A stretch of 64,000 nucleotides of DNA from Nocardioides silvaticus (GTDB lineage: Bacteria; Actinomycetota; Actinomycetes; Propionibacteriales; Nocardioidaceae), in assembly GCF_003160695.1 (NCBI RefSeq), contig NZ_QGDD01000002.1:248001-312000 (forward strand). Reading direction: 5' to 3'. Every line of letters starts with the position of its first letter. Position 1 is the stretch's first letter. The translations under genes were made by a program, and so were the position numbers. Below are positions 1-64,000 of this stretch, piece by piece. Below the pieces are notes generated by a model. The model was not told the origin of the DNA. It saw only the letters and a program-made list of their open reading frames with translations, and ran no database searches.

Positions 1-1
1 G

Positions 2-811
2 CTGGCCGCGAACTCGCCGTACCTGCTCGGCAAGCAGCTCTGGCGCGAGACCCGGGTCCCGCTGTTCGAGCAGGCGACCGACACCCGCAGCGAGGAGCTG
101 AAGGCGCAGGGCGTGCGACCCCGGGTGTGGTTCGGCGAGCGCTGGATCAACTCGGTGTTCGACCTGTTCGAGGAGAACGTCCGCTACTTCCCGGCCCTGC
201 TCCCCGTCACCGACGACGAGGACCCGCTGACGGTCCTCGAGGCCGGCGGCATCCCCAACCTGTCGGAGCTGCGCCTCCACAACGGCACGATCTACCGGTG
301 GAACCGGCCCGTCTACGACATCTCCGGAGGCCGGCCCCACCTGCGGGTCGAGAACCGGCTGCTCGCGGCCGGGCCGACCGTGGTCGACACCGTCGCCAAC
401 GCCGCGTTCTACTTCGGGCTGGTCCGCACCCTCGCCGAGAGCGAGCGGCCGCTGTGGTCGCAGATGTCGTTCAGCGCGGCGGAGGAGAACTTCCACACCG
501 CTGCCCGTGACGGCGTCGACGCCGAGATCTACTGGCCCGGGGTCGGGCGGGTGCGTGCCACCGAGCTGGTGCTGCGCCGGCTGCTGCCGCAGGCCCACGA
601 GGGACTGGCCGCGTGGGGGGTCGACCGGGCGGAGGTGGACCGCTACCTCGGGATCATCGAGAGCCGGTGCCTGGCCGGCACCAACGGCGCCGAGTGGTTC
701 GTCCGGCAGATGGCCGAGCGCGAGGACCAGGACCGGTACGACGCGATCCGGTCGGTGCTGGCGATCTACCGCGAGGGCATGCACGCCAACGCGCCCGTCC
801 ACACGTGGTAG
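2..811 (+). CDS. Glutamate-cysteine ligase family protein, 3' part only
   Basis: This is the C-terminal 269 residues of a protein whose start lies left of the window. It resembles the GCS2-type glutamate-cysteine ligases, cytosolic ATP-dependent enzymes that join glutamate to cysteine for low-molecular-weight thiol synthesis. Visible family blocks are the opening ANSPYLLGKQLWRETRVPLF, the central NLSELRLHNGTIYRWNRPVY and the basic RVENRLLAAGPTVVDTVAN segment. The tail REGMHANAPVHTW is the usual ending of the actinobacterial members. The frame is open from base 2 to the TAG at 809-811. The substrate cannot be fixed from this part: an EgtA-like or orphan carboxylate-amine ligase role is also possible. 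Confidence 0.75.
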   Translation: MAANSPYLLGKQLWRETRVPLFEQATDTRSEELKAQGVRPRVWFGERWINSVFDLFEENVRYFPALLPVTDDEDPLTVLEAGGIPNLSELRLHNGTIYRWNRPVYDISGGRPHLRVENRLLAAGPTVVDTVANAAFYFGLVRTLAESERPLWSQMSFSAAEENFHTAARDGVDAEIYWPGVGRVRATELVLRRLLPQAHEGLAAWGVDRAEVDRYLGIIESRCLAGTNGAEWFVRQMAEREDQDRYDAIRSVLAIYREGMHANAPVHTW

Positions 812-818
812 CCGGGCG

Positions 819-1250
819 CTAGCGCGGGCGGACCCGCTTCCACGTCCGGTGCACCCCGGTCCGCGGGTCGTGCCAGCTGCGTCGGGTGACGACCACCAGG
901 CCCAGCGCCAGGCCGAGCTCGCCGCCGGCCGCGCCGACGGCAGCCGACCAGGCACCGTCGACATCGTGCGCTGCCAGGTCGCCGCGGCGGGTGAGCCACA
1001 CCAGCGGCACCACGCCCTTCTCCAGTGCCGGGCGCAGCATCGCCTCCACCACGTCGGTCCGGGTGGCGAGGTCGAGCTCGCCGTCGACCTCGAACGTGCG
1101 TGCCCGGATGCCGGGGACGCCCACGTGCAGCACGGGCGGGAAGATCCTGCGGCGTTCGAGCCGGGCGTGGTCGAACACGGCCCGCCGCAACAGCTGCTGG
1201 ACCGCCCGGTCGACGGGCTCCCGCAACCCGCCCGCGCCGTCGTACCCCAT
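819..1250 (-). CDS. Conserved hypothetical protein
   Basis: A 143-residue cytosolic protein that I do not recognise. It starts at the ATG at 1250, where the sequence changes from shadow-like Arg/Gly/Pro text to normal protein (MGYDGAGGLREPVDRAVQQL). It then has an RRRIFPPVLHVGVPGIRARTFEV stretch with alternating hydrophobics, and ends in basic residues (HRTWKRVRPR). There is no signal peptide, membrane segment or Cys pair. It converges on the ligase gene with 7 bp between them. An antisense reading of the same DNA is open for longer but has an implausible composition. Confidence 0.6.
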   Translation of the reverse strand: MGYDGAGGLREPVDRAVQQLLRRAVFDHARLERRRIFPPVLHVGVPGIRARTFEVDGELDLATRTDVVEAMLRPALEKGVVPLVWLTRRGDLAAHDVDGAWSAAVGAAGGELGLALGLVVVTRRSWHDPRTGVHRTWKRVRPR

Positions 1251-1285
1251 GCGCGGCAGCCTGCCCGATCCCGCAGGCGCGCGGT

Positions 1286-2458
1286 TCAGTCCTCCACAGG
1301 CAGCGTCGCGTTGAGCCGGGCAGCCTGGAGGGTGAGGTGGTCGCGCTCGGCGGTGTTGGTCGCGGCCCGGGCGGCCTCGGCGTAGAGCCGGGCAGCGATG
1401 CGGAGGTCGCCGGCGCGCTCGTGGAGGTACGCCGAGACGGCCCCGAACCGGGGGAGGGCCGGGCCGAGCCCGGCCAGCGCGGCCAGGCCGGCCGGGGCGC
1501 CGTCGGCCTCGCCCACCGCCACCGCGCGGTTGAGCCGGGCGATCGGACTCTCCGTCATCCGCACCAGCTCGTCGTACCACTCGACGATCTGCACCCAGTC
1601 GGTCTCCTCGGCGCGTCGGGCGTCGGCGTGCAGGGCAGCGATCGCCGCCTGGGCCTGGAACTCGCCGAGCCGGTCGTGGGTCAGGGCCTGCTGGAGGATC
1701 GCGATGCCCTCGGCGATCAGTCGGGTGTCCCAGCGGGTGCGGTCCTGCTCGGCGAGCGGCACCAGGGTGCCGTCGGGGCGGGTGCGCGCCGGACGCCGCG
1801 CGTGGTGGAGCAGCATCAGCGCGAGCAGCCCGGAGACCTCCGGGTGGTCGATCCGCTCGGCCAGCTGGCGGGTGAGACGGATCGCCTCGGCCGCGAGGTC
1901 GACGTCGCCGGAGTAACCCTCGTTGAAGACCAGGTAGAGCACCCGGAGCACCGTCGCGACGTCGCCGGCCCGGTCGAACCGCACGTCGGCGACCGTGCGC
2001 TTGGCGCGGCTGATCCGCTGGCCCATCGTCGCCTCCGGCACCAGGTAGGCCTCCGCGATCTGCCGGGTGGTGAGGCCGCCCACCGCGCGCAGCGTGAGCG
2101 CGACCGCTGACGCCGGCGTGAGCGACGGGTGCGCGCACAGGAAGTAGAGCTGGAGCGTGTCGTCGAGTGCCGGTCCGGCCTCGGGTCCCGGCTCCGACTC
2201 CACCTGCTCCTCGCGCCGCCGGCGGGCGGTCTCGGAGCGGGTGGCGTCGATGAACTTCCGCCACGCCACCGTGACCAGCCACGGCTTCGGGTCGCGCGGC
2301 GGGTCGTCCGGCCAGACCCGCATCGCCTCGAGCAGGCTCTCCTGCACGGCGTCCTCGGCCGCCGCGAAGTCTGCTCCGCGGCGGACGAGGACGCCGATCG
2401 TGGCGGGGATGAGCGATCGCAGCAGCGCCTCGTCCACGCCGGGTGCCTCCGAGCTCAT
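1286..2458 (-). CDS. ECF42-type RNA polymerase sigma factor with C-terminal TPR-like domain
   Basis: This 390-residue extracytoplasmic-function sigma factor directs RNA polymerase to a small regulon. Region 2 lies around residues 15-80 (AAAEDAVQESLLEAMRVW) and region 4 around 112-155 (GGLTTRQIAEAYLVPEATM, then GQRISRAKR). Residues from about 165 to the end form a long helical extension (YLVFNEGYSG..., many Ala/Leu helices) that is diagnostic of the ECF42 class. ECF42 proteins normally lack an anti-sigma factor; the extension is thought to control them, and they pair with DGPF/YCII-like genes, as here. The ATG at 2456-2458 lies 4 nt after the stop of the upstream DGPF gene, so the two form one coupled operon. 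Confidence 0.9.
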   Translation of the reverse strand: MSSEAPGVDEALLRSLIPATIGVLVRRGADFAAAEDAVQESLLEAMRVWPDDPPRDPKPWLVTVAWRKFIDATRSETARRRREEQVESEPGPEAGPALDDTLQLYFLCAHPSLTPASAVALTLRAVGGLTTRQIAEAYLVPEATMGQRISRAKRTVADVRFDRAGDVATVLRVLYLVFNEGYSGDVDLAAEAIRLTRQLAERIDHPEVSGLLALMLLHHARRPARTRPDGTLVPLAEQDRTRWDTRLIAEGIAILQQALTHDRLGEFQAQAAIAALHADARRAEETDWVQIVEWYDELVRMTESPIARLNRAVAVGEADGAPAGLAALAGLGPALPRFGAVSAYLHERAGDLRIAARLYAEAARAATNTAERDHLTLQAARLNATLPVED

Positions 2459-2462
2459 CGCG

Positions 2463-2870
2463 TCACTCGGTGACCGCGGGCGGCTCGTGCATGAAGGGTC
2501 GGACCTCCAGCCACTCGTGGATCGGCCTGCCACCGGCGCCGGGCGCGGCGGACAGCTGGGCAGCCAGCTCGACCGCGCGGTCGTGGGTGTCGACGTCGAT
2601 GATCATCCAGCCGGCGATCAGGTCCTTGGTCTCCGCGAACGGGCCGTCGGTCACCGGCGGCCGGCCCTCCCCGCCGTACTGGACCCACGAGCCCTCGGGC
2701 GAGAGCGCCTGGGCGTCGACGAACTCGCCGGTGCTCTCCAACCGCGTGGCGAAGTCGCGCATGAACTGGATGTGGTCCGTGATCTCCTGGGGACTCCACT
2801 GGTCCATCGGCACGTTGTTCACCGGGTCCGGAGCGCCGCGGTAGTGCTTCAGCAGCAGGTACTTGGCCAT
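2463..2870 (-). CDS. DGPF (YCII-related) domain protein, partner of the ECF42 sigma factor
   Basis: A 135-residue small cytosolic protein of the YCII/DGPF family. It opens with MAKYLLLKHYRG and carries the name-giving motif VTDGPFAETKDLIAGW at about residues 80-95. The biochemical role is unknown. The family is a ferredoxin-like fold repeatedly found beside ECF41/ECF42 sigma factors and is a likely target or modulator of them. The ATG at 2868-2870 is preceded by GAGGAGA at good spacing, which is better than an upstream in-frame start. The gene is first in a two-gene operon with the sigma factor. The 122 bp upstream, shared with the divergent stress gene, should hold its promoter. Confidence 0.88.
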   Translation of the reverse strand: MAKYLLLKHYRGAPDPVNNVPMDQWSPQEITDHIQFMRDFATRLESTGEFVDAQALSPEGSWVQYGGEGRPPVTDGPFAETKDLIAGWMIIDVDTHDRAVELAAQLSAAPGAGGRPIHEWLEVRPFMHEPPAVTE

Positions 2871-2992
2871 GGTGTCTCTCCTCGGTGTCGTCCGGCCCAT
2901 TGTGGCCGGGGTCGAAGGAGAGACGGAGCAGCGACGGCGCCTTCGACATGCCCGGCCGAGGAATTTCCGAACAGGCCGTCTAGGGTCGGGAC

Positions 2993-3382
2993 ATGGCGAC
3001 CGTCGTGATCGGGTACGTCCCGAAGCCCGAGGGCGAGGCAGCCCTGCTGACCGGGATCGAGGAGGGCCGACGCAGGGGCGCAGCCCTGGTCGTCGTGCAC
3101 TCCCGGCCCGACGGCGACCCGGAGCCGGAGTACGTCGCCGAGGTCCGCGCCACGCTCACCGACAGCGGCCTCGAGCACCAGCTGCGGGTCACCGACAGCG
3201 GTGGCGAGGCCGCCGACCAGCTGGTCGAGGTCGCTGCCGACGTCGCCGCCGACCTGATCGTGATCGGGCTGCGCCGCCGCTCACCGGTCGGAAAACTGAT
3301 CCTGGGCTCCAACGCCCAGCGGGTGCTGCTCGACGCGCCCTGCCCGGTGCTCACCGTCAAGCCGACCACGGGACCGAGGTGA
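2993..3382 (+). CDS. Universal stress protein (UspA family)
   Basis: A 129-residue single-domain Usp. It begins with the beta-strand MATVVIGYVPKPEG and ends with the ATP-binding loop pattern G-x2-G-x9-G-S (VIGLRRRSPVGKLILGSNAQ, then RVLLDAPCPVLTVK), so it probably binds ATP. Usp proteins act in stress and dormancy responses; the specific role here is unknown. A TAGGGT hexamer at 2981-2986 ends 6 nt before the ATG with no Shine-Dalgarno, the layout of a leaderless transcript. Its stop overlaps the start of the rhodanese gene by 4 bp, so both are translated from one message. Confidence 0.9.
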   Translation: MATVVIGYVPKPEGEAALLTGIEEGRRRGAALVVVHSRPDGDPEPEYVAEVRATLTDSGLEHQLRVTDSGGEAADQLVEVAADVAADLIVIGLRRRSPVGKLILGSNAQRVLLDAPCPVLTVKPTTGPR

Positions 3383-4194
3383 GCCGCGGGCCGCTCGTCG
3401 ACGCCGATGAGCTGGCCGGGCTGCTCGGCACCGTCACGGTCCTCGACGTGCGCTACCGGATGGGTGGACCCGCCGGAACCGAGGAGTACGTCGCGGGCCA
3501 CGTGCCGGGTGCGTCGTACGTCGACCTGGACACCGCGCTCGCCTCCGCCCCCGGTGCCGGCGGCCGGCACCCGCTGCCGGACGCGGCGGTCTTCGAGGCC
3601 GCGATGCGGACCGCCGGTGTGTCCGACGACCGTCCGGTGGTGGTCTACGACGACTGGTCCGGCCATGCCGCCGCGCGGTGCTGGTGGCTGCTCCGCCACC
3701 ACGGGCACCGCGACGTGCGGGTGCTCGACGGCGGCTGGGGAGCCTGGCGGCGCGCCGGCCACGCCGTCGAGACCGGTCCCGCTCAGGCCCCGGAACGGGG
3801 GACCTTCACGGCCGTGCTCGGGGCGATGCCGGCGGTGACCGTCCACGACGTCCGCAGCGTCGACGTGCTGGTCGACGCCCGTGCACCCGAGCGCTACCGC
3901 GGCGAGACCGAGCCGGTCGACCCGGTCGCCGGCCGGATCCCCGGGGCCGTCAACGTCCCGACCGCCCGCAACCTCGGCGAGGACGGCCGGTTCCGGTCCG
4001 CCGCCGCGCTGCGCGAGGTCTATGCCGCGGTGGGCGTGACCGACGACGTCTCGGTCGCCGTCTACTGCGGGTCCGGCGTCACCGCCGCGCTCGACGTGCT
4101 CGCGCTGGAGGTCGGCGGCATCCGCGCCGCGCTCTACCCCGGCAGCTGGAGCGAGTGGATCACCGATCCCGAGCGGCCGGTCGAGCGGGGATAG
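3379..4194 (+). CDS. Sulfurtransferase (thiosulfate/3-mercaptopyruvate type, two rhodanese domains)
   Basis: A 271-residue tandem-rhodanese protein that moves a sulfane sulfur to cyanide or thiol acceptors. The N-terminal domain (about 1-130) is inactive scaffold (LDVRYRM, GHVPGASYVDLD). The C-terminal domain carries the active loop CGSGVTA at about residue 230. CGSGVT-type loops are typical of 3-mercaptopyruvate sulfurtransferases, whereas thiosulfate enzymes usually have CRKGVT, so the first is favoured. It starts at GTG 3379, sharing GTGA with the stop of the stress-protein gene. No terminator is obvious before the palindromic repeat that follows. Confidence 0.9.
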   Translation: MSRGPLVDADELAGLLGTVTVLDVRYRMGGPAGTEEYVAGHVPGASYVDLDTALASAPGAGGRHPLPDAAVFEAAMRTAGVSDDRPVVVYDDWSGHAAARCWWLLRHHGHRDVRVLDGGWGAWRRAGHAVETGPAQAPERGTFTAVLGAMPAVTVHDVRSVDVLVDARAPERYRGETEPVDPVAGRIPGAVNVPTARNLGEDGRFRSAAALREVYAAVGVTDDVSVAVYCGSGVTAALDVLALEVGGIRAALYPGSWSEWITDPERPVERG

Positions 4195-4220
4195 TAGGTC
4201 CGGCCAGCGCTCGGCTCACC

Positions 4221-4276
4221 GGGTCTCGATACACGCGGTTCCGGGTTCGCAGGCTCACCCGGACGCGCACTCGACC
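4221..4276. repeat. Dispersed palindromic repeat, copy A
   Basis: It starts GGGTCTCGATAC and ends ACTCGACC, with a G+C-rich partly self-complementary middle. It lies in the 128-bp gap between the convergent rhodanese and acyl-CoA reductase genes. The same ends recur at 6452-6510 and 14254-14298. The rest of the gap (4277-4322) holds further small inverted repeats, including two copies of GCGGTCCGC. Confidence 0.75.
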
Positions 4277-4322
4277 TGGCCGCGCGACGCGGTCCGCGCT
4301 GACGCGCGGTCCGCTGCGCGTC

Positions 4323-6401
4323 TCACCAATGCACGCCCGGGAACAGCCGGGCCATCAGCATCTGCTCGGACTCGCGTCCGCCGGCTGCCTCGAGGTCGCC
4401 GGTCGGGGCCGGGGCGGCGGCTTCCGGCGCAGCGGGGGCGTCCGGACGGCCCGCCTTCGCCTTGGCGGCGGCGCTGTCGGGGAAGACCTGGTAGGCGAGG
4501 TTGAGGATGCGGAAGGCCGCCTTGGGCGCGAAGGTGTGGGCGACCGCGCCGGCGTTGCCGGCGAGGGTGTTGATCTCGTGCGGCTTCTCCACCATCGCCT
4601 TGATCACCAGGTCGGCGGCCTGCGCGGGCGACAGGGTGGGGAACTTGTCGTACATCTTGGTCGGCGCGATCATCGGCGTCCGCACCAGCGGCATGTGGAT
4701 GTTGGTGAACGAGATGCCGTGCCCGACGACCTCGGAGGCCACCACGTTGCTCCAGGAGTCGAGGGCGGCCTTGGAGGCGACGTAGGCCGAGAATCGCGGC
4801 GGGTTGGTCTGCACGCCGATCGACGAGATGTTCACGATGTGCCCGGACTTCTGCTCGTGCAGCTTGGGCATCAGGCCGATGATCAGCCGGATCGCGCCGA
4901 AGTAGTTGAGCTGCATGGTGCGCTCGAAGTCGTGGAACCGGTCGTGGGAGAGCCGGAGCGACCGACGGATCGACCGGCCGGCGTTGTTGACGACGAAGTC
5001 GACGGACGGCAGCTCGGTCGAGAGCCGTGCGCAGAGGTCGTCGATGGCCTTCAGGTCCGACAGGTCGCACGGGAACACGTAGGCCTGGCCGCCGCGCAGC
5101 TCGATGGTCGCCTTGGTCTCCTCGAGCTTGTCCTTGCCGCGGGCGACGAGCACCGGGATGCCGCCGGCCTGCGCCACCTTGAGCGCGGTGACCTTGCCGA
5201 TGCCCGAGGAGGCGCCGGTGATGACGACGTGCTTGCCCTGGAGCGCGTTGCAGGTGCGCTTGTCGCGGCTCGTCGAGTCGTCGAGGTTCTCCTCCCAGTA
5301 GGACCACAGCGCGCGGGCGTACGACTCGAGGTCGGGCACGGCGATGCCGCTGCCGGCCAGTGCCTTCTCGGTCTTCCTGGAGTCGAAGACCGCGGTGAAC
5401 GACGCGTGGCTGACGACCTCGGCCGGGATGCCCATCCGGCCGAGGGTCTGGTCGAGCAGCAGCTGCGCGGGTGCGGTGCGGACGACGGCGCTGATGATGT
5501 TGCTCGGACGCAGCGCGCGGGGGAGCAGGCCGGTCGCGCTCGAGGTGACGTTGCGGTCGATCGGGGTCGCGAACTTCGGGGCGCCGGCGGCGGCACAGAA
5601 CGCGTTGATCGTCTCGATCGTCGACTGCGGCTCGGGGTTGACCAGGTGGAAGGCCTCGCCGTTGCGGTCGGGCAGGTGGGCGAGGTGGTCCATCGCCTTC
5701 GCCACGTAGTCGACCGGCACCATGTTGGTGTCGCCGAGGTCGACGCCGACCAGGGGCAGCCAGCCCGGCAGGTTGTCGCGGAGCCGCTTGATGAGCGGGA
5801 AGAAGTAGTAGGGGCCGTCGATCTTGTCCATCGCGCCGGTCTCCGAGTCCCCGACCACGATGGCCGGGCGGTAGACCCGCCACGGGACCTTGCACTCCTC
5901 ACGGACGATCTTCTCCGACTCGTACTTCGTGCGGTGGTACGGCGACGGCAGCGGCTGCCCCTCGTCGAACATCGACTCGTCGAAGCGACCGTGGTAGTCG
6001 CCGGCGGCTGCGACCGAGGACACCTGGTGGAAGCAGCCGGCCTCCAGCGCCTCGGCCAGCTCCAGCGCGTTGCGGGTGCCCTGGACGTTCATGGCGTCGT
6101 TGGTCGCGACGTCGGCGGTCATGTCGTAGATGGCCGCGAGGTGGAAGAAGTGGTCGATCTCGCCGGCGTGCTCGGTGATCCAGTCGGCGTCGACGCCGAG
6201 GGACGGCTCGCCGAGGTCGCCGACGACCGGCACCACCCGCAACGAGCCGGACCCACGGGTCCACTGCGCGATCATCGTCTCCATCCGGTGGAGCGACGAC
6301 TGCCGCACGAGCACGTAGATCGGACCCTCGCGGTGGTCGACCAGCTCACTGACGAGGAAACGACCGATGAAGCCTGTGGCGCCGGTCACGAAGGAAGCCA
6401 T
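4323..6401 (-). CDS. Two-domain acyl-CoA reductase / SDR protein (AcrA1-like)
   Basis: A 692-residue fusion of two Rossmann modules. Residues 1-370 form an extended SDR like the fatty-acyl-CoA reductase/male-sterility family (TGATGFIGRFLVSEL nucleotide loop; YHRTKYESEKIV catalytic Tyr-x3-Lys). Residues about 385-640 form a classical SDR (VVITGASSGIGKVTALKVAQ; SAYVASKAALDSW). The layout matches mycobacterial AcrA1 (Rv3391), linked to reduction of fatty acyl-CoA to aldehyde or alcohol for wax or lipid synthesis. NADPH and membrane-lipid substrates are inferred. The tail is Ala/Pro-rich before a final MLMARLFPGVHW. The ATG at 6401 has no competitor. The gene is monocistronic between two copies of the dispersed repeat. 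Confidence 0.85.
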   Translation of the reverse strand: MASFVTGATGFIGRFLVSELVDHREGPIYVLVRQSSLHRMETMIAQWTRGSGSLRVVPVVGDLGEPSLGVDADWITEHAGEIDHFFHLAAIYDMTADVATNDAMNVQGTRNALELAEALEAGCFHQVSSVAAAGDYHGRFDESMFDEGQPLPSPYHRTKYESEKIVREECKVPWRVYRPAIVVGDSETGAMDKIDGPYYFFPLIKRLRDNLPGWLPLVGVDLGDTNMVPVDYVAKAMDHLAHLPDRNGEAFHLVNPEPQSTIETINAFCAAAGAPKFATPIDRNVTSSATGLLPRALRPSNIISAVVRTAPAQLLLDQTLGRMGIPAEVVSHASFTAVFDSRKTEKALAGSGIAVPDLESYARALWSYWEENLDDSTSRDKRTCNALQGKHVVITGASSGIGKVTALKVAQAGGIPVLVARGKDKLEETKATIELRGGQAYVFPCDLSDLKAIDDLCARLSTELPSVDFVVNNAGRSIRRSLRLSHDRFHDFERTMQLNYFGAIRLIIGLMPKLHEQKSGHIVNISSIGVQTNPPRFSAYVASKAALDSWSNVVASEVVGHGISFTNIHMPLVRTPMIAPTKMYDKFPTLSPAQAADLVIKAMVEKPHEINTLAGNAGAVAHTFAPKAAFRILNLAYQVFPDSAAAKAKAGRPDAPAAPEAAAPAPTGDLEAAGGRESEQMLMARLFPGVHW

Positions 6402-6451
6402 GTTGCGCAGAGTACGCCGATGCTGTGGTTGCGGTCAGCGGTTGTCTCACC

Positions 6452-6510
6452 GGGTCTCGATACGCGCTAGGCGCGACTTCGCAGACTCAGTCGCGCGGCG
6501 CTACTCGACC
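6452..6510. repeat. Dispersed palindromic repeat, copy B
   Basis: GGGTCTCGATACGCGCTAGG at the left and GGCGCTACTCGACC at the right, with a partly self-complementary centre. It lies in the 144-bp gap between the acyl-CoA reductase start and the sepH 3' end. It is the best-preserved of three copies in the window. Confidence 0.8.
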
Positions 6511-6520
6511 TTCTCGCAGC

Positions 6521-6550
6521 AGTGACGCTGCGCTGGCGCGCAGCGTCACT
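6521..6550. terminator. Hairpin across the sepH stop codon, likely terminator
   Basis: A perfect 12-bp stem (AGTGACGCTGCG / CGCAGCGTCACT) with a 6-nt loop. It covers the sepH stop (6546-6548 on the minus strand) and has no T-tract. It is adjacent to repeat copy B, so it may belong to a larger mobile-repeat structure rather than be a true terminator. Confidence 0.5.
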
Positions 6551-7466
6551 CGCTCGAACCTCCAAACATGATCTCGTCCCAGCTCGGCACCGAGGCGCGG
6601 CCGCGCTTCTTGGCGACCGGACGGCGGTGCTTGGACGGGTCGACCGGCGGGGCGTTGACCGCGGCGGGCTCCTGCTCGACGTCGGCGGAGGTGTCGCGCA
6701 GCGGGTCGTCGTACGTCGGCGGGGCCGGGGGAGCCTCGTCGTAGGCCGCCTCGCCGGGGACCGCAGCCTCGCCGGTGACCAGGTCCAGGGCGTCGTCGCC
6801 GAGCGGAAGGTCGTCGGACGAGACGGCCGCGAGGCGGCGCTGGCGTGCCTGCTCCAGGTCGTCCGGAGGCGTCTCGACGGACCCGGTCACCAGGTCGCCG
6901 ACTAGCCAGCGGGCGTCGTCGTCGTCCGCGACGACGTAGTTGCCGGGGACGTCGTAGGTGAACCGGGCCGTCCCCGACCGCTCGCTGGTGTCGTAGGTGC
7001 CGGCCAGCTCCCAGCGGCCGTCGTCGCGGCGGAACGCGTCCCACTCGACGTCGTCGGCCTTGGCTCCGACGGTGGAGAGGTGCGCGCTCACGGCGGCACC
7101 GAGAACCCGGGAACCGGCCCCCGGGTCGCCGGCCGGGCGCCGGACTGACGACTTCTGGGCACGCTCCGCGACGTGCTCGCGCTCGGCCAGCACCGGCCCG
7201 ACGTACGGCATGATCGCCTCGACCGTCGTCTGCCCCGCGCCGGCGACCGCCTCGGGAGACTCGCCGGCTCGGATCCGGGCCTGGATCTCGCGGGGGCGGA
7301 GGGTGCTCGTCATCTGGATCTCCAACTGGCCGATGCGGGTGGTCTCGCCGCGGAGCGCAGCGCGCAGGGCAGGGTTGATCTCGAGGGTGAACTCCTCGCC
7401 CTGCTGACTCACCAGGAGCAGACGGCGGCCGTCGGCGCTGACTCCTGCGAGGTCGAGGTGCGCCAT
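6546..7466 (-). CDS. sepH: Septation protein SepH
   Basis: A 306-residue protein of the DUF3071/SepH family. In Streptomyces and mycobacteria SepH binds FtsZ and stimulates its assembly at the division septum. Visible are the N-terminal domain MAHLDLAGVSADGRRLLLVS with a helix-turn-helix-like segment (LRPREIQARIRAGESPEAVA, about 55-75), a central YVGPVLAEREHVAERA, and a long acidic, proline-rich linker. The C-terminal tail (KKRGRASVPSWDEIMFGG) is the conserved ending of the family. The ATG at 7466 has GGAAGGACGGAGC upstream, and the MAHLDL start matches the family. The gene is monocistronic, with 216 bp of upstream region shared with a divergent secreted-protein gene. Confidence 0.92.
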   Translation of the reverse strand: MAHLDLAGVSADGRRLLLVSQQGEEFTLEINPALRAALRGETTRIGQLEIQMTSTLRPREIQARIRAGESPEAVAGAGQTTVEAIMPYVGPVLAEREHVAERAQKSSVRRPAGDPGAGSRVLGAAVSAHLSTVGAKADDVEWDAFRRDDGRWELAGTYDTSERSGTARFTYDVPGNYVVADDDDARWLVGDLVTGSVETPPDDLEQARQRRLAAVSSDDLPLGDDALDLVTGEAAVPGEAAYDEAPPAPPTYDDPLRDTSADVEQEPAAVNAPPVDPSKHRRPVAKKRGRASVPSWDEIMFGGSSE

Positions 7467-7682
7467 GCTCCGTCCTTCCGGACCCGTCGCCGGGCCCGCC
7501 TGCTGCCTTGAGTGGATGTACTCCGGTGCGCCGAGACTAACCCTGGGGACGGCTCGGATCCGGTTGCGTCTCCGGCGTGTGGCGATCTGTCGACAATTCT
7601 CACTCGCCACAACTGTGCAACCTTGCGGCCGGTCGCCGCGTCCACTCGTCGACACAGCATCGACGACCCGGAGGACAACCAG

Positions 7683-8240
7683 ATGAAGACCCGATCCGGC
7701 GCCTGCGCCGGCGCACTCCTCGCCCTCGTGGCAGCGCTCGGCCTCGGCCTGAGCCCCACCCCCGCAAGCGCACACGCGGCCCACCCCGAGCACCCCGACG
7801 GCGCGCACCGCGTCGTCTACAAGGGCGACGGCGTGAAGGTCTGGCGCAAGTCCGGGCAGCTCGACCGCCTGGACGACACCTCGAAGCCGTTCCGCAAGCT
7901 GGTCCGCTCCGAGCTCGACCGGATGTGGGAGGAGTGGGCCGACAGCGACCCGGACTGCGCGCAGGCCCCGCTGGTGATGGTCAAGGAGTACCGGAACCGG
8001 GTGGCCTTCATCGCCAACCAGGGTGTCTTCTCCGGCGGCCCGGGCGACGCGCCCGGCTCGTGCGCGTCGGGCGGCGCGTACCACTTCTACGTGAAGCGGG
8101 ACGGGAAGTGGAAGGCCCCGGACGCGCTCGGCGGGCAGGACATCATGCGCTGCAGCGTCCTCCGGAAGTGGGACATCCCGCGGATGAACGGGGCCCGCAC
8201 CTGCCTCCGCGGCGACGAGGTCGTCCGCTGGAACGGGTGA
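7683..8240 (+). CDS. Secreted protein of unknown function
   Basis: 185 residues with a clear Sec signal peptide (MKTRSGACAGALLALVAALG, hydrophobic core to about residue 27, A-S-A-H-A cleavage region near 32). The mature part is basic and aromatic with four cysteines (DPDC, GSC, MRC, RTC), suggesting two disulfides in the extracytoplasmic space. I do not recognise the family. The segment GGAYHFYVKRDGKWKAPDAL has no catalytic motif I can name. GGAGGACAACC lies just before the ATG. The 216 bp between this gene and sepH must carry both promoters. It converges on the YchJ gene with 7 bp between them. Confidence 0.75.
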   Translation: MKTRSGACAGALLALVAALGLGLSPTPASAHAAHPEHPDGAHRVVYKGDGVKVWRKSGQLDRLDDTSKPFRKLVRSELDRMWEEWADSDPDCAQAPLVMVKEYRNRVAFIANQGVFSGGPGDAPGSCASGGAYHFYVKRDGKWKAPDALGGQDIMRCSVLRKWDIPRMNGARTCLRGDEVVRWNG

Positions 8241-8247
8241 TTCAGCG

Positions 8248-8634
8248 CTAGCGGATCCGCCCGCGGACGTAGAGCCAGGCGCCGTCCTGCCGACGGAAGC
8301 GGCTGACCTCGTGGAGCACGCCCTGCTCGTCGCCCCGTCGGTGATGAGCCCGGAACTCGACGATCCCGTCCCTGTCCTCGACCCGACCGGCCTCGGTCGC
8401 CACGATCTCGAGCCCGACCCACCGTAGGTCGGGGTCGAAGGCGACCGAGGCCGGTCGCGTCGCAGGGTGCCAGGACCGCAGCAGGTAGGACTCGTCGAGC
8501 TCGGCGAAGGCGCTGTAGCGGCTGCGCATCAGCTCCTCGGCGGTCGCTGCCGCACGCTCGCTGCGGCGGAGCGGCCGGCAGCAGTCGCCGTACGGCGTGC
8601 CCGTCCCGCACGGGCAATTGTGAATGCGGGACAT
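8248..8634 (-). CDS. YchJ/UPF0225-family SEC-C zinc motif protein
   Basis: 128 residues. The N-terminal CPCGTGTPYGDCC is a SEC-C-type zinc knuckle, followed by the family signature EELMRSRYSAFAELDESYLL and a C-terminal alpha+beta NTF2-like part (VEFRAHHRRG...VSRFRRQDGAWLYVRG). The function is not established; the family is a widespread single-domain protein. The ATG at 8632-8634 gives the normal MSRIHNCPCG start. Upstream lies the 640-bp palindromic non-coding region, so its promoter must lie in or before that structure. Confidence 0.88.
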   Translation of the reverse strand: MSRIHNCPCGTGTPYGDCCRPLRRSERAAATAEELMRSRYSAFAELDESYLLRSWHPATRPASVAFDPDLRWVGLEIVATEAGRVEDRDGIVEFRAHHRRGDEQGVLHEVSRFRRQDGAWLYVRGRIR

Positions 8635-8707
8635 GATGACGATCCTGGCAGTTCGTGAGGTATCTCGCTGCGCGGGGCTTGGTGAGTTGCGCCGGTCGGT
8701 GTGTGTC

Positions 8708-8931
8708 GGGCGTGGCCTGCCCGGTTCGGGCCGGAGCGGGGCGTGGGCCCCGGTCGGCTTCAAAGCCGGGCCTTTTCCGCCGGCCAGATCAACCAGGGCC
8801 CAGCCGCCCGACGTTCTCGCAACGCCGGTCCCACACGTCGGGACCAGGACACCGCCTTCGAAGCCGGCGGGGCCCGGACTCGCCCACCGGGGCCCACGCC
8901 CCGCACCGGCCAGGGTGGGCAGGCCACGCCC
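8708..8931. repeat. Large imperfect inverted repeat, block 1
   Basis: The left arm 8708-8761 begins GGGCGTGGCCTGCCC and contains GCGGGGCGTGGGCCCCGGT. The right arm 8860-8931 contains ACCGGGGCCCACGCCCCGC and ends GGGCAGGCCACGCCC. The outer 15 bases and a 19-base inner block are exact complements, with a few mismatched bases between. A GGCTTC / GAAGCC step lies further in. The central 98 bases (8762-8859) hold a small GGCTTCAAAGCC hairpin at the left edge. Confidence 0.85.
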
Positions 8932-8992
8932 GCGCCACACCCGGCTCCACGACGGGGTGGATGTGGTTGGTCATGTGCCACGTGGCCGGTCA

Positions 8993-9234
8993 CCGGCGAG
9001 CACGACAGGTGGGAACCCACCCACCCCGAGGGGTCGGTCGTGCTCGCCGGGCGGTGGGGCCGGGAGGTCCAGGTCAAGCGGGAGGGTCGCGCCGGCGGGG
9101 CGTGGATGGGTCTGGCTGCGGCGCCCAGCACCGCGGGAGCGAAGCGACCGCGCTGCTGGGGGACGGATGTGGTTGCCCCGCCGGCGCGAGCCCTCCCGCG
9201 CAGGCCGAGGACCTCCCGGCACCACCGCCCCACC
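8993..9234. repeat. Large nested inverted repeats, block 2
   Basis: The outer hairpin CCGGCGAGCACGAC (8993-9006) pairs with GTCGTGCTCGCCGG (9037-9050) and encloses a small GTGGG-AA-CCCAC hairpin (9009-9020). A second system then follows. GGCGGTGGGGCCGGGAGGTCC (9050-9070) pairs, with one small bulge, with 9209-9232. GCGGGAGGG...GCCGGCGGGG (9078-9100) pairs with 9176-9199. CCCAGCACCGCGG (9124-9136) pairs nearly fully with CCGCGCTGCTGGG (9148-9160). The result is a long cruciform or RNA hairpin. Confidence 0.85.
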
Positions 9235-9274
9235 GACCACTGACCCACACATCAACCCACCAAGCCCCGCGACG

Positions 9275-10609
9275 TCAGTCGCCGAGGACCCGCCTCAGGT
9301 AGTCGTTCGCGAACACCCGGTCGGGGTCGAGCTTGTCGCGGAGGGCGAGGAAGTCGGGGAAGCGGGGGTAGAGGCGGGCGAGGTCGGCGGCGTCCAGGGA
9401 ATGGAGCTTGCCCCAGTGGGGGCGGCCGCCGTGGTCCTTCATCACCGCCTCCATCAGCGCGAAGTAGCGCTCGTGCTCGGCGCGCTGGTGGGTGTGGAAG
9501 GCCAGGTAGAAGGAGTCCCGCTGGTAGGCGGTGGACAGGGGAACGTCGTCCGCGGGGGCGACACGGATCTCGACGGGGAAGGAGATGGTGAGGCCGGAGG
9601 CCTCGAGCATCGCGCGGGCCTCCTTCAGCGCCGCGAGGCCGGCCTCGCGGGGGACGGCGTACTCCATCTCGCGGAAGACCACCCGGCGCTCGGAGGTGAA
9701 GACCCGGTGGGCGACGTCGGTGTAGGTGCGGGGGCCGAGCAGGCGTGAGGCGAGCCGGTTGGCGGCGGGGATGGCGCGCGGGGCGCGGTTGAGCGCGGCG
9801 GTCTGGAGGCCGAAGACCGTGTTGGACAGGAGGTCGTCGTCGAGGCGGTGCCGCCAGCGGGGGAGCGGCTCGGCCCGGGACAGATCGGTGCCCATCCGGG
9901 TGTTGCGCTTGGTGAGCATCCGGTCGGTGTGGGGGAACCAGTACATGTCGACGTGGTCGTGGCGCTCGGTGAGCTCGTCGAAGGTCGCCATCGCCTCGTC
10001 CCACCGCAGCGGCCGTTCCTCGGCGCGCAGGAGGAAGAGCGGCTCGACGGCGAAGGTCACCGACACGAGCACGCCGAGGGCGCCCAGCCCGACCCGGGCC
10101 AGCTCGAGGACGTCGGCGTTCTCGGTCCCGGACGCCCGCAGCAGCTCCCCGTCACCGGTGACCAGCTCGAGGCCGACCAGCTGGGCCGCCAGGCCCGCCG
10201 CCCGACCGCCGGTGCCGTGGGTGCCGGTCGAGATGGCGCCGGCGAGGGTCTGCTCGGCGATGTCGCCCATGTTGTGCAGGCTCAGGCCCAGCTCTTCGAG
10301 GGCGGCGTTGAAGACCTTGAGCTGGGTGCCGGCCCGCGCGGTGACCGTCATCGCGTCCCGGTCGACGTCGGTGATGCCGGCCAGGCCGGCCGGCCTCAGC
10401 ACGGTGTGCTCGGGGCGGGCGATGCCGGTGAAGCTGTGGCCGGTGCCGGCCATCTTGACGGTCTCGCCGCGCTCGGCCGCACGTCGTACCTCCGCGACGA
10501 CGTCGTCGACGTCCGTCGGCGTGACCGAGCGCAGCCCGTCGGCGTGCTCGAGCCCCGACCAGTTACGCCAGGTTGCGCTCGACCCCGTCGACGCCTGCGA
10601 CCTCGTCAT
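9275..10609 (-). CDS. FAD-linked aldono-1,4-lactone oxidase family protein
   Basis: A 444-residue oxidase of the D-arabinono-/L-gulono-lactone oxidase group (VAO fold). It opens with the family start TWRNWSGLEHADG. The FAD-binding PCMH domain covers residues 20-190, with AGTGHSFTGIA, whose His is the usual covalent FAD site, and LAGAISTGTHGTGG. The ALO cap domain follows and includes HVDMYWFPHTDRMLTKRN and GRPHWGKLHSLDA near the end; the HWGK block is the family's substrate-site signature. The true sugar-lactone or alditol substrate is not decidable. The ATG at 10609 lies inside the MFS gene, giving a 47-bp overlap, so the two are probably co-transcribed. Confidence 0.88.
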   Translation of the reverse strand: MTRSQASTGSSATWRNWSGLEHADGLRSVTPTDVDDVVAEVRRAAERGETVKMAGTGHSFTGIARPEHTVLRPAGLAGITDVDRDAMTVTARAGTQLKVFNAALEELGLSLHNMGDIAEQTLAGAISTGTHGTGGRAAGLAAQLVGLELVTGDGELLRASGTENADVLELARVGLGALGVLVSVTFAVEPLFLLRAEERPLRWDEAMATFDELTERHDHVDMYWFPHTDRMLTKRNTRMGTDLSRAEPLPRWRHRLDDDLLSNTVFGLQTAALNRAPRAIPAANRLASRLLGPRTYTDVAHRVFTSERRVVFREMEYAVPREAGLAALKEARAMLEASGLTISFPVEIRVAPADDVPLSTAYQRDSFYLAFHTHQRAEHERYFALMEAVMKDHGGRPHWGKLHSLDAADLARLYPRFPDFLALRDKLDPDRVFANDYLRRVLGD

Positions 10610-11807
10610 GGGACCGCACGTTAGCGGGGACGCGGGTCGCGAGGGCAGCGGCGAGGGCGAGCAGCCCGCCACCGAGCGAGACCAGGTAGGCCTCCGACGA
10701 GCCGACCTCGTCGACGACCACGCCGGCGAGGGCTGCACCGGGGGCGAGCCCGAGGGCGATGCCGGTCTGCAGGAGCATCATCCCCTCGGTCAGCCGGGCC
10801 GGTGGGAGCACCTGCTCCGCCAGGGACATCGCGGCGATCAGGGTCGGCGATATCGCCAGACCCCCGACCAGGAGCACCACGCCCATGACCGGGATGGACG
10901 GGACGAGGACCAGGGGCGCCATCGCGGCGGCCATGCCCAGCGCACCCCACCGCATCCGCACCAGCGGGCCCTGCCGCCAGGTGATCGCGCCCGAGACCAG
11001 GCCGGCGACCAGGCTGCCGAGCGCCCAGACCGCGAGCAGGAAGCCCGCAGCGCCCTGCTGGCCCTCGGCCTCGCTGAACGCGACGGTCGCGACCTCGGCG
11101 GCGCCGAAGAGCACGCCGAGCGCGAACGTCACGACGGTCAGGGTGCCGACGGCGTACCACGGCATCGCCGGACGGACGGCGCCGCCGGTGGGTGCCGGGT
11201 GGACCGGCGGCTCGGTGGAGCGCAGCCCCGCGAAGACGTAGGTGCCGACCAGGCCGAAGCCGAGTGCAGCGCTCAGCCCGGCGACCGGGTGCACGACCGT
11301 GGCGAGCATCGTGACGATGATCGGTCCGAGCAGGAAGACGGTCTCGTCGGCGACTGCCTCGAACGAGAACGCCGTGTGCAACCGCGCCGGGTCGTCCTTG
11401 AGGCAGTGGGCCCAGCGCGCCCGCACGCAGGTGCCGACCGACGGCAGGGAGGCGCCGGCGACGGCGGCGAGGACGTAGGTCGTCACGACCGGCCAGTCCG
11501 CTGTCAGCGACAGCATGGCGAGGGCCAGTCCGGCTCCCCACAGGGTGATCAGCGCGGGGAGCACCCGAGCCTGGCCGAGCCGGTCGAGGAGCCGGCCCTG
11601 GACGACGGCGAAGCCGGCGTTCGCGATCAGCGCCGTCGCGGAGACCGCTCCGGCGAACGCGTAGGAGCCGGTCTCGTGCTCGGCGAGCAGCACGATGCCG
11701 AGGCCGACCATCGAGATGGGCAGCCGGGCGACCAGACCGGTGAGGCTGAACAGCGCAGTCGCCGGCGTGAAGATCCGGCGGTACGGGGCGAGGGCAGAGG
11801 CGAGCAT
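10563..11807 (-). CDS. MFS transporter
   Basis: A 414-residue inner-membrane transporter with about 12 hydrophobic segments and a central cytosolic loop (around LRSTEPPVHPAPTGG, near residue 200). The N-half has the motif-A-like GRLLDRLGQARVLP, as in drug/H+ antiporters; the substrate is unknown. The ATG at 11807 gives MLASALAPYRRIFTPA, a normal cytosolic lead into helix 1. It is the first gene of an overlapping pair with the lactone oxidase. Only 32 bp separate it from the divergent ferrochelatase gene, so the promoters overlap. Confidence 0.85.
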   Translation of the reverse strand: MLASALAPYRRIFTPATALFSLTGLVARLPISMVGLGIVLLAEHETGSYAFAGAVSATALIANAGFAVVQGRLLDRLGQARVLPALITLWGAGLALAMLSLTADWPVVTTYVLAAVAGASLPSVGTCVRARWAHCLKDDPARLHTAFSFEAVADETVFLLGPIIVTMLATVVHPVAGLSAALGFGLVGTYVFAGLRSTEPPVHPAPTGGAVRPAMPWYAVGTLTVVTFALGVLFGAAEVATVAFSEAEGQQGAAGFLLAVWALGSLVAGLVSGAITWRQGPLVRMRWGALGMAAAMAPLVLVPSIPVMGVVLLVGGLAISPTLIAAMSLAEQVLPPARLTEGMMLLQTGIALGLAPGAALAGVVVDEVGSSEAYLVSLGGGLLALAAALATRVPANVRSHDEVAGVDGVERNLA

Positions 11808-11839
11808 GACCGTCAGATGGTCCTCCCTACGATGGTCGC

Positions 11840-12856
11840 GTGACGAATCCCCGGCCCGAGCCGAGCCAGCCGTACGACGCACTCCTGCTGCTGGGGTTCG
11901 GAGGACCCGAGAAGCCGGAGGACGTCGTACCGTTCCTCGAGAACGTGACCCGGGGCCGCGGCATTCCTCGCGAGCGGCTGGCCGAGGTCGGCCAGCACTA
12001 CTTCCAGTTCGGCGGTCGGTCGCCGATCAACGACCAGAACCGGGCACTGATCGCCGCCCTGGAGGCGGACCTTGCCGAGCAGGGCATCGACCTGCCGGTC
12101 TACTGGGGCAACCGCAACTGGGAGCCCTACCTGACCGACACCGTCCGCCGGATGACGGAGGACGGCCGACGGCGGGTCGCCTGCATCGCGACCAGCGCCT
12201 ACTCCTCGTGGTCGAGCTGCCGGCAGTACCGGGAGAACATCGCGGACGCGCTGGCCGAGGTGCCGGAGGCCCCGCGCATCGACAAGATCCGATGGTTCGC
12301 GCACCACCCGGGGTTCGTCGCCGCCAACGTCGACACCACCCTCGCGGCTCTCCGCGACCTGCCGGATGAGGTCCGTGACGAGGCCCGGCTGGTCTTCGTC
12401 ACCCACTCGATCCCCACGAAGATGAACGACGAGAGCGGACCCACCGGCGGGGAGTACGTCGAGCAGCACCTCGCGACGGCGGCCGCCGTCGCGGCGGGGG
12501 TCGCCGAGGCGACCGGCACCGAGCACGCCCACGAGCTCGTCTACTGCTCCCGGAGCGGGTCGCCCCGCACGCCGTGGCTGGAGCCGGACGTCAACGACCG
12601 GCTGGAGGAGCTCGCGGCCGAAGGGGTGCGGGCCGTCGTGCTGGTGCCCGTCGGGTTCGTCTCCGACCACATGGAGGTCGTCTACGACCTCGACACCGAG
12701 GCCCTGGCGACGGCGTCGAAGCTCGGCGTCGAGGCGCGTCGGGCCGGCACCGCCGGCGTCGACCCGCGGTTCGTCGCCGCGCTGCGCGAGCTGGCCCTGG
12801 AGCGGCCGATCGAACAGTGCCCCGCCCACTGCTGCCTGCCGAGGACGTCGGCATGA
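11840..12856 (+). CDS. cpfC: Coproporphyrin III ferrochelatase (actinobacterial CpfC/HemH type)
   Basis: 338 residues. It inserts Fe2+ into coproporphyrin III in the coproporphyrin-dependent haem pathway of Gram-positives. It starts [20 protein letters not shown], has the metal-site histidine in [13 protein letters not shown], and [20 protein letters not shown] near the C-terminus. Cysteines at SSWSSC and in the final QCPAHCCLP match the [2Fe-2S] ligands known in mycobacterial ferrochelatase, so a cluster is expected. A TACGAT hexamer at 11828-11833 ends 6 nt before the GTG start, so the message is probably leaderless. It overlaps the next gene by ATGA. Confidence 0.93.
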
Positions 12857-13665
12857 CCGCTGCTCCGAGGGAGCTCGCGGACCTGGCGCTGACGGTCGCC
12901 CGGGAGGCGGCCGTCCTGGTCCGCGAGCACGGCGCCGGCGCCGTGGACGTCGCCGCCACCAAGTCCAGCGACGTCGACGTCGTGACGGTCGCCGACCGCG
13001 CGGCCGAGGACCTGATCCGTTCCCGGCTCCTCGCCGCCCGCCCGGACGACGCGGTCGTCGGCGAGGAGCGCGACGACGTCGCAGGCACCAGCGGGGTGCG
13101 CTGGATCGTCGACCCGATCGACGGGACGGTCAACTTCCTCTACGGCCTGCTGGAGTTCTCGGTCTCGATCGCGGCCGAGGTCGACGGCGAGGTCGTGGCG
13201 GGCGTCGTGCTCGACGCCGCGAAGGACCGCGCCTACCGGGCCCACCTCGATCCCGACCAGCCCGGCGGGGGCGTGGCGACCCGGGACGGTGTCCCGATCG
13301 CCGTCCGCGGACCGGCGCCGGTCCCGCAGCGACTGATCGCCACCGGGTTCTCCTACAGCGCCGAGAAGCGCGCCGTCCAGGCTGCCGCCGTGGCCCGGAT
13401 GCTCCCGCAGGTGCGGGACGTCCGGCGGCACGGGTCGTGTGCCCTGGAGCTGTGCCACGTGGCCGAGGGAGCCCTCGACGGCTACGTCGAGGAGGGCGTG
13501 AACCTGTGGGACTACGCCGCCGGCGGGCTCATCGCGCGGATGGCCGGCGCGTCGCTCGTCGTCCTGCCCGGAGCGGGCGGCACCGAGCTCGTCGCGTGTG
13601 GCCCGGATCACGGGTTCGAGGAGCTTCTCGACCTCGTGCGCGGGTGCGGGTTCACCAGGGAATAG
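12853..13665 (+). CDS. Inositol monophosphatase family protein
   Basis: A 270-residue Mg2+-dependent sugar/inositol phosphatase. Metal-site motifs are in order: VVGEERDD (Glu of the first site), [12 protein letters not shown] (DPIDGT) and the C-terminal [16 protein letters not shown] (WDYAAG). Likely substrates are inositol-1-phosphate or related phosphosugars, feeding phosphatidylinositol or mycothiol synthesis; this is inferred from the family. It starts at the ATG at 12853, overlapping cpfC by 4 bp. Mycobacteria keep a suhB-like gene near the dut/DUF4193 cluster, and this gene sits beside that cluster here too. Confidence 0.9.
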
Positions 13666-13813
13666 CCTGCGCTCTCGCGCTGTTCCGACGACTCGCCCGG
13701 ACCCGAGGTATCGCTGGGCGTCCGGATAGTGCACAATCTGCCGCGCCGATCACTACGTCGCCGCTCGGGGGCGGGGAACAGGATCGGCGGCGACCGAGGA
13801 GGAGGGCAGCGTC

Positions 13814-14104
13814 ATGGCGACCGATTACGACGCACCGCGCAAGAACGAGGACGAGCAGTCCGAGGAGAGCATCGAAGAGCTCAAGGCGCGCCGCCACGAC
13901 AAGAACTCCGGCAAGGTCGACGAGGACGAGGCCGAGGCCGCAGAGTCGTTCGAGCTGCCGGGCGCCGACCTGTCCCACGAGGAGCTGGCCGTCGAGGTGA
14001 AGCCCAAGCAGGAGGACGAGTTCACCTGCATGAGCTGCTTCCTGGTCCACCACCGCTCACAGCTGGCGGACTCGAAGAAGATGATCTGCCGCGACTGCGC
14101 CTGA
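13814..14104 (+). CDS. DUF4193 small zinc-finger-like protein
   Basis: A 96-residue conserved actinobacterial protein. The first two thirds are acidic and charged (EDEQSEESIEELKARRHDKN). The end carries a CxxC...CxxC pair (FTCMSCFLVHHRSQL and MICRDCA), probably binding zinc. The function is unknown; the family is tightly linked to sigA, dut and suhB regions, and a transcription-linked role is often guessed. GAGGAGGAGGG precedes the ATG. The 148-bp upstream gap holds its promoter, possibly around GGATAGTGCACAATCT (13727-13742). Confidence 0.9.
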   Translation: MATDYDAPRKNEDEQSEESIEELKARRHDKNSGKVDEDEAEAAESFELPGADLSHEELAVEVKPKQEDEFTCMSCFLVHHRSQLADSKKMICRDCA

Positions 14105-14109
14105 GCGCC

Positions 14110-14142
14110 CGAAGGCCGTCCGAGGAACGAGGACGGACTTCG
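14110..14142. terminator. Hairpin terminator after the DUF4193 gene
   Basis: CGAAGGCCGTCC and GGACGGACTTCG pair at 11 of 12 positions around a 9-nt loop, starting 6 bp after the stop. A second 7-bp hairpin (CGCCGCT/AGCGGCG) follows at 14167-14190. Neither has a T-tract, as is usual in high-GC actinobacteria. Confidence 0.6.
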
Positions 14143-14253
14143 AACAGGCGCCAGATCGAGTAGTGCCGCCGCTGAGCTAGCGAAGCGGCGACGCACGTAA
14201 CGAGATCCGGCGAGGTGACCGCCGTCCTGGGGAACGGTCGAAGGTACGGCGGG

Positions 14254-14298
14254 GCGTCTCGATACGCCCTCGCCTAGCGGCTCGGGCTACTCGACGAC
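14254..14298. repeat. Dispersed palindromic repeat, copy C
   Basis: GCGTCTCGATACGCCCTCG at the left and GGGCTACTCGACGACC at the right. It lies between the convergent DUF4193 and DUF4235 genes. It is shorter than copies A and B and runs directly into the 23-bp tandem array. Confidence 0.7.
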
Positions 14299-14383
14299 CG
14301 GGGGCCGGGCTACTCGACGACCGGGGGCCGGGCTACTCGACGACCGGGGGTCGGGCTACTCGACGACCGGGGGTCGGGCTACT
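14284..14383. repeat. Tandem repeat: four 23-bp units plus a partial fifth
   Basis: The unit GGGCTACTCGACGACCGGGGGYC starts at 14284, 14307, 14330, 14353 and (partial) 14376. Units 1-2 have C and units 3-4 have T at the Y position; otherwise they are identical. The unit contains the CTACTCGAC right end of repeat copy C, so it looks like local expansion of that element. The array reaches into the last codons of the DUF4235 gene. Confidence 0.92.
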
Positions 14384-14669
14384 GGCCGTCCTTGCGGAGC
14401 GGGGGCGGCAGGGTGCCGGTCGACTTGTAGTAGTAGGTCGCGGCACGACGCTGGGCGTACATCTTGGCGAGGGCGACAGCCGCGCCCGTCGTGGCCGCCC
14501 AGGCGACGGCCTCCCAGATCTCGACGTCCGGGTCGGCGGGGTTCTCCGGCGGCTTCTTGCCGGTGCTCACCTGCCAGGACTTGTCGATCGCCTTGCGCGC
14601 GGCGGCGGCGCCACCGAGGGCGGCCACCAGCGAGAAGACCGACCAGAGCTTGGAGCTGTCGCTTGCCAT
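14379..14669 (-). CDS. DUF4235 small membrane protein
   Basis: A 96-residue protein with two hydrophobic segments: about 8-24 (LWSVFSLVAALGGAAAARKA) and 50-70 (VAWAATTGAAVALAKMYAQR). A basic KSWQVSTGKKPP loop lies between them. This is the DUF4235 layout: a small inner-membrane protein of unknown function common in actinobacteria. Its last residues (LPPPLRKDGQ) are encoded where the 23-bp tandem array ends, so the C-terminus could vary between strains. Confidence 0.85.
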   Translation of the reverse strand: MASDSSKLWSVFSLVAALGGAAAARKAIDKSWQVSTGKKPPENPADPDVEIWEAVAWAATTGAAVALAKMYAQRRAATYYYKSTGTLPPPLRKDGQ

Positions 14670-14689
14670 GGGGCGACCCTACCGAGTCG

Positions 14690-15172
14690 CTACCGGCCGC
14701 GCGGCAGCGCGGTGAGGGCGTCCGCCAGCGCCTCCGGGTGACGCGAGCTGACGAGCCAGTACGGCGTGGGGTCGGCCGGGTCGACGACCTCGACCCTGAC
14801 GGCGCGGTGCAGGTAGGGCCGGAGCAGCAGATAGGCGCGGGCGTCGGCGTCGCGGCCGGAGACCAGTCGGGTCTGCTCGGCGTCCAGCGCGGCGACCGTG
14901 CCGACGTGCTCCGCCTCGATGCGGGCCCGGCCGGCCTGGAACCAGCCGTCGCGGACGACCACCCGGGCGTCGCCGTACCAGAACAGCGCGAGCGCGAGCA
15001 GGCCCAACGCCACCGCCGTCACCACCCAGGCCGTCGGGCCGGGGACGGCGACCACGACGGTCAGCCACAGCGCGGCGACCAGCATCGTCCCCTGGGCCCA
15101 CCAGCGCAGGGGCACGGCGAGGCGCTCGTCGTAGTCCGGGCCGCTGGTCACGGGGAGAAGGATCCCATCCAC
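14690..15172 (-). CDS. DUF3093 membrane protein
   Basis: 160 residues. Two membrane segments lie at about 28-65 (WAQGTMLVAALWLTVVVAVP; VVTAVALGLLALALFWYG), followed by a soluble beta-rich C-terminal part ending in HPEALADALTALPRGR. DUF3093 is conserved next to dut in actinobacteria (Rv2698 beside Rv2697c); its function is unknown. The start at the ATG at 15172 is taken; an internal GTG at 15151 (VTSGPDYDERLAVPLRWW) is a real alternative, because the family core begins at YDERL. It is divergent from dut across 30 bp. Confidence 0.85.
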   Translation of the reverse strand: MDGILLPVTSGPDYDERLAVPLRWWAQGTMLVAALWLTVVVAVPGPTAWVVTAVALGLLALALFWYGDARVVVRDGWFQAGRARIEAEHVGTVAALDAEQTRLVSGRDADARAYLLLRPYLHRAVRVEVVDPADPTPYWLVSSRHPEALADALTALPRGR

Positions 15173-15202
15173 CGCTGCGCCGCCGCTCTATAGGGTCGGT
15201 CC

Positions 15203-15706
15203 GTGCTTGCCGACGACGCCGCCACCGCTGCCGACCTCGAGGTCCCGGTCACCCTGCTGGACGCGGACCTGCCGCTGCCGTCGTACGCCCATCCCGGCGA
15301 CGCCGGTGCCGACCTGGTGACGACCGTCGACGTCGAGCTGGCCCCCGGGGAGCGGGTGCTGGTGCCGACCGGCGTCGCGATCGCGCTGCCCGACGGCTAC
15401 GTCGCGCTGGTCCACCCCCGCAGCGGGTTGGCGGCCCGCCACGGGTTGTCGATCGTCAACACGCCGGGCACGATCGACGCCGGCTACCGGGGCGAGATCA
15501 AGGTGCTGCTCATCAACCACGACCCGGTCGAGCCCATCGTGCTGAGGCGCGGCGACCGGATCGCCCAGCTGGTCGTCCAGCGGTTCGAACGGGCCCGGTT
15601 CGTGCCGGTCGCCGACCTTCCGGAGAGCGTGCGTGGCAGTGGCGGCTACGGTTCTACTGGAGGCTTCGGCCCCACGAACGAGCAGACGAAGGAGACCAGC
15701 CAGTGA
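15203..15706 (+). CDS. dut: Deoxyuridine 5'-triphosphate nucleotidohydrolase (dUTPase)
   Basis: A 167-residue trimeric dUTPase hydrolysing dUTP to dUMP + PPi, which keeps uracil out of DNA and feeds dTMP synthesis. The five motifs are visible in order: [47 protein letters not shown] and the C-terminal arm [11 protein letters not shown]. It starts at GTG 15203: TAGGGT at 15191-15196 ends 6 nt before it and there is no Shine-Dalgarno, so it is leaderless. It overlaps the DUF3710 gene by GTGA. The N-terminal 12 residues before [13 protein letters not shown] are an extension of no known role. Confidence 0.96.
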
Positions 15707-16428
15707 GGTTCCGTCGGAAGTCCGACGTCGACGACGCCCCGGAGACCAGCGAGACCGGCGCGGAGAACGAGGCGGAGACCGTCGCCGACGGTGACCCGGC
15801 TGCGGAGCCCGCCGGTGGCGAGGGCGGCCCGTTCGACGCCGACGACCTCCCCGACGACGGGGTCCCGCGGATCGACCTCGGTGCGCTGCTCGTCGCTCCT
15901 GCCGAGGGACGCGACCTGCGGGTCCAGGTGGACGAGAAGACCGGCACGGTCCGGTCGGTCGTGCTGGCGGGCAAGGACGGCGCGGTCGAGCTCCGAGCCT
16001 ACGCCGCGCCGCGCAACGGCGACCTCTGGGGCGAGGTGCGGCCGCAGATCGCCGCCGACGCCGCCCGCCGCGGCGGCACCGCGACCGAGAACGACGGGCC
16101 GTTCGGCACCGAGCTGTTCTGCGAGATGCAGGTGAAGAACGCCGAGGGCAAGGTCGCCACCCAGCCGTCGCGGGTCATCGGGTTCAACGGTCCGCGTTGG
16201 CTGCTGCGCGCCACGTTCCTCGGCAGACCGGCCGTCGACGCCGAGGCCCTCGACGAGTGGTGCAGCACGGTGACCCGGGTCGCCGTCCGCCGCGGCGCCC
16301 AGGCGATGCCGGTGGGGGAGCAGCTGCCGCTGACCCTCCCTGCCGAGATCCAGCGGGTGCAGGCCGAGCAGGCCGGGCAGGCCGCTGCGGCCGGCGACGA
16401 CCGGTCCGGCGTGCAGGCCGACGGCTAG
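15703..16428 (+). CDS. DUF3710 protein
   Basis: A 241-residue soluble protein. An acidic N-terminal tail ([18 protein letters not shown]) precedes the DUF3710 core from about residue 50 ([12 protein letters not shown]... [20 protein letters not shown] ... [17 protein letters not shown]). It is conserved directly downstream of dut in mycobacteria (Rv2696c) and streptomycetes. The function is unknown. The GTG start overlaps the dut stop by 4 bp, so it is translationally coupled. The C-terminal [17 protein letters not shown] is probably a disordered or helical tail. Confidence 0.9.
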
Positions 16429-16446
16429 AGCCACCTAGGGGACGAC

Positions 16447-16806
16447 GTGGCGACCAAGAGCCGGCTGCGGCGCACGATCAGCAGGTGGGCCAGCCCCGAC
16501 GAGGCCGAGGCCCGCGACCTGCGGAAGACCTTCGCCGGCAGCGGTGTCGTCACCATCGCGGACGCGCCCGCCCGGACCCCCGTGCAGCTGCGCGGCTCCC
16601 TGCGCACGGTGACCCTGCGCCCGCGCGGCGGGGTGCCCGCCCTGGAGGCGGAGCTGTACGACGGCACGGGCACTCTCACCCTGATCTGGCTCGGCCGCCG
16701 GCGGATCGCCGGCATCGGCCCCGGGCGGTCCATCGAGGTCTCCGGCCGCGTCGGTGAGCACGACGGGCAGCGCATCCTCTACAACCCGCGTTACGAGCTC
16801 CTGTGA
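16447..16806 (+). CDS. OB-fold nucleic-acid-binding protein
   Basis: 119 residues with an OB-fold like that of RecG/AspRS anticodon domains. A basic N-terminus (ATKSRLRRTISRWASPDEAEA) is followed by strands VQLRGSLRTVTLRPRGG, LEAELYDGTGTLTLIWLGRR and SIEVSGRVGEHDGQRILYNP. It probably binds single-stranded nucleic acid, but this is only inferred from the fold. It matches the small OB gene at this position in the conserved dut cluster (Rv2694c). It starts at GTG 16447, 18 bp after the DUF3710 stop, and overlaps the next gene by GTGA. Confidence 0.87.
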   Translation: MATKSRLRRTISRWASPDEAEARDLRKTFAGSGVVTIADAPARTPVQLRGSLRTVTLRPRGGVPALEAELYDGTGTLTLIWLGRRRIAGIGPGRSIEVSGRVGEHDGQRILYNPRYELL

Positions 16807-17588
16807 GCGACCGGGACGAGGAGGTCGTGGCGGCCGAGGACCCGGCCGACGAGGACCACTCGCTCACGACCGAGGCCGCGAAGAAGATCGGCGTCGCGAC
16901 CGTCGAGGCGCTGGTGCGCCACCAGCTCGCGGCGTCGCTCGGCGGGAAGCGCGGCATGCTCGAGGCGGCGATTCCGGGGATCATCTTCACCGCGATCTGG
17001 CTGCCGACGAAGGAGCTGGAGGCGGCCCTGGTCGCGAGCCTGGCCGTCGCAGGAGCCGCGCTGCTGCTGCGGATCGTGCAGCGCAGCTCGACGCAGTACG
17101 TCTTCAACGCGATCTTCGGCATCGGCCTCGGCTGGGTGTTCGTGCGCTGGGCCGAGTCCTCGGGTGGGTCGGAGTCCGACCAGGCCCTGGCCTTCTTCCT
17201 GCCCGGGATCCTCATCAGCCTCGGCTACACCGTCGTGATGGGCGCCTCGTGCCTGATCGGCTGGCCGGTGCTCGGGTTCATGCTGGGCGTCGCCACCGAG
17301 GACGCGACCGGGTGGCACGAGAACAAGCAGGTGGTGCGGCTGTGCAGCAGGCTCACCTGGGTCATGCTGCTGCCCGGCGCGATCGGGGTGCTGCTCCAGG
17401 GCCCGGTCTGGCTGCTCGGCCACTACGACAGGATCGACACCGACGTGGCCGTCGTGATCATCGCGGTGCTGCGCACCGGCCTCGGGTGGGCGCTGCGGAT
17501 CGGCTCGTGGGCGCTGATGATCTGGCTCCTGGCCCGCAACGCGACACCGTTGGAGGCGCCGGAGGGGAAGGCCGCCGAGAGCTCGTAG
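16803..17588 (+). CDS. DUF3159 membrane protein
   Basis: 261 residues. An acidic cytosolic head (about 1-30) precedes about six hydrophobic segments. The family start is LGGKRGMLEAAIPGIIFTAI and the mid-region is LFFLPGILIS-like (ALAFFLPGILISLGYTVVMG). DUF3159 proteins are conserved inner-membrane proteins of unknown function in the dut cluster (Rv2693c). It starts at GTG 16803, coupled by a 4-bp overlap to the OB-fold gene. It is the last gene of the rightward dut operon, converging on the trkA pair with 10 bp between. Confidence 0.88.
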   Translation: MSDRDEEVVAAEDPADEDHSLTTEAAKKIGVATVEALVRHQLAASLGGKRGMLEAAIPGIIFTAIWLPTKELEAALVASLAVAGAALLLRIVQRSSTQYVFNAIFGIGLGWVFVRWAESSGGSESDQALAFFLPGILISLGYTVVMGASCLIGWPVLGFMLGVATEDATGWHENKQVVRLCSRLTWVMLLPGAIGVLLQGPVWLLGHYDRIDTDVAVVIIAVLRTGLGWALRIGSWALMIWLLARNATPLEAPEGKAAESS

Positions 17589-17598
17589 CGAGCGGGCC

Positions 17599-18273
17599 TC
17601 AGTTGCCGGGGTGGGCGCTCGGCGCCAGCAGCGTCTCGAGCTCGTCCTCGGCCTCGGCGGGCACGACGAACAACAGCTCGTCACCGGCCTCGACCGGCTG
17701 CTCCGGCGTCGGCACGTAGACCTGCCCGTCCCGCAGGATCGTGACGAGGGCGCAGTTCTCCGGGAGCGGGATCAGCCCCGAGACCTTGCCGACGTACGGC
17801 GAGTCCGCGGGGAGCGTCATCTCGACCAGGTTGGCGTTGCCCTGGCGGAACGTGAACAGCCGCACCAGGTCACCGACCGTCACCGCCTCCTCGACGAGGG
17901 CGGACATGATGCGCGGCGTCGACACGTTCACGTCGACCCCCCACGCCTCGGTGAAGAGCCACTCGTTGTTGGGGTGGTTGACGCGACCGACGGTGCGCGG
18001 GACGCCGAACTCGGTCTTGGCGAGCAGCGAGGTGACCAGGTTGGCCTTGTCGTCGCCGGTCGCGGCGATCACGACGTCGCACTTGTCCAGGCGGGCCTCC
18101 TCGAGCGACGACAGCTCGCAGCTGTCGGCGAGGAGCCACTCGGCGTCGGGCACCCGCTCCGGGCGGATCGACGAGGGCGACTTGTCGATGAGCAGGACCT
18201 CGTGACCGTTCTCGATCAGCTCTCGGGCGATGGACCTGCCCACGGCGCCGGCGCCGGCGATGGCGACTCGCAT
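17599..18273 (-). CDS. TrkA-family potassium uptake regulator (CeoC-like)
   Basis: A 224-residue RCK protein. An N-terminal Rossmann domain (MRVAIAGAGAVGRSIARELI; NAD-binding GxGxxG) covers about 1-135 and a TrkA_C domain about 140-220 (VEMTLPADSPYVGKVSGL...GDELLFVVP). It forms the cytosolic gating ring of a Trk/Ktr-type K+ transporter and senses nucleotide. It is second in a two-gene operon with the similar upstream gene, as with ceoB/ceoC in mycobacteria. GGAGGAGCGG precedes the ATG. No Trk membrane subunit is nearby; the APC permease on the other side is the obvious candidate partner. Confidence 0.9.
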   Translation of the reverse strand: MRVAIAGAGAVGRSIARELIENGHEVLLIDKSPSSIRPERVPDAEWLLADSCELSSLEEARLDKCDVVIAATGDDKANLVTSLLAKTEFGVPRTVGRVNHPNNEWLFTEAWGVDVNVSTPRIMSALVEEAVTVGDLVRLFTFRQGNANLVEMTLPADSPYVGKVSGLIPLPENCALVTILRDGQVYVPTPEQPVEAGDELLFVVPAEAEDELETLLAPSAHPGN

Positions 18274-18285
18274 GTCCGCTCCTCC

Positions 18286-18951
18286 TCAGTCCCCGTGACC
18301 CGGTCCGGCCGCGAGCGCGTCGTAGGCGTCGCCCGCGTTCTCCTCCCGCACGACGACGTGCAGCAGGTCGCCCTCCTGGAGCACGCTGTCACGGGTGGGC
18401 AGCATGCCCTCGCCGAGCCGGTCGATCCACGCGACGCGGGCCCGGGCCTGCTCCTGGAAGGTGCCGACCGACGAGCCGACCCACGCCTCGGGCACGACCA
18501 TGTGGTCCATGCGGATGGTGCCGGACGGGTCGCGGAAGTCCGGCTCGGCACCGGCGGGCAGCAGCCGACGGAGCACCTGGTCGGCCGTCCACTTCACCGT
18601 CGCGACGGTCGTGATGCCGAGGCGCTGGTAGACCTCGGCGCGGCCGGGGTCGTAGATCCGGGCGACGACCTGCTGGATGCCGAACGTCTCGCGGGCCACG
18701 CGCGCAGCGATGATGTTGGAGTTGTCACCGCTGGAGACCGCGGCGAACGCGTCGGCACGGCGGATGCCGGCCTTCTCCAGCACCTGCTGGTCGAAGCCGA
18801 TGCCCGCGACCTTGTCGCCGTTGAAGCCGGGACCGAGCCGCCGGAACGCGTCCGGCTCGCTGTCGATGACGGCCACGGTGTGGTTGCGGTCCTCCAGGCT
18901 GCGGGCGAGCGTCGATCCGACGCGGCCGCAGCCCATGATCACGACGTGCAC
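18286..18951 (-). CDS. TrkA-family potassium uptake regulator (CeoB-like)
   Basis: A 221-residue RCK protein paired with the CeoC-like protein. The N-terminal NAD-binding domain reads MHVVIMGCGRVGSTLARSLE, with an acidic residue ending strand 2 (VAVIDSEPDAF). The C-terminal TrkA_C domain covers about 140-215. Region KWTADQVLRRLLPAGAEPDF is well conserved in the CeoB group. It starts at GTG 18951: TAGCGT ends 6 nt upstream on the minus strand with no Shine-Dalgarno (leaderless). The divergent APC permease starts 106 bp away. The C-terminus ends 12 bp before the next gene. Confidence 0.9.
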   Translation of the reverse strand: MHVVIMGCGRVGSTLARSLEDRNHTVAVIDSEPDAFRRLGPGFNGDKVAGIGFDQQVLEKAGIRRADAFAAVSSGDNSNIIAARVARETFGIQQVVARIYDPGRAEVYQRLGITTVATVKWTADQVLRRLLPAGAEPDFRDPSGTIRMDHMVVPEAWVGSSVGTFQEQARARVAWIDRLGEGMLPTRDSVLQEGDLLHVVVREENAGDAYDALAAGPGHGD

Positions 18952-19057
18952 GGTTGAACGCTATAGCAGGGGCGGGCGGACGGTGCGCAGCGGCGGTGGC
19001 TCGGCGGTCGCGGCCGAAGTCCTCCGGATCGCCCGCCATGCCCTAACGTTGTCGCAC

Positions 19058-21109
19058 GTGGGTGTCGGCGACGTCTCGAAGCGGATCCTGCTCGGGCGGA
19101 AGCTCAGGAGCGCTCAGCTGGGGGAGACCCTTCTCCCCAAGCGTGTCGCCTTTCCGGTCTTCGCGAGTGACGCGCTGTCCTCGGTCGCGTACGCCCCTGA
19201 CGAGATCTTCATCATCCTGGCGCTGGCGGGGGTCGCGTTCTACTCGCTCAGCCTCTGGGTAGCCCTCGCGGTCGCAGCGGTGATGGCGGTCGTCGTCGCG
19301 TCCTACCGGCAAAACGTCCACGCCTATCCGTCGGGCGGGGGCGACTACGAGATCGCCACGGCGAACCTCGGCCCGCGTGCCGGTGTCGCGGTCGGCAGTG
19401 CTCTCATCGTCGACTACGTGCTCGTGGTGGCGGTGTCGCTCTCCTCTGCCGCGCAGTACGTCGCGTCGGCCGCCGACTTCTTCGCCGACCACCGCGTGGT
19501 CGTCGCGGTGGCGCTCGTCGTGTTCCTGACCCTGATGAACCTGCGGGGGGTCCGGGAGTCCGGGACCTCCTTCGCGATCCCCGCCTATGCCTTCATGGTC
19601 GCGTTGATCGGGACGTGTCTCTGGGGCGGCTACCGAGCGCTCGTGGGGGACCTGCCCGATGCGGAGAGCGCCGCGCTCGACATCCTCCCGGCTGAGGGAT
19701 ACGAAGGGACGCTGACCACGCTGGCGCTGGTGTTCCTCGTGGCCCGAGCGTTCTCCTCCGGATGCGCCGCCCTCACCGGGGTGGAGGCGATCTCCAACGG
19801 GGTGCCGGCGTTCAAGCGGCCGAAGGCCCGCAACGCGGCGACCACGCTCTTCCTGCTGGGCATGGTCGCCGTGACCTTGATGCTCGGCGTCGTCTCGCTG
19901 GCGAACGCGATGAACGTCAAGTACGTCGACCCGCACGACCTGGACCGACTCGTGCGCTCCGACGGCACCTCGGTCGGCGATGACTACCACCAGGACACCT
20001 TGATCGCGCAGATCGCTCACGGCGTCTTCGACGGCTTCCCGCCTGGCTTCTACTTCGTGGTGATCGCGACCGGCGTGATCCTGGTGCTCGCCTCGAACAC
20101 TGCGTTCAACGGCTTCCCGGTGCTCGGCTCGATCCTGGCCAAGGACGGCTTCCTGCCCCGCCAGCTGGCTGCCAGGGGAGACCGTCTCACCTACAGCAAC
20201 GGCATCATCATCCTGGCCGCCATGGCGACGGCGCTGATCATCGCGTTCGAGGCCGAGGTCACGCGGCTCATCCAGCTCTACATCGTGGGTGTGTTCGTCT
20301 CGTTCACCCTCAGCCAGCTCGGGATGGTTCGGCACTGGACTCGTCATCTCGCGTCCGAGCGCGACGCGGCGGAGCGCCGGCGCATGCAACGCGCCCGGAT
20401 GATCAACGGCACCGGCTTCGCGATGACCGCTGCCGTCCTGCTCGTCGTGCTGATCACCAAGTTCCTCGCCGGCGCCTGGTTGACGGTGCTCGCGATGGGG
20501 GCCTTCATCGCGCTGATGGCCGCCATCAAGCGCCACTACGACCACGTCGCCATCGAGATCGCGGCCGACGAGTCGGACAAGGCGCTGCCCACCCGGGTGC
20601 ATGCCATCGTGCTGGTCTCCAAGCTCCACAAGCCGACGCTGCGTGCGCTCGCCTTCGCCAAGGCGACCCGGCCGAACTCGCTCGAGGGTGTCTACGTCTC
20701 CGTCGACAACGCCGAGACCGCGCGGCTGATGGAGGAGTGGGACGACCGCAACCTCGGCGTGCCGTTGAAGATCCTGCACTCGCCGTACCGCGAGGTGGTC
20801 AAGCCGATCGTGGAGTACGCCTCCGCGATCCGCGGCGCGAACCCGCGGGCGGTCGTCGCCGTCTACATCCCGGAGTACGTCGTCGGCAGGTGGTGGGAGC
20901 AGCTGCTCCACAACCAGACCGCTCTGCGGCTGAAGGGCCGGCTGCTGTTCACGCCCGGGGTCATGGTCACCTCCGTCCCCTACCAGCTGCGCTCGTCGGA
21001 GATCGCCCGCGAGCGCGAGGCCCGCGAGGAGGCTCGCGGCTACCGCGGTGACCTGCGCCAGGGCCGGGTGCGCGAGGGTGGCGGGGATCGCGACCGGCAG
21101 GTCCAGTGA
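19058..21109 (+). CDS. APC-superfamily permease with C-terminal cytosolic domain
   Basis: 683 residues. About 12 membrane segments occupy residues 45-500 (PSGGGDYEIATANLGPRAGV is the APC consensus loop; LTGVEAISNGVPAFK). A soluble C-terminal domain of about 150 residues follows (HAIVLVSKLHKPTLRALAFA, then a Usp-like alpha/beta pattern). It resembles the KUP/APC group with a nucleotide-binding tail, so K+ or amino-acid import is plausible. The same gene sits next to ceoB/ceoC in M. tuberculosis (Rv2690c), favouring K+. It starts at GTG 19058: TAACGT at 19044-19049 lies 8 nt upstream (leaderless). It overlaps the RNA methyltransferase by GTGA. Confidence 0.88.
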   Translation: MGVGDVSKRILLGRKLRSAQLGETLLPKRVAFPVFASDALSSVAYAPDEIFIILALAGVAFYSLSLWVALAVAAVMAVVVASYRQNVHAYPSGGGDYEIATANLGPRAGVAVGSALIVDYVLVVAVSLSSAAQYVASAADFFADHRVVVAVALVVFLTLMNLRGVRESGTSFAIPAYAFMVALIGTCLWGGYRALVGDLPDAESAALDILPAEGYEGTLTTLALVFLVARAFSSGCAALTGVEAISNGVPAFKRPKARNAATTLFLLGMVAVTLMLGVVSLANAMNVKYVDPHDLDRLVRSDGTSVGDDYHQDTLIAQIAHGVFDGFPPGFYFVVIATGVILVLASNTAFNGFPVLGSILAKDGFLPRQLAARGDRLTYSNGIIILAAMATALIIAFEAEVTRLIQLYIVGVFVSFTLSQLGMVRHWTRHLASERDAAERRRMQRARMINGTGFAMTAAVLLVVLITKFLAGAWLTVLAMGAFIALMAAIKRHYDHVAIEIAADESDKALPTRVHAIVLVSKLHKPTLRALAFAKATRPNSLEGVYVSVDNAETARLMEEWDDRNLGVPLKILHSPYREVVKPIVEYASAIRGANPRAVVAVYIPEYVVGRWWEQLLHNQTALRLKGRLLFTPGVMVTSVPYQLRSSEIAREREAREEARGYRGDLRQGRVREGGGDRDRQVQ

Positions 21110-22209
21110 GTCGATCGCGCCGGCCCCGGGCCCGCCAGCAGCGCGGCCGATCGGTCGTCGGGGAGCGTTATGAGACCGTCGTCGGTCCGGTGGCCCACGG
21201 CGGCCACTGCGTCGCGAGGGTCGGTGAGGAGCAGCGGGTCGTCTTCGTCCGGCACGCCCTCCCTGGCGAGCGGGTCGTCGTCGAGCTCACCGAGGGCACC
21301 GAGGGCGACCGGTTCTGGCGCGGCGACGCCGTCGAGGTGCTCACCCCCGCCGCCGACCGCGTCGTCCCGCCCTGCCCCTACGCGGGTCCCGGGCTGTGCG
21401 GCGGCTGCGACTTCCAGCACGTGTCGCTGGCCGGGCAACGGGCGCTGAAGGCGGAGGTCGTCCGGGAGCAGCTGCGCCGGCTGGCGCGTCTCGAGGTCGA
21501 CGTCGAGGTGGAGGCCGTGCCCGGCGACACCGATGGACTGGGCTGGCGGACCCGCCAGCGCTACGTGCCGCTGGGCGGTGGTGCCCGCGGCATGCGGAAG
21601 CACCGCTCCCACGAAGTGATCCCGGTCGAGCGCTGCCTGATCGAGTCGCCGGAGGGTCCGTCGTACGAGGTGCGGGGGAGCTGGTTCGAGGTGGCGGCCG
21701 GAGGTTTCTGGCAGGTCCACCCCGGCGCGCCCGAGGCGCTGGTCGCTGCCGTGCTCGAGGCGCTGGACCCCCGGCCCGGTGAGTCGGCCCTCGACCTCTA
21801 CGCCGGCGTCGGGCTGTTCAGCCGGTTCCTGCTGGACGCAGTCGGTCCGGACGGCCGGGTCTGCGCCGTGGAGGGCGACGCCCCCGCCGTACGCCTGGCG
21901 AAGCGCAACTGTCCTGGCCTTCACGCCACCGCCGGCGACGTCGGCACCGTGCTGGCGACCGAGTACGACGCGCCGTTCGACCTCGTGGTGCTCGACCCAC
22001 CGCGCGTCGGGGCGAAGCGGGCGGTCGTCGAGCAGGTGGTCGACCGGCGGCCGCGCGCCGTCGCCTACGTCGCCTGCGACCCGGCCGCCCTCGCTCGCGA
22101 CGTCGCGATCTTCGCCGAGCACGGCTACGTGCTGCAGGGCCTGCGGGCCTTCGACCTGTTCCCGATGACCCACCACGTCGAGTGCGTCGCGCTGCTGTCG
22201 CCGCGTTAG
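21106..22209 (+). CDS. TrmA/RumA-family SAM-dependent RNA m5U methyltransferase
   Basis: 367 residues. A basic tail is followed by a TRAM domain (about 20-80, VGPVAHGGHCVARV), the iron-sulfur site (CPYAGPGLCGGC plus RCLIESP) and the SAM domain from about 220 (LDLYAGVGLFSRFLLDAVG). The catalytic segment is AYVACDPAALARDV, the usual Ser/Ala-x-Cys-x-Pro loop. It transfers methyl to C5 of a uridine in rRNA or tRNA; which one cannot be said. It starts at GTG 21106, overlapping the permease by 4 bp. The same pair is kept in mycobacteria (Rv2689c). A short hairpin follows at 22221-22236. Confidence 0.92.
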   Translation: MSRSRRPRARQQRGRSVVGERYETVVGPVAHGGHCVARVGEEQRVVFVRHALPGERVVVELTEGTEGDRFWRGDAVEVLTPAADRVVPPCPYAGPGLCGGCDFQHVSLAGQRALKAEVVREQLRRLARLEVDVEVEAVPGDTDGLGWRTRQRYVPLGGGARGMRKHRSHEVIPVERCLIESPEGPSYEVRGSWFEVAAGGFWQVHPGAPEALVAAVLEALDPRPGESALDLYAGVGLFSRFLLDAVGPDGRVCAVEGDAPAVRLAKRNCPGLHATAGDVGTVLATEYDAPFDLVVLDPPRVGAKRAVVEQVVDRRPRAVAYVACDPAALARDVAIFAEHGYVLQGLRAFDLFPMTHHVECVALLSPR

Positions 22210-22220
22210 CCCGATCGACG

Positions 22221-22236
22221 TAGCCCACCGGGGCTA
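22221..22236. terminator. Short hairpin after the RNA methyltransferase
   Basis: TAGCCC-ACCG-GGGCTA, starting 12 bp after the stop and followed by GTCCATTTGC. It is short, so only a weak terminator candidate. Confidence 0.4.
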
Positions 22237-22315
22237 GTCCATTTGCCTCATGGTGCCGAGCGGCCGGGTGACCTTTGCTGGATCCCTCAGTCCTCGACGA
22301 AAAGGGAGAGAGCCC

Positions 22316-22840
22316 ATGCTCGGCAAGCTCAAGGACAAGATGACCTACGCCAACGTCGCCAGCACGCTCGCGCTGGTGATCGCCGTCGGCGGTGGGGGCG
22401 CGGCAGCAGCCGCAGCGATGATCCCCAACAACTCGGTCAACTCGGCGAAGATCGTCAACAACTCGGTGAAGAGCAAGGACATCAAGGACGGCACGCTCGG
22501 GGCCCGTGACCTCACCGGCGGAAAGATCGGCGTCGCCCGCGGTTACGCATGGATCGATGACGGCGCCACGGCGCTGAACACGCCGGTGACCTTGACCAAT
22601 GGTTACGTCTTCAACGCTTCTGGTCAGCCGGTGACCGTGACCCGCAACAGCCCTGGCAACTACACCGTGACGTTCGAGGGCAACAACTGGGGACCGGGCC
22701 ACGTCCAGGTGACGGCGTACTCAGCAGGATCGATCTTCTGCAACAGCAACGGTTGGGGTGCACCGTCCGCCAGCGTCGAGTGCTTCGACGCTGCGGGCAA
22801 CAACGCGGACGCCCGGTTCGACATCGCGGTCTTCGAGTAG
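22316..22840 (+). CDS. Secreted/surface protein with short Asn-Ser-Val repeats
   Basis: 174 residues. The N-terminus MLGKLKDKMTYANVASTLAL has a hydrophobic Gly/Ala segment to about residue 37 that could be a signal peptide or anchor. Near residues 38-65 a repeat follows (NNSVNSAKIVNNSVKSKDIK: N-S-V-x-S-x-K/D-I every 10-11 residues), likely a beta-solenoid or fibre stalk. The C-terminal domain (about 80-174) has PGNYTVTFEGN, GHVQVTAYSAGSIFC, VECFDAAGNNADARF and two Cys, a beta-sandwich pattern common in secreted actinobacterial proteins. The function is unknown. GGGAGAG lies just before the ATG. The 106-bp upstream gap holds the promoter. Confidence 0.75.
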   Translation: MLGKLKDKMTYANVASTLALVIAVGGGGAAAAAAMIPNNSVNSAKIVNNSVKSKDIKDGTLGARDLTGGKIGVARGYAWIDDGATALNTPVTLTNGYVFNASGQPVTVTRNSPGNYTVTFEGNNWGPGHVQVTAYSAGSIFCNSNGWGAPSASVECFDAAGNNADARFDIAVFE

Positions 22841-22862
22841 GGGTCGGTCGCGACTCCTCGTG

Positions 22863-22899
22863 CCTGCCCGCGCGCCGACGAGATCAGTGCGCGGGCAGG
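22863..22899. terminator. Bidirectional terminator hairpin between convergent genes
   Basis: CCTGCCCGCGC (22863-22873) and GCGCGGGCAGG (22889-22899) pair perfectly over 11 bp with a 15-nt loop. It sits between the surface-protein gene and the minus-strand gene whose stop (22884-22886) is in the loop. Confidence 0.65.
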
Positions 22900-23729
22900 A
22901 TCACGTTCAGCTGGTTGAGCTCGCCGGCGGCGACGGAGAGGGTGCCGCCGTCGTACGGCCGGCCGGCGTGCCACTGCGGCGTCGACACCCGCACCTGGTA
23001 GACCCCTGCGGGGACCTCGAGCTCGAAGTCGCCGTCGGGTCCGACCGCGGCGCCGTAGTCGTCCGGGCCGTCGAGCTCGAGCCGGCCGCGGGTCACGAAC
23101 TCGCCCGTGCCCAGCCCCGGGCCGCCGACGAGCACCACCACCCCGACCACGGTGCCGTTGGTCGACCGGGGGTCGACGTAGGTGTAGGGCCCAACCCGCA
23201 CCGGTGGCGTGGCCGCCCCACCGGCCGGGCACGACGTCGGGCCGAAGCCGGGGACCTCGAGCTCGAGGTCGGCCGCGACCCTGAGGATGATCCCGTCGTT
23301 GTCGACCCCCTCGCAGTAACGGCCGACCGACCAACCGAGGGTGACCAGCACCGGCTGGTCGGGGAGCACCACGAGTTCCTGCGGCTCGCCGAGCCGCTCG
23401 TCGAGCACCGTCGCGACGTCGGCGGGCACGCCCTGGTCCAGCACGACGACGCCGGGGAACCTTCGCACGGTGCACGGCTCGACCCCCGGCGCCAGGCGGA
23501 GGGTCGCCGTCAGGTAGGTGGTCTCCCCGGCGACCGCGGGCTCCTCGTCGTCGGCCACCAGGTCGCCGCCGCCGCAGTCGGGCGCCGCCCGCGCCACCGG
23601 CGACACGAAGGGGTCCCGGGCCGGGTCGTCGCCGCCCTCGCCCCGGAGGGCCACGACGACGACGAGCGCGACCACGACGACCGCGGTCGCCGCGGCCGCG
23701 GCCCGTTCCCGGCTGGAAGGTGGAGGCAC
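22884..23729 (-). CDS. Membrane-anchored extracytoplasmic protein of unknown function
   Basis: 281 residues. One N-terminal membrane segment (about 9-29, AAAAATAVVVVALVVVVALR) is followed by an exported domain with four Cys (PDCGGG, PCTVRR, RYCEGVD, TSCPAG). The C-terminal 60 residues (DDYGAAVGPDGDFELEVPAG, YQVRVSTPQWHAG) look like a carboxypeptidase-regulatory-type beta-sandwich. The family is not recognised. It starts at GTG 23729, 10 bp after the stop of the DHFR-like gene on the same strand, with GGTGACCC upstream, so it is probably in that operon. Its 3' end converges on the surface protein across a good hairpin. Confidence 0.7.
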   Translation of the reverse strand: MPPPSSRERAAAAATAVVVVALVVVVALRGEGGDDPARDPFVSPVARAAPDCGGGDLVADDEEPAVAGETTYLTATLRLAPGVEPCTVRRFPGVVVLDQGVPADVATVLDERLGEPQELVVLPDQPVLVTLGWSVGRYCEGVDNDGIILRVAADLELEVPGFGPTSCPAGGAATPPVRVGPYTYVDPRSTNGTVVGVVVLVGGPGLGTGEFVTRGRLELDGPDDYGAAVGPDGDFELEVPAGVYQVRVSTPQWHAGRPYDGGTLSVAAGELNQLNVILPAH

Positions 23730-23739
23730 CGGCGTCGGG

Positions 23740-24315
23740 TCACCTCACCACGTCGAAGATCTGCTTCTGGATGCCGTTGGCGTAGGTCTCGCTCTCGACG
23801 AGGCGGAGACGGTGCTTGTCGGTCGAGGTGTCGTCCCACAGCCGCTTGCCCGTGCCGAGGACGAGGGGGAACACCAGCAGGTGGTAGCGGTCGACGAGGC
23901 CGGCGGCCGCGAGCGACTTGGCGAGGCCCGAGCTGGCGTGCACCGAGATCGGCCCGCCGTCGGTCGCCTTGACCGCGGCGACGTCGTCCGTCGAGCGCAG
24001 GATCGTGATGTCACCCCAGTCGTCGACCAGCTGGTCGTCCTGGAGGGTGGTGGACACGACGTACTTGGGGAGGGCGTTGTACCGCGGGAACTCCTCGGTC
24101 ATCGACGGCCAGACGGGGGCGAACAGCTCGTAGCTGGCACGGCCGAGCATCAGCGCCCCGGCCTCGTCCTGCTCCTGCGCCTTCAGTGCGTAGGCCTCCG
24201 GCACGTAGTCCACGTCCTTGAACGACCAGCCGGCGTGCGGGTGTCCTTCGTCGCCTCCGGGCGAGTCGATGACGCCGTCGAGGGTGATGAACTCGGTGAC
24301 GTAGAGCGTGCGCAT
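23740..24315 (-). CDS. Dihydrofolate reductase-like (RibD C-terminal domain) protein
   Basis: A 191-residue cytosolic protein of the RibD_C/DHFR-like superfamily. It starts MRTLYVTEFITLDGVIDSPG, has ALMLGRASYELFAPVWPSM and ends with LVFPLVLGTGKRLWDDT. The fold binds NAD(P)H, and these stand-alone proteins are of uncertain substrate and are not true folate DHFRs. AAGGAGAACCC precedes the ATG. The 103-bp upstream gap contains a 17-bp palindrome. It is first in an operon with the membrane-anchored gene downstream. Confidence 0.88.
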   Translation of the reverse strand: MRTLYVTEFITLDGVIDSPGGDEGHPHAGWSFKDVDYVPEAYALKAQEQDEAGALMLGRASYELFAPVWPSMTEEFPRYNALPKYVVSTTLQDDQLVDDWGDITILRSTDDVAAVKATDGGPISVHASSGLAKSLAAAGLVDRYHLLVFPLVLGTGKRLWDDTSTDKHRLRLVESETYANGIQKQIFDVVR

Positions 24316-24350
24316 GGGTTCTCCTTGGTCGGGGTGTCTTTACCTCACCA

Positions 24351-24367
24351 CGAACGAGGGTCGTTCG
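24351..24367. promoter_or_regulatory. 17-bp palindrome upstream of the DHFR-like gene
   Basis: CGAACGA-GGG-TCGTTCG, 36 bp upstream of the start on the minus strand. The perfect 7-bp arms suggest a dimeric-repressor site. The 7-nt separation of CGAAC/GTTCG does not fit the actinobacterial LexA box (4-nt spacer). Confidence 0.45.
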
Positions 24368-24418
24368 ATACGACAGGTCCCTCGGATTTCTCGTGCCGGG
24401 GCGCTCTCGTTGCGTCGG

Positions 24419-25375
24419 CTAGCGACGGGCGGCGTAGATGCGTCGTACGACGTCCTCGATGTCGGGCTCCTCGACGGTGAGGTCGAGGACCTCGGCCCGC
24501 TCGCTCACGGCAGCGAGCACGCGGGCGGCGGTAGTCGCCTCCGCGTCGAAGGCCAGCCGCTGGCGCAGGCCGTGCCCCTCGGACGTGAGGTGGCGGGTGC
24601 TCGGGATGCCGGTCAGGTCGTCGACCGGCTCGGCGAGGTCGACGACCAGCACCCGCTCGGCGCCGACGGTCCGGGACAGGCCGGGGAGGTCGCCGTCGTA
24701 GGCCAGCCGGCCGCGGTCGATGACGAGGACCCGGTCGCAGAGCCGCTCGACGTCGCCCATGTCGTGGGTGGTGAGCAGCAGCGTGGTGCCGTGGGTCCGC
24801 CTCTCGGCCACGAGGAACTCGCGCAGCCGCTGCTTCGACAGCACGTCGAGCCCGATGGTCGGCTCGTCGAGGATCACCAGCCGGGGGGAGTGGAGCAGCG
24901 CGGCGGCGACCTCGCCGCGCATCCGCTGCCCGAGGGAGAGCTGGCGCACCGGGGTGGCCAGGAACTCGGCCATCTCCAGCCGTTCGACGAGCTCCTCGGT
25001 GCGGCTCGCCTCCTCGCTCGCCGACAGGCCGTGGATGGCTGCGAGGATCCGGAACGACTCGCGCACCGGCAGGTCCCACCACAGCTGCGACCGCTGGCCG
25101 AACACCACGCCCACCTGACGCGCCAGGCGACGGCGGTCCTGCACCGGCCGGAGCCCGCAGGTCGTCACCGAGCCGCGGGTCGGCACCAGGATCCCGGTGA
25201 GCATCTTGATGGTCGTCGACTTCCCGGCACCGTTGGCGCCGATGTAGCCGACGGCCTCGCCCGGCGCCACCCGCAGCGAGAGGTCGTCGACCGCCACCAG
25301 GGTCCGTCGGCGCAGGGCGTCGCGGACCCGGAACTCCCGGGTCAGGCCGTCCGTCTCGATGATCGGGGTGCTCAT
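24419..25375 (-). CDS. ABC-2 type exporter, ATP-binding subunit
   Basis: 318 residues. Walker A GANGAGKST (about 48-56), Q-loop region QRSQLWWDL, signature LSLGQRMRGEVAAALL (the less common LSLGQ form), Walker B LVILDEPTIGLD, and switch His in LLTTHDMGDVERLCDRVLVI. The C-terminal 80 residues are the regulatory extension common in drug/polysaccharide ABC-2 exporters. The LSLGQRMR signature fits the group paired with two six-TM permeases, as here. It starts at ATG 25375 and overlaps the permease stop by ATGA. It is the last gene of a three-gene operon transcribed from about 27.0 kb. Confidence 0.92.
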   Translation of the reverse strand: MSTPIIETDGLTREFRVRDALRRRTLVAVDDLSLRVAPGEAVGYIGANGAGKSTTIKMLTGILVPTRGSVTTCGLRPVQDRRRLARQVGVVFGQRSQLWWDLPVRESFRILAAIHGLSASEEASRTEELVERLEMAEFLATPVRQLSLGQRMRGEVAAALLHSPRLVILDEPTIGLDVLSKQRLREFLVAERRTHGTTLLLTTHDMGDVERLCDRVLVIDRGRLAYDGDLPGLSRTVGAERVLVVDLAEPVDDLTGIPSTRHLTSEGHGLRQRLAFDAEATTAARVLAAVSERAEVLDLTVEEPDIEDVVRRIYAARR

Positions 25376-26199
25376 CCTCCGCCTCCTTGGTAGTGCCGTA
25401 CGCCGACCCGCCAGCTCGCGAGCGCCAGCGTCCAGGTCCACACCGCCGCCGCCGGGGCGCACCAGCCCACCCAGTCCGGCAAGCCGTACGGCGGCGCGTA
25501 GCCGAGCAGCCAGAGCGCCGGCAGGAAGCCGGTGAAGACCATCGGGAAGAAGAACCCGAACACGGCCCACAGCGGCCGGTTCCAGACCGACGCGGGCTGG
25601 GTCGCGGCGTAGCGGCCGCCGTAGACGAACGCGTTGGTCGTCTCCGCGCCCTCGACGAGGAAGAACTGGGCACCTCCGGCCCACACGAACATGCCGGCGA
25701 ACACCGCGTAGCCGCTGACGATCGCGAGCGCGAGCAGCAGCACGTGGGCCGGGCTCCAGTCGATGTCGTTGAGGACCAGCCCGACGGTCAGCGCGACCGC
25801 CCCGACGGCCGCCCGTGCGAGCCGGCGCAGCGAGATGTCGCTGGTGATCAGCTGGAGCAGCAGCGGCTGCGGGCGCAGGTAGAAGACGTCGAGGGTGCCG
25901 GCACGGAGGTACGACGGCAGGTTGTCGCAGTGGCCGAACGACATGTCGGCCAGGCTGAAGCAGAGGTCCGCGAGCCCGAAGACCAGCAGGATCGCGGTGA
26001 AGTCGAGACCGCCCAGGGCGTCGACGCTGTGGAACAGCACCGAGACCTCGGCGAGCTCGATCGCCCCCACCAGGAGCGAGCTGAGCAGGTCGAGCGCGAA
26101 GCTGGCGCGGTAGGCGCGCTGCGAGCGGGCGCGGGAGCCGAGCACGGCCAGGTAGGGGCGGAGCGCGGTCCGTAAGGAGGCGGTCGAGGTGTCAGCCAC
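25372..26199 (-). CDS. ABC-2 type exporter permease subunit (second)
   Basis: 275 residues with about six membrane segments and a basic cytosolic N-terminus (RPYLAVLGSRARSQRAYRAS). The motif FGHCDNLPSYLRAGTLDVFYLRPQPL is characteristic of the ABC2_membrane_6 (DUF990) permeases. It forms a heterodimer with the neighbouring permease, driven by the adjacent ATPase. The substrate is unknown; relatives export peptides, antibiotics or dyes. It overlaps its neighbours by 8 bp and 4 bp, so the three proteins are made in step. Confidence 0.88.
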   Translation of the reverse strand: MADTSTASLRTALRPYLAVLGSRARSQRAYRASFALDLLSSLLVGAIELAEVSVLFHSVDALGGLDFTAILLVFGLADLCFSLADMSFGHCDNLPSYLRAGTLDVFYLRPQPLLLQLITSDISLRRLARAAVGAVALTVGLVLNDIDWSPAHVLLLALAIVSGYAVFAGMFVWAGGAQFFLVEGAETTNAFVYGGRYAATQPASVWNRPLWAVFGFFFPMVFTGFLPALWLLGYAPPYGLPDWVGWCAPAAAVWTWTLALASWRVGVRHYQGGGG

Positions 26200-27001
26200 C
26201 CTGCACCTCCAGGTGCCGGCGTCCGGCGCGAGTGAGCAGCTGTCCCAGCGCGGCGACGGCGACGAGCCAGGCGACCTGCGCGGCTAGGAGGACCAGCGCC
26301 TCGGTGCCGTCCGCCCGACCCGAGATGATGTCGACCGGGTACATCATCATCGACGGGAACGGCGTCGCCTGGGCGAGCGCCTCCAGCCAGGCCGGGAACA
26401 GCCAGATCGGCACGAACAGGCCGGCGAAGAACCCCGAGACCACCATGTAGAGGATCTGGAGCCCGCGGGTCTCGACCAGCCAGAACCCGGGCGCGGCGAC
26501 CACGAGGTAGACGGTGGCGGCGGCGATCGTGATGCCGAGCAGCACGCTCACCGCGCCCAACAGGTAGGCGAAGGGGTCGTCCGGCAGGGCCATCCCGACG
26601 ACCAGGCCGCCGATCAGCACCGAGGGGATGCCGCGCGGGATCAGGTTGAAGATCGCCTTGCCGACCTCGGTCGTGATCGCTGCCGCCTGCACGTCCAGCG
26701 GTCGCAGGAAGTCGACGGCGACGTCGCCGTCCTTGATCCGGTCGGCGATGTCGATCCGGCCGAAGAGGTTGACCGACCCGAGCAGCCCCTGCGACACCCA
26801 GATGTAGGTGCTCATCAGCGCGATGTCGTACCCCTGCAGCTCGCCGCCGGCGGCGCGCACCGTGGCGAAGAGGATCGCGACCTTGAGCAGACCGAAGGTG
26901 GTGTTGGCGACCAAGCCACCGAACGCGGCGAGGAGGTACGCCGACTGCCGCCTGAACCCGGCGACGAGGATGCGCCAGTACACCCTGATCGTCGCTCGCA
27001 T
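26192..27001 (-). CDS. ABC-2 type exporter permease subunit (first)
   Basis: 269 residues with about six membrane segments. DGDVAVDFLRPLDVQAAAIT is the family's conserved cytosolic loop, parallel to the YLRPQPL loop of its partner. It pairs with the second permease and the ATPase. The start is taken at ATG 27001 (MRATIRVYWRILV); an in-frame TTG at 27013 would add four residues. TAGGTT at 27012-27017 lies 10 nt before the ATG, so the leader is very short or absent, which argues against the TTG. It is divergent from an ABC exporter. Confidence 0.88.
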   Translation of the reverse strand: MRATIRVYWRILVAGFRRQSAYLLAAFGGLVANTTFGLLKVAILFATVRAAGGELQGYDIALMSTYIWVSQGLLGSVNLFGRIDIADRIKDGDVAVDFLRPLDVQAAAITTEVGKAIFNLIPRGIPSVLIGGLVVGMALPDDPFAYLLGAVSVLLGITIAAATVYLVVAAPGFWLVETRGLQILYMVVSGFFAGLFVPIWLFPAWLEALAQATPFPSMMMYPVDIISGRADGTEALVLLAAQVAWLVAVAALGQLLTRAGRRHLEVQGG

Positions 27002-27011
27002 GAGAGACAGC

Positions 27012-27051
27012 AACCTAGGCTTGCGTTCAAGTCGACTTCAAGTCCTAGTGT
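27012..27051. promoter_or_regulatory. Divergent promoter region of two ABC transporter units with direct-repeat operator
   Basis: 57 bp separate the two starts. The minus-strand -10 is TAGGTT (27012-27017) and the plus-strand -10 is TAGTGT (27046-27051). Between them TTCAAGTC occurs twice, at 27026-27033 and 27037-27044. The copies are 11 bp apart, one helical turn, and they overlap a perfect AAGTCGACTT palindrome. One regulator here could control both units. Confidence 0.6.
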
Positions 27052-27058
27052 CGAGCAC

Positions 27059-28939
27059 ATGAGCATGGAGTCGATCGCGTGGAACCAGCTGTACCGGCGG
27101 ATGAGCGCGCCGGACGAGAGCCGCGCCTTCACCGCCGCAACCGCCCGGCGGATCCTCGAGTTCGCACGGCCGCACCGGCGCAAGCTGATCGGCTTCATCC
27201 TCCTCAGCGTGGCGGGCGCCGCGCTGGCCGTGGCGACCCCGGTGCTGGCTGGCCGGGTGGTCAACTCGATCGTGGCCGGCGACGAGCCGCGGGTCGTGGT
27301 GCTGCTGGCACTGGTCATCGGCGGCGTCGCCGTGCTCGACGCGGCGATCGGGCTCGTCACCCGGTGGCTCTCGTCAAGCATCGGCGAGGCGCTGATCCTG
27401 GACCTGCGCACCGCCGTGTTCGACCACGTCCAGCGGATGCCGATCGCGTTCTTCACCCGCACGCGGACCGGCGCGCTGGTCAGCCGGCTCAACAACGACG
27501 TCATCGGCGCCCAGCGCGCGTTCAGCAGCACCCTGTCCGGCGTGGTCGGAAACCTCGTGATGCTCGTCCTCACGCTCGTGGTGATGCTCGGCATCTCCTG
27601 GCGGGTCACGCTCCTCGCGCTGGTGCTGCTTCCCGTGTTCGTCGTGCCGGCGCGGCGGATGGGCAACCGACTGGCTGGCATCCAGCGCGAGGCGGCCGAC
27701 CACAACGCCGCGATGGGCAACCAGATGACCGAGCGGTTCTCCGCGCCCGGCGCAACCCTGGTCAAGCTCTTCGGCCGCCCCGACCACGAGTCGGCCGAGT
27801 TCGCCGCGCGCGCCCGGCGGGTGGCGCAGATCGGTGTCCGGACCGCCCTGGTGCAGACGACCTTCGTCACGGCGCTGACGCTCGTCTCGGCGCTCGCGGT
27901 GGCTCTCGTCTACGGCCTCGGCGGCTACTACGCCCTGACCGGCGGGCTCGACGCCGGCGACGTGGTGGCGCTGTCGCTGCTGCTCATCCGGCTCTACGCC
28001 CCGCTCACTGCCCTCGCGAGCGCGCGGGTCGAGGTGATGGCGGCATTGGTGAGCTTCGAGCGGGTCTTCGAGGTGCTCGACCTCGAGCCGCTGATCCAGG
28101 ACCGGCCCGGCGCGCGGGACGTGCCGGAGGGCCCGGTGGCCGTGGAGCTCGACGACGTGCGGTTCTCCTATCCGTCGGCGGACCGGGTCTCGCTCGCGTC
28201 CCTGGAGGAGGTGGCGACGCTGGACGCACGTGGTGGTGAGGAGGTCCTCCACGGCGTCACGCTGCGGGCGGAGCCGGGCCAGGTGGTCGCCCTTGTCGGG
28301 TCCTCGGGGGCCGGGAAGTCCACGATCGCCCAGCTCGTCTCGCGGTTGTACGACGTCGACGCGGGCGCCGTCCGCCTTGCCGGCGTCGACGTGCGCGATC
28401 TCTCTGCGGCGGCGATCCGGGACACGGTCGGCATGGTGACCCAGGACGGGCACCTCTTCCACGACTCCATCCGCGGCAACCTGCTGTTCGCGCGGCCGGA
28501 CGCGTCGGAGGAGGAGGTCTGGGACGCGCTGGAGCGGGCGCGCCTGGCGGACCTGGTGCGGTCGCTGCCCGACGGGCTGGCCACCGTCGTGGGGGAGCGC
28601 GGCTACCGCCTCTCCGGAGGCGAGCGGCAGCGGCTGACGATCGCCCGCCTGCTGCTGAAACGGCCGCGAGTGGTGGTCCTCGACGAGGCGACCGCCTCGC
28701 TCGACTCGACCTCGGAGGCGGCGGTCCAAGCGGCACTCTCCGAGGTGCTGGCCGGCCGGACCGCGCTCGTCATCGCGCACCGGCTCTCGACCATCCGCAC
28801 CGCCGACGTCATCCTCGTCGTCGAGGACGGCCGGATCGTCGAGCGCGGCACGCACGTCGAGCTGCTGGCGGCCGGCGGCCGCTACGAGGAGCTCTACCGC
28901 ACCCAGTTCGCGGAGGCCGGCGACGAGCTGCCGGCCTGA
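27059..28939 (+). CDS. ABC exporter, fused membrane and ATPase domains
   Basis: 626 residues. Six membrane helices (about 35-320; conserved QRMPIAFFTRTRTGALVSRL coupling region) are fused to an ATPase domain with Walker A GSSGAGKST (about 415), signature LSGGERQRLTIARLL, Walker B VVVLDEATASLD and switch His IAHRLSTI. It is a half-transporter that works as a dimer. The group is MsbA/LmrA-like; lipid or drug export is plausible but the substrate is unknown. Residues about 375-400 contain an insert before the ATPase domain (DRVSLASLEEVATLDARGGE). TAGTGT ends 7 nt before the ATG (leaderless). Confidence 0.92.
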   Translation: MSMESIAWNQLYRRMSAPDESRAFTAATARRILEFARPHRRKLIGFILLSVAGAALAVATPVLAGRVVNSIVAGDEPRVVVLLALVIGGVAVLDAAIGLVTRWLSSSIGEALILDLRTAVFDHVQRMPIAFFTRTRTGALVSRLNNDVIGAQRAFSSTLSGVVGNLVMLVLTLVVMLGISWRVTLLALVLLPVFVVPARRMGNRLAGIQREAADHNAAMGNQMTERFSAPGATLVKLFGRPDHESAEFAARARRVAQIGVRTALVQTTFVTALTLVSALAVALVYGLGGYYALTGGLDAGDVVALSLLLIRLYAPLTALASARVEVMAALVSFERVFEVLDLEPLIQDRPGARDVPEGPVAVELDDVRFSYPSADRVSLASLEEVATLDARGGEEVLHGVTLRAEPGQVVALVGSSGAGKSTIAQLVSRLYDVDAGAVRLAGVDVRDLSAAAIRDTVGMVTQDGHLFHDSIRGNLLFARPDASEEEVWDALERARLADLVRSLPDGLATVVGERGYRLSGGERQRLTIARLLLKRPRVVVLDEATASLDSTSEAAVQAALSEVLAGRTALVIAHRLSTIRTADVILVVEDGRIVERGTHVELLAAGGRYEELYRTQFAEAGDELPA

Positions 28940-28946
28940 CCCGCGC

Positions 28947-29258
28947 TCAGTCGAGCCCGACGAAGCCGCTGCGGTAGGCCGCGACCACCAGCTGCACCCG
29001 GTCGCGGACGCCGACCTTCGCGATCAGCCGGGCCACGTGGCACTTCACGGTGGCGGGGGAGATGAAGAGGGTGCCGGCGATCTCGACCGTCGACTGGCCC
29101 TCGGCGAGGAGGCGCAGCACGTCGGCCTCGCGGCGCGAGAGCCGTGCGGTCCAGGAGTACGCGTCCCTGGACGGTGGTGCCGTCGCGTATCCAGGTCCGA
29201 CGACCTGGAGGTGCCGGGGCGACGCCTCGGCGATGGTGCCCGGTCCCGGCTCGCTCAT
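28947..29258 (-). CDS. LuxR-type HTH regulator without receiver domain
   Basis: 103 residues. The C-terminal 65 form a complete GerE/LuxR helix-turn-helix (LSRREADVLRLLAEGQSTVE; ISPATVKCHVARLIAKVGVRD). The N-terminal 38 residues are Pro/Gly-rich and too short for a receiver or sensor domain. It is therefore an orphan DNA-binding domain, perhaps a stand-alone regulator like small actinobacterial LuxR proteins, or a remnant of a longer gene. GAGGAGTAGTC lies before the ATG at 29258. It converges on the ABC exporter (7 bp gap) and may regulate neighbours; that is inference only. Confidence 0.8.
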   Translation of the reverse strand: MSEPGPGTIAEASPRHLQVVGPGYATAPPSRDAYSWTARLSRREADVLRLLAEGQSTVEIAGTLFISPATVKCHVARLIAKVGVRDRVQLVVAAYRSGFVGLD

Positions 29259-29391
29259 GACTACTCCTCGTCCTCGGCCGAGGCTAGGGAGGCCGCGCGG
29301 TGCGCGCACTGCGCGCCGGCGAAGGTGAGACGGTTGTGAGACGGCGCGCCGGGCGTGGACGCCGTCTGGTCCACTGCCCCTCCGTCATGTA

Positions 29392-29405
29392 TCTTGATAT
29401 CAAGA
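29392..29405. promoter_or_regulatory. 14-bp perfect palindrome in the acnA promoter
   Basis: TCTTGATATCAAGA overlaps a -10-like TATCTT (29390-29395), 121 bp before the acnA start. A dimeric repressor bound here would block the polymerase. Aconitase genes in corynebacteria are controlled by the TetR protein AcnR, but no acnR-like gene is visible nearby. Confidence 0.6.
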
Positions 29406-29526
29406 GATATCGGGAGATCCGATGTCCGGGAGTTAGGACAGCCTCACTATCCGCCCCGACCAGCGCGGCGGCAGGATGGCAGGAAGCCCCACCCGACAGA
29501 GAAGTCGTAAGAGGACGGAGACGCGG

Positions 29527-32400
<2,874 letters not shown>

Positions 32401-32408
32401 TCCGCGCG

Positions 32409-33095
32409 ATGCGTCCGATCGGCACGGCGACGCTGCTGCTCGCTCTGGCAGCAGCGCCCGTGCTGACCGGGTGCGGGTCGGGCGGCGGCGACGCCGACGA
32501 CGTGCCGACCATCACGACACGGCCGTCGATCTCCGGGGCCGGCGCGACCGAGACGACGGGGAGCGCGACCTCCCCAACGACGCGGGCGAACACATCGCCG
32601 ACCGACGCGACCACGTCGACGACGGGCGACGCGCCGCCGACCGAGACCGCCGGGCCGTCGCCGGAGCCCCCCACCGATCGACCGACCGGCCCGACGACCT
32701 ACCGCAAGGCCAGCGCGCTCATCGACGAGGCGGGACGACCGATCGCACAGCCGCTGCGGCGGTTCTCGACCGACGAGGACCTGCTCTACTGCCTGCTCGA
32801 CGATCCGGTCATCGGGCCGGCGTGCGAGCTCAGCCGAGGCTTCGTGAAGGACGAGGAGGTGTGCGGCGGCTCGGCCGAGGGCGTGGGCCGGATCGAGACG
32901 TTCGAAGGCGAGGCGCGACCAGTCTGCAACACCGACACCATCCGCGAGCCGGGCGCGCAGCAGGTCCTCGGCGACGGGGTGGTGTCTGACGGGAAGGACG
33001 TCCGGTGCCTCGTCGACAGGTACAGCGTCACCTGCATCGACCTCGCGGCCGAGACCGGCTTCTTCCTCGCGCCGCGCGAGTACCACGTGTTCTAG
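32409..33095 (+). CDS. Lipoprotein with Thr/Ser/Pro-rich linker
   Basis: 228 residues. The N-terminal signal has lipobox LTGC with Cys22 (ATLLLALAAAPVLTGC), so the protein is lipid-anchored outside the membrane. Residues about 23-105 are Thr/Ser/Pro-rich (TTRANTSPTDATTSTTGDAP), a cell-wall-spanning linker. The C-terminal domain has six cysteines and ends LAPREYHVF; it is not recognised. The ATG at 32409 is chosen; a TTG at 32397 sharing TTGA with the acnA stop is possible but adds only MIRA. Almost no gap separates it from acnA, so read-through from acnA is likely. Confidence 0.75.
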   Translation: MRPIGTATLLLALAAAPVLTGCGSGGGDADDVPTITTRPSISGAGATETTGSATSPTTRANTSPTDATTSTTGDAPPTETAGPSPEPPTDRPTGPTTYRKASALIDEAGRPIAQPLRRFSTDEDLLYCLLDDPVIGPACELSRGFVKDEEVCGGSAEGVGRIETFEGEARPVCNTDTIREPGAQQVLGDGVVSDGKDVRCLVDRYSVTCIDLAAETGFFLAPREYHVF

Positions 33096-33125
33096 CGCGC
33101 TGACCGTCGCACTACCGTGGGCGAC

Positions 33126-33449
33126 ATGCTCGTCGCCTTCAGCATCTCGCCCTCCGGTCCGGCCGTCGACGAGACGGGCGGTGTCACCGAGGCTGTCGCC
33201 GCCGCCATCCGGGTCGTGCGGGAGTCCGGCCTCCCCAACGAGACCAACGCGATGTTCACCAACATCGAGGGGGAGTGGGACGAGGTGATGGCCGTGGTGA
33301 AGATGGCCGTCGACGTCGTCGCCGAGACCTCGCCCCGCGTCGGGCTGGTGCTCAAGGCCGACATCCGCCCCGGCCGCACCGGCCAGCTCGCCGCCAAGGT
33401 GGAGCGGATCGAGCAGGCGCTGGGGCCGGGCGGCCAGGACGGCGCCTGA
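33126..33449 (+). CDS. Thiamine-binding (MTH1187/YkoF, DUF77) family protein
   Basis: 107 residues of the small thiamine-binding fold (two ferredoxin-like halves in related YkoF). It opens [19 protein letters not shown], with [20 protein letters not shown] in the middle; both blocks are family hallmarks. It is proposed to bind thiamine or its precursors. TACCGT at 33113-33118 ends 7 nt before the ATG (leaderless). The stop overlaps the next start as TGATG, coupling it to the UPF0047 gene. Confidence 0.85.
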
Positions 33450-33853
33450 TGGACAGCGAGACCTTCGGCTTCCGGACCGGTGGCGAGGACACGGTCCTCG
33501 ACATCACCAGCACCTGCGCGGAGTTCGCGGCCGGGCGGGGCGACGGGCTCCTGCACGTGTTCGTGCCGCACGCGACCGCGGGGATCGCGATCATCGAGAC
33601 CGGCGCCGGCAGCGACGACGACCTGCTCGCCGCGCTCGCCGACCTGCTGCCGGCCGACGACCGTTGGCGGCACCGGCACGGCACCCCCGGGCACGGCCGG
33701 TCGCACGTGATGCCGGCGCTGGTGCCGCCGTACGCGACGCTGCCGGTGCTCGGCGGCCGGCTCGCGCTCGGCACCTGGCAGAGCGTCTGCCTGGTCGACC
33801 TCAACGTCGACAACCACGAGCGCGAGGTGCGGCTCAGCTTCCTGACGGGCTGA
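33449..33853 (+). CDS. YjbQ/UPF0047-family protein (secondary thiamine-phosphate synthase-like)
   Basis: 134 residues. Family motifs are [39 protein letters not shown] and a C-terminal [12 protein letters not shown]. The E. coli relative YjbQ has weak thiamin-phosphate synthase activity in genetic tests; the physiological role is open. Conserved His/Glu residues around PHATA suggest a metal or phosphate site. It is translationally coupled by one base to the thiamine-binding gene upstream, which supports a shared thiamine-linked job. Its 3' end overlaps the convergent HhH gene by 20 bp. Confidence 0.85.
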
Positions 33854-34631
33854 AGTCCAGGCCTCGCTCCGCGAGCGAGGCGCCGATCCGGTCCAGCGCT
33901 ATCGGGCCGACACCGTGCAGTGCCGCCAGGTCGGCGCGGGTCCAGCGGGCGGCGTCCTCGAGCGTGTGCACCCCGACCTCCCGCAGCGCACGGGTGGCCG
34001 GGGCGCCGATGGTGCGCGGCAGCGGCGTGCCCGCGCGGCGCGGCGCCCGATCGCGGGGGCCGTCCACGTGGTCGAGCACGGCCTCGCCCCGCGGCGACAG
34101 CCGGTAGCCGATCGCCAGCGACTCGGTGAGGCCGCGTTCCTTGAGCTTGCGGACGTCGCGCTTGAACTCCGCGGTCGGCCTCCCGAGCTGCGCGGCCAGC
34201 TCCGGAGCGCGGACCTCCGGGTTGGCGTCGATCATGCGCAGGGTGGTGCGGGTCCAGGGGCCGATGGCCGAGGACGCGTCCAGCCGATCGAGCCCGGCCA
34301 GGATGCCGGTGATCTCCTCGGCACCGGGCACCGTGGCACGGAGCGTCTCGCGGGGGTCGGCGCCGTCGTACCGCAGCCCGACGCGGTACGCCGGGCGGTC
34401 CGCCCTGGCGGAGAGGGCCTCCTTGAGCGCGGTCAGCGACGGCGCCCCGCTGCGGCGGGCGTCCTCCGCGCGCAGGGCCGAGACCGCCACCTGCTCGACG
34501 CTGGTGACCTCGAGCACCCCGACGGCGGTGCGCAGCCGGGTGCCGACCTTGACCCGGGCCCGGTTCCAGCGTCGGAACGCCAGGTCGATCTCGCCCCTGC
34601 GGATGGCCTCGAGCTCGGCCGGTCGGATCAT
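33834..34631 (-). CDS. ASCH-like / winged-helix / helix-hairpin-helix protein
   Basis: 265 residues in three parts. Residues 1-95 are an ASCH/PUA-like beta barrel ([36 protein letters not shown]). About 125-195 is a winged-helix-like segment ([34 protein letters not shown]). About 210-260 is an HhH pair ([36 protein letters not shown]). Each part binds RNA or DNA in other families, so a nucleic-acid-binding role is likely but the target is unknown. The start is ATG 34631; a GTG codon directly before it is in frame. It is divergent from the Nudix gene across 22 bp. Confidence 0.75.
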
Positions 34632-34653
34632 CACGCCTGGGAGGATAGGCCGC

Positions 34654-35082
34654 ATGCGTCAGTTCGCGTCGATCATCCTCGTCGACCCCCGCGGTCGGGT
34701 GCTGCTGCAGGAGCGGGACGAGCACCCGGCGATCGACCCGGAGTGCTGGGGTTTCGTGGGTGGTCACGTCGACCCTGGGGAGGAGCCCGACGGTGCCGCC
34801 TACCGCGAGCTGGCGGAGGAGACGGGGATCCACGTCGAGCCGCCGGGGCTGGAGCCCTGGCAGGCGTTCTCGATCTACCACGAGGCCTACGGCTCCGTCG
34901 ACGACGTGCGGATCTACACGGCGGCGACGACGCTCACCGATGCCGACGTCGTCGTGGGGGAGGGACGACAGATCGTGTTCGTCGACCCGGCTGCCCTGAA
35001 CGGGCTGCCCCTGACCGCGGCGGCCGGGATGGTCCTTCCGGAGTTCCTCGCCTCGGACCGCTACCGCGCCCTGTGCGGGTGA
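34654..35082 (+). CDS. Nudix hydrolase
   Basis: 142 residues with a perfect Nudix box at about residues 37-59, [17 protein letters not shown] followed by AEETGI (G-x5-E-x7-RE-x2-EE-x-G-I). It hydrolyses a nucleoside diphosphate linked to some group; the substrate is not identifiable. N-terminal strand [20 protein letters not shown] is the normal Nudix entry. It is divergent from the ASCH/HhH gene; TAGGCC lies before the ATG but lacks the final T of a good -10. The dxs start follows 59 bp downstream with its own -10. Confidence 0.9.
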
Positions 35083-35141
35083 CCGGCGTCGCGCCGCCGG
35101 CGAAGAGGCTCCTCGACCGCCGACGGCATAAACTCGCACCC

Positions 35142-37070
35142 ATGTCACACCTCGACCGGATCGCCACGCCCCGCGACCTGCGGGACCTCTCCGAGGACGA
35201 GCTGACGACCCTCGCCAGCGAGATCCGCGACCTGTTGATCCGCACGGTCGCGACCAACAGCGGACACCTCGGGCCGAACCTCGGCGTGGTCGAGCTGACG
35301 CTGGCGATCCACCGGGTCTTCGACAGCCCGCGGGACAAGGTGGTCTTCGACACCGGTCACCAGGCCTACGTGCACAAGCTGGTCACCGGGCGCGCGGCGG
35401 ACTTCGGGACGCTGCGCCGCGAGGGCGGCATCAGCGGTTACCCGAGCCAGGCGGAGTCGGAGCACGACATCGTTGAGAACTCCCACGCCTCGACCGCGCT
35501 CAGCTATGCCGACGGCATCGCCAAGGCCTACGCGATCCGTGGCGAGGACCGCCACACCGTCGCCGTGATCGGCGACGGGGCGCTCACCGGCGGCATGGCC
35601 TGGGAGGCGCTCAACAACATCGCGATCGCCCGCGACTCGCGGCTGGTGATCGTCGTCAACGACAACGGCCGTTCCTACACCCCGACGATCGGGGGGCTCG
35701 CCACGGCGCTCACCGGGCTGCGCACCAACCCGCGCTACGAGCAGGTGCTCGAGCTGGTGAAGAAGCGCGTCAACGCCGTACCCGCCGTCGGTCCGGCCGC
35801 CTACGACGCCCTCCACGCGGTCAAGAAGGGCCTCAAGGACGCCCTCGCGCCGCAGGGGCTGTTCGAGGACCTCGGCCTGAAGTACGTCGGCCCCGTCGAC
35901 GGCCACGACCGCCCGGCGATGGAGCAGGCCCTCCAGCAGGCCAAGAAGTTCGGCGGCCCGGTCATCGTGCACGCCATCACCCGCAAGGGCTTCGGCTACG
36001 ACCCGGCCGAGCGGCACGAGGCCGACCAGTTCCACGCACCCGGGCCGTTCGACGTGCAGACCGGCGCCGAGAAGCCCAAGGGCCCGATCTGGACCGACCA
36101 CTTCGCCGACCACATCGTGCAGATCGGCGCCCGTCGGCCCGACGTCGTCGCGATCACCGCGGCGATGATGCACCCGGTCGGGCTCGACAAGTTCCAGGCC
36201 CGCTTCCCCGAGCGCACCTTCGACGTCGGGATCGCCGAGCAGCACGCGGCCACGTCCGCAGCCGGACTCGCGATCGGCGGCCTCCACCCCGTCGTCGCCG
36301 TCTACGCCACCTTCCTCAACCGCGCCTTCGACCAGGTGCTGATGGACGTCGCGCTGCACAAGTGCGGTGTCACCTTCGTGCTCGACCGGTCCGGCGTGAC
36401 CGGCGACGACGGCGCCAGCCACAACGGCATGTGGGACATGTCGGTCCTCCAGGTGGTGCCGGGCCTCCGGCTCGCGGCGCCCCGCGACGTCACGCGGATG
36501 CGCGAGCTGCTCGACGAGGCGGTCGAGGTCGCGGACGCACCGACGGTGGTGCGCTTCCCCAAGGGTCCGCCGCCCGCCGACATCGAGGCGGTCGACCATG
36601 TGCAGGGCCTCGACGTGCTGGCCCGTGACGGCAAGCGGGACGTGCTCGTCGTCGCGGTGGGCGCGATGGCCGGCACCGGCGTCGAGGTCGCGGAGCGGCT
36701 GTCGGCGCAGGGGATCGGCGTCACCGTCGTCGATCCGCGCTGGGTGAAGCCGGTCAACCCGGCGCTGGTGGCGCTGGCCGCCAAGCACCAGCTGGTCGTG
36801 ACGATCGAGGACAACGGCGTGGTGGGCGGCGTCGGCGCCGTGCTCCTGCAGACCCTCTCGGCCGCCGGCATCGACGTGCCCGTGCGGATCCACGGCATCC
36901 CCCAGGAGTTCCTCGACCACGCCAAGCGCGCGGTCATCCTCGAGCGGATCGGCCTCTCGGCGCAGGCGATCGCCCTCGACATCGTGCACGAGATCGCCGG
37001 CACGGAGACGCACGGCACCGCCGCCGCGGCGGACCACCGGACGCTCCTCGATGCCGACCAGAAGCACTAG
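35142..37070 (+). CDS. dxs: 1-deoxy-D-xylulose-5-phosphate synthase
   Basis: 642 residues, the first enzyme of the MEP isoprenoid pathway (pyruvate + glyceraldehyde-3-phosphate to DXP, thiamine-diphosphate dependent). Visible are [35 protein letters not shown], the ThDP motif [16 protein letters not shown], the transketolase-like domain with [20 protein letters not shown], and the C-terminal domain from about 500. Length is normal. TAAACT at 35129-35134 ends 7 nt before the ATG with no Shine-Dalgarno (leaderless). The ThDP need is consistent with the thiamine-linked genes 2 kb upstream, though no direct link is shown. Confidence 0.96.
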
Positions 37071-37095
37071 GTGGATGCGCCGAGCGCGTCTCCGG

Positions 37096-37155
37096 CGGTG
37101 GCACCGGGTGTTGGCCGACCGTCGTCGGCTTGCGGGCAGGTGACCGGTGCCACCG
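37096..37155. promoter_or_regulatory. Inverted repeat whose right arm contains a GTG start codon
   Basis: CGGTGGCACCGG (37096-37107) and CCGGTGCCACCG (37144-37155) pair perfectly over 12 bp with a 36-nt loop. The right arm includes the GTG (37147-37149) of the following gene. It could act as a dxs terminator, as a translation-blocking hairpin, or both. Confidence 0.5.
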
Positions 37156-38418
37156 TCTCCCGCCGCGCCGCCGGCTAGCAGCCGGGTCCGCCGCGCGGTC
37201 GCGACCTTCCTGCTCGTCCTGGCCGCGCCGCTGCTCGTCGCGTGCGGCGACGAGCCGCCCGCCGCGACCTCCGACCCCGAGGCCGGGGTCGTCGACGCTA
37301 TCCAGCAGACGCTTCGGCAGCGGGCCCGCGCGCTCGTCGGCCGGGACCGGCTGCGGTTCGACCGCACCTACGCCCGGCGCGACGCCGACTTCGCGGCCGA
37401 GCAGGGCCGCTACTACGGCAACCTCGAGCAGCTGCCGATCGAGACCCTGCGCTTCGAGGTGTCGCACGGCTCGCTCGAGCCCGACGGCGACAGCGACGCG
37501 TACTGGGCCGTGGTCACCGTCCGCCTCCAGCTGGAGGGGTACGACGTCGCGCCCGTCATCACCCGCGACCGCTGGCGGTTCGCGCCGGCCCGTGACGGGC
37601 GGCGCTACCTGGTCACCGCCACGACCGACCCGGAGTGGGGCCGCGCCGGACCGCAACCCCAGCCCTGGGATCTCGGCGAGATCGAGGTGCGGGACGGACC
37701 CGGGGTGCTCGCCGTCCTCGACGCCGGCACCGTCGTCCACGCCGACGAGGTGATCGACTCGGTCTCGGAGAGCCGGTTCGCCGTCCGCTCGGTGCTGCCG
37801 GTCGACATCGACGACCCTGGCGGGGTGGTCGTCTACGTGCTCTCGGACGGCGCTTTCCTCGACTCGCTCGACGGGCTCCCCGTGACCGACCCCGACCGCC
37901 TCGACGGCGCGACCGTCCCCGTGCCGCGGGACGCGGAGACGGGCGGCGGGAAGGTGGCGTCGTACCGCATCGTCCTGAACCCGGACGTCCTCGACGGGGA
38001 CGAGGAGGGGCTGGACCGGCTGGTGCGCCACGAGCTCACCCACGTCGCGGTGGGCGACCGCGGCCGCGGCGTGCCGCTCTGGCTCAGCGAGGGGCTCGCG
38101 GAGTACGTCTCGGTCCGTCCGATCTCGCCCTCCGCCCGGCGGCTGCAGACCGACGCCCTGAGCCTCGCCGCGTCCGGCGTCGACCGGCTGCCCGCCGACG
38201 AGGATTTCGCCGGCGAGGACGCCGAGGGCTGGTACGCCGTCTCGTGGTGGGTGTGCGAGTACGTCGCCGCCAACTACGGCGAGGACGCGCTGTGGGCCCT
38301 GCTCGACGGGCTCGCCGGCGGGGCGGACCAGGAGAGCGTGGTCTCGGAGCAGCTCGGGATCAGCACCACCGACCTGGTCACCAACGGCGTCGACCTGATG
38401 ACCCGCACCTACTCCTGA
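37147..38418 (+). CDS. Lipoprotein with gluzincin-type metalloprotease motif
   Basis: 423 residues. A lipoprotein signal ends in LLVAC (lipobox Cys33), so it is anchored outside the membrane. An N-terminal domain (about 40-170) of NTF2-like character precedes a protease-like domain with HELTH at 295-299 and downstream WLSEGLAEYVS (third ligand Glu), the peptidase MA/gluzincin pattern. It is expected to be a Zn-dependent extracytoplasmic peptidase; the substrate is unknown. It starts at GTG 37147, the only plausible start, with no clear Shine-Dalgarno. It lies between dxs and the PAC2 gene. Confidence 0.78.
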   Translation: MPPSPAAPPASSRVRRAVATFLLVLAAPLLVACGDEPPAATSDPEAGVVDAIQQTLRQRARALVGRDRLRFDRTYARRDADFAAEQGRYYGNLEQLPIETLRFEVSHGSLEPDGDSDAYWAVVTVRLQLEGYDVAPVITRDRWRFAPARDGRRYLVTATTDPEWGRAGPQPQPWDLGEIEVRDGPGVLAVLDAGTVVHADEVIDSVSESRFAVRSVLPVDIDDPGGVVVYVLSDGAFLDSLDGLPVTDPDRLDGATVPVPRDAETGGGKVASYRIVLNPDVLDGDEEGLDRLVRHELTHVAVGDRGRGVPLWLSEGLAEYVSVRPISPSARRLQTDALSLAASGVDRLPADEDFAGEDAEGWYAVSWWVCEYVAANYGEDALWALLDGLAGGADQESVVSEQLGISTTDLVTNGVDLMTRTYS

Positions 38419-38452
38419 TCCGGACGGGCGACCCGGTCAGTATCGTTTGTCC

Positions 38453-39397
38453 GTGACCTCATCCTCGCGCCTGGTGCACATCGTCGACGACGTGCCGGAG
38501 CTCGCGGGGGTGGAGGAGCTGCGGATGGTCGTCGCGCTCGACGGATTCCTCGACGCCGGCAACGCCGGCGCGATCGCGTGCCGGCACCTCGTGGCCGAGG
38601 GTGCCGACGTCGGCGGCGGAGTGGTCGTCGCGACGTTCGACGTCGACCAGCTCCACGACTACCGGGCGCGCCGGCCACCGATGTCGTTCGTCCGCGACCA
38701 CTACGAGGGCTACGACCCGCCGCGGCTGGTGGTCCGGCTGCTGCGCGACGAGGGCGACACGCCGTACCTCCTGCTGCACGGGCCCGAGCCCGACATCCGC
38801 TGGGAGGCGTTCTGCCGCGCCGTGCTCGAGGTCGTCGAGCGGTTCTCGGTCAGCCTCGTCGTCGGCATCGGCTCCGTGCCGATGGCAGTGCCGCACACCC
38901 GGCCGATCGCGATCACCCACCACGCCAACAACGCCGAGCTCCTCACCGGCACCAGCCCGTGGCGCGGCGAGCTGCGGATCCCCAGCAGCGCGCAGGCGCT
39001 GCTCGAGGTGCGGCTCGGGGAGTGGGGACGCGACGCCCTCGGCTTCGTCGCCCACGTGCCCCACTACCTCGCGCAGCTCGACTACCCGCGCGCGTCGCAC
39101 GCGCTCCTCGAGCAGGTCGAGCTCGCCGCCCGGCTGACGATCGACCTGGGCGGCCTGGCCGCGCAGGCCGACGAGCGCGAGGAGGAGATCGCCCGCTACC
39201 TCGCCGCCAACGCCGAGGTCGGCGACGTCGTCACCGCGTTGGAGCAGCAGTACGACGCGTTCGCGCGAGCCGAGGAGAGCGGGACCAGCCTGCTCGCCGA
39301 GGACCAGCCGCTCCCCACCGGGGAGGAGATCGGACAGCAGTTCGAGCAGTTCCTCGCCGGCCTCGAACATCCCGACGACAGCGGAGGCAACCAGTGA
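38453..39397 (+). CDS. PAC2 (proteasome assembly chaperone-like) family protein
   Basis: 314 residues. The PAC2 core covers about 1-225 (LRMVVALDGFLDAGNAGAIA; VGIGSVPMAVPHTRPIAITH; FVAHVPHYLAQLDYP). The C-terminal part is a helical acidic tail (DEREEEIARYLAANAEVGDV...). The family is named for a eukaryotic chaperone; the bacterial role is unknown. It starts at GTG 38453, because TATCGT at 38441-38446 ends 6 nt before it (leaderless); an in-frame TTG at 38447 is inside that promoter and excluded. It overlaps tesB by GTGA. Confidence 0.88.
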   Translation: MTSSSRLVHIVDDVPELAGVEELRMVVALDGFLDAGNAGAIACRHLVAEGADVGGGVVVATFDVDQLHDYRARRPPMSFVRDHYEGYDPPRLVVRLLRDEGDTPYLLLHGPEPDIRWEAFCRAVLEVVERFSVSLVVGIGSVPMAVPHTRPIAITHHANNAELLTGTSPWRGELRIPSSAQALLEVRLGEWGRDALGFVAHVPHYLAQLDYPRASHALLEQVELAARLTIDLGGLAAQADEREEEIARYLAANAEVGDVVTALEQQYDAFARAEESGTSLLAEDQPLPTGEEIGQQFEQFLAGLEHPDDSGGNQ

Positions 39398-40260
39398 GCG
39401 AGCGGGCGAGCAGCGAGGCGACCCGGCGGCTGGTGTCGCTGCTCGACCTCGAGGAGCTCGACACCGACCTGTACCGCGGGCGGCAGCCGGAGTCGGTGCG
39501 GCAGCGGGTGTACGGCGGCCAGGTGGCCGCCCAGGCGCTCATCGCGGGCACCCGGTCGGTGGACGCGGGCTTCCACGTCCACTCGCTGCACTCCTACTTC
39601 CTGCTGCCCGGCGACTACAACGTGCCGATCATCTACGACGTCGAGCGGATCCGGGACGGCCGGTCGTTCGCGACCCGACGGGTGCTGGCCCGCCAGCACG
39701 GGCGGCCGATCTACTACCAGTCGCTCAACTTCCAGCGTCCCGAGGACGGGCTCGAGCACCAGGAGCCGATGCCCGAGGTGAAGTCGCCCGACGAGGGCGT
39801 CAACATGCTCGACCTGATGGAGGAGAGCGGCGGCGAGGGTGAGGCCCTCAAGAAGGAGTGGGCCGCCCTCGAGGTCCGTTGGCTCGGCAACTCCCGTCAC
39901 GGCCTCGAGCCGGACCCGAAGCACCCGTCGCGCACCCAGCTGTGGATGCGCACCGACGGGCGGCTGTCCGACGACCCGCTCGAGCACCTGGCCGCGTTCA
40001 CCTACGCCAGCGACATCTCGCTGCTCGGCGCCTCGCTCGCCGCGCACGACGCCGACCCCAACAAGGTGCAGATGGCCTCGCTCGACCACACCATCTGGTT
40101 CCACCGCCCGTTCCGCGCGGACGAGTGGTGGCTCTACGACCAGTGGTCACCGTCGGCGAGCGGAGCGCGCGGCCTGTCGCTCGGTCGGGTCTACACGCAG
40201 GACGGCACGCTCGTCGCGACGGTGGCCCAGGAGGGCCTGATCCGCCAACGCACGCGCTGA
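39394..40260 (+). CDS. tesB: Acyl-CoA thioesterase II
   Basis: 288 residues with the double hot-dog fold of TesB. The N-half has QRVYGGQVAAQALIAGTRSV and LHSYFLLPGDYNVPIIYDVE. The C-half has MASLDHTIWFHRPFRADEWWLY and the terminal GRVYTQDGTLVATVAQEGLIR; Asp in LDHTIWFH is the usual catalytic residue. It hydrolyses medium/long acyl-CoA to free acid and CoA in the cytosol. The GTG start shares GTGA with the PAC2 stop. A weak 6-bp hairpin (40275-40290) separates it from the convergent HtdX-like gene. Confidence 0.94.
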   Translation: MSERASSEATRRLVSLLDLEELDTDLYRGRQPESVRQRVYGGQVAAQALIAGTRSVDAGFHVHSLHSYFLLPGDYNVPIIYDVERIRDGRSFATRRVLARQHGRPIYYQSLNFQRPEDGLEHQEPMPEVKSPDEGVNMLDLMEESGGEGEALKKEWAALEVRWLGNSRHGLEPDPKHPSRTQLWMRTDGRLSDDPLEHLAAFTYASDISLLGASLAAHDADPNKVQMASLDHTIWFHRPFRADEWWLYDQWSPSASGARGLSLGRVYTQDGTLVATVAQEGLIRQRTR

Positions 40261-40274
40261 CGCGAGCGCTGGCG

Positions 40275-40290
40275 GACCGCGGCAGCGGTC
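40275..40290. terminator. Short hairpin between convergent tesB and the HtdX-like gene
   Basis: GACCGC-GGCA-GCGGTC, 14 bp after the tesB stop and overlapping the stop codon of the minus-strand gene. It has 6 bp only and no T-tract. Confidence 0.4.
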
Positions 40291-41149
40291 AGAGCCCCGT
40301 CGTACGTCCCAGCAGGTGCGGGGCGCCCGACTTCGGGTCGACCAGCGCGAAGTCCCAGCCGGTGGCGGTCACCTCGGCGCCGAACCGCGCCTTGCCGGGC
40401 AGGAAGATGGGCTTCTTGAAGGCGACCTCGACCCGGACGGCGTCCGGCAGCCGATTCTCGAGAGCGGCGACGCACCGCGCCTTGCTCCACATGCCGTGGA
40501 CGATGTGGCGCGGGAAGCCCAGCGCCTTCGCCGTCAGCGGGTGGAGGTGGATCGGGTTGCGGTCCCCGGACACCGCACCGTAGGTGCGGCCGAGGTTGTC
40601 GGGCAGGCGCCAGACCGGCCCCTTGACGTCGACCGACGCGAACGACCGCCCGGGGTCGCCGTTCTCCTTGTCGCCCCCGCCGACGCGGAGGTACGTCGAG
40701 ACCGACTCCCACACGACCTCCGGTTCACCCGAGGAGCTGGCGACGGTGCCGACCACGTTCATGTCCCAAGCGCGCCCCTTGGTGCTGGCGCGCAGGTTGT
40801 CGGCACGGAGCGACAGCGAGACGGTCTCGCCGATCGCGACCGGCCGGTGCTGGGTGATCGAGTTCTCCAGGTGCACCGAGCCGATGGCCGGGAAGGGGAA
40901 CGCCGAGCTCGTCATCAGCTCCATGTGCAGCGGGAACGCGAGCATGTGGAGGTAGGGCACCGGCGCGACGTCCTTGGCCGGGAAGCCGCACACCGCTGCG
41001 TAGCGGTCGACCTCCGAGCGCGTCACCGCGACGCCGTCGCGGCGGAGCTCGACGTCGGGGAGCGACCCGCCGGACTTCTTGATGCCGGGGAGCTGGTTCA
41101 CACCCGGGATGGCGGGCAGCGCCGCCTTGAGCATCACGGGGACGGCCAT
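40289..41149 (-). CDS. 3-hydroxyacyl-thioester dehydratase, HtdX-like double hot-dog (MaoC family)
   Basis: 286 residues. The C-half carries the hydratase-2 motif YGAVSGDRNPIHLHPLTAKA with catalytic Asp/His, followed by LGFPRHIVHGMWSKARC. The N-half is a degenerate hot-dog domain (AFPLHMELMTSSAFPFPAIG). It is similar to mycobacterial HtdX (Rv0241c), a dehydratase for (R)-3-hydroxyacyl thioesters. The ATG at 41149 is used, 1 nt after the FabG4 stop; an in-frame start at 41158 would overlap. Order HtdX-FabG4-FadA2 is the same as in M. tuberculosis, so the three act together in a fatty-acyl chain cycle. Confidence 0.9.
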   Translation of the reverse strand: MAVPVMLKAALPAIPGVNQLPGIKKSGGSLPDVELRRDGVAVTRSEVDRYAAVCGFPAKDVAPVPYLHMLAFPLHMELMTSSAFPFPAIGSVHLENSITQHRPVAIGETVSLSLRADNLRASTKGRAWDMNVVGTVASSSGEPEVVWESVSTYLRVGGGDKENGDPGRSFASVDVKGPVWRLPDNLGRTYGAVSGDRNPIHLHPLTAKALGFPRHIVHGMWSKARCVAALENRLPDAVRVEVAFKKPIFLPGKARFGAEVTATGWDFALVDPKSGAPHLLGRTTGL

Positions 41150-41150
41150 G

Positions 41151-42497
41151 TCAGGCACCCAGCATCATCTGGCCGCACACGCGGACCACGTTGCCGTTGA
41201 CCAGGCTGGAGGCCGGGTTGGCGTACCAGGCGATGGTCTCGGCGACGTCGACCGGCAGGCCGCCCTGCGCCATCGCGTTCAGGCGCTGGCCGACCTCGCG
41301 GGTGGCGAACGGCACCGCGGCGGTCATCTGGGTGATGATGAAGCCCGGGGCGACGGCGTTGATGGTGATGCTGTCCTTCAGCTCGTCGGCCAGCGAGTCG
41401 ACCAGGCCGATGACGCCGGCCTTCGACGCGGCGTAGTTGGTCTGGCCCACGTTGCCGGCGATGCCGGCGATGCTCGCGACGCCGACGATCGATCCGCCCT
41501 CGTTGACGACGCCCTGGTCCAGGAGCTCGCGCGTGATTCGCTCCGGGGCCGTCAGGTTCACGCCCAGGACCTGCGCCCAGCGGTCGCCCTTGTCGTTGGG
41601 GGCCATGTTGGCGAGCTTGCGGTCGCGGGTGATGCCGGCGTTGTGCACGACGACGTCGACGCCGCCGTGCTTCTCCGCGAGGTGGTGGGCGATCCGCTGG
41701 GGGGCGTCGTCGCCGCTGATGTCGAGCGTCAGCCAGTCGCCGTCCAGCTCCTTCATGAGGGTCTGCAGCTCGCTCGCGGCCTGCGGGACGTCGAGGCCGA
41801 CGACCTTCGCGCCGTCGCGGTGGAGGACCCGTGCGATCGCCTCGCCGATGCCGCGGCTGGCGCCCGTGACGAGCGCGACCTTGCCGGCCAGCGGCCGGGT
41901 GTGGTCGGCGACCTCGGTGACCGTGCCCTTGCCGTGGACGCCGATGCGGACGACCTGACCGGAGACGTAGGCGGACTTGGGGGAGAGGAGGAAGCCCAGG
42001 GTGCTGGTCACGCCGGCCTCGGAGCCCTCGGCGACGTAGACCAGCTGCACCGTGCTGCCCTTGCCGATCTCCTTGCCGAGGCTGCGGGTGAAGCCCTCGA
42101 GCGCTCGCTGGGCGACCCGCTCCGGCCCGCTGGTCAGCTCGGGCGGCGTGCCGATCACGACCACCCGCGCGCAGCTGTCGAGGCTGCGCAGGATCGGGGT
42201 GAAGAAGTCGCGGAGCGCGACCAGCTGCGTGGAGTCGGTGAGCCCGGACGCGTCGAACACGACGCCCTTGATCCGCTCGCACTCGCCCGCGGTGGCGGTG
42301 GAGGCGATGCCGAGGAGGTCGAGCAGTCCGGGGAGCGACTCGGCGAGCCGGCCGGTGCCGCCGACCAGGACGGTGCCGTCGACCAGCGGGGCGCCGGCCT
42401 CGTAGCGCTCGAGCTTGGTGGGGCTGGGGAGCCCGAGGTTCTTGACCAGCAGCTTGCCGATCGGGGTCGAGACGAAGCCCTGGTACTTGTCGCTCAT
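41151..42497 (-). CDS. fabG4: 3-oxoacyl-thioester reductase FabG4
   Basis: 448 residues, the high-molecular-weight FabG. An N-terminal flavodoxin-like domain (about 1-200, LVGGTGRLAESLPGLLDLLG) is fused to a C-terminal ketoreductase (VALVTGASRGIGEAIARVLH; Ser in VGVASIAGIAG; YAASKAGVIGLVDS with Tyr-x3-Lys). It reduces 3-oxoacyl-CoA with NADH in the mycobacterial case. The length fits (454 in M. tuberculosis). The ATG at 42497 matches the family MSDKYQGFVSTPIGKLLVKN start. It is divergent from fadA2 across 154 bp of probable control region. Confidence 0.94.
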   Translation of the reverse strand: MSDKYQGFVSTPIGKLLVKNLGLPSPTKLERYEAGAPLVDGTVLVGGTGRLAESLPGLLDLLGIASTATAGECERIKGVVFDASGLTDSTQLVALRDFFTPILRSLDSCARVVVIGTPPELTSGPERVAQRALEGFTRSLGKEIGKGSTVQLVYVAEGSEAGVTSTLGFLLSPKSAYVSGQVVRIGVHGKGTVTEVADHTRPLAGKVALVTGASRGIGEAIARVLHRDGAKVVGLDVPQAASELQTLMKELDGDWLTLDISGDDAPQRIAHHLAEKHGGVDVVVHNAGITRDRKLANMAPNDKGDRWAQVLGVNLTAPERITRELLDQGVVNEGGSIVGVASIAGIAGNVGQTNYAASKAGVIGLVDSLADELKDSITINAVAPGFIITQMTAAVPFATREVGQRLNAMAQGGLPVDVAETIAWYANPASSLVNGNVVRVCGQMMLGA

Positions 42498-42557
42498 GAT
42501 GGGGAGTGCCTCCGCGCTCAGTGTTCTTCTAGGTCCACGGGCCGGGCCCGCTCGATC

Positions 42558-42581
42558 GTTATGTAACAGGATGTGTAACTC
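42558..42581. promoter_or_regulatory. TGTAAC elements between fabG4 and fadA2
   Basis: GTTA-TG-TAAC (42558-42567) is a palindromic site and ATGTGTAACTC follows (42571-42581). TGTAAC therefore occurs twice, 12 bp apart, between the divergent genes. The same GTGTAAC core lies upstream of both mce loci. TGTAACTC resembles TGCAACTC in front of the TetR gene at 44.7 kb. Confidence 0.5.
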
Positions 42582-42651
42582 TGAGTCCACATTTCGTGAT
42601 CTGGCCCTCAATCCGTTCTCTGGAGCGGCCTGAGGCAGGAGGATGGGAAAC

Positions 42652-43944
42652 ATGGCTGACTCTGCTCGTTCCTCGGTACGCCGGGCCGCTGTCATCGGCG
42701 GCAACCGGATCCCCTTCGCCCGCTCCAACGGTGCCTACGCCACCGCCTCCAACCAGGAGATGCTCACTGCCACGCTCGACGGGCTGGCTGCCCGGTTCGG
42801 GCTCGAGGGCGAGCGCATCGGGGAGGTCGCCGGCGGTGCCGTCCTCAAGCACAGCCGCGACTTCAACCTGGTCCGCGAGTCTGTGCTCGGCAGCAAGCTC
42901 GCCCCGGAGACGGCGGCCGTCGACCTGCAGCAGGCGTGCGGCACCGGCCTCCAGGCCATCAACTACGTCGCCAACAAGATCAAGCTCGGCCAGCTCGAGT
43001 CCGGCATCGGGGGCGGCGTCGACACCACCTCCGACGCACCGATCGCGATCTCGGAGAAGCTGCGCAAGAAGCTGATCCAGCTCAACAACGCCCGGTCGAC
43101 CAAGGACCGGCTCGCGGTGCTCGCGAGCATCCGTCCCGGCGACATCGGCCTGGCGATCCCCTCGAACGGAGAGCCCCGGACCCGGCTGTCGATGGGAGAC
43201 CACCAGGCGCTCACCGCGCTGGAGTGGCAGATCACCCGCGAGGCGCAGGACGAGCTCGCCGTGACCTCCCACCACAACCTCGCCCGGTCCTACGACGAGG
43301 GCTGGCAGGACGACCTGGTCACGCCGTTCCGCGGTCTCGAGCGCGACAACAACCTCCGCGCCGACTCCTCGTTGGAGAAGCTCGCCAAGCTCAAGCCGGT
43401 CTTCGGCAAGGGCGAGGCGGCGACGATGACCGCGGGCAACTCGACCCCGCTGACCGACGGGGCTTCCGCGGTGCTGCTGGCCTCCGACGAGTGGGCCGAC
43501 GAGCACGGGCTCACCCCGCTGGCCTACTTCGTGGACTCCGAGGTCGCCGCGGTCGACTTCGTCAACGGCCACGAGGGCCTGCTGATGGCGCCGGCGTACG
43601 CCGTGCCGCGGCTGCTCGCCCGCCACGGGCTGACGCTCCAGGACTTCGACTACTACGAGATCCACGAGGCGTTCGCCTCGCAGGTCCTGTCGACCCTGGC
43701 GGCCTGGGAGAGCCCGGTGTTCTGCAAGGAGCGGCTCGGCCTCGACGCGCCCCTCGGCTCGATCGACCGCAGCAAGCTGAACGTGAAGGGCTCTTCGCTC
43801 GCCGCGGGTCACCCGTTCGCCGCGACCGGCGGTCGCATCGTCGCCAACACCGCGAAGCTGCTCGCGGCCAAGGGGTCCGGCCGCGCGCTGATCTCGGTCT
43901 GCGCTGCCGGCGGTCAGGGCGTCGTCGCGATCATGGAGCGCTGA
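42652..43944 (+). CDS. fadA2: Acetyl-CoA C-acetyltransferase, FadA2
   Basis: 430 residues of thiolase fold. Active sites are the Cys in VDLQQACGTGLQAINYVANK, the His in YYEIHEAFASQVLS and NVKGSSLAAGHPFAATGGRI, and the C-terminal Cys in LISVCAAGGQGVVAIMER. It cleaves or condenses 3-oxoacyl-CoA. It starts at ATG 42652: AGGAGG at 42637-42642 is 9 nt away. The in-frame ATG at 42643 touches the Shine-Dalgarno and is rejected. It is divergent from fabG4/htdX, as in M. tuberculosis (Rv0243). It ends at a strong hairpin terminator. Confidence 0.94.
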   Translation: MADSARSSVRRAAVIGGNRIPFARSNGAYATASNQEMLTATLDGLAARFGLEGERIGEVAGGAVLKHSRDFNLVRESVLGSKLAPETAAVDLQQACGTGLQAINYVANKIKLGQLESGIGGGVDTTSDAPIAISEKLRKKLIQLNNARSTKDRLAVLASIRPGDIGLAIPSNGEPRTRLSMGDHQALTALEWQITREAQDELAVTSHHNLARSYDEGWQDDLVTPFRGLERDNNLRADSSLEKLAKLKPVFGKGEAATMTAGNSTPLTDGASAVLLASDEWADEHGLTPLAYFVDSEVAAVDFVNGHEGLLMAPAYAVPRLLARHGLTLQDFDYYEIHEAFASQVLSTLAAWESPVFCKERLGLDAPLGSIDRSKLNVKGSSLAAGHPFAATGGRIVANTAKLLAAKGSGRALISVCAAGGQGVVAIMER

Positions 43945-43983
43945 CCCCCGACGCGCACGACGCACTGAGGCAGCGCCGACGGC

Positions 43984-44015
43984 GAGGGCCCGCCCGGGAC
44001 ACCGGGCGGGCCCTC
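43984..44015. terminator. Strong bidirectional terminator hairpin
   Basis: A perfect 14-bp stem GAGGGCCCGCCCGG / CCGGGCGGGCCCTC with loop GACA. It lies 39 bp after the fadA2 stop and 13 bp before the stop of the convergent TetR gene. Confidence 0.85.
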
Positions 44016-44028
44016 TCGCGTCGGTGGG

Positions 44029-44730
44029 TCAGGGCTGCAGGACGTTGCGGGTGACCAGCGCGAGCGCCGAGGACACTACGTAGTCGCGGACCTGGTCGGC
44101 CGGCATCTCGCTGACCGTCGGCATGCCCGGGGCGGCCTCGCTCACGAGGATCCCGAGCCGGGCGAGCTGGAGGGCGCCGAGACCGCTGGCGTACATCGTG
44201 TTCGCCATCAGCACCGGGTCGCCCTTCACCGAGAACTCGCCGGACGCGATGCCGTCGGCGAGCACGTCGGAGAGGATCGTCATGCACGAGGTGATGCCGC
44301 GGCCGAGGCGGAACAGGGCGCCCTCGGAGATCTCGTCGAGCAGCTCGTCGCCGGGCCGCACCATCAGCGCGAGGGCACAGTCGACGAACGCCGGGTGGGC
44401 GACGCCGTAGTCGAAGAACGCGCCCACCACGGCCGCCAGCCGGTCGGTGGTGTCGTCGGTGGACCGAGCTGCGGCCGACATCGCCTCGTGCAGCTCGTCG
44501 AGGTAGCCGACGAGGGTGAGCGCGAAGAGCTCCTCCTTGCCGGTGAAGTGCCGGTAGACGATCGCGCGGTTGATGCCGACGGCGCCGGCGATCTCCTCGA
44601 TCTGGACGTCGCGCACCCCACGGGAGTCGAACAGCTCGCGGGTGGCCGCGATGATCTGCTCCTTGCGCGCACGCCGGCGTGCAGCCGCCGCCTTGCGGCG
44701 TCCGTCCGTCTCGGGTGCGCGGGTCGCCAT
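44029..44730 (-). CDS. TetR-family transcriptional regulator (near fadA2/fabG4)
   Basis: 233 residues. A basic N-terminal tail (RKAAAARRRARKEQ) is followed by a TetR HTH (about 20-65, ELFDSRGVRDVQIEEIAGAV then GINRAIVYRHFTGKEELF), then a ligand-binding helical domain. By position it could control the adjacent fadA2 or fabG4-htdX genes and may sense an acyl-CoA. The start is ATG 44730: TACAGT at 44737-44742 (minus strand) ends 6 nt before it (leaderless). A near-palindromic site (44750-44766) lies upstream and overlaps the 3' end of the ligase gene. Confidence 0.9.
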   Translation of the reverse strand: MATRAPETDGRRKAAAARRRARKEQIIAATRELFDSRGVRDVQIEEIAGAVGINRAIVYRHFTGKEELFALTLVGYLDELHEAMSAAARSTDDTTDRLAAVVGAFFDYGVAHPAFVDCALALMVRPGDELLDEISEGALFRLGRGITSCMTILSDVLADGIASGEFSVKGDPVLMANTMYASGLGALQLARLGILVSEAAPGMPTVSEMPADQVRDYVVSSALALVTRNVLQP

Positions 44731-44749
44731 GAGGGAACTGTACGCGATG

Positions 44750-44766
44750 TGCAACTCAGTGTTGCA
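44750..44766. promoter_or_regulatory. Candidate TetR operator upstream of the TetR gene
   Basis: TGCAACTCAGTGTTGCA: arms TGCAAC/GTTGCA with a 5-nt spacer, nearly a full palindrome. It lies 19-35 bp before the start on the minus strand, around its -35 zone. An autoregulatory site is plausible. Confidence 0.5.
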
Positions 44767-46285
44767 ACATCGTGCGCAACGACTGGATGGTGTCGGCCTG
44801 CTCCGGCCCCTTGTCGTCGCGGTAGCGGAGGACCCGCGCGAAGCGCAGCGCCAGCCCGCCGGGGTAGCGGGTCGAGCGCTGCAGCCCGTCGAAGGCGATC
44901 TCGACGACCTGCTCCGGCCGGACCCGCACCACCCAGTCGTCCTCAGAGGTCTTCAGCTCCTGGAACCGCTCGGTCTGCCAGGCCAGCATCTCGTCGGTCA
45001 TCCCCTTGAACGTCTTGCCGAGCATCACGAACCGCTCGGGGTCTTCCTCGTCGCGGGCGCCGAGGTGGATGTTGGACAGCAGCCCTCGGCGCCGGCCCGA
45101 GCCCCACTCGACGGCGAGGACGACCAGGTCGAGGGTGTATACCGGCTTGACCTTGACCCAGGAAGCGCCGCGCCGGCCGGCGGCGTACGGCGCCCCCGCC
45201 GCCTTCACGACGACCCCCTCGTGGCCGTCGGCGAGCACCTGCTCGGAGAACGCCCGCGCCACAGCGGGGTCGGTGCCCTGCCAGCGCGGCACCCGGTGCT
45301 GCTCGGGGACCAGCGCCTCCAGCGCCGACCAGCGCTCGGTCGCGGGCAGGTCGAGCAGGTCGCGACCGTCGAGGTGCAGCACGTCGAAGAAGTACGGCGT
45401 GACCGCGGTGATCCCGTCCGCCGCTGACGCCGTGCGCGACGCGGTCTCCTGGAACGGCCGCGGGCGGCCGGCCTCGTCCAGGGCGATCGCCTCGCCGTCG
45501 ATCACCAGGTCGGTCGCCGGCAGCGCGCGCACCACCTCGACCACCTCGGGCAGCCGGTGGGTGATGTCGTCGAGGCTGCGGGTGGCGACGAGGACCTCCT
45601 CGCCACGGCGGTGCACCTGGATCCGGATGCCGTCGAGCTTGGCGTCGACGGCAAGGCCGACGATCCCGCCGGACTGGTCGCCCACCTTGGCGATCGCGGC
45701 ATCGAGGTCGGGCGCCGAGGACGCCAGCATCGGCTGCACCGGCCGCCCCACGGTCAACCCGATGTCCGCCAGCGCGTCCGGGCCGTCGAAGGCGGCGCCG
45801 ACGACGTAGGTGGCCCCGCCGGCAAGCATCGCGGCGCGGCGCACGTCGGCGACGGGCACGTCGGCCGCGGCCGCCACCCCCTCGGTCATCACCGCCTCCA
45901 GGGCGCCCTGGCGGATGTTGCCGAGGGCGACCCCCCGCAGCCACTCCTGCTCGGCGACGGTGGCCCGTCCGAACAGCGCGGCGACCGCGGCCGAACGGGC
46001 CGCCACCGACCCGGCGCCGGAGAGGGCGGACAGCTCCTCGAACGCGCCATCGACCTCGTCGACGCCGAGCGACGGCTCGGCGGCCGGCTCGGGCAGGGTC
46101 TGGAGGCTGCGCCAGCCCACCCCCGTGCGCCGCTGGCGGAGCCGCCCGCTGACGTAGGCCGCGACCAGCTCCCGCTGCGCCGGCTCGGCGCGGGCCAGCA
46201 GCCCGGCGATCAGCGCGGTCTTCTCCTTGCGCGACCGGGTGGCGGCGACCGCGGCGGACACCTCGACGACCTCGTTGAGCAGCAC
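44756..46285 (-). CDS. ligB: ATP-dependent DNA ligase (LigB type)
   Basis: 509 residues. An N-terminal DNA-binding helical domain (about 1-190; REKTALIAGLLARAEPAQREL style and GNIRQGALEAVMTEGVA) precedes the adenylation domain with motif I DAKLDGIRIQVHR (catalytic Lys), LVIDGEAIALDEAGRP, and motif V VKVKPVYTLDLVV. The OB-fold C-terminus ends LALRFARVLRYRDDKGPEQ. It seals nicks in DNA and is dispensable in mycobacteria (LigB, Rv3062), supporting repair beside the NAD-dependent LigA. It starts at GTG 46285: TAGCGT (46293-46298) ends 7 nt before it (leaderless). Confidence 0.94.
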   Translation of the reverse strand: MLLNEVVEVSAAVAATRSRKEKTALIAGLLARAEPAQRELVAAYVSGRLRQRRTGVGWRSLQTLPEPAAEPSLGVDEVDGAFEELSALSGAGSVAARSAAVAALFGRATVAEQEWLRGVALGNIRQGALEAVMTEGVAAAADVPVADVRRAAMLAGGATYVVGAAFDGPDALADIGLTVGRPVQPMLASSAPDLDAAIAKVGDQSGGIVGLAVDAKLDGIRIQVHRRGEEVLVATRSLDDITHRLPEVVEVVRALPATDLVIDGEAIALDEAGRPRPFQETASRTASAADGITAVTPYFFDVLHLDGRDLLDLPATERWSALEALVPEQHRVPRWQGTDPAVARAFSEQVLADGHEGVVVKAAGAPYAAGRRGASWVKVKPVYTLDLVVLAVEWGSGRRRGLLSNIHLGARDEEDPERFVMLGKTFKGMTDEMLAWQTERFQELKTSEDDWVVRVRPEQVVEIAFDGLQRSTRYPGGLALRFARVLRYRDDKGPEQADTIQSLRTMLQH

Positions 46286-46320
46286 CGTCCAGACGCTATC
46301 CGGGACCGCCCCCAGCGTGC

Positions 46321-46914
46321 CTAGGCCTGGTGCGTCGCCTCGATCACGGCGGCTGTGACCGCGCCGCGGATGACCATCTCGTAGACCGCGTCGAGGTCGT
46401 CCGGGACCTCACCGAAGTAGCCGGCCGCCTCCAGCGACACGAAGCCGTGCAGGGCGGCGAAGACGGCCATCCCCGTCGGCAGCAGCCGGTCCTCGGGCAG
46501 CCCGGCCGAGCGCACCATCACCGCGAGCGCCTCGATGGTGTCGGCGGCGGCGGCGAAGAAGACCTCCGGGTCGATCGGCGGCCGGGTGATGGCGGCGTAC
46601 CGCTCCGGCTTCGACCGGGCGAAGGCCCGCAGCTGGTGGCTGAGGACCCGGAGTCCGTCGGCGCCGGCGTGGCCCATCGCTGCGCGCCGCACGTGCTCGC
46701 CCAGCAGGCGCATCGCGCGCACCTGGATCAGCGAGCGGAGGTCCTCGAGGTTCGCGACGTGGTTGTAGAGCGAGGACACCCGGGTGTCGAGCTCCGCGGC
46801 GAGCGAGGTCATCGTGAGCGCGTCGTACCCCTCGCGATCGACGAGGGCCTCCGCGGCCTGCAGCACCGCCTCCTGGTCGAGGCGTGGGCGGCGGGTGTCC
46901 GGCGTCGTGCTCAC
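46321..46914 (-). CDS. TetR-family transcriptional regulator
   Basis: 197 residues. The HTH at about 14-58 (AVLQAAEALVDREGYDALTM; ELDTRVSSLYNHVANLEDLR) is followed by the TetR_C-type domain that opens LIQVRAMRLLGEHVRRAAMG. It starts at GTG 46914 with GGAGCAGGAACC before it. This is a different subgroup from the TetR protein at 44.0 kb. It lies divergent from a HhH-GPD glycosylase gene (76 bp apart), so it may regulate that gene; no operator is obvious. Confidence 0.87.
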   Translation of the reverse strand: MSTTPDTRRPRLDQEAVLQAAEALVDREGYDALTMTSLAAELDTRVSSLYNHVANLEDLRSLIQVRAMRLLGEHVRRAAMGHAGADGLRVLSHQLRAFARSKPERYAAITRPPIDPEVFFAAAADTIEALAVMVRSAGLPEDRLLPTGMAVFAALHGFVSLEAAGYFGEVPDDLDAVYEMVIRGAVTAAVIEATHQA

Positions 46915-46990
46915 GGTTCCTGCTCCCGGAATAGTGTCGTGTGTCGGCGAAAATGTTTCGTGTCGGAGCAAGAGCCTAGTGTTCTGGTCC

Positions 46991-47944
46991 GTGGAGGAGC
47001 CGGATGCGACCAGGGCGTGGCGTCCCGACTGGCCCTGCCCGGTCCGCCACCTCCTGCTCCAGCAGCGGCGCGGTGCGGGCGACCCGACGATGCGGCTCGC
47101 GCCGCCGGGGGAGCGCGGCCCGCACTGGCGTGCCAGCCGCACGCCCGAGGGCCCGGTCGCCCTCGCGATCCACAGCCAGGACGGTGAGGGCGAGGTGCGG
47201 GCGCGGGCGTGGGGGCCCGGGTCCCGGTGGGCCCTCGACCAGCTGCCCGACCTGCTCGGCGCCGCCGACGACTGGACCGGGTTCGAGCCCCGCCACCCGG
47301 TGGTCGCCGAGGCGCGGCGCCGCTACCCGCACGTGCGCCGCGGTCGCACGCTCCGGCCGCTCGAGTCGCTGGTGCCGTCGATCATCGAGCAGAAGGTGAC
47401 CGGCACGGAGGCGTTCGCCGGCTTCCGCACGCTCGTCCGGAAGTACGGCGAGCCCGCGCCCGGCCCCGGCGCGGCCGTCGGCCTCCACGTCCAGCCCGAC
47501 GCCGCGACACTGGCCGGCATCCCGTCGTGGGCGTGGCTCGGGCTCCACATCGACCCTGCCCGCTCGCGGGCCGTCGTCACCGCGGCGCGGCACGCCGACG
47601 CCTTCGAGCGGATCGCGGCGCGCGCGGACCCCACCGCCGCGACCGCGAACGCCCTCGACCGCGCGATCCGCAGCCTGCCGGGCCTCGGGGTGTGGACCAG
47701 TGCCGAGGTCCGCCAGCGGGTCCTCGGCGACAACGACGCGGTGTCGTTCGGCGACTACCACGTAGCCAAGGACGCCGGTTGGGCGTTGGTGGGACGGGAG
47801 ATCGACGACCTCGAGCTCGCGGAGCTGCTGGAGCCGTGGCGCCCCCACCGGGGCCGGGTCCTGCTGCTCCTGGACGCCGCTCGGCTCCGGCGCCCGAGGC
47901 GTGGTCACCGGGCGTCACTTCGTGGACACTTGCCCGACGTGTGA
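46991..47944 (+). CDS. HhH-GPD DNA glycosylase (AlkA / 3-methyladenine type)
   Basis: 317 residues. The N-terminal half is the AlkA-like beta domain. The HhH-GPD part begins at about 110 (TLRPLESLVPSIIEQKVTGT), with the hairpin SLPGLGVWTSAEVRQRV and the catalytic Asp in VSFGDYHVAKDAGW. It excises damaged bases; specificity cannot be told. It starts at GTG 46991 (VEEPDATRAWRPDW): TAGTGT at 46977-46982 lies 8 nt before it, and the GTG at 46979 would overlap that -10. It lies next to ligB, giving two repair genes together. The C-terminal residues are very basic. Confidence 0.85.
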   Translation: MEEPDATRAWRPDWPCPVRHLLLQQRRGAGDPTMRLAPPGERGPHWRASRTPEGPVALAIHSQDGEGEVRARAWGPGSRWALDQLPDLLGAADDWTGFEPRHPVVAEARRRYPHVRRGRTLRPLESLVPSIIEQKVTGTEAFAGFRTLVRKYGEPAPGPGAAVGLHVQPDAATLAGIPSWAWLGLHIDPARSRAVVTAARHADAFERIAARADPTAATANALDRAIRSLPGLGVWTSAEVRQRVLGDNDAVSFGDYHVAKDAGWALVGREIDDLELAELLEPWRPHRGRVLLLLDAARLRRPRRGHRASLRGHLPDV

Positions 47945-47960
47945 CGTTTTGACGTGATAT

Positions 47961-47979
47961 CTGTTACACCGAGCAACAG
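47961..47979. promoter_or_regulatory. Imperfect palindrome upstream of the first mce operon
   Basis: CTGTTAC-ACCGA-GCAACAG: 7-bp arms with one mismatch and a 5-nt spacer. Its reverse strand reads GTGTAACAG, the core also seen upstream of fadA2 and of the second mce locus. TTGACG at 47949-47954 is a -35-like hexamer just upstream. It lies 61 bp before the operon start. Confidence 0.45.
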
Positions 47980-48040
47980 GCACCCAGCGGCTCGGCCCAC
48001 GAGTCGGTGAGGCCGCTGTCCTGACCGAGAAGGGGCCGCG

Positions 48041-48868
48041 ATGACGGCAGTGTTCGCCGGCGGGCGATCGATCGTCGACAACCTTCTCGACCGAGCCAGG
48101 GCGGGGATCGTGACCGGCGGCAACCTGGTGATCCTCGGCACCGAGTCGGTGCGCTACGGCGTCACGGACATCCTCGCGCGCCGCTTCTCCTGGAGCGAGT
48201 TCCTGCTCCAGTGCTGGTTCATGACGCGGGTGTCGCTGCTCCCGACGATCCTCGTCTCGATCCCGTTCGGCGTCATCACCTCGGTCCAGATCGGCGCCGC
48301 CGCCAACCAGATCGGCGCCCAGTCGTTCATCGGTGCGGTCAACGGCATCGGGGTCCTGCGACAGGGAGCGCCCCTCGTCACCTCGCTCATGATCGCCGGC
48401 GCCGTCGGGTCCGCGATCTGCTCCGACCTCGGTGCCCGGACGGTCCGCGAGGAGACCGACGCCTTGATGGTCATGGGCATCTCGCCCATCCAACGACTGG
48501 TCGCACCCCGGGTGCTCGCGGCGCTCCTGATCGCCGCGCTGCTCACGGTCATCGTCGCGATGACCGCGATGATCACCGCTTTCGCCCTGGTCGTCGGCAC
48601 CGGTCAGATCTCCTCGGGCACCTATCTCGAGTCGTTCGTGGGGCTCGCGCAACCGACGGACCTGATCCTCGCGGAGCTCAAAGCGCTCATCTTCGGGTTC
48701 ATCGCGGTCGTCGTGGCCGCCCAGAAGGGCCTGAACGCCCGCGGCGGCCCGAAGGCCGTCGCCGATGCGGTCAACCAGGCCGTCGTCCTCAGCGTGATCC
48801 TGCTGGCCATCGTCAACGTCGGCATCACCCAGGCCTACGTGATGCTCGTCCCGCAGGGGGTGGCCTGA
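48041..48868 (+). CDS. YrbE-type (MlaE family) permease A of the first mce operon
   Basis: 275 residues with about five membrane segments. The MlaE motif EETDALMVMGISPIQRLVAP (E-E-x-D-A-x3-M) is in the cytosolic loop, and FSWSEFLLQCWFMTRVSLLP is the family start region. It forms the inner-membrane channel of an Mce lipid importer with YrbE B, an MceG-type ATPase (not in the window) and the six Mce proteins. AAGGGG lies before the ATG at 48041. It is the first gene of a nine-gene operon. Confidence 0.92.
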   Translation: MTAVFAGGRSIVDNLLDRARAGIVTGGNLVILGTESVRYGVTDILARRFSWSEFLLQCWFMTRVSLLPTILVSIPFGVITSVQIGAAANQIGAQSFIGAVNGIGVLRQGAPLVTSLMIAGAVGSAICSDLGARTVREETDALMVMGISPIQRLVAPRVLAALLIAALLTVIVAMTAMITAFALVVGTGQISSGTYLESFVGLAQPTDLILAELKALIFGFIAVVVAAQKGLNARGGPKAVADAVNQAVVLSVILLAIVNVGITQAYVMLVPQGVA

Positions 48869-48871
48869 GCC

Positions 48872-49744
48872 ATGGCGAGCCTGCAGCCACGGGCTCGCTC
48901 CCTCGGCGAACGGTTCTCCGACTCCCTGGTCGGGATGACCGACTCGGTCATGTCGGCACTGGCCACGATCGGGTACTTCGCATCCTTCGCGCTCGACGTC
49001 GTCAGGGCGATCCCGTCCACGTTGGCGCTCTACCCCAAGGAGATGTTCCGGCAGCTCAAGGACATCGCCTGGGGCAGCGGGGCCCTCCTCGTCGGCGGCG
49101 GGACCGTCGGCGTCATGGCGCTGCTGTCGGTCGCGGCCGGCACCTCGATCGGCATCGAGGGGTTCAACGGCCTGGAGATCGTCGGCCTCGCGCCGCTGAC
49201 CGGGTTCATCTCCGCGAGCGCCAACACCCGCGAGCTCGCGCCGCTGATCGCGGCCATCGCCCTCGGCGCCCAGGTCGGCTGCCGGTTCACCGCCCAGATC
49301 GGCTCGATGAAGATCTATGAGGAGATCGACGCGCTCGAGGTGATGGCGGTCGACCCGATGCGCTACGTCGTCGCGACCCGCGTCGTCGCCTGCATGCTGG
49401 CGATCCTCCCGCTCTACCTGATCGGCCTCATCGGCAGCTACGTCGCGTCGCAGGTCTCGGTCGTCGTCCTCTTCGGGCAGTCACCAGGCCAGTACGACCA
49501 CTACTTCTCCACCTTCATCCAGGGGCGCGACATCTTCCTGTCGGTCGTGAAGATCCTGATCTTCGCGCTCGCCATCGCCCTCATCCACTGCTGGTACGGC
49601 ATGAAGGTCGGCGGCGGGCCGCAGGCGGTCGGAGAGGCGACCGGCGCGGCGATCCGCGCCAGCATCGTCTCCGTCGTCCTGCTCGACATGGTCCTCACGC
49701 TCCTCTTCTGGGGCGGCGACCCGGGCTTCCGGATCTCGGGGTGA
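48872..49744 (+). CDS. YrbE-type (MlaE family) permease B of the first mce operon
   Basis: 290 residues with membrane segments through the length and the loop motif EEIDALEVMAVDPMRYVVAT. The conserved ISASANTRELAPLIAAIALG segment before it is shared by YrbE B proteins. It pairs with YrbE A. Only 3 bp separate the two genes. The protein ends GGDPGFRISG. Mce systems import fatty acids, sterols or other lipids in actinobacteria; which one here is not shown. Confidence 0.92.
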   Translation: MASLQPRARSLGERFSDSLVGMTDSVMSALATIGYFASFALDVVRAIPSTLALYPKEMFRQLKDIAWGSGALLVGGGTVGVMALLSVAAGTSIGIEGFNGLEIVGLAPLTGFISASANTRELAPLIAAIALGAQVGCRFTAQIGSMKIYEEIDALEVMAVDPMRYVVATRVVACMLAILPLYLIGLIGSYVASQVSVVVLFGQSPGQYDHYFSTFIQGRDIFLSVVKILIFALAIALIHCWYGMKVGGGPQAVGEATGAAIRASIVSVVLLDMVLTLLFWGGDPGFRISG

Positions 49745-49751
49745 GCTGACG

Positions 49752-50795
49752 ATGGCGAGGGACACCCCGCGGCACACGCTGGCCCGGCGCGGCCTGGTCG
49801 TGCTCGTCGCGCTGGCCGTGGTCGGCGCGCTGCTCTCGCTGCGCAGCAACGGCACCTTCGGGGCCAAGCCGCACGTGTCGGCGGTGGTGGCCGACGCCGG
49901 GGGCGCGCTGCGCAAGGGCTCCGACGTCAAGATGGGCGGCGTCCTGGTCGGCAAGGTGAGCTCGATCGAGCGCGACGACTCCGGCGGCGTGCTCATCGAC
50001 ATGGAGATGTCGCCCGAGGACCTGGAGTTCGTCCCGGACAACGTGGTCGCGCGCATCCTGCCCGCGACCGTGTTCGGCACGACGTTCGTCGACCTGGTCG
50101 TCCACGGCGAGCCCTCCGACGACCACCTCGAGGCCGGCGACGACATCGCGGCCGACACCACCCAGGACACCCTCGAGTTCCAGCAGGCCCTCGACGACAT
50201 CGACCGCCTGGTCAAGGCGCTCGGGCCGGCCGAGCTCGCCTCGGCGATCGGCTCGGCGTCGCAGGCGCTCGACGGTCGCGGCGACCAGCTGGCCACGACG
50301 GTCGACACCTTGAACTCCTACCTGGCCCGGCTCAACCCGCGGATGCCGGCCGTGCGGGCCGACCTCGAGGCGCTCGCGACCACGGTCGCGGTCGTCGACG
50401 AGGTGGCGCCCGACCTCCTCGACGCCACCGAGGACGGGCTCGTCTTCGCCGACAGCCTGATCCAGCAGGAGGCCGCGCTCACGTCGTTGCTCACGGGGGG
50501 CACCGCCCTGGCCGACCGCTCGACGGAGTTCCTGTCGCGCAACGAGCAGCGGCTGGTGCGCTGGATCCGGGGCATGGGCGGCTTCGTCGACGTCCTCTAC
50601 GACAACCGGCGGGCCGGCATCACCGACGCCATGACGATCAACGCCGCTCTCGGCAAGGCCCTCCCCACCGTCATCAAGCAGGGCTTCATCCAGTCCGACG
50701 CGGTGCTCAACACCGACCTGCCGCCGTACTACGGCGCGGGCGACCGCCCCTCGTTCCGCACGAGCTTCAGCTCGATGGTGGGAGGCGACCGATGA
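49752..50795 (+). CDS. Mce family protein, position A
   Basis: 347 residues. One N-terminal membrane helix (about 13-30, GLVVLVALAVVGALLSLR) is followed by the MlaD/MCE domain (about 40-115, VVADAGGALRKGSDVKMGGV...GKVSSIE) and a long helical domain (about 125-330) that in known Mce complexes builds the lipid tunnel. It is the first of six different MCE proteins making a hetero-hexamer. The tail has an Arg/Gly/Ser-rich end. It begins 7 bp after YrbE B and overlaps MceB by 4 bp. Confidence 0.9.
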   Translation: MARDTPRHTLARRGLVVLVALAVVGALLSLRSNGTFGAKPHVSAVVADAGGALRKGSDVKMGGVLVGKVSSIERDDSGGVLIDMEMSPEDLEFVPDNVVARILPATVFGTTFVDLVVHGEPSDDHLEAGDDIAADTTQDTLEFQQALDDIDRLVKALGPAELASAIGSASQALDGRGDQLATTVDTLNSYLARLNPRMPAVRADLEALATTVAVVDEVAPDLLDATEDGLVFADSLIQQEAALTSLLTGGTALADRSTEFLSRNEQRLVRWIRGMGGFVDVLYDNRRAGITDAMTINAALGKALPTVIKQGFIQSDAVLNTDLPPYYGAGDRPSFRTSFSSMVGGDR

Positions 50796-51832
50796 CCGGC
50801 ATCAGGGCGGTCGCGGCCAAGGTGGCGGCGTTCACGATCGTCAGCATCGTGCTGCTGGTGATCCTGGCCAACACCATGCTCAACGGTCTCTCCGGCGACA
50901 AGGTCGCCTTCAGTGCGGAGTTCTCGGACGTCAGCGGGCTCGCGGTCGGCGACGACGTGAAGGCAGCCGGGGTGCGGGTCGGCCGGGTGACGGCGATCGA
51001 GACGACCGACGACGGCGCCATGGTCGACTTCGAGCTCGTCGAGGAGCAGAAGATCTACGACACCACCCGCGTCATCATGCGCTACCAGAACCTGCTCGGA
51101 CAGCGCTACCTCCAGCTGCAGCAGGAGGGTCCGCGGGGTGAGGAGCTGGCGGACGGCACCACCATCCCGATGTTCGTCGACCACGGACCCGCCCGGGACC
51201 GGTGGCGGACCAGCCCGGGCTTCGACCTCACCGAGCTGCTCAACGGCTTCCGGCCGCTCTTCGAGATCCTCCAGCCCGGTGACGTCAACCAGCTCGCGAC
51301 GTCGATGATCAAGGTCCTCCAGGGCGAGGGGGGCACGATCGAGGGCCTGCTCGGCCAGACCGCGGAGCTGACCACGTTCCTCGCCGACCGCGACGAGGTG
51401 ATCGGCGAGGTGATGACCAACCTGACGCCGGTCCTCGAGAACCTGGCCGGCCAGGGCGGCGAGCTCCAGGCGACGGTGGTCGAGCTGAAGCGGCTGATGA
51501 CCGGTCTGGCCCGTGACCGCAAGGCGATCGGGGGCTCGATCGACAGCATCGGCTCGCTGGTCGGCGCGACCAGCGACCTGCTGCAGGACGTCAAGGTGCC
51601 GATGACCCGCACCACGGACCGGTTGGCGGCCGTGGCGGCGATGTTCGCCGACTCCCGCACCGAGCTCGAGGACTCGATCGCCGCGTTCGGCACTATCTTC
51701 GAGTCGCTGGGCCGGATCGGGTCCTACGAGAACGCGCTCAACGTCTACCTGTGCTCGTTCGCCATCAAGATCGGCAGCCTGGAGGTCAACCCCGCCGGCG
51801 GCAACGGACCGTGGGCGGAGGTGTGCCGATGA
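50792..51832 (+). CDS. Mce family protein, position B
   Basis: 346 residues: an N-terminal membrane helix (about 8-30, VAAFTIVSIVLLVILANTML), MCE domain (about 38-115, FSDVSGLAVGDDVKAAGVRV) and helical tunnel domain (LLGQTAELTTFLADRDEVIG). The C-terminus ends GGNGPWAEVCR, with one Cys and another in NVYLCSFAIK, possibly a disulfide outside the membrane. It overlaps its neighbours by 4 bp on both sides. Confidence 0.9.
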   Translation: MTGIRAVAAKVAAFTIVSIVLLVILANTMLNGLSGDKVAFSAEFSDVSGLAVGDDVKAAGVRVGRVTAIETTDDGAMVDFELVEEQKIYDTTRVIMRYQNLLGQRYLQLQQEGPRGEELADGTTIPMFVDHGPARDRWRTSPGFDLTELLNGFRPLFEILQPGDVNQLATSMIKVLQGEGGTIEGLLGQTAELTTFLADRDEVIGEVMTNLTPVLENLAGQGGELQATVVELKRLMTGLARDRKAIGGSIDSIGSLVGATSDLLQDVKVPMTRTTDRLAAVAAMFADSRTELEDSIAAFGTIFESLGRIGSYENALNVYLCSFAIKIGSLEVNPAGGNGPWAEVCR

Positions 51833-52809
51833 AGCCGATGAACGCCCGGGACCCGTTCAAGGTCGGACTGGTCGCGATCGCGCTGCTCGGCCTCCTCGGT
51901 GGGGTCGTGCTGTTCCTCAGCCTCGCCAACTTCGGCACCACGTCGTACACCGCGGTGCTCGAGCACACCGGCGGACTGCGTGCCGGCGAGTCGGTGCAGG
52001 TCCACGGCGTCACCAAGGGTGAGGTGACCGCCATCGAGCTCGAGGAGGACCGGGTGGTCGTCGAGTTCGCCCTCGACAGCGACATCGAGCTCGGCTCGCG
52101 CACCGAGGCGACCGTGAAGGTCGCGACCCTCCTCGGCACCCACTACCTCGAGGTCGACCCGTCCGGCGCCGGCGAGCTCGCCGACGGCACCATCCCGGTC
52201 GAGCGGACCTCGGTGCCCTACAACCTCCAGGACGTGATCGAGAGCGGAGCCGGCGCGCTGGAGGAGCTGGATCCCGAGCTGCTCGCGGAGTCGCTCACCC
52301 AGTTCGCCAGCACCCTCGGTGCGACCCAGGAGGAGATCCGGCCCGCCCTCGAGGGCGTGGCGCGGCTGTCGGAGTCGGTCGCGAGCCGCTCCGACCAGGT
52401 CGGGGCGCTCCTCACCGCTGCCCGCAGCGTCACCGACCAGCTCGCCGCCAGCAACGCCGACATCATCGAGATGATGAAGCAGACCAACCTGGTCGTCGCC
52501 GAGGTCACCAGCCGGCGGCAGGCGATCCACCGGCTGCTCGTCGAGACCACGGAGCTGGCCCGGGCGCTCGAGTCGATCGTGGAGTCGACCAGGGGCAAGC
52601 TGCAGCCAGCGCTGCGCGACCTCAACGAGGTCATCGCCTTCCTCAACCAGCAGGACGACGAGCTCCAGCACGTGCTCGACGTGATGGCGCCCGCCGCCCG
52701 CTACGTCGCCAACGCCGCCGGCAACGGGCCGTGGGTCGACCTGTTCGCCCACGAACCGGCCCTCCCGGCCGACGACGTGGCGTGCCGGATGAGGAGGGAC
52801 TGCCGATGA
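51829..52809 (+). CDS. Mce family protein, position C
   Basis: 326 residues: an N-terminal membrane helix (about 11-32, GLVAIALLGLLGGVVLFLSL), MCE domain (about 40-120, VLEHTGGLRAGESVQVHGVT) and helical domain. The end GNGPWVDLFAH... repeats the GNGPW motif of the B protein, followed by DVACRMRRDC with two Cys. It is coupled by 4-bp overlaps both sides. The shared GNGPW tail suggests that B and C arose by duplication. Confidence 0.9.
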   Translation: MKPMNARDPFKVGLVAIALLGLLGGVVLFLSLANFGTTSYTAVLEHTGGLRAGESVQVHGVTKGEVTAIELEEDRVVVEFALDSDIELGSRTEATVKVATLLGTHYLEVDPSGAGELADGTIPVERTSVPYNLQDVIESGAGALEELDPELLAESLTQFASTLGATQEEIRPALEGVARLSESVASRSDQVGALLTAARSVTDQLAASNADIIEMMKQTNLVVAEVTSRRQAIHRLLVETTELARALESIVESTRGKLQPALRDLNEVIAFLNQQDDELQHVLDVMAPAARYVANAAGNGPWVDLFAHEPALPADDVACRMRRDCR

Positions 52810-53864
52810 GGGCGCAGCCCCGCCCTACGACGCGTGCCGCCCGCGCGCTCGGCCTGGCGCTGATGGTGGTCGTGCTGCTGCTGACAGGCTCCTGCTCCTC
52901 CCTGCCGGTCGGCGGCGGCGGGACGATGGAGGTCACCGTCCACTTCGAGGACTCCGCCGGCCTGTTCGTCGGCAACGACGTCGGCATCCTGGGCGTCACC
53001 GTCGGGAAGGTCACGAAGATCGAGCCGCAGGGCGACCAGGTCGAGGTGACCCTGGAGGTCGACGACGAGTACGACGTCCCGGCCGACGCCGGCGCCGTCG
53101 TGGTCGCCCGGTCGGTGGCGACCGACCGCTACGTCGAGCTGACACCGGTCTACTCCGAGGGACCGAAGATGGAGGACGGCGACGAGATCGGGATCGAGCG
53201 CACGCGGACCCCGGTCGACTTCGACCAGGTCCTCGCGTCGCTCAACGAGTTCGCGACAGGCATCGCCGGGTCGAAGAAGGCGACCAACGCGATCCGCCGC
53301 TTCATCAACGCCGGCACCAAGACCCTCAAGGGCAACGGGCCACTGATGAACCAGACCGTCCACGCGCTGCAGGAGGGCATCAACGGCATCCATGCCCAGC
53401 GCGACAACATCGCCTCTACCCTCCGCTCGCTCGACGTCCTCCTGGCCGCCGTGGAGACCAACAAGGAGACGGCGCGGACGTTCATCCAGCAGGTCGCCGA
53501 GGCGGCCGACCTGCTGGCCGACGAGCGGGAGAACTTCCGCGCCGCCCTCCGGTCGCTCGACGACGCGGTCACGGTCGTCGCCGAGTTCGCGGTCGACAAC
53601 CGGGCGCAGATCGTGGAGGCGCTCAACGGGTCGACCCGGGTGATGAGGACGATCCTCGAGAAGCAGCGGTCGCTCACCGAGATCCTCCAGGTGCTGCCGC
53701 TCGCGCTGCAGAACCTCGACCGCGCCCAGTCCGGCGACCGGATCCCGGTCGTCTTCGACCCGCTGGTCCTCACGTCCCTCGGCGGGATCCTCCAGGACGT
53801 CTGCGACCGGCTCCCGCCGGCGATCTGCGCGCTGATCGGCAGCGACCCGACGGGGGGCCGCTGA
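52806..53864 (+). CDS. Mce family protein, position D
   Basis: 352 residues. The N-terminal hydrophobic segment ends LLLTGSCSSLPVGGGG, so it could be a lipoprotein (weak lipobox TGSC) rather than a membrane helix. MCE domain at about 38-115 (HFEDSAGLFVGNDVGILGVT), then tunnel helices (NAIRRFINAGTKTLKGNGPL; ETARTFIQQVAEAADLLADE). The C-terminal part has two Cys (LQDVCDRLPPAICALIG). It overlaps MceE by one base (TGATG). Confidence 0.9.
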   Translation: MRAQPRPTTRAARALGLALMVVVLLLTGSCSSLPVGGGGTMEVTVHFEDSAGLFVGNDVGILGVTVGKVTKIEPQGDQVEVTLEVDDEYDVPADAGAVVVARSVATDRYVELTPVYSEGPKMEDGDEIGIERTRTPVDFDQVLASLNEFATGIAGSKKATNAIRRFINAGTKTLKGNGPLMNQTVHALQEGINGIHAQRDNIASTLRSLDVLLAAVETNKETARTFIQQVAEAADLLADERENFRAALRSLDDAVTVVAEFAVDNRAQIVEALNGSTRVMRTILEKQRSLTEILQVLPLALQNLDRAQSGDRIPVVFDPLVLTSLGGILQDVCDRLPPAICALIGSDPTGGR

Positions 53865-55099
53865 TGACCAGTCGCACCAGGACCGGCGCCGCGACGGTGG
53901 TGGCGCTCGGCGTGCTGGCAGCGGCCGCGGGCTGCTCGACCACCATGCGCGACCTGCCGATCCCCGGCACCGGCGTCTCCGGCGACACGATCGAGATCAA
54001 GGCGGAGTTCGACGAGGCGCTCAACCTCGCCGAGGGCGCCCCGGTCAAGGTCAACGGCGTCGACAGCGGCAAGGTGAAGTCGATCGGCATCGACGACTAC
54101 ACCGCCGTCGTCACGATGGAGGTCCGCACGGACGCCGAGCTGCACGAGGGGGCGACCGCGCGACTCCGCTACACCACCCCGCTGGGAGAGCTGTTCGTCG
54201 ACGTGACCAATCCCGCCGAGGGCGCCGACCTGGACGACGGGACCACCCTCGGGCTCGCCGAGACCGAGACCGCGCCGACCGTCGAGGACGCACTGGCGCA
54301 GGCGTCCCTCCTCATCAACGGCGGTGGCCTCGACCAGCTGCAGACGATCACCGAGGAGCTCAACACGGCTCTCAACGGCAACGAGGCCGACGTCCGGCTG
54401 CTGCTGGAGCAGTCGGCGACGTTCCTCACCCAGGCCAACGCGACGACGGCCAGCATCGACGCCGTGCTCACCTCGCTCGACTCGTTGTCGGGAACGCTCG
54501 ACGCCCGTCAGGACGTCATCAACCGCGCGATGAGGGAGATCCGGCCTGCAGCAGCCGTGCTGCGCCGGGCGACACCGGAGCTGACCGGCCTGCTCGAAGC
54601 GGTCCGGCGCTTCGCCAGTGCCGCCGACGACACGGTGCGCGCCACTCGGTCGCAGCTCTTCGCGCTCCTCGCCGAGACCGAGCCGGTCCTGGCCGAGCTC
54701 GCGTCGAACAGGGGCCGGTTCAAGGACATGTTGCGCAGCCTCACCTCGGCCGCCGACGCCCTGCGCGGCGTCGTACCCGGCGACTACGGCTCGATCTCGC
54801 TCGACCTGCACCTCGACGAGTTCAAGGTCGGCAACATCCCTGGTCTCCAGGGCATCCTCGACCTGCTCGGCATCACCGCCCCGCTCGGGGACGTGCTGGA
54901 CGCCCTCGGGCTCGACGACCTGCTGGGCGGCCTCAGCGGCCTCCTCCCGCGCCCGACCTCCGACCCCGGCACCACCAGGGACGAGGGCGAGCAGGGCGAC
55001 GGCACGGAGCGGCCGGGCAGGGGGCCCGTCGGCGACGACCTGTTGCTCCCGCTGTCGCTCGACGGCGTGCTGGACGAGCTGCTCGGGGGAGGTGCCTGA
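53864..55099 (+). CDS. Mce family lipoprotein, position E
   Basis: 411 residues. A clear lipoprotein signal (VVALGVLAAAAGCSTTM, lipobox AAGC, Cys at about 25) fits the E position, which is the LprK-like lipoprotein in mycobacterial mce operons. MCE domain at about 42-120 (EFDEALNLAEGAPVKVNGVD), tunnel helices to about 300, and a low-complexity Pro/Gly/Asp tail (RPTSDPGTTRDEGEQGDGTE). Leu-rich helices LLGITAPLGDVLDALGLDDL precede the tail. The tail is unusually long for a Mce E protein. It is 3 bp before MceF. Confidence 0.91.
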   Translation: MTSRTRTGAATVVALGVLAAAAGCSTTMRDLPIPGTGVSGDTIEIKAEFDEALNLAEGAPVKVNGVDSGKVKSIGIDDYTAVVTMEVRTDAELHEGATARLRYTTPLGELFVDVTNPAEGADLDDGTTLGLAETETAPTVEDALAQASLLINGGGLDQLQTITEELNTALNGNEADVRLLLEQSATFLTQANATTASIDAVLTSLDSLSGTLDARQDVINRAMREIRPAAAVLRRATPELTGLLEAVRRFASAADDTVRATRSQLFALLAETEPVLAELASNRGRFKDMLRSLTSAADALRGVVPGDYGSISLDLHLDEFKVGNIPGLQGILDLLGITAPLGDVLDALGLDDLLGGLSGLLPRPTSDPGTTRDEGEQGDGTERPGRGPVGDDLLLPLSLDGVLDELLGGGA

Positions 55100-55102
55100 G
55101 GG

Positions 55103-56200
55103 ATGCCGAACGTGCGCAACATCGTGACCGACAAGCTCTACCTGAGCGCCGTGGGCATCGTCCTCGTCTTCCTGGTGGCGATCGCCTACCTCTTCGCGGC
55201 CGTGCTCGACCAGCCGCTGACCGAGCGGCCGATCACCGTCGAGGTCGAGCTCGAGCAGACCGGCGGCCTCTTCGAGGGCTCGGTCGTCACCTATCGTGGT
55301 GTGAAGGTCGGCAAGGTCACCGAGATCGTGCCCACCGACGAGGGTGTCACCGCGACCATCCGCCTGAGCGCCGGGACCGACATCCCTGCCGACTCGCTCG
55401 CCCGGGTCCGCAGCCTCTCGCCGGTCGGCGAGCAGTACCTCGACTTCCAGCCCGACGACACCGACGGGCCCTACCTGGAGAGCGGTGACACGATCGGAGC
55501 GGAGTCCACGGACCTGCCGGAGAGCCTGAGCGAGACCGTCGTCGCGGTCAGTGCGGTGCTCCGCCAGATCGACGACAGGAAGTTGCGCATCGTGCTCGGC
55601 GAGCTCAGCACGGCCCTCGCCGGCACCGGCGACGACCTCGGCCGGATCCTCGACCAGGGCACCGACCTGCTCGCGACCCTCGACGCGGTCTGGCCCGAGA
55701 CCGACCGGGTGATCGACAGCTCCGGTGAGGTGCTGCGCATCGTCAGCGACAACCGGGGGAGCCTGCGCACGCTCGGCGTCAAGGCCAAGCAGTTCGCGGC
55801 GTTCCTCCGCAGCTACGACCCGGAGTGGCAGCAGGTGCTCGACCGTGCGCCGGAGCAGATCGAGGCACTCACCGACCTGGTCCGCGACGCCGAGGAGGTG
55901 CTGCCCGGCTTCCTCGACACCGGCGTCAGCTTCACCGACGTCGTCATGGCCTACGAGCCGCACCTCCGGACGCTGCTCCAGGTGTACTCCCGCGGCCTGG
56001 GCGCGCTCGTCGCCGTGCTCAAGGGCGGGCGGCTGCGCATCGAGCTGATCGGCCAGCACACCGCCCGCTGCAGCTACGGGACGCCCCACCACCAGCCCTA
56101 CGACCCCGAGCGGCACGCCTTCCAGCCCGGCGGCCGCTGCCCGGCCTCCTTCGACCGCCTGCAGCGCGGCGCGGCGCACGCCCCGGGGCCGGTCCGATGA
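55103..56200 (+). CDS. Mce family protein, position F
   Basis: 365 residues: an N-terminal membrane helix (about 13-33, AVGIVLVFLVAIAYLFAAVL), MCE domain (about 42-120, ELEQTGGLFEGSVVTYRGVK) and a helical domain (VLPGFLDTGVSFTDVVMAYE). The C-terminus HHQPYDPERHAFQPGGRCP with Cys resembles the Pro/His-rich ends of MceF proteins. It is the sixth and last MCE protein of the hexamer, coupled by 4 bp to the Mce-associated gene. Confidence 0.9.
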   Translation: MPNVRNIVTDKLYLSAVGIVLVFLVAIAYLFAAVLDQPLTERPITVEVELEQTGGLFEGSVVTYRGVKVGKVTEIVPTDEGVTATIRLSAGTDIPADSLARVRSLSPVGEQYLDFQPDDTDGPYLESGDTIGAESTDLPESLSETVVAVSAVLRQIDDRKLRIVLGELSTALAGTGDDLGRILDQGTDLLATLDAVWPETDRVIDSSGEVLRIVSDNRGSLRTLGVKAKQFAAFLRSYDPEWQQVLDRAPEQIEALTDLVRDAEEVLPGFLDTGVSFTDVVMAYEPHLRTLLQVYSRGLGALVAVLKGGRLRIELIGQHTARCSYGTPHHQPYDPERHAFQPGGRCPASFDRLQRGAAHAPGPVR

Positions 56201-56766
56201 GCGTCACCAGGGTCGGCGCCCCCGGCACCGGGGGCGAGGACCGCGAGAAGCTCTACCGGCTCCTCGTCATCGTCCTCGTCGGGGTGCTGGTCGCGACCTG
56301 GGTCGTCGTGGTGTGGCTGGTCCAGGGCAAGAGCAGCGCCGACGAGGAGCTGGAGGAGACCAAGGCCTCGTACGCCGCGGGCCCGGACGCCCAGGCGGAG
56401 GCGGAGCGGATCCTCGGGGAGATGATCTCCTTCGACCACCGCGAGATCGAGGACGAGTACGAATGGACGCGCTACCTCGGCGACGACGAGCTGCGGAGCG
56501 AGTACGAAGACTCGATCATCCCGAGGCTCACCAAGGTGATCCGCAGGACGAAGGCCGCCGCGGACGGCGAGGTCGTGCAGTCGGCGTACGACCAGGTCGA
56601 CGAGGACCACGTCGAGGTGCTGGCGTTCATCCGGCAGACGCTGACCGACGTCGAGAACAAGGACGGTGTGCTGGCCGAGCAGTGGGCCTCGCTGTCGATG
56701 TCGCGCGACGGGGACGGCTGGCTCATCGACAAGGTCGACATCGTCTCCGTGCCGCCGCCGTCGTGA
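56197..56766 (+). CDS. Mce-associated membrane protein
   Basis: 189 residues. One membrane helix (about 21-44, LLVIVLVGVLVATWVVVVWL) precedes a charged domain (KASYAAGPDAQAEAERILGE; DEYEWTRYLGDDELRSEYED). The end (LAEQWASLSMSRDGDGWLID) has the NTF2-like fold pattern of Mas/MceH-type proteins that co-purify with Mce complexes in mycobacteria. It lies last in the operon; its role in complex stability is inferred. Only 52 bp separate it from the next gene, which has its own -10. Confidence 0.85.
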   Translation: MSVTRVGAPGTGGEDREKLYRLLVIVLVGVLVATWVVVVWLVQGKSSADEELEETKASYAAGPDAQAEAERILGEMISFDHREIEDEYEWTRYLGDDELRSEYEDSIIPRLTKVIRRTKAAADGEVVQSAYDQVDEDHVEVLAFIRQTLTDVENKDGVLAEQWASLSMSRDGDGWLIDKVDIVSVPPPS

Positions 56767-56818
56767 CCTGGCGGGTCGGGGCACGGCCCGCGTGCCCCCG
56801 CCCACTAGATTGACTGCC

Positions 56819-58084
56819 GTGGGACGGCGGGCGATCGAGCGGGGCGGGCTGGGGCTCTCACGGCTCCTGCGCCGGGTGCTGCTGACGGTCCTCGGCGTCC
56901 AGGTCGGGCTCGCGGTCACGATGTCCCTGGTCGACTCCTACCGGCGTCGCGGCAAGAAGCCGAAGCCGTTCCCGACCCGGGAGCCGGAGACGGTCGCCGT
57001 CGGCGACGGCGAGGTCACGACCTACACCTTCGGCCGCGACCTCTACGACGACATGATCGCGGCGATCGACGGCGCCGAGCGGCAGATCCTCTTCGAGACC
57101 TACATCTGGAAGGGCGACGCCACCGGCGAGCGCTTCAAGCGGGCCCTGGCGGCCGCCGCCGACCGCGGAGTGGAGGTCTACTGCATCTACGACGGCTTCG
57201 CGAACCTGGTGGTGTCGCCCTCCTTCAAGCGGTTCCCCACCTCGATGAAGGTCCTGCGCTACCCGGTCTACGCAGCCGGGTGGCGGTTCTTCGACCTGCG
57301 CCGCTACGGCCGCGACCACCGCAAGATCCTCGTGGTCGACGACCACACCGGGTTCATCGGCGGCTACAACATCGGATCGGCCTACGAGACCGAGTGGCGC
57401 GACACCCACGTCCGGGTGACCGGCCCGGCCGTGTGGGACCTCAAGCGGGCGTTCGCCGACTTCTGGAACCTCAACCGCCGGCGGCGGCTGCGGGCCTCCG
57501 AGCGCCCCCTGCTGCTCGAGACGGCGTCGACCTGGGAGCCGAGCATCCGCTTCCAGCGCAACGTGCCGCGGCTGTGGGTCTTCCCGATCCGCGGCATGTA
57601 CCTCGAGGCGATCAACCGTGCGAGCCGGAACATCTGGCTGACCCAGGCCTACTTCCTGCCCGACCAGGACTTCGTCGATGCCCTCAAGGACGCCTCGCGC
57701 CGGGGCGTCGACGTGCGACTGCTGCTGCCGCTGAAGTCCAACCACATCGTCGCCGACTGGATCTCCCGCGGTTACTTCACCCAGCTGCTCGACGCCGGCG
57801 TCCGGGTGCTGCGGTTCCGTGACGCGATGGTCCACGCCAAGACCGCGACGGTCGACGGCACCTGGTGCACCGTCGGCACGGCGAACATCGACCGGCTCAG
57901 CCTGCAGGGCAACTACGAGATCAACCTCGAGGCCATCGACCAGGAGCTCGCGAAGCAGCTGGAGGAGATCTTCCTCGTCGACCAGTCGAACTGCCTCGAG
58001 CTCACGAGCGAGGAGTGGGAGGCCCGCGACCTCCACCGCAAGTTCACCGAGGCCTTCCTCTCGCCGCTCCGGCCACTACTCTGA
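56819..58084 (+). CDS. Phospholipase D-family cardiolipin synthase-like protein
   Basis: 421 residues. A short N-terminal hydrophobic segment (about 20-38, LLTVLGVQVGLAVTMSLVD) is followed by two HKD motifs: RDHRKILVVDDH (about 180) and MVHAKTATVDGT (about 340), both complete H-x-K-x4-D. It probably makes cardiolipin or another diacyl phospholipid by phosphatidyl transfer at the membrane; a phosphodiesterase role is possible. It starts at GTG 56819: TAGATT at 56806-56811 ends 7 nt before it (leaderless). The neighbouring mce genes suggest lipid metabolism context but no direct link. Confidence 0.88.
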   Translation: MGRRAIERGGLGLSRLLRRVLLTVLGVQVGLAVTMSLVDSYRRRGKKPKPFPTREPETVAVGDGEVTTYTFGRDLYDDMIAAIDGAERQILFETYIWKGDATGERFKRALAAAADRGVEVYCIYDGFANLVVSPSFKRFPTSMKVLRYPVYAAGWRFFDLRRYGRDHRKILVVDDHTGFIGGYNIGSAYETEWRDTHVRVTGPAVWDLKRAFADFWNLNRRRRLRASERPLLLETASTWEPSIRFQRNVPRLWVFPIRGMYLEAINRASRNIWLTQAYFLPDQDFVDALKDASRRGVDVRLLLPLKSNHIVADWISRGYFTQLLDAGVRVLRFRDAMVHAKTATVDGTWCTVGTANIDRLSLQGNYEINLEAIDQELAKQLEEIFLVDQSNCLELTSEEWEARDLHRKFTEAFLSPLRPLL

Positions 58085-58101
58085 GGCGGGTGCTCCCGAT
58101 C

Positions 58102-58983
58102 ATGAGGCCACCCGTCCGCGACCTCGCCGGCAAGAACGTCTTCGTCACCGGGGCCGCCAGCGGGATCGGACGGGCGGTCGCGCTCCAGGCGGCGCGCGAG
58201 GGTGCCGTGCTCCACCTCACCGACATCCAGGGTGAGCTGCTGGCCACGGTCGCCGACGAGGCGGTCGCGGCCGGTGGCACGGTGGCGGTCGCCGAGCCGG
58301 CGGACATCACCGACCTCGACGCCGTACGACGGCTCGCCAAGCTCGTCACCGAGACCTCCGGCGCCATGCACGTCGTCCTCAACGTGGCCGGCATCGCGAT
58401 CTGGGGGACGGTGCGGGGCCTGGAGCACGAGCACTGGCGCTCGCTCGTCGAGGTGAACCTGATGGGCCCGATCCACGTCATCGAGGAGCTCGTCCCGCCG
58501 ATGATCGAGTCCGGTCGGGGCGGCCAGCTGGTCAACGTCTCCTCGGCGGCCGGCATCATCGCCATGCCCTGGCACGCCGCCTACAGCGCGACCAAGTTCG
58601 GCCTGCGCGGGATCTCCGAGGTGCTGCGCTACGACCTGCGGCGGCACCGGATCGGCGTCACCCTCGTGGCGCCCGGGGGCGTCGACACCGGGCTGGTGCA
58701 GACCATCCGCATCGCCGGCGTCGACGCGAACGACCGACGGTTCCGCCGCGCCCGCAAGGGTTTCCAACGGCACGCCGTCTCGCCCGAGAAGGCCGCCGAG
58801 GCGATCTGGAAGGGCGTGAAGCGCAACAAGTACTGGGTCTACACATCCGCCGACATCCGGCTCGTCCACCTGCTCCAGCGCTACTTCCCGCCGGGCTACG
58901 CGGTCGCGATGCGGATCTTCAGCTGGGGTGCCCACCGGGTGCTGCCGGCCGTCGACGACGCCCGGCGATCGGACCTGTCGTGA
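58102..58983 (+). CDS. Short-chain dehydrogenase/reductase
   Basis: 293 residues of classical SDR: NVFVTGAASGIGRAVALQAA cofactor loop (about 13-32), NVAGIAIWG, catalytic Ser (VNVSSAAGIIAMPWH) and Tyr-x3-Lys in AAYSATKFGLRGISE. An Asp follows strand 2 (HLTDIQGELL), favouring NAD(H). The substrate is unknown. The C-terminal 40 residues (YFPPGYAVAMRIFSWGAHRV) are hydrophobic and may dock at the membrane. The ATG at 58102 is chosen over the GTG at 58090, which crowds the GAGG at 58083. It overlaps the next gene by GTGA. Confidence 0.88.
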   Translation: MRPPVRDLAGKNVFVTGAASGIGRAVALQAAREGAVLHLTDIQGELLATVADEAVAAGGTVAVAEPADITDLDAVRRLAKLVTETSGAMHVVLNVAGIAIWGTVRGLEHEHWRSLVEVNLMGPIHVIEELVPPMIESGRGGQLVNVSSAAGIIAMPWHAAYSATKFGLRGISEVLRYDLRRHRIGVTLVAPGGVDTGLVQTIRIAGVDANDRRFRRARKGFQRHAVSPEKAAEAIWKGVKRNKYWVYTSADIRLVHLLQRYFPPGYAVAMRIFSWGAHRVLPAVDDARRSDLS

Positions 58984-59531
58984 CGGAGCAGTCGGGCACA
59001 CCCCGCGTCGCGCCCGGCACCTGGCGTGAGACCGGGCCGGCGGTTGCCGCGTTCGCCGCGATCGCCGGCCGGGTGACCGGGACCGAGCCGCCCGCGGTGT
59101 TCCGGACGCTGGGACGCAACCGCGGCCTGTTCTGGGGCTGGCTGCACTTCGCCGGCCGGCTGATGCCGGGCGGCAGGCTGCCGCGGCGGCGGTCCGAGAT
59201 GGTGATCCTCCGGGTCGCGGCCACGTGCGCGTCGGACTACGAGCTGACCCAGCACCGTCGGCTCGGGCGGCGCGCCGGACTCAGCCCCGACGAGATCGCG
59301 CGGGTCGAGGCGGGTGGGCTGGACGGCTGGACCGGACGCGACCGCTTGCTCCTGGCGGCGACCGACGAGCTGGTGGCGACCGAGGACCTGACCGACGAGT
59401 CGTGGGCCGCCCTCCGCGCGGACTTCGACGAGCGCGAGGCCATCGAGATCGTCATGCTGGTGGGTCACTACCGGATGCTCGCGACCGCTCTTCGGACCCT
59501 CCGCGTGGTCCCGGACCGACCTCGCAGGTGA
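58980..59531 (+). CDS. Carboxymuconolactone decarboxylase / AhpD-like protein
   Basis: A 183-residue all-helical CMD fold. The motif region is [20 protein letters not shown]: a Cys followed by Ser at the AhpD second-Cys position, then the conserved Tyr-Glu...His. The usual CxxC redox pair is therefore reduced to one Cys, so peroxidase activity is unlikely; a decarboxylase-type or unknown role remains. It starts at GTG 58980, sharing GTGA with the SDR stop, so they are a two-gene unit. 55 bp precede uvrB, which has its own promoter-like -10. Confidence 0.85.
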
Positions 59532-59586
59532 CGTCGGGCGAGCCCGACGGGTAGGGACTGTCGGCGCGGGCTCGTACGCTCGTAGC

Positions 59587-61716
59587 ATGCGCCCGATCAC
59601 CGACCTCGAGCGTCGCGTCGCCCCGTTCAAGGTGGAGTCCGACTACCAGCCCTCCGGCGACCAGCCGGCGGCCATCGCGGAGATCACGCGCCGGATCCAG
59701 GACGGCAGCCAGGACGTCGTGCTGCTCGGCGCCACCGGCACCGGCAAGACCGCGACCGTGGCCTGGGTCGCCGAGCAGGTGCAGCGGCCGATCCTCGTCA
59801 TGCAGCCCAACAAGACGCTGGCCGCCCAGTTCGCCAACGAGCTGCGCCAGCTGTTCCCCAACAACGCGGTCGAGTACTTCGTCTCCTACTACGACTACTA
59901 CCAGCCCGAGGCCTACGTCCCGCAGACCGACACCTACATCGAGAAGGACAGCTCGATCAACGAGGAGGTCGAGCGGCTGCGGCACTCGGCCACCAACAGC
60001 CTGTTGACCCGGCGCGACGTGATCGTGGTGTCGACGGTGTCCTGCATCTACGGCCTCGGCACCCCGCAGGAGTACGTCGACCGCATGGTGCGGCTCCGGG
60101 TGGGGGAGGAGCACGACCGCGACACGGTGCTGCGGCGGCTGGTCGAGATCCAGTACACCCGCAACGACCTGTCGTTCACCCGCGGCACCTTCCGGGTGCG
60201 GGGCGACACCCTCGAGATCTTCCCGGTCTACGAGGAGATGGCGGTCCGCATCGAGTTCTTCGGAGACGAGATCGAACGGCTGATGACGCTCCACCCGGTG
60301 ACGGGGGAGGTGCTGACCGAGGACAAGGAGCTCTACGTCTTCCCGGCCAGCCACTACGTCGCCGGCCCGCAGCGGATGGAGCGGGCGATCCGCGGGATCG
60401 AGGAGGAGCTGGCCGAGCAGCTGGCGACGTTCGAGCGCCAGGGCAAGATGCTCGAGGCGCAGCGGCTGAGCATGCGTACGACCTACGACATCGAGATGAT
60501 GCGCCAGATCGGCACCTGCTCGGGCATCGAGAACTACTCGATGCACATCGACGGCCGCAGCCGCGGCTCGGCGCCGAACTGCCTCCTCGACTACTTCCCC
60601 GAGGACTTCCTGCTCGTCGTCGACGAGTCCCACGTCGCCGTTCCGCAGATCGGTGGCATGTACGAGGGCGACATGTCCCGCAAGCGCAACCTGGTCGAGC
60701 ACGGCTTCCGGTTGCCGAGCGCGATGGACAACCGGCCGCTGCGCTGGGAGGAGTTCCTCGACCGGATCGGCCAGACGATCTACCTGTCGGCGACCCCGGG
60801 CGACTACGAGCTCGACAAGGTCCAGGGCGACGTGGTCGAGCAGATCATCCGTCCGACCGGCCTGATCGACCCCGAGGTGGTCATCAAGCCGACGAAGGGC
60901 CAGATCGACGACCTGATCCACGAGATCCGGCTGCGCACCGAGCGCAACGAGCGGGTCCTGGTGACGACGCTGACCAAGAAGATGTCGGAGGACCTCACCG
61001 ACTACCTGCTCGACGCCGGCATCCGCACCCGCTACCTCCACTCCGAGGTCGACACGCTCAAGCGCATCGAGCTGCTCCGCGACCTCCGCCTGGGCGCCTA
61101 CGACGTCCTCGTCGGCATCAACCTGCTGCGCGAGGGCCTCGACCTGCCCGAGGTCTCCCTGGTGTCGATCCTCGACGCCGACAAGGAGGGCTTCCTCCGG
61201 TCCGACAAGTCGCTCATCCAGACCATCGGCCGCGCGGCGCGCAACGTGTCCGGCCAGGTGCACATGTACGCCGACCGGATCACCCCCTCGATGGAGTCCG
61301 CCGTCGACGAGACCAACCGGCGCCGCGAGAAGCAGATCGCCTACAACAAGGCCCACGGCGTCGACCCGCAGCCGCTGCGTAAGAAGATCGCCGACATCAC
61401 CGAGATGCTCGCCCGCGAGGACGAGACCACCCAGGAGCTGCTCCAGACGTGGGCCGACGTCGGCGTCAAGGGCCGCGCCGGCGGGGTCAAGGGCCGCAAG
61501 GCGCCGGTCCCGACCCTGGGCGAGCGCGCCGCGGGCGAGCACGCCGCCGAGCTGGCAGGCCTCCCCAGCTCCGACCTCGCCGCCCTCATCCAGGACCTGA
61601 CCGACCAGATGAAGGGCGCCGCCGCGGAGCTCCAGTTCGAGCTCGCCGCCCGCCTCCGCGACGAGATCAACGAGCTCCGCAAGGAGCTCCGTCAGATGGT
61701 GGAAGCAACGAAATAG
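59587..61716 (+). CDS. uvrB: UvrABC system protein B
   Basis: 709 residues, the helicase-like damage-verification subunit of nucleotide excision repair. Walker A is [15 protein letters not shown], with the beta-hairpin region [24 protein letters not shown]-like [16 protein letters not shown], helicase motif [14 protein letters not shown], and a C-terminal UVR domain (about 670-700, [20 protein letters not shown]) that binds UvrC. The Walker A differs from E. coli GVTGSGKT but follows the actinobacterial pattern. TACGCT at 59575-59580 ends 6 nt before the ATG. No LexA box (CGAAC-N4-GTTCG) is visible upstream. Confidence 0.97.
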
Positions 61717-61768
61717 CCGACCCGTCGCAAACTCGCACGCAGGGCCAGCCGACCCGGCGCGAGCTCGC
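61716..61768. repeat. Direct repeat pair at the uvrB 3' end
   Basis: GCCGACCCG(T/G)CGCNANCTCGC at 61716-61736 and 61748-61768, identical at 18 of 21 positions and 32 bp apart. The first copy begins at the last base of the uvrB stop. The second ends inside the GCGCGAGCTCGCGC palindrome (61757-61770) just before the convergent channel gene. The palindrome followed by TCATTTCTT may terminate uvrB. Confidence 0.6.
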
Positions 61769-61770
61769 GC

Positions 61771-62448
61771 TCATTTCTTGATCTTGCGCAGGTGGCTCAG
61801 CCCGACCAGCCGGGCGATCACGAGGGCGACGTAGAGGACGCCGGCGACCTGCTCGACCATGACCAGCGAACGGGCGTGGTCGTGGACGGGGTAGACGTCG
61901 GAGAGGCCGACGCTGGTGAGCGTGGTGAAGGAGAGGTAGAGCAGCTCGAACCACTCCTGGTCGGCGGCGACGTCGGCGCCGTAGCCGACGAAAGAGCCCG
62001 GCCAGATCGCCTGGGCGGCGGCGTAGAGGTAGGCGAACGCCCACGCGACCACGGTGAACGCGGCGCCGACGGCGTAGAGCTCGTCGCGGGTGACGACGTC
62101 GTCGTGGAACAGGTAGCGGATCATCGCGTAGGAGACGAACAGGTAGAACGGCACGTGGAAGGCCGCCGAGGCGATGACGACCGCGTCGGAGTCCCTGGTC
62201 ACGGCCTCCAGGACGGCGAAGACCATCGCCGGCAGGCCGAGCACCACCGCGACCCAGCTCAGGACCGGCGTGTAGCGGACCGCCCAGGCCGCGATGAGCA
62301 CCACGCACATCTGGACCACGCCGACGACCGCGCGGCCCGCTGTGGTTCCGTCGAGGAACGGGTAGGCGAGCACCACGACCAGCTGGGCGACCAGCAGGAC
62401 GGCGGATGGGTGCCGGGCGACGGTGCGGACGGCGTCGGGTGGGGCCAC
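61771..62448 (-). CDS. Ion channel family protein (two-TM K+-channel-like pore) with unusual filter
   Basis: 225 residues with about six hydrophobic segments. The last pair encloses a pore helix and filter-like YLSFTTLTSVGLSDVYPV. The consensus T-x-G-Y-G-D of K+ channels is here T-S-V-G-L-S-D, so selectivity is unclear. The C-terminus is very short (VGLSHLRKIKK), with no RCK domain. It starts at GTG 62448: TACAGT (62457-62462) ends 8 nt before it (leaderless). It is divergent from the second mce locus across a 193-bp shared region. Confidence 0.8.
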   Translation of the reverse strand: MAPPDAVRTVARHPSAVLLVAQLVVVLAYPFLDGTTAGRAVVGVVQMCVVLIAAWAVRYTPVLSWVAVVLGLPAMVFAVLEAVTRDSDAVVIASAAFHVPFYLFVSYAMIRYLFHDDVVTRDELYAVGAAFTVVAWAFAYLYAAAQAIWPGSFVGYGADVAADQEWFELLYLSFTTLTSVGLSDVYPVHDHARSLVMVEQVAGVLYVALVIARLVGLSHLRKIKK

Positions 62449-62578
62449 GGAGCGGAACTGTACGACGGAACATCCGTGATTATCGGATCGGACACGTTCA
62501 GGACATTTGACCCGATAGCGTGACACACCGCGGTCCGGACTCGTTGGTGACATGTGTAACGGGTCACAGTATGGTTCG

Positions 62579-62609
62579 TTGACCACGTAACGAGAACACG
62601 TTCTAGTAT
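62579..62609 (+). promoter_or_regulatory. Promoter of the second mce locus
   Basis: TTGACC (62579-62584) as -35 and TAGTAT (62604-62609) as -10, separated by 19 bp. The KstR-like operator fills the spacer and touches the -10. The first start codon with a Shine-Dalgarno follows about 33 bp downstream, so this message has a leader, unlike many others in the window. Confidence 0.65.
62593..62604. promoter_or_regulatory. KstR-like operator
   Basis: AGAAC-AC-GTTCT with perfect 5-bp arms, in the longer context CGAGAACACGTTCTAG. It matches the KstR consensus core AACnnGTT of mycobacteria and rhodococci, where KstR represses cholesterol uptake and degradation genes including mce4. The position inside the promoter spacer is right for repression. 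Confidence 0.75.
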
Positions 62610-62641
62610 TGCTGCGACATGGTGTCAGTCAGGCGGGGGAG

Positions 62642-63424
62642 GTGACCGGGTTGGCGTTCAGCGCTGCTTCGGTCATCCGTGGACCCGGCGAGATGGCGGT
62701 CATGACCGTCGAGGTCACCAAGCGGATCTTCACCAAGCCGTTCCAGTTTCGCGAGTTCATCGAGCAGGCCTGGTTCATCACCAGCGTGACGCTGATGCCG
62801 ACGATCCTGGTCTCGATCCCCTTCGGCGCCGTCATCTCGCTGCAGGTCGGGAACCTCACCGGTCAGCTCGGCGCCCAGTCCTTCGCCGGTGCCACCGCGG
62901 TGCTGGCGACGGTCCGCGAGGCCGCGCCGATCGCCGCGGCGATGATCATCGCCGGTGCCGCCGGCTCCGCCATCTGCTCCGACCTCGGCGCGCGCAGGAT
63001 CCGCGAGGAGATCGACGCGATGGAGGTGCTCGGCATCGACCCGCTCGAGCGGCTCGTCGCGCCTCGGGTCGTCGCGACCATGTTCGTCGCCGCCATGATC
63101 AACGGCATCGTGATCGCCGCCGGCATCGGGGGCGGCTACTTCTTCACCGTCATCGTGCAGGACGGCTCGGCCGGAGCGTTCCTCTCCTCCTTCACGGCGC
63201 TCGCCTCGCTGCCCGACCTCTACATCGCCATGATCAAGGCGATCATCTTCGGCTTCCTGGCCGCGATCGTGGGGGCCTACAAGGGCCTCAACGCCGGCGG
63301 TGGGCCTCTCGGCGTCGGCCGCGCGGTGAACGAGTCGGTCATCGTCGCGTTCATGCTGCTGTTCTTCCTCAACGCGGTGATCTCCGCGATCTACTTCCAG
63401 GTCGTTCCTCCGGTGGGGCTCTGA
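62642..63424 (+). CDS. YrbE-type (MlaE family) permease A of the second (mce4-type) locus
   Basis: 260 residues with the MlaE loop EEIDAMEVLGIDPLERLVAP and the family start region FTKPFQFREFIEQAWFITSV, which closely resembles mycobacterial YrbE4A (RRPFQFREFLDQTWF pattern). It is the inner-membrane channel of a lipid, probably sterol, importer. GTG 62642 is chosen because LAFSAASVIRG then aligns with the family N-terminus. TTG 62651 has better spacing from GGGGGAGG, and a TTG at 62609 lies inside the -10 and is excluded. YrbE B follows after 1 bp. Confidence 0.88.
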   Translation: MTGLAFSAASVIRGPGEMAVMTVEVTKRIFTKPFQFREFIEQAWFITSVTLMPTILVSIPFGAVISLQVGNLTGQLGAQSFAGATAVLATVREAAPIAAAMIIAGAAGSAICSDLGARRIREEIDAMEVLGIDPLERLVAPRVVATMFVAAMINGIVIAAGIGGGYFFTVIVQDGSAGAFLSSFTALASLPDLYIAMIKAIIFGFLAAIVGAYKGLNAGGGPLGVGRAVNESVIVAFMLLFFLNAVISAIYFQVVPPVGL

Positions 63425-63425
63425 C

Positions 63426-64000
63426 ATGGCAGTTGTTTCCGAGCTCGCGGGCGACGCCCTCCAGGCGCGCCGCCGCTCCCTGGAGCAGTACGGCGACCAG
63501 CTGCTGTTCTACGTCAAGGCGATCGTCTGGGTGCCCGCCGCGATCAAGCGCTACCCCCGCGAGATCACCAACACCCTGGCCGAGGTCGCCTTCGGCGCGG
63601 GCGGACTGAGCGTCATCGCGGGCTCGGTCGGCGTCATCGCGTTCATGTCGTTCTTCGCCGGCACCGAGGTCGGTCTCCAGGGCTACGCATCGTTGAGCCA
63701 GATCGGCGTGGCCAAGTTCAGCGCCTTCATCTCCGCCTACTTCAACACGCGCGAGGTGGCGCCCCTGGTCTCGGCGATCGCACTCGCCGCCACGGTCGGT
63801 TGCGGCTACACCGCCCGCCTGGGCGCGATGCGGATCTCCGAGGAGATCGACGCCCTCGAGGTGATGGCGGTCCCGTCGCTGCCGTTCCTGGTGACGACGC
63901 GCATCATCGCGGCGTTCGTCGCCGTGATCCCGCTCTACATCGTGGCGCTGTGCGCGTCGTACCTCTCGCCACGACTCATCGTCGTCTACATCTACGGCCA
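63426..64000 (+). CDS. YrbE-type permease B of the second mce locus, 5' part only
   Basis: The first 191 codons are visible (ATG 63426); the gene runs off the right edge with no stop. It begins MAVVSELAGDALQARRRSLE. The shared YrbE B segment ISAYFNTREVAPLVSAIALA and the MlaE motif SEEIDALEVMAVPSLPFLVT are present. It is paired with the preceding permease. The Mce proteins A-F and any sterol genes are expected downstream, outside the window. Confidence 0.9.
   Translation, partial: MAVVSELAGDALQARRRSLEQYGDQLLFYVKAIVWVPAAIKRYPREITNTLAEVAFGAGGLSVIAGSVGVIAFMSFFAGTEVGLQGYASLSQIGVAKFSAFISAYFNTREVAPLVSAIALAATVGCGYTARLGAMRISEEIDALEVMAVPSLPFLVTTRIIAAFVAVIPLYIVALCASYLSPRLIVVYIYG

Follow-up and report, generated by a model that had tools for sequence, protein, structure and literature searches.

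The element between ychJ and the lactone-oxidase gene

The window, by which we mean the whole 64-kb stretch of DNA that was analysed, belongs to a Nocardioides silvaticus genome of 4.51 Mb in 26 contigs (G000, the host genome). Between ychJ and a D-arabinono-lactone oxidase gene, flanking genes that the original prediction had named and that are borne out at 8248-8634 and 9275-10738 on the minus strand, it carries a non-coding element built of nested palindromes, with the following features.

8248-8634, minus strand: ychJ, its start codon 31 bp from the element
8666-9271, no strand: whole element (copy L001), 606 bp, aligned with five other full copies of the host genome
8666-8689, plus strand: left terminal inverted repeat CGCTGCGCGGGGCTTGGTGAGTTG, of which 8671-8689 pairs with 9253-9271
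8698-8941, no strand: hairpin 1, arms 8698-8758 and 8882-8941, homologous in both species that carry the element
8959-8969, plus strand: motif GGATGTGGTTG, copy 1
8993-9050, no strand: hairpin 2, perfect 14-bp arms
9049-9230, no strand: hairpin 3, z = -10.2 folded as DNA, 0 of 200 shuffles as good
9077-9206, no strand: 130-bp core of hairpin 3, found within other arms in four shorter elements
9104-9115, plus strand: motif GGATGGGTCTGG, related to GGATGTGGTTG
9165-9175, plus strand: motif GGATGTGGTTG, copy 2
9253-9271, minus strand: right terminal inverted repeat, 95% complementary to the left one
9275-9277, minus strand: TGA stop of the lactone-oxidase gene, separated from the element by 3 bp
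9275-10738, minus strand: D-arabinono-lactone oxidase gene

The palindromes that had been predicted at 8708-9234 are real and go beyond chance. Inverted arms pair at 8698-8722/8917-8941 (88%) and 8729-8758/8882-8911 (93%) in hairpin 1, at 8993-9006/9037-9050 (100%) in hairpin 2, and at 9049-9070/9209-9230 (95%) and 9084-9101/9175-9192 (94%) in hairpin 3, and the stretch 8665-9277, when folded alone, reaches z = -14.1 (RNA) and -12.6 (DNA), unmatched by any of 20 shuffles either way. Two nested blocks are present as described, 15 bases do pair exactly, as GGGCGTGGCCTGCCC/GGGCAGGCCACGCCC, and the sequence said to be common to both blocks is a direct repeat, GGATGTGGTTG, present in each. The proposed extent, however, has to be revised: an outermost inverted pair, 8671-8689/9253-9271 (19 nt, 95%), had been overlooked, and because this pair closes the palindromes we take 8666-9271 as the full unit. 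Its left end is set by CGCTGCGC, shared with the other full copies, whereas its right end is unlike that of the other five, which reads CATCAAGCC(CC)GCGCAGCG; the right terminal repeat of the window copy looks converted to the left-end sequence.

In a fold scan of all 64 kb (510 windows of 250 bases, 12 shuffles each), 9001-9250 was the best-folding of all (z = -8.5). Hairpin 1 was inconspicuous there, since its arms span 244 bases and a 250-base window seldom contains both; among the 14 windows listed, only 8876-9125 (z = -3.2) touches block 1. Second in the ranking was 8251-8500, in ychJ (z = -8.1), and a 23-nt arm pair, 96% complementary, lies within the ychJ coding sequence at 8379-8462.

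Neither a hidden conserved protein nor the remnant of a mobile gene, both of which had been considered for this region, left a coding trace. Indels between full copies of the element are mostly of one base, so that no reading frame is kept, and a Pfam search gave no match for the four open frames of the window element. A search for tRNA genes in the window element gave no match either.

A repeat family in the host genome

The original prediction called for a search for homologues, and copies exist both in the same genome and in one other species, G025. The host family has 14 members, namely six full copies, one deletion derivative, four shorter relatives and three fragments, the last added by a search with one short element as query. 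The full copies are 597-606 bp long and 93.0-98.3% identical and are located beside different genes; the deletion derivative (348 bp) is missing the left part. Only the 130-bp core of hairpin 3 is common to the four short elements and the full copies, and the two short elements with both ends complete measure 293 and 313 bp. Among the full copies the ends agree, with CGCTGCGC on the left and, except in the window copy, GCGCAGCG on the right. The pattern CGCTGCGCN{0,4}GGCTTG occurs 15 times in the host genome, 15 of 15 at family members, compared with one occurrence of the reversed-pattern control. From these comparisons the family appears to be modular, with constant ends and core and with arms that vary. 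The GC content is 73-78% in the 17 copies from both species. Short GGTCTCGACAAGCTCGACCA-type repeats, which we take to be a separate, commoner actinobacterial repeat, adjoin family members to the left of L040 and L008.

Relatives in a second species

In searches that covered first 147 and later 215 genomes of the genus, clear relatives were found in one other species only, G025, and in an order-wide sample 2 of 391 genomes were carriers, both in this genus. The number of candidates scored per genome was two in the 215- and 391-genome searches and four in the 147-genome search, so that relatives with diverged sequence could have escaped. Another 25 genomes of the genus gave weak matches (E 3.5e-6 to 9.4e-4), which were set aside as chance similarity of GC-rich DNA, and three matches to an exact 22-mer in genome contigs were taken as chance because their self-complementarity did not exceed the best of 20 shuffles. 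A 403-bp stretch in G143 (L150, 874-1276; ends CGCTGCGCGGGGCTTGG...GCGCAGCG) was not counted, its self-complement score being 63 against 66 for the best shuffle; it folds with z = -2.9, 0 of 100 shuffles being as good, and is a possible distant relative. Phages and plasmids gave no match to the element at E 1e-5, and viral contigs none to two exact element patterns.

G025 has seven copies of 685-708 bp, each located with both ends. Against the window copy, the best match reaches 67% over 293 bp, covering hairpin 1 and the outer stem, beyond which the copies of the two species hardly align. The G025 unit is close to a single whole-length palindrome: L146 matches its own reverse complement from end to end at 75%, the local self-complement score is 345 for L146 (at most 84 in 10 shuffles) and 326 for L171 (81 in shuffles), and L146 folded with its near flanks gives z = -26.8. 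The host copies, in contrast, are palindromic by block and not throughout, with scores of 102 (L001) and 113 (L005) against shuffles of up to 95 and 91. Palindromes of several hundred base pairs are generally unstable in bacteria. Non-autonomous repeats so large and so palindromic are therefore odd, yet seven persist in one genome.

The ends of the G025 copies carry additional structure. In 12 of 14 ends, a perfect hairpin with 6 bp or more lies at or outside the conserved one, with seven different stems among the 12, and all 12 terminal hairpin loops read TNC (GNA on the other strand). Stems of at least 7 bp with a T-run are found at 6 of 14 ends; a control of 30 fetched G025 loci (93,647 bases, 93.6 kb), mostly coding, gave none outside the elements, its two hits being copy L149 itself. 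Beyond the terminal hairpins, the right flanks of L146 and L147 have about 60 bp more in common (GCCGAGGCAGAT...GGCCGGTCGTTCCCGGCGC), which may represent one more layer of the element on its outer side. At the left end of L165 the element start is duplicated in tandem (CCGCGCTTCGCGCGGGTTGGGTTGGTGGG twice).

The number and arrangement of copies bear on the suggestion that such palindromes could mark the chromosome as a replication, nucleoid or gyrase site. Six to seven dispersed full copies per genome, long palindromes, and an orientation shared by six of the seven G025 copies on their contig would all suit a landmark. The spacing in G025 is uneven, however, with two copies at 2.690 and 2.745 Mb, most compared sites are not conserved between the species, and 213 of 215 genomes of the genus are without a clear relative; we regard a landmark role as very improbable.

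Occupied and empty sites

A comparison of orthologous sites indicates that most copies differ in position between the two species. The G025 counterparts of the host sites L002 and L003 align straight through (74% and 67%) with no element, and at the L006 site the same two genes are separated in G025 by a 101-bp spacer instead of the element. Inspection by eye shows an ordinary hairpin in this spacer, following the stop codon; the host genome has no counterpart of it. Altogether, 3 of the 9 host sites compared were without the element in G025; for L004 the flanks lie 3.4 kb apart there, and for L009 the spacer is about 240 bp. No usable flank pair was found in G025 for L001 (the window copy), L008, L010 or L011. 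In the reverse direction, four of the five non-shared G025 sites compared (L147, L148, L149 and L165) lack the element in the host genome, and for L157 only the left flank has a good match. The host counterpart of L147 lies in the window itself at 26832-27197, with the flanks 3 bp apart and the element absent. More distant relatives also have sites without the element: L004 in G008, L006 in G018, G009 and G004, and L007 in G014 and G002.

Two sites are occupied in both species, one behind polA and one behind an isochorismate-synthase-like gene, both genes being named from a reading of their proteins. At the polA site (L005/L171) the copies have the same orientation, the left flank is 91% identical, and the right flank is 84% identical and lies about 510 bp further out in G025. 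At the other site (L007/L146) the flanks are 87-89% identical and the element orientation is opposite. Orthology of the polA-site copies was considered and rejected, L005 and L171 being no more similar than L005 and the remaining G025 copies, which points to concerted evolution or separate insertion. The shared sites are thus either old and homogenised, one of them having flipped, or preferred insertion sites. As evidence against mobility, they fit old inheritance plus homogenisation no less than they fit two insertions.

Target-site duplications, which had been proposed as a sign of mobility, did not appear. In the 17 copies with defined ends there was no direct repeat of at least 4 bp at the junctions; the longest was 3 bp, which does not exceed what mismatched flank pairs show. 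The lack of target duplications could reflect old age of the copies, and identity at the aligned empty sites is only 67-88%.

Position behind stop codons

In the host genome, every one of the 14 family members has a stop codon no more than 24 bp away (12 by script and 2 by reading). The scripted distances are 3 bp for L001, 0 and 19 for L002, 23 for L003, 0 for L004, 0 and 11 for L005, 3 for L006, 1 for L007, 3 for L008, 24 for L009, 5 for L010, 12 for L011 and 3 for the defined end of the C16 fragment, and in three members the distance is 0. By reading, a TGA lies 7 bp before the C24:209k fragment and a gene ends 16 bp inside the C24:180k fragment; at L006 the left neighbour gene terminates 11 bp within the element. 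Four ends were placed by eye, the left ones of L008, L011 and the C16 fragment and the right one of the C24:209k fragment, which affects the distances of 12 bp (L011) and 0 (C16). As a control, 744 of 12,819 called intergenic positions in the window (5.8%) are as near a stop, a value from crude gene calls that is too low, perhaps twofold, because these calls missed ychJ and probably other genes. In G025, a stop lies 24-43 bp from the conserved terminal hairpin in five of the seven copies; the exceptions are L147, which stands between divergent genes, and L165, which has no called stop nearby.

This position has a bearing on termination. The original prediction held that the region does not fit a terminator, but the copies may act as terminators, since they stand at terminator positions. 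In the window, no hairpin plus T-run was found at 8500-9400 under a rule of 5 T in 8, which is stricter than the rule of at least 3 T applied to the G025 ends. One alternative is that the elements are an array of terminators or insulators whose main function is two-sided termination and whose copies spread and stay alike mainly through recombination and gene conversion rather than transposition. This would account for the adjacency to stop codons and for the extra hairpins at the G025 ends (at 6 of 14, with a T-run and a stem of 7 bp or more), and it is in keeping with the polA-site copies, no more alike than other pairs, and with the left-end sequence at the right end of the window copy. Even so, to reach sites that are empty in the other species, units of 600-700 bp require an entry route, and we consider this alternative unlikely.

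Stem conservation and strand preference

Compensatory changes in the stems were the other test proposed for a conserved element, and they yielded a mixed answer. The covariation set held 10 of the 13 full copies, six from the host genome and four of seven from G025. Pairing holds in 95.9% of the 660 cells that make up hairpin 1 and the outer stem, compared with 32-45% in slid-partner controls, and 28 cells are changed on both sides against 12.4 in shuffles, a count that none of 500 shuffles reached. When pairs are counted, however, double changes show no excess (8 against 7.3 in shuffles, 236 of 500 as high), and further pair types fall below most shuffles (491 of 500 as high). Some pairs are thus changed on both sides, but the evidence that this alignment offers for conserved stems is modest, because the pair count is not above shuffles, the structure was derived from the same alignment and only two clades are represented. 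The arms of a palindrome may also stay alike through conversion at the DNA level, as is suggested by the left-end sequence that the window copy carries at its right end.

A functional structured RNA, either a 3'-UTR RNA or a small RNA with a fold kept by selection, was among the possibilities raised by the original prediction. The fold is very stable, some stem pairs show double changes, and a location behind stop codons means that the element would be transcribed. On the other hand, the better-folding strand is plus in four of six host copies and minus in all seven G025 copies; the lack of a consistent strand preference favours a role at the DNA level, or a two-sided one, over a single RNA. 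Only 2 of 215 genomes of the genus carry the element, its positions are dispersed and mostly differ between the species, and at one of the shared sites the two copies are in opposite orientation. A search of Rfam 15 gave nothing above the gathering score in 7500-10500 of the window, where two weak hits fall in ychJ, and nothing in copies L146, L010 and L006, one weak L010 hit lying outside the element. A structured RNA as the primary reading is, in our judgement, distinctly unlikely.

Group IIC introns also sit at gene ends beside terminators. An ORF-less relative of such an intron would share with the element a length of about 600 nt, extensive structure and a 3'-end position. No group II intron model matched at E up to 1 in the window or up to 0.5 in the copies, and the G025 copies are palindromic over their whole length, a feature not known from introns. 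We consider this origin so improbable that it barely counts.

A probable mobile element and the search for its mover

Our results support a model in which the element is a non-autonomous, non-coding, nested-palindrome mobile element that is moved by a putative enzyme acting in trans, rests behind stop codons and possibly serves there as a two-sided terminator. We hold this to be the probable explanation, and the mobile-element option that the original prediction had listed among others gains from copies at unrelated places, common ends and relatives' sites without the element. Copies have come to occupy new genome sites, as the unrelated sites and the orthologous sites without them show; the enzyme would presumably recognise the folded hairpin ends, and the copies would then settle in 3'-end spacers directly behind stop codons, which is where they stand. 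The hairpins there may act as transcription terminators for the genes on both sides, and the elements may be either tolerated at gene ends or used in this way. Folding as a single strand may be part of the process.

The search for a mover covered known enzymes and possible parents. The Y1/RAYT transposase domain (PF01797) was found in none of 22 genomes, both hosts among them, and in 5 of 14 control genomes. No element with the same ends plus an internal gene was found with the end pattern in the host genome or with a 113-bp end in G025; these searches returned only family members and the seven known copies, respectively, and a parent insertion sequence that was lost or had diverged ends would escape them. 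A more specific proposal is that the copies represent a class of mobile DNA moving in the form of a single strand folded on itself, nearly palindromic over its whole length and with mini-hairpin ends of three-base loops, and that it homes to the hairpin behind a stop codon and replaces the native terminator by means of an enzyme unlike Y1/RAYT transposases. We think this proposal rather unlikely. The pair of species with filled and free sites opens a route to asking how the elements move without a known transposase, what keeps the copies similar, and whether transcription of genes such as polA comes to be terminated by them.

Comparison with known repeat systems

The family is best read as similar in behaviour to MITEs and REPINs, and as belonging to neither as defined, being set apart by the descriptions of both. 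MITEs are characterised in the relevant part of one account as typically shorter than 500 bp and typically AT-rich, with terminal inverted repeats of about 4-30 bp and with direct repeats in younger copies (PMC10969869). Like them, the present elements are non-coding, multi-copy and intergenic, have terminal inverted repeats and stable stem-loops, and would depend on an enzyme supplied in trans, which for this family is assumed. The terminal repeats agree with this description: the window copy has a 19-nt pair (95%), and the other five full copies have CGCTGCGC/GCGCAGCG as inverted ends. In contrast, the full copies are longer (597-606 and 685-708 bp), although the short subfamily (293 and 313 bp) would pass; the composition is 73-78% GC rather than AT-rich; direct repeats exceed 3 bp in none of 17 copies; the searches by matching ends found no parent insertion sequence; and the G025 copies are near-palindromic over their whole length.

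REPs, as far as the description in PMC3733652 extends, are 20-40 bp long with a GTAG or CGTC tag, and many are associated with RAYTs, although some families have no dedicated RAYT; GTAG REPs are reported to contribute the stop codon of the gene next to them in some cases. Circular or excised junctions are reported for REPINs (PMC3116915). The accounts of REPs and REPINs in PMC3116915 and PMC3733652 suggest a likeness in the extragenic location, the inverted hairpins at both ends and the nearness to stop codons, and L006 and the C24:180k fragment may supply a neighbour's stop codon in the manner described for GTAG REPs. Relative to the lengths given there, the palindrome of the present family is at least 15 times longer, and its copies are few. 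Its ends are also different from the REP tags, being CGCTGCGC in the host genome and short hairpins in G025, and the 22 genomes without a Y1 transposase include both hosts. SPRITE and BOX are repeats of Streptococcus pneumoniae, of which SPRITE is called terminator-like in the passage of PMC10969869 that treats them. To judge from that passage, they resemble the present family as small dispersed repeats, SPRITE with terminator-like hairpins, and differ from it in host and sequence, the window copy having no hairpin plus T-run.

Our literature search, judged from titles and the opening lines of abstracts, found no published description of this repeat family. We conclude that it is a new, narrowly distributed and hyper-palindromic family at gene ends, and most likely a mobile one. 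A short motif, GGATG, mostly followed by NGGTT-like bases, recurs in elements of both species, at 8959, 9104 and 9165 in the window and at several positions in L146 and L157 of G025.
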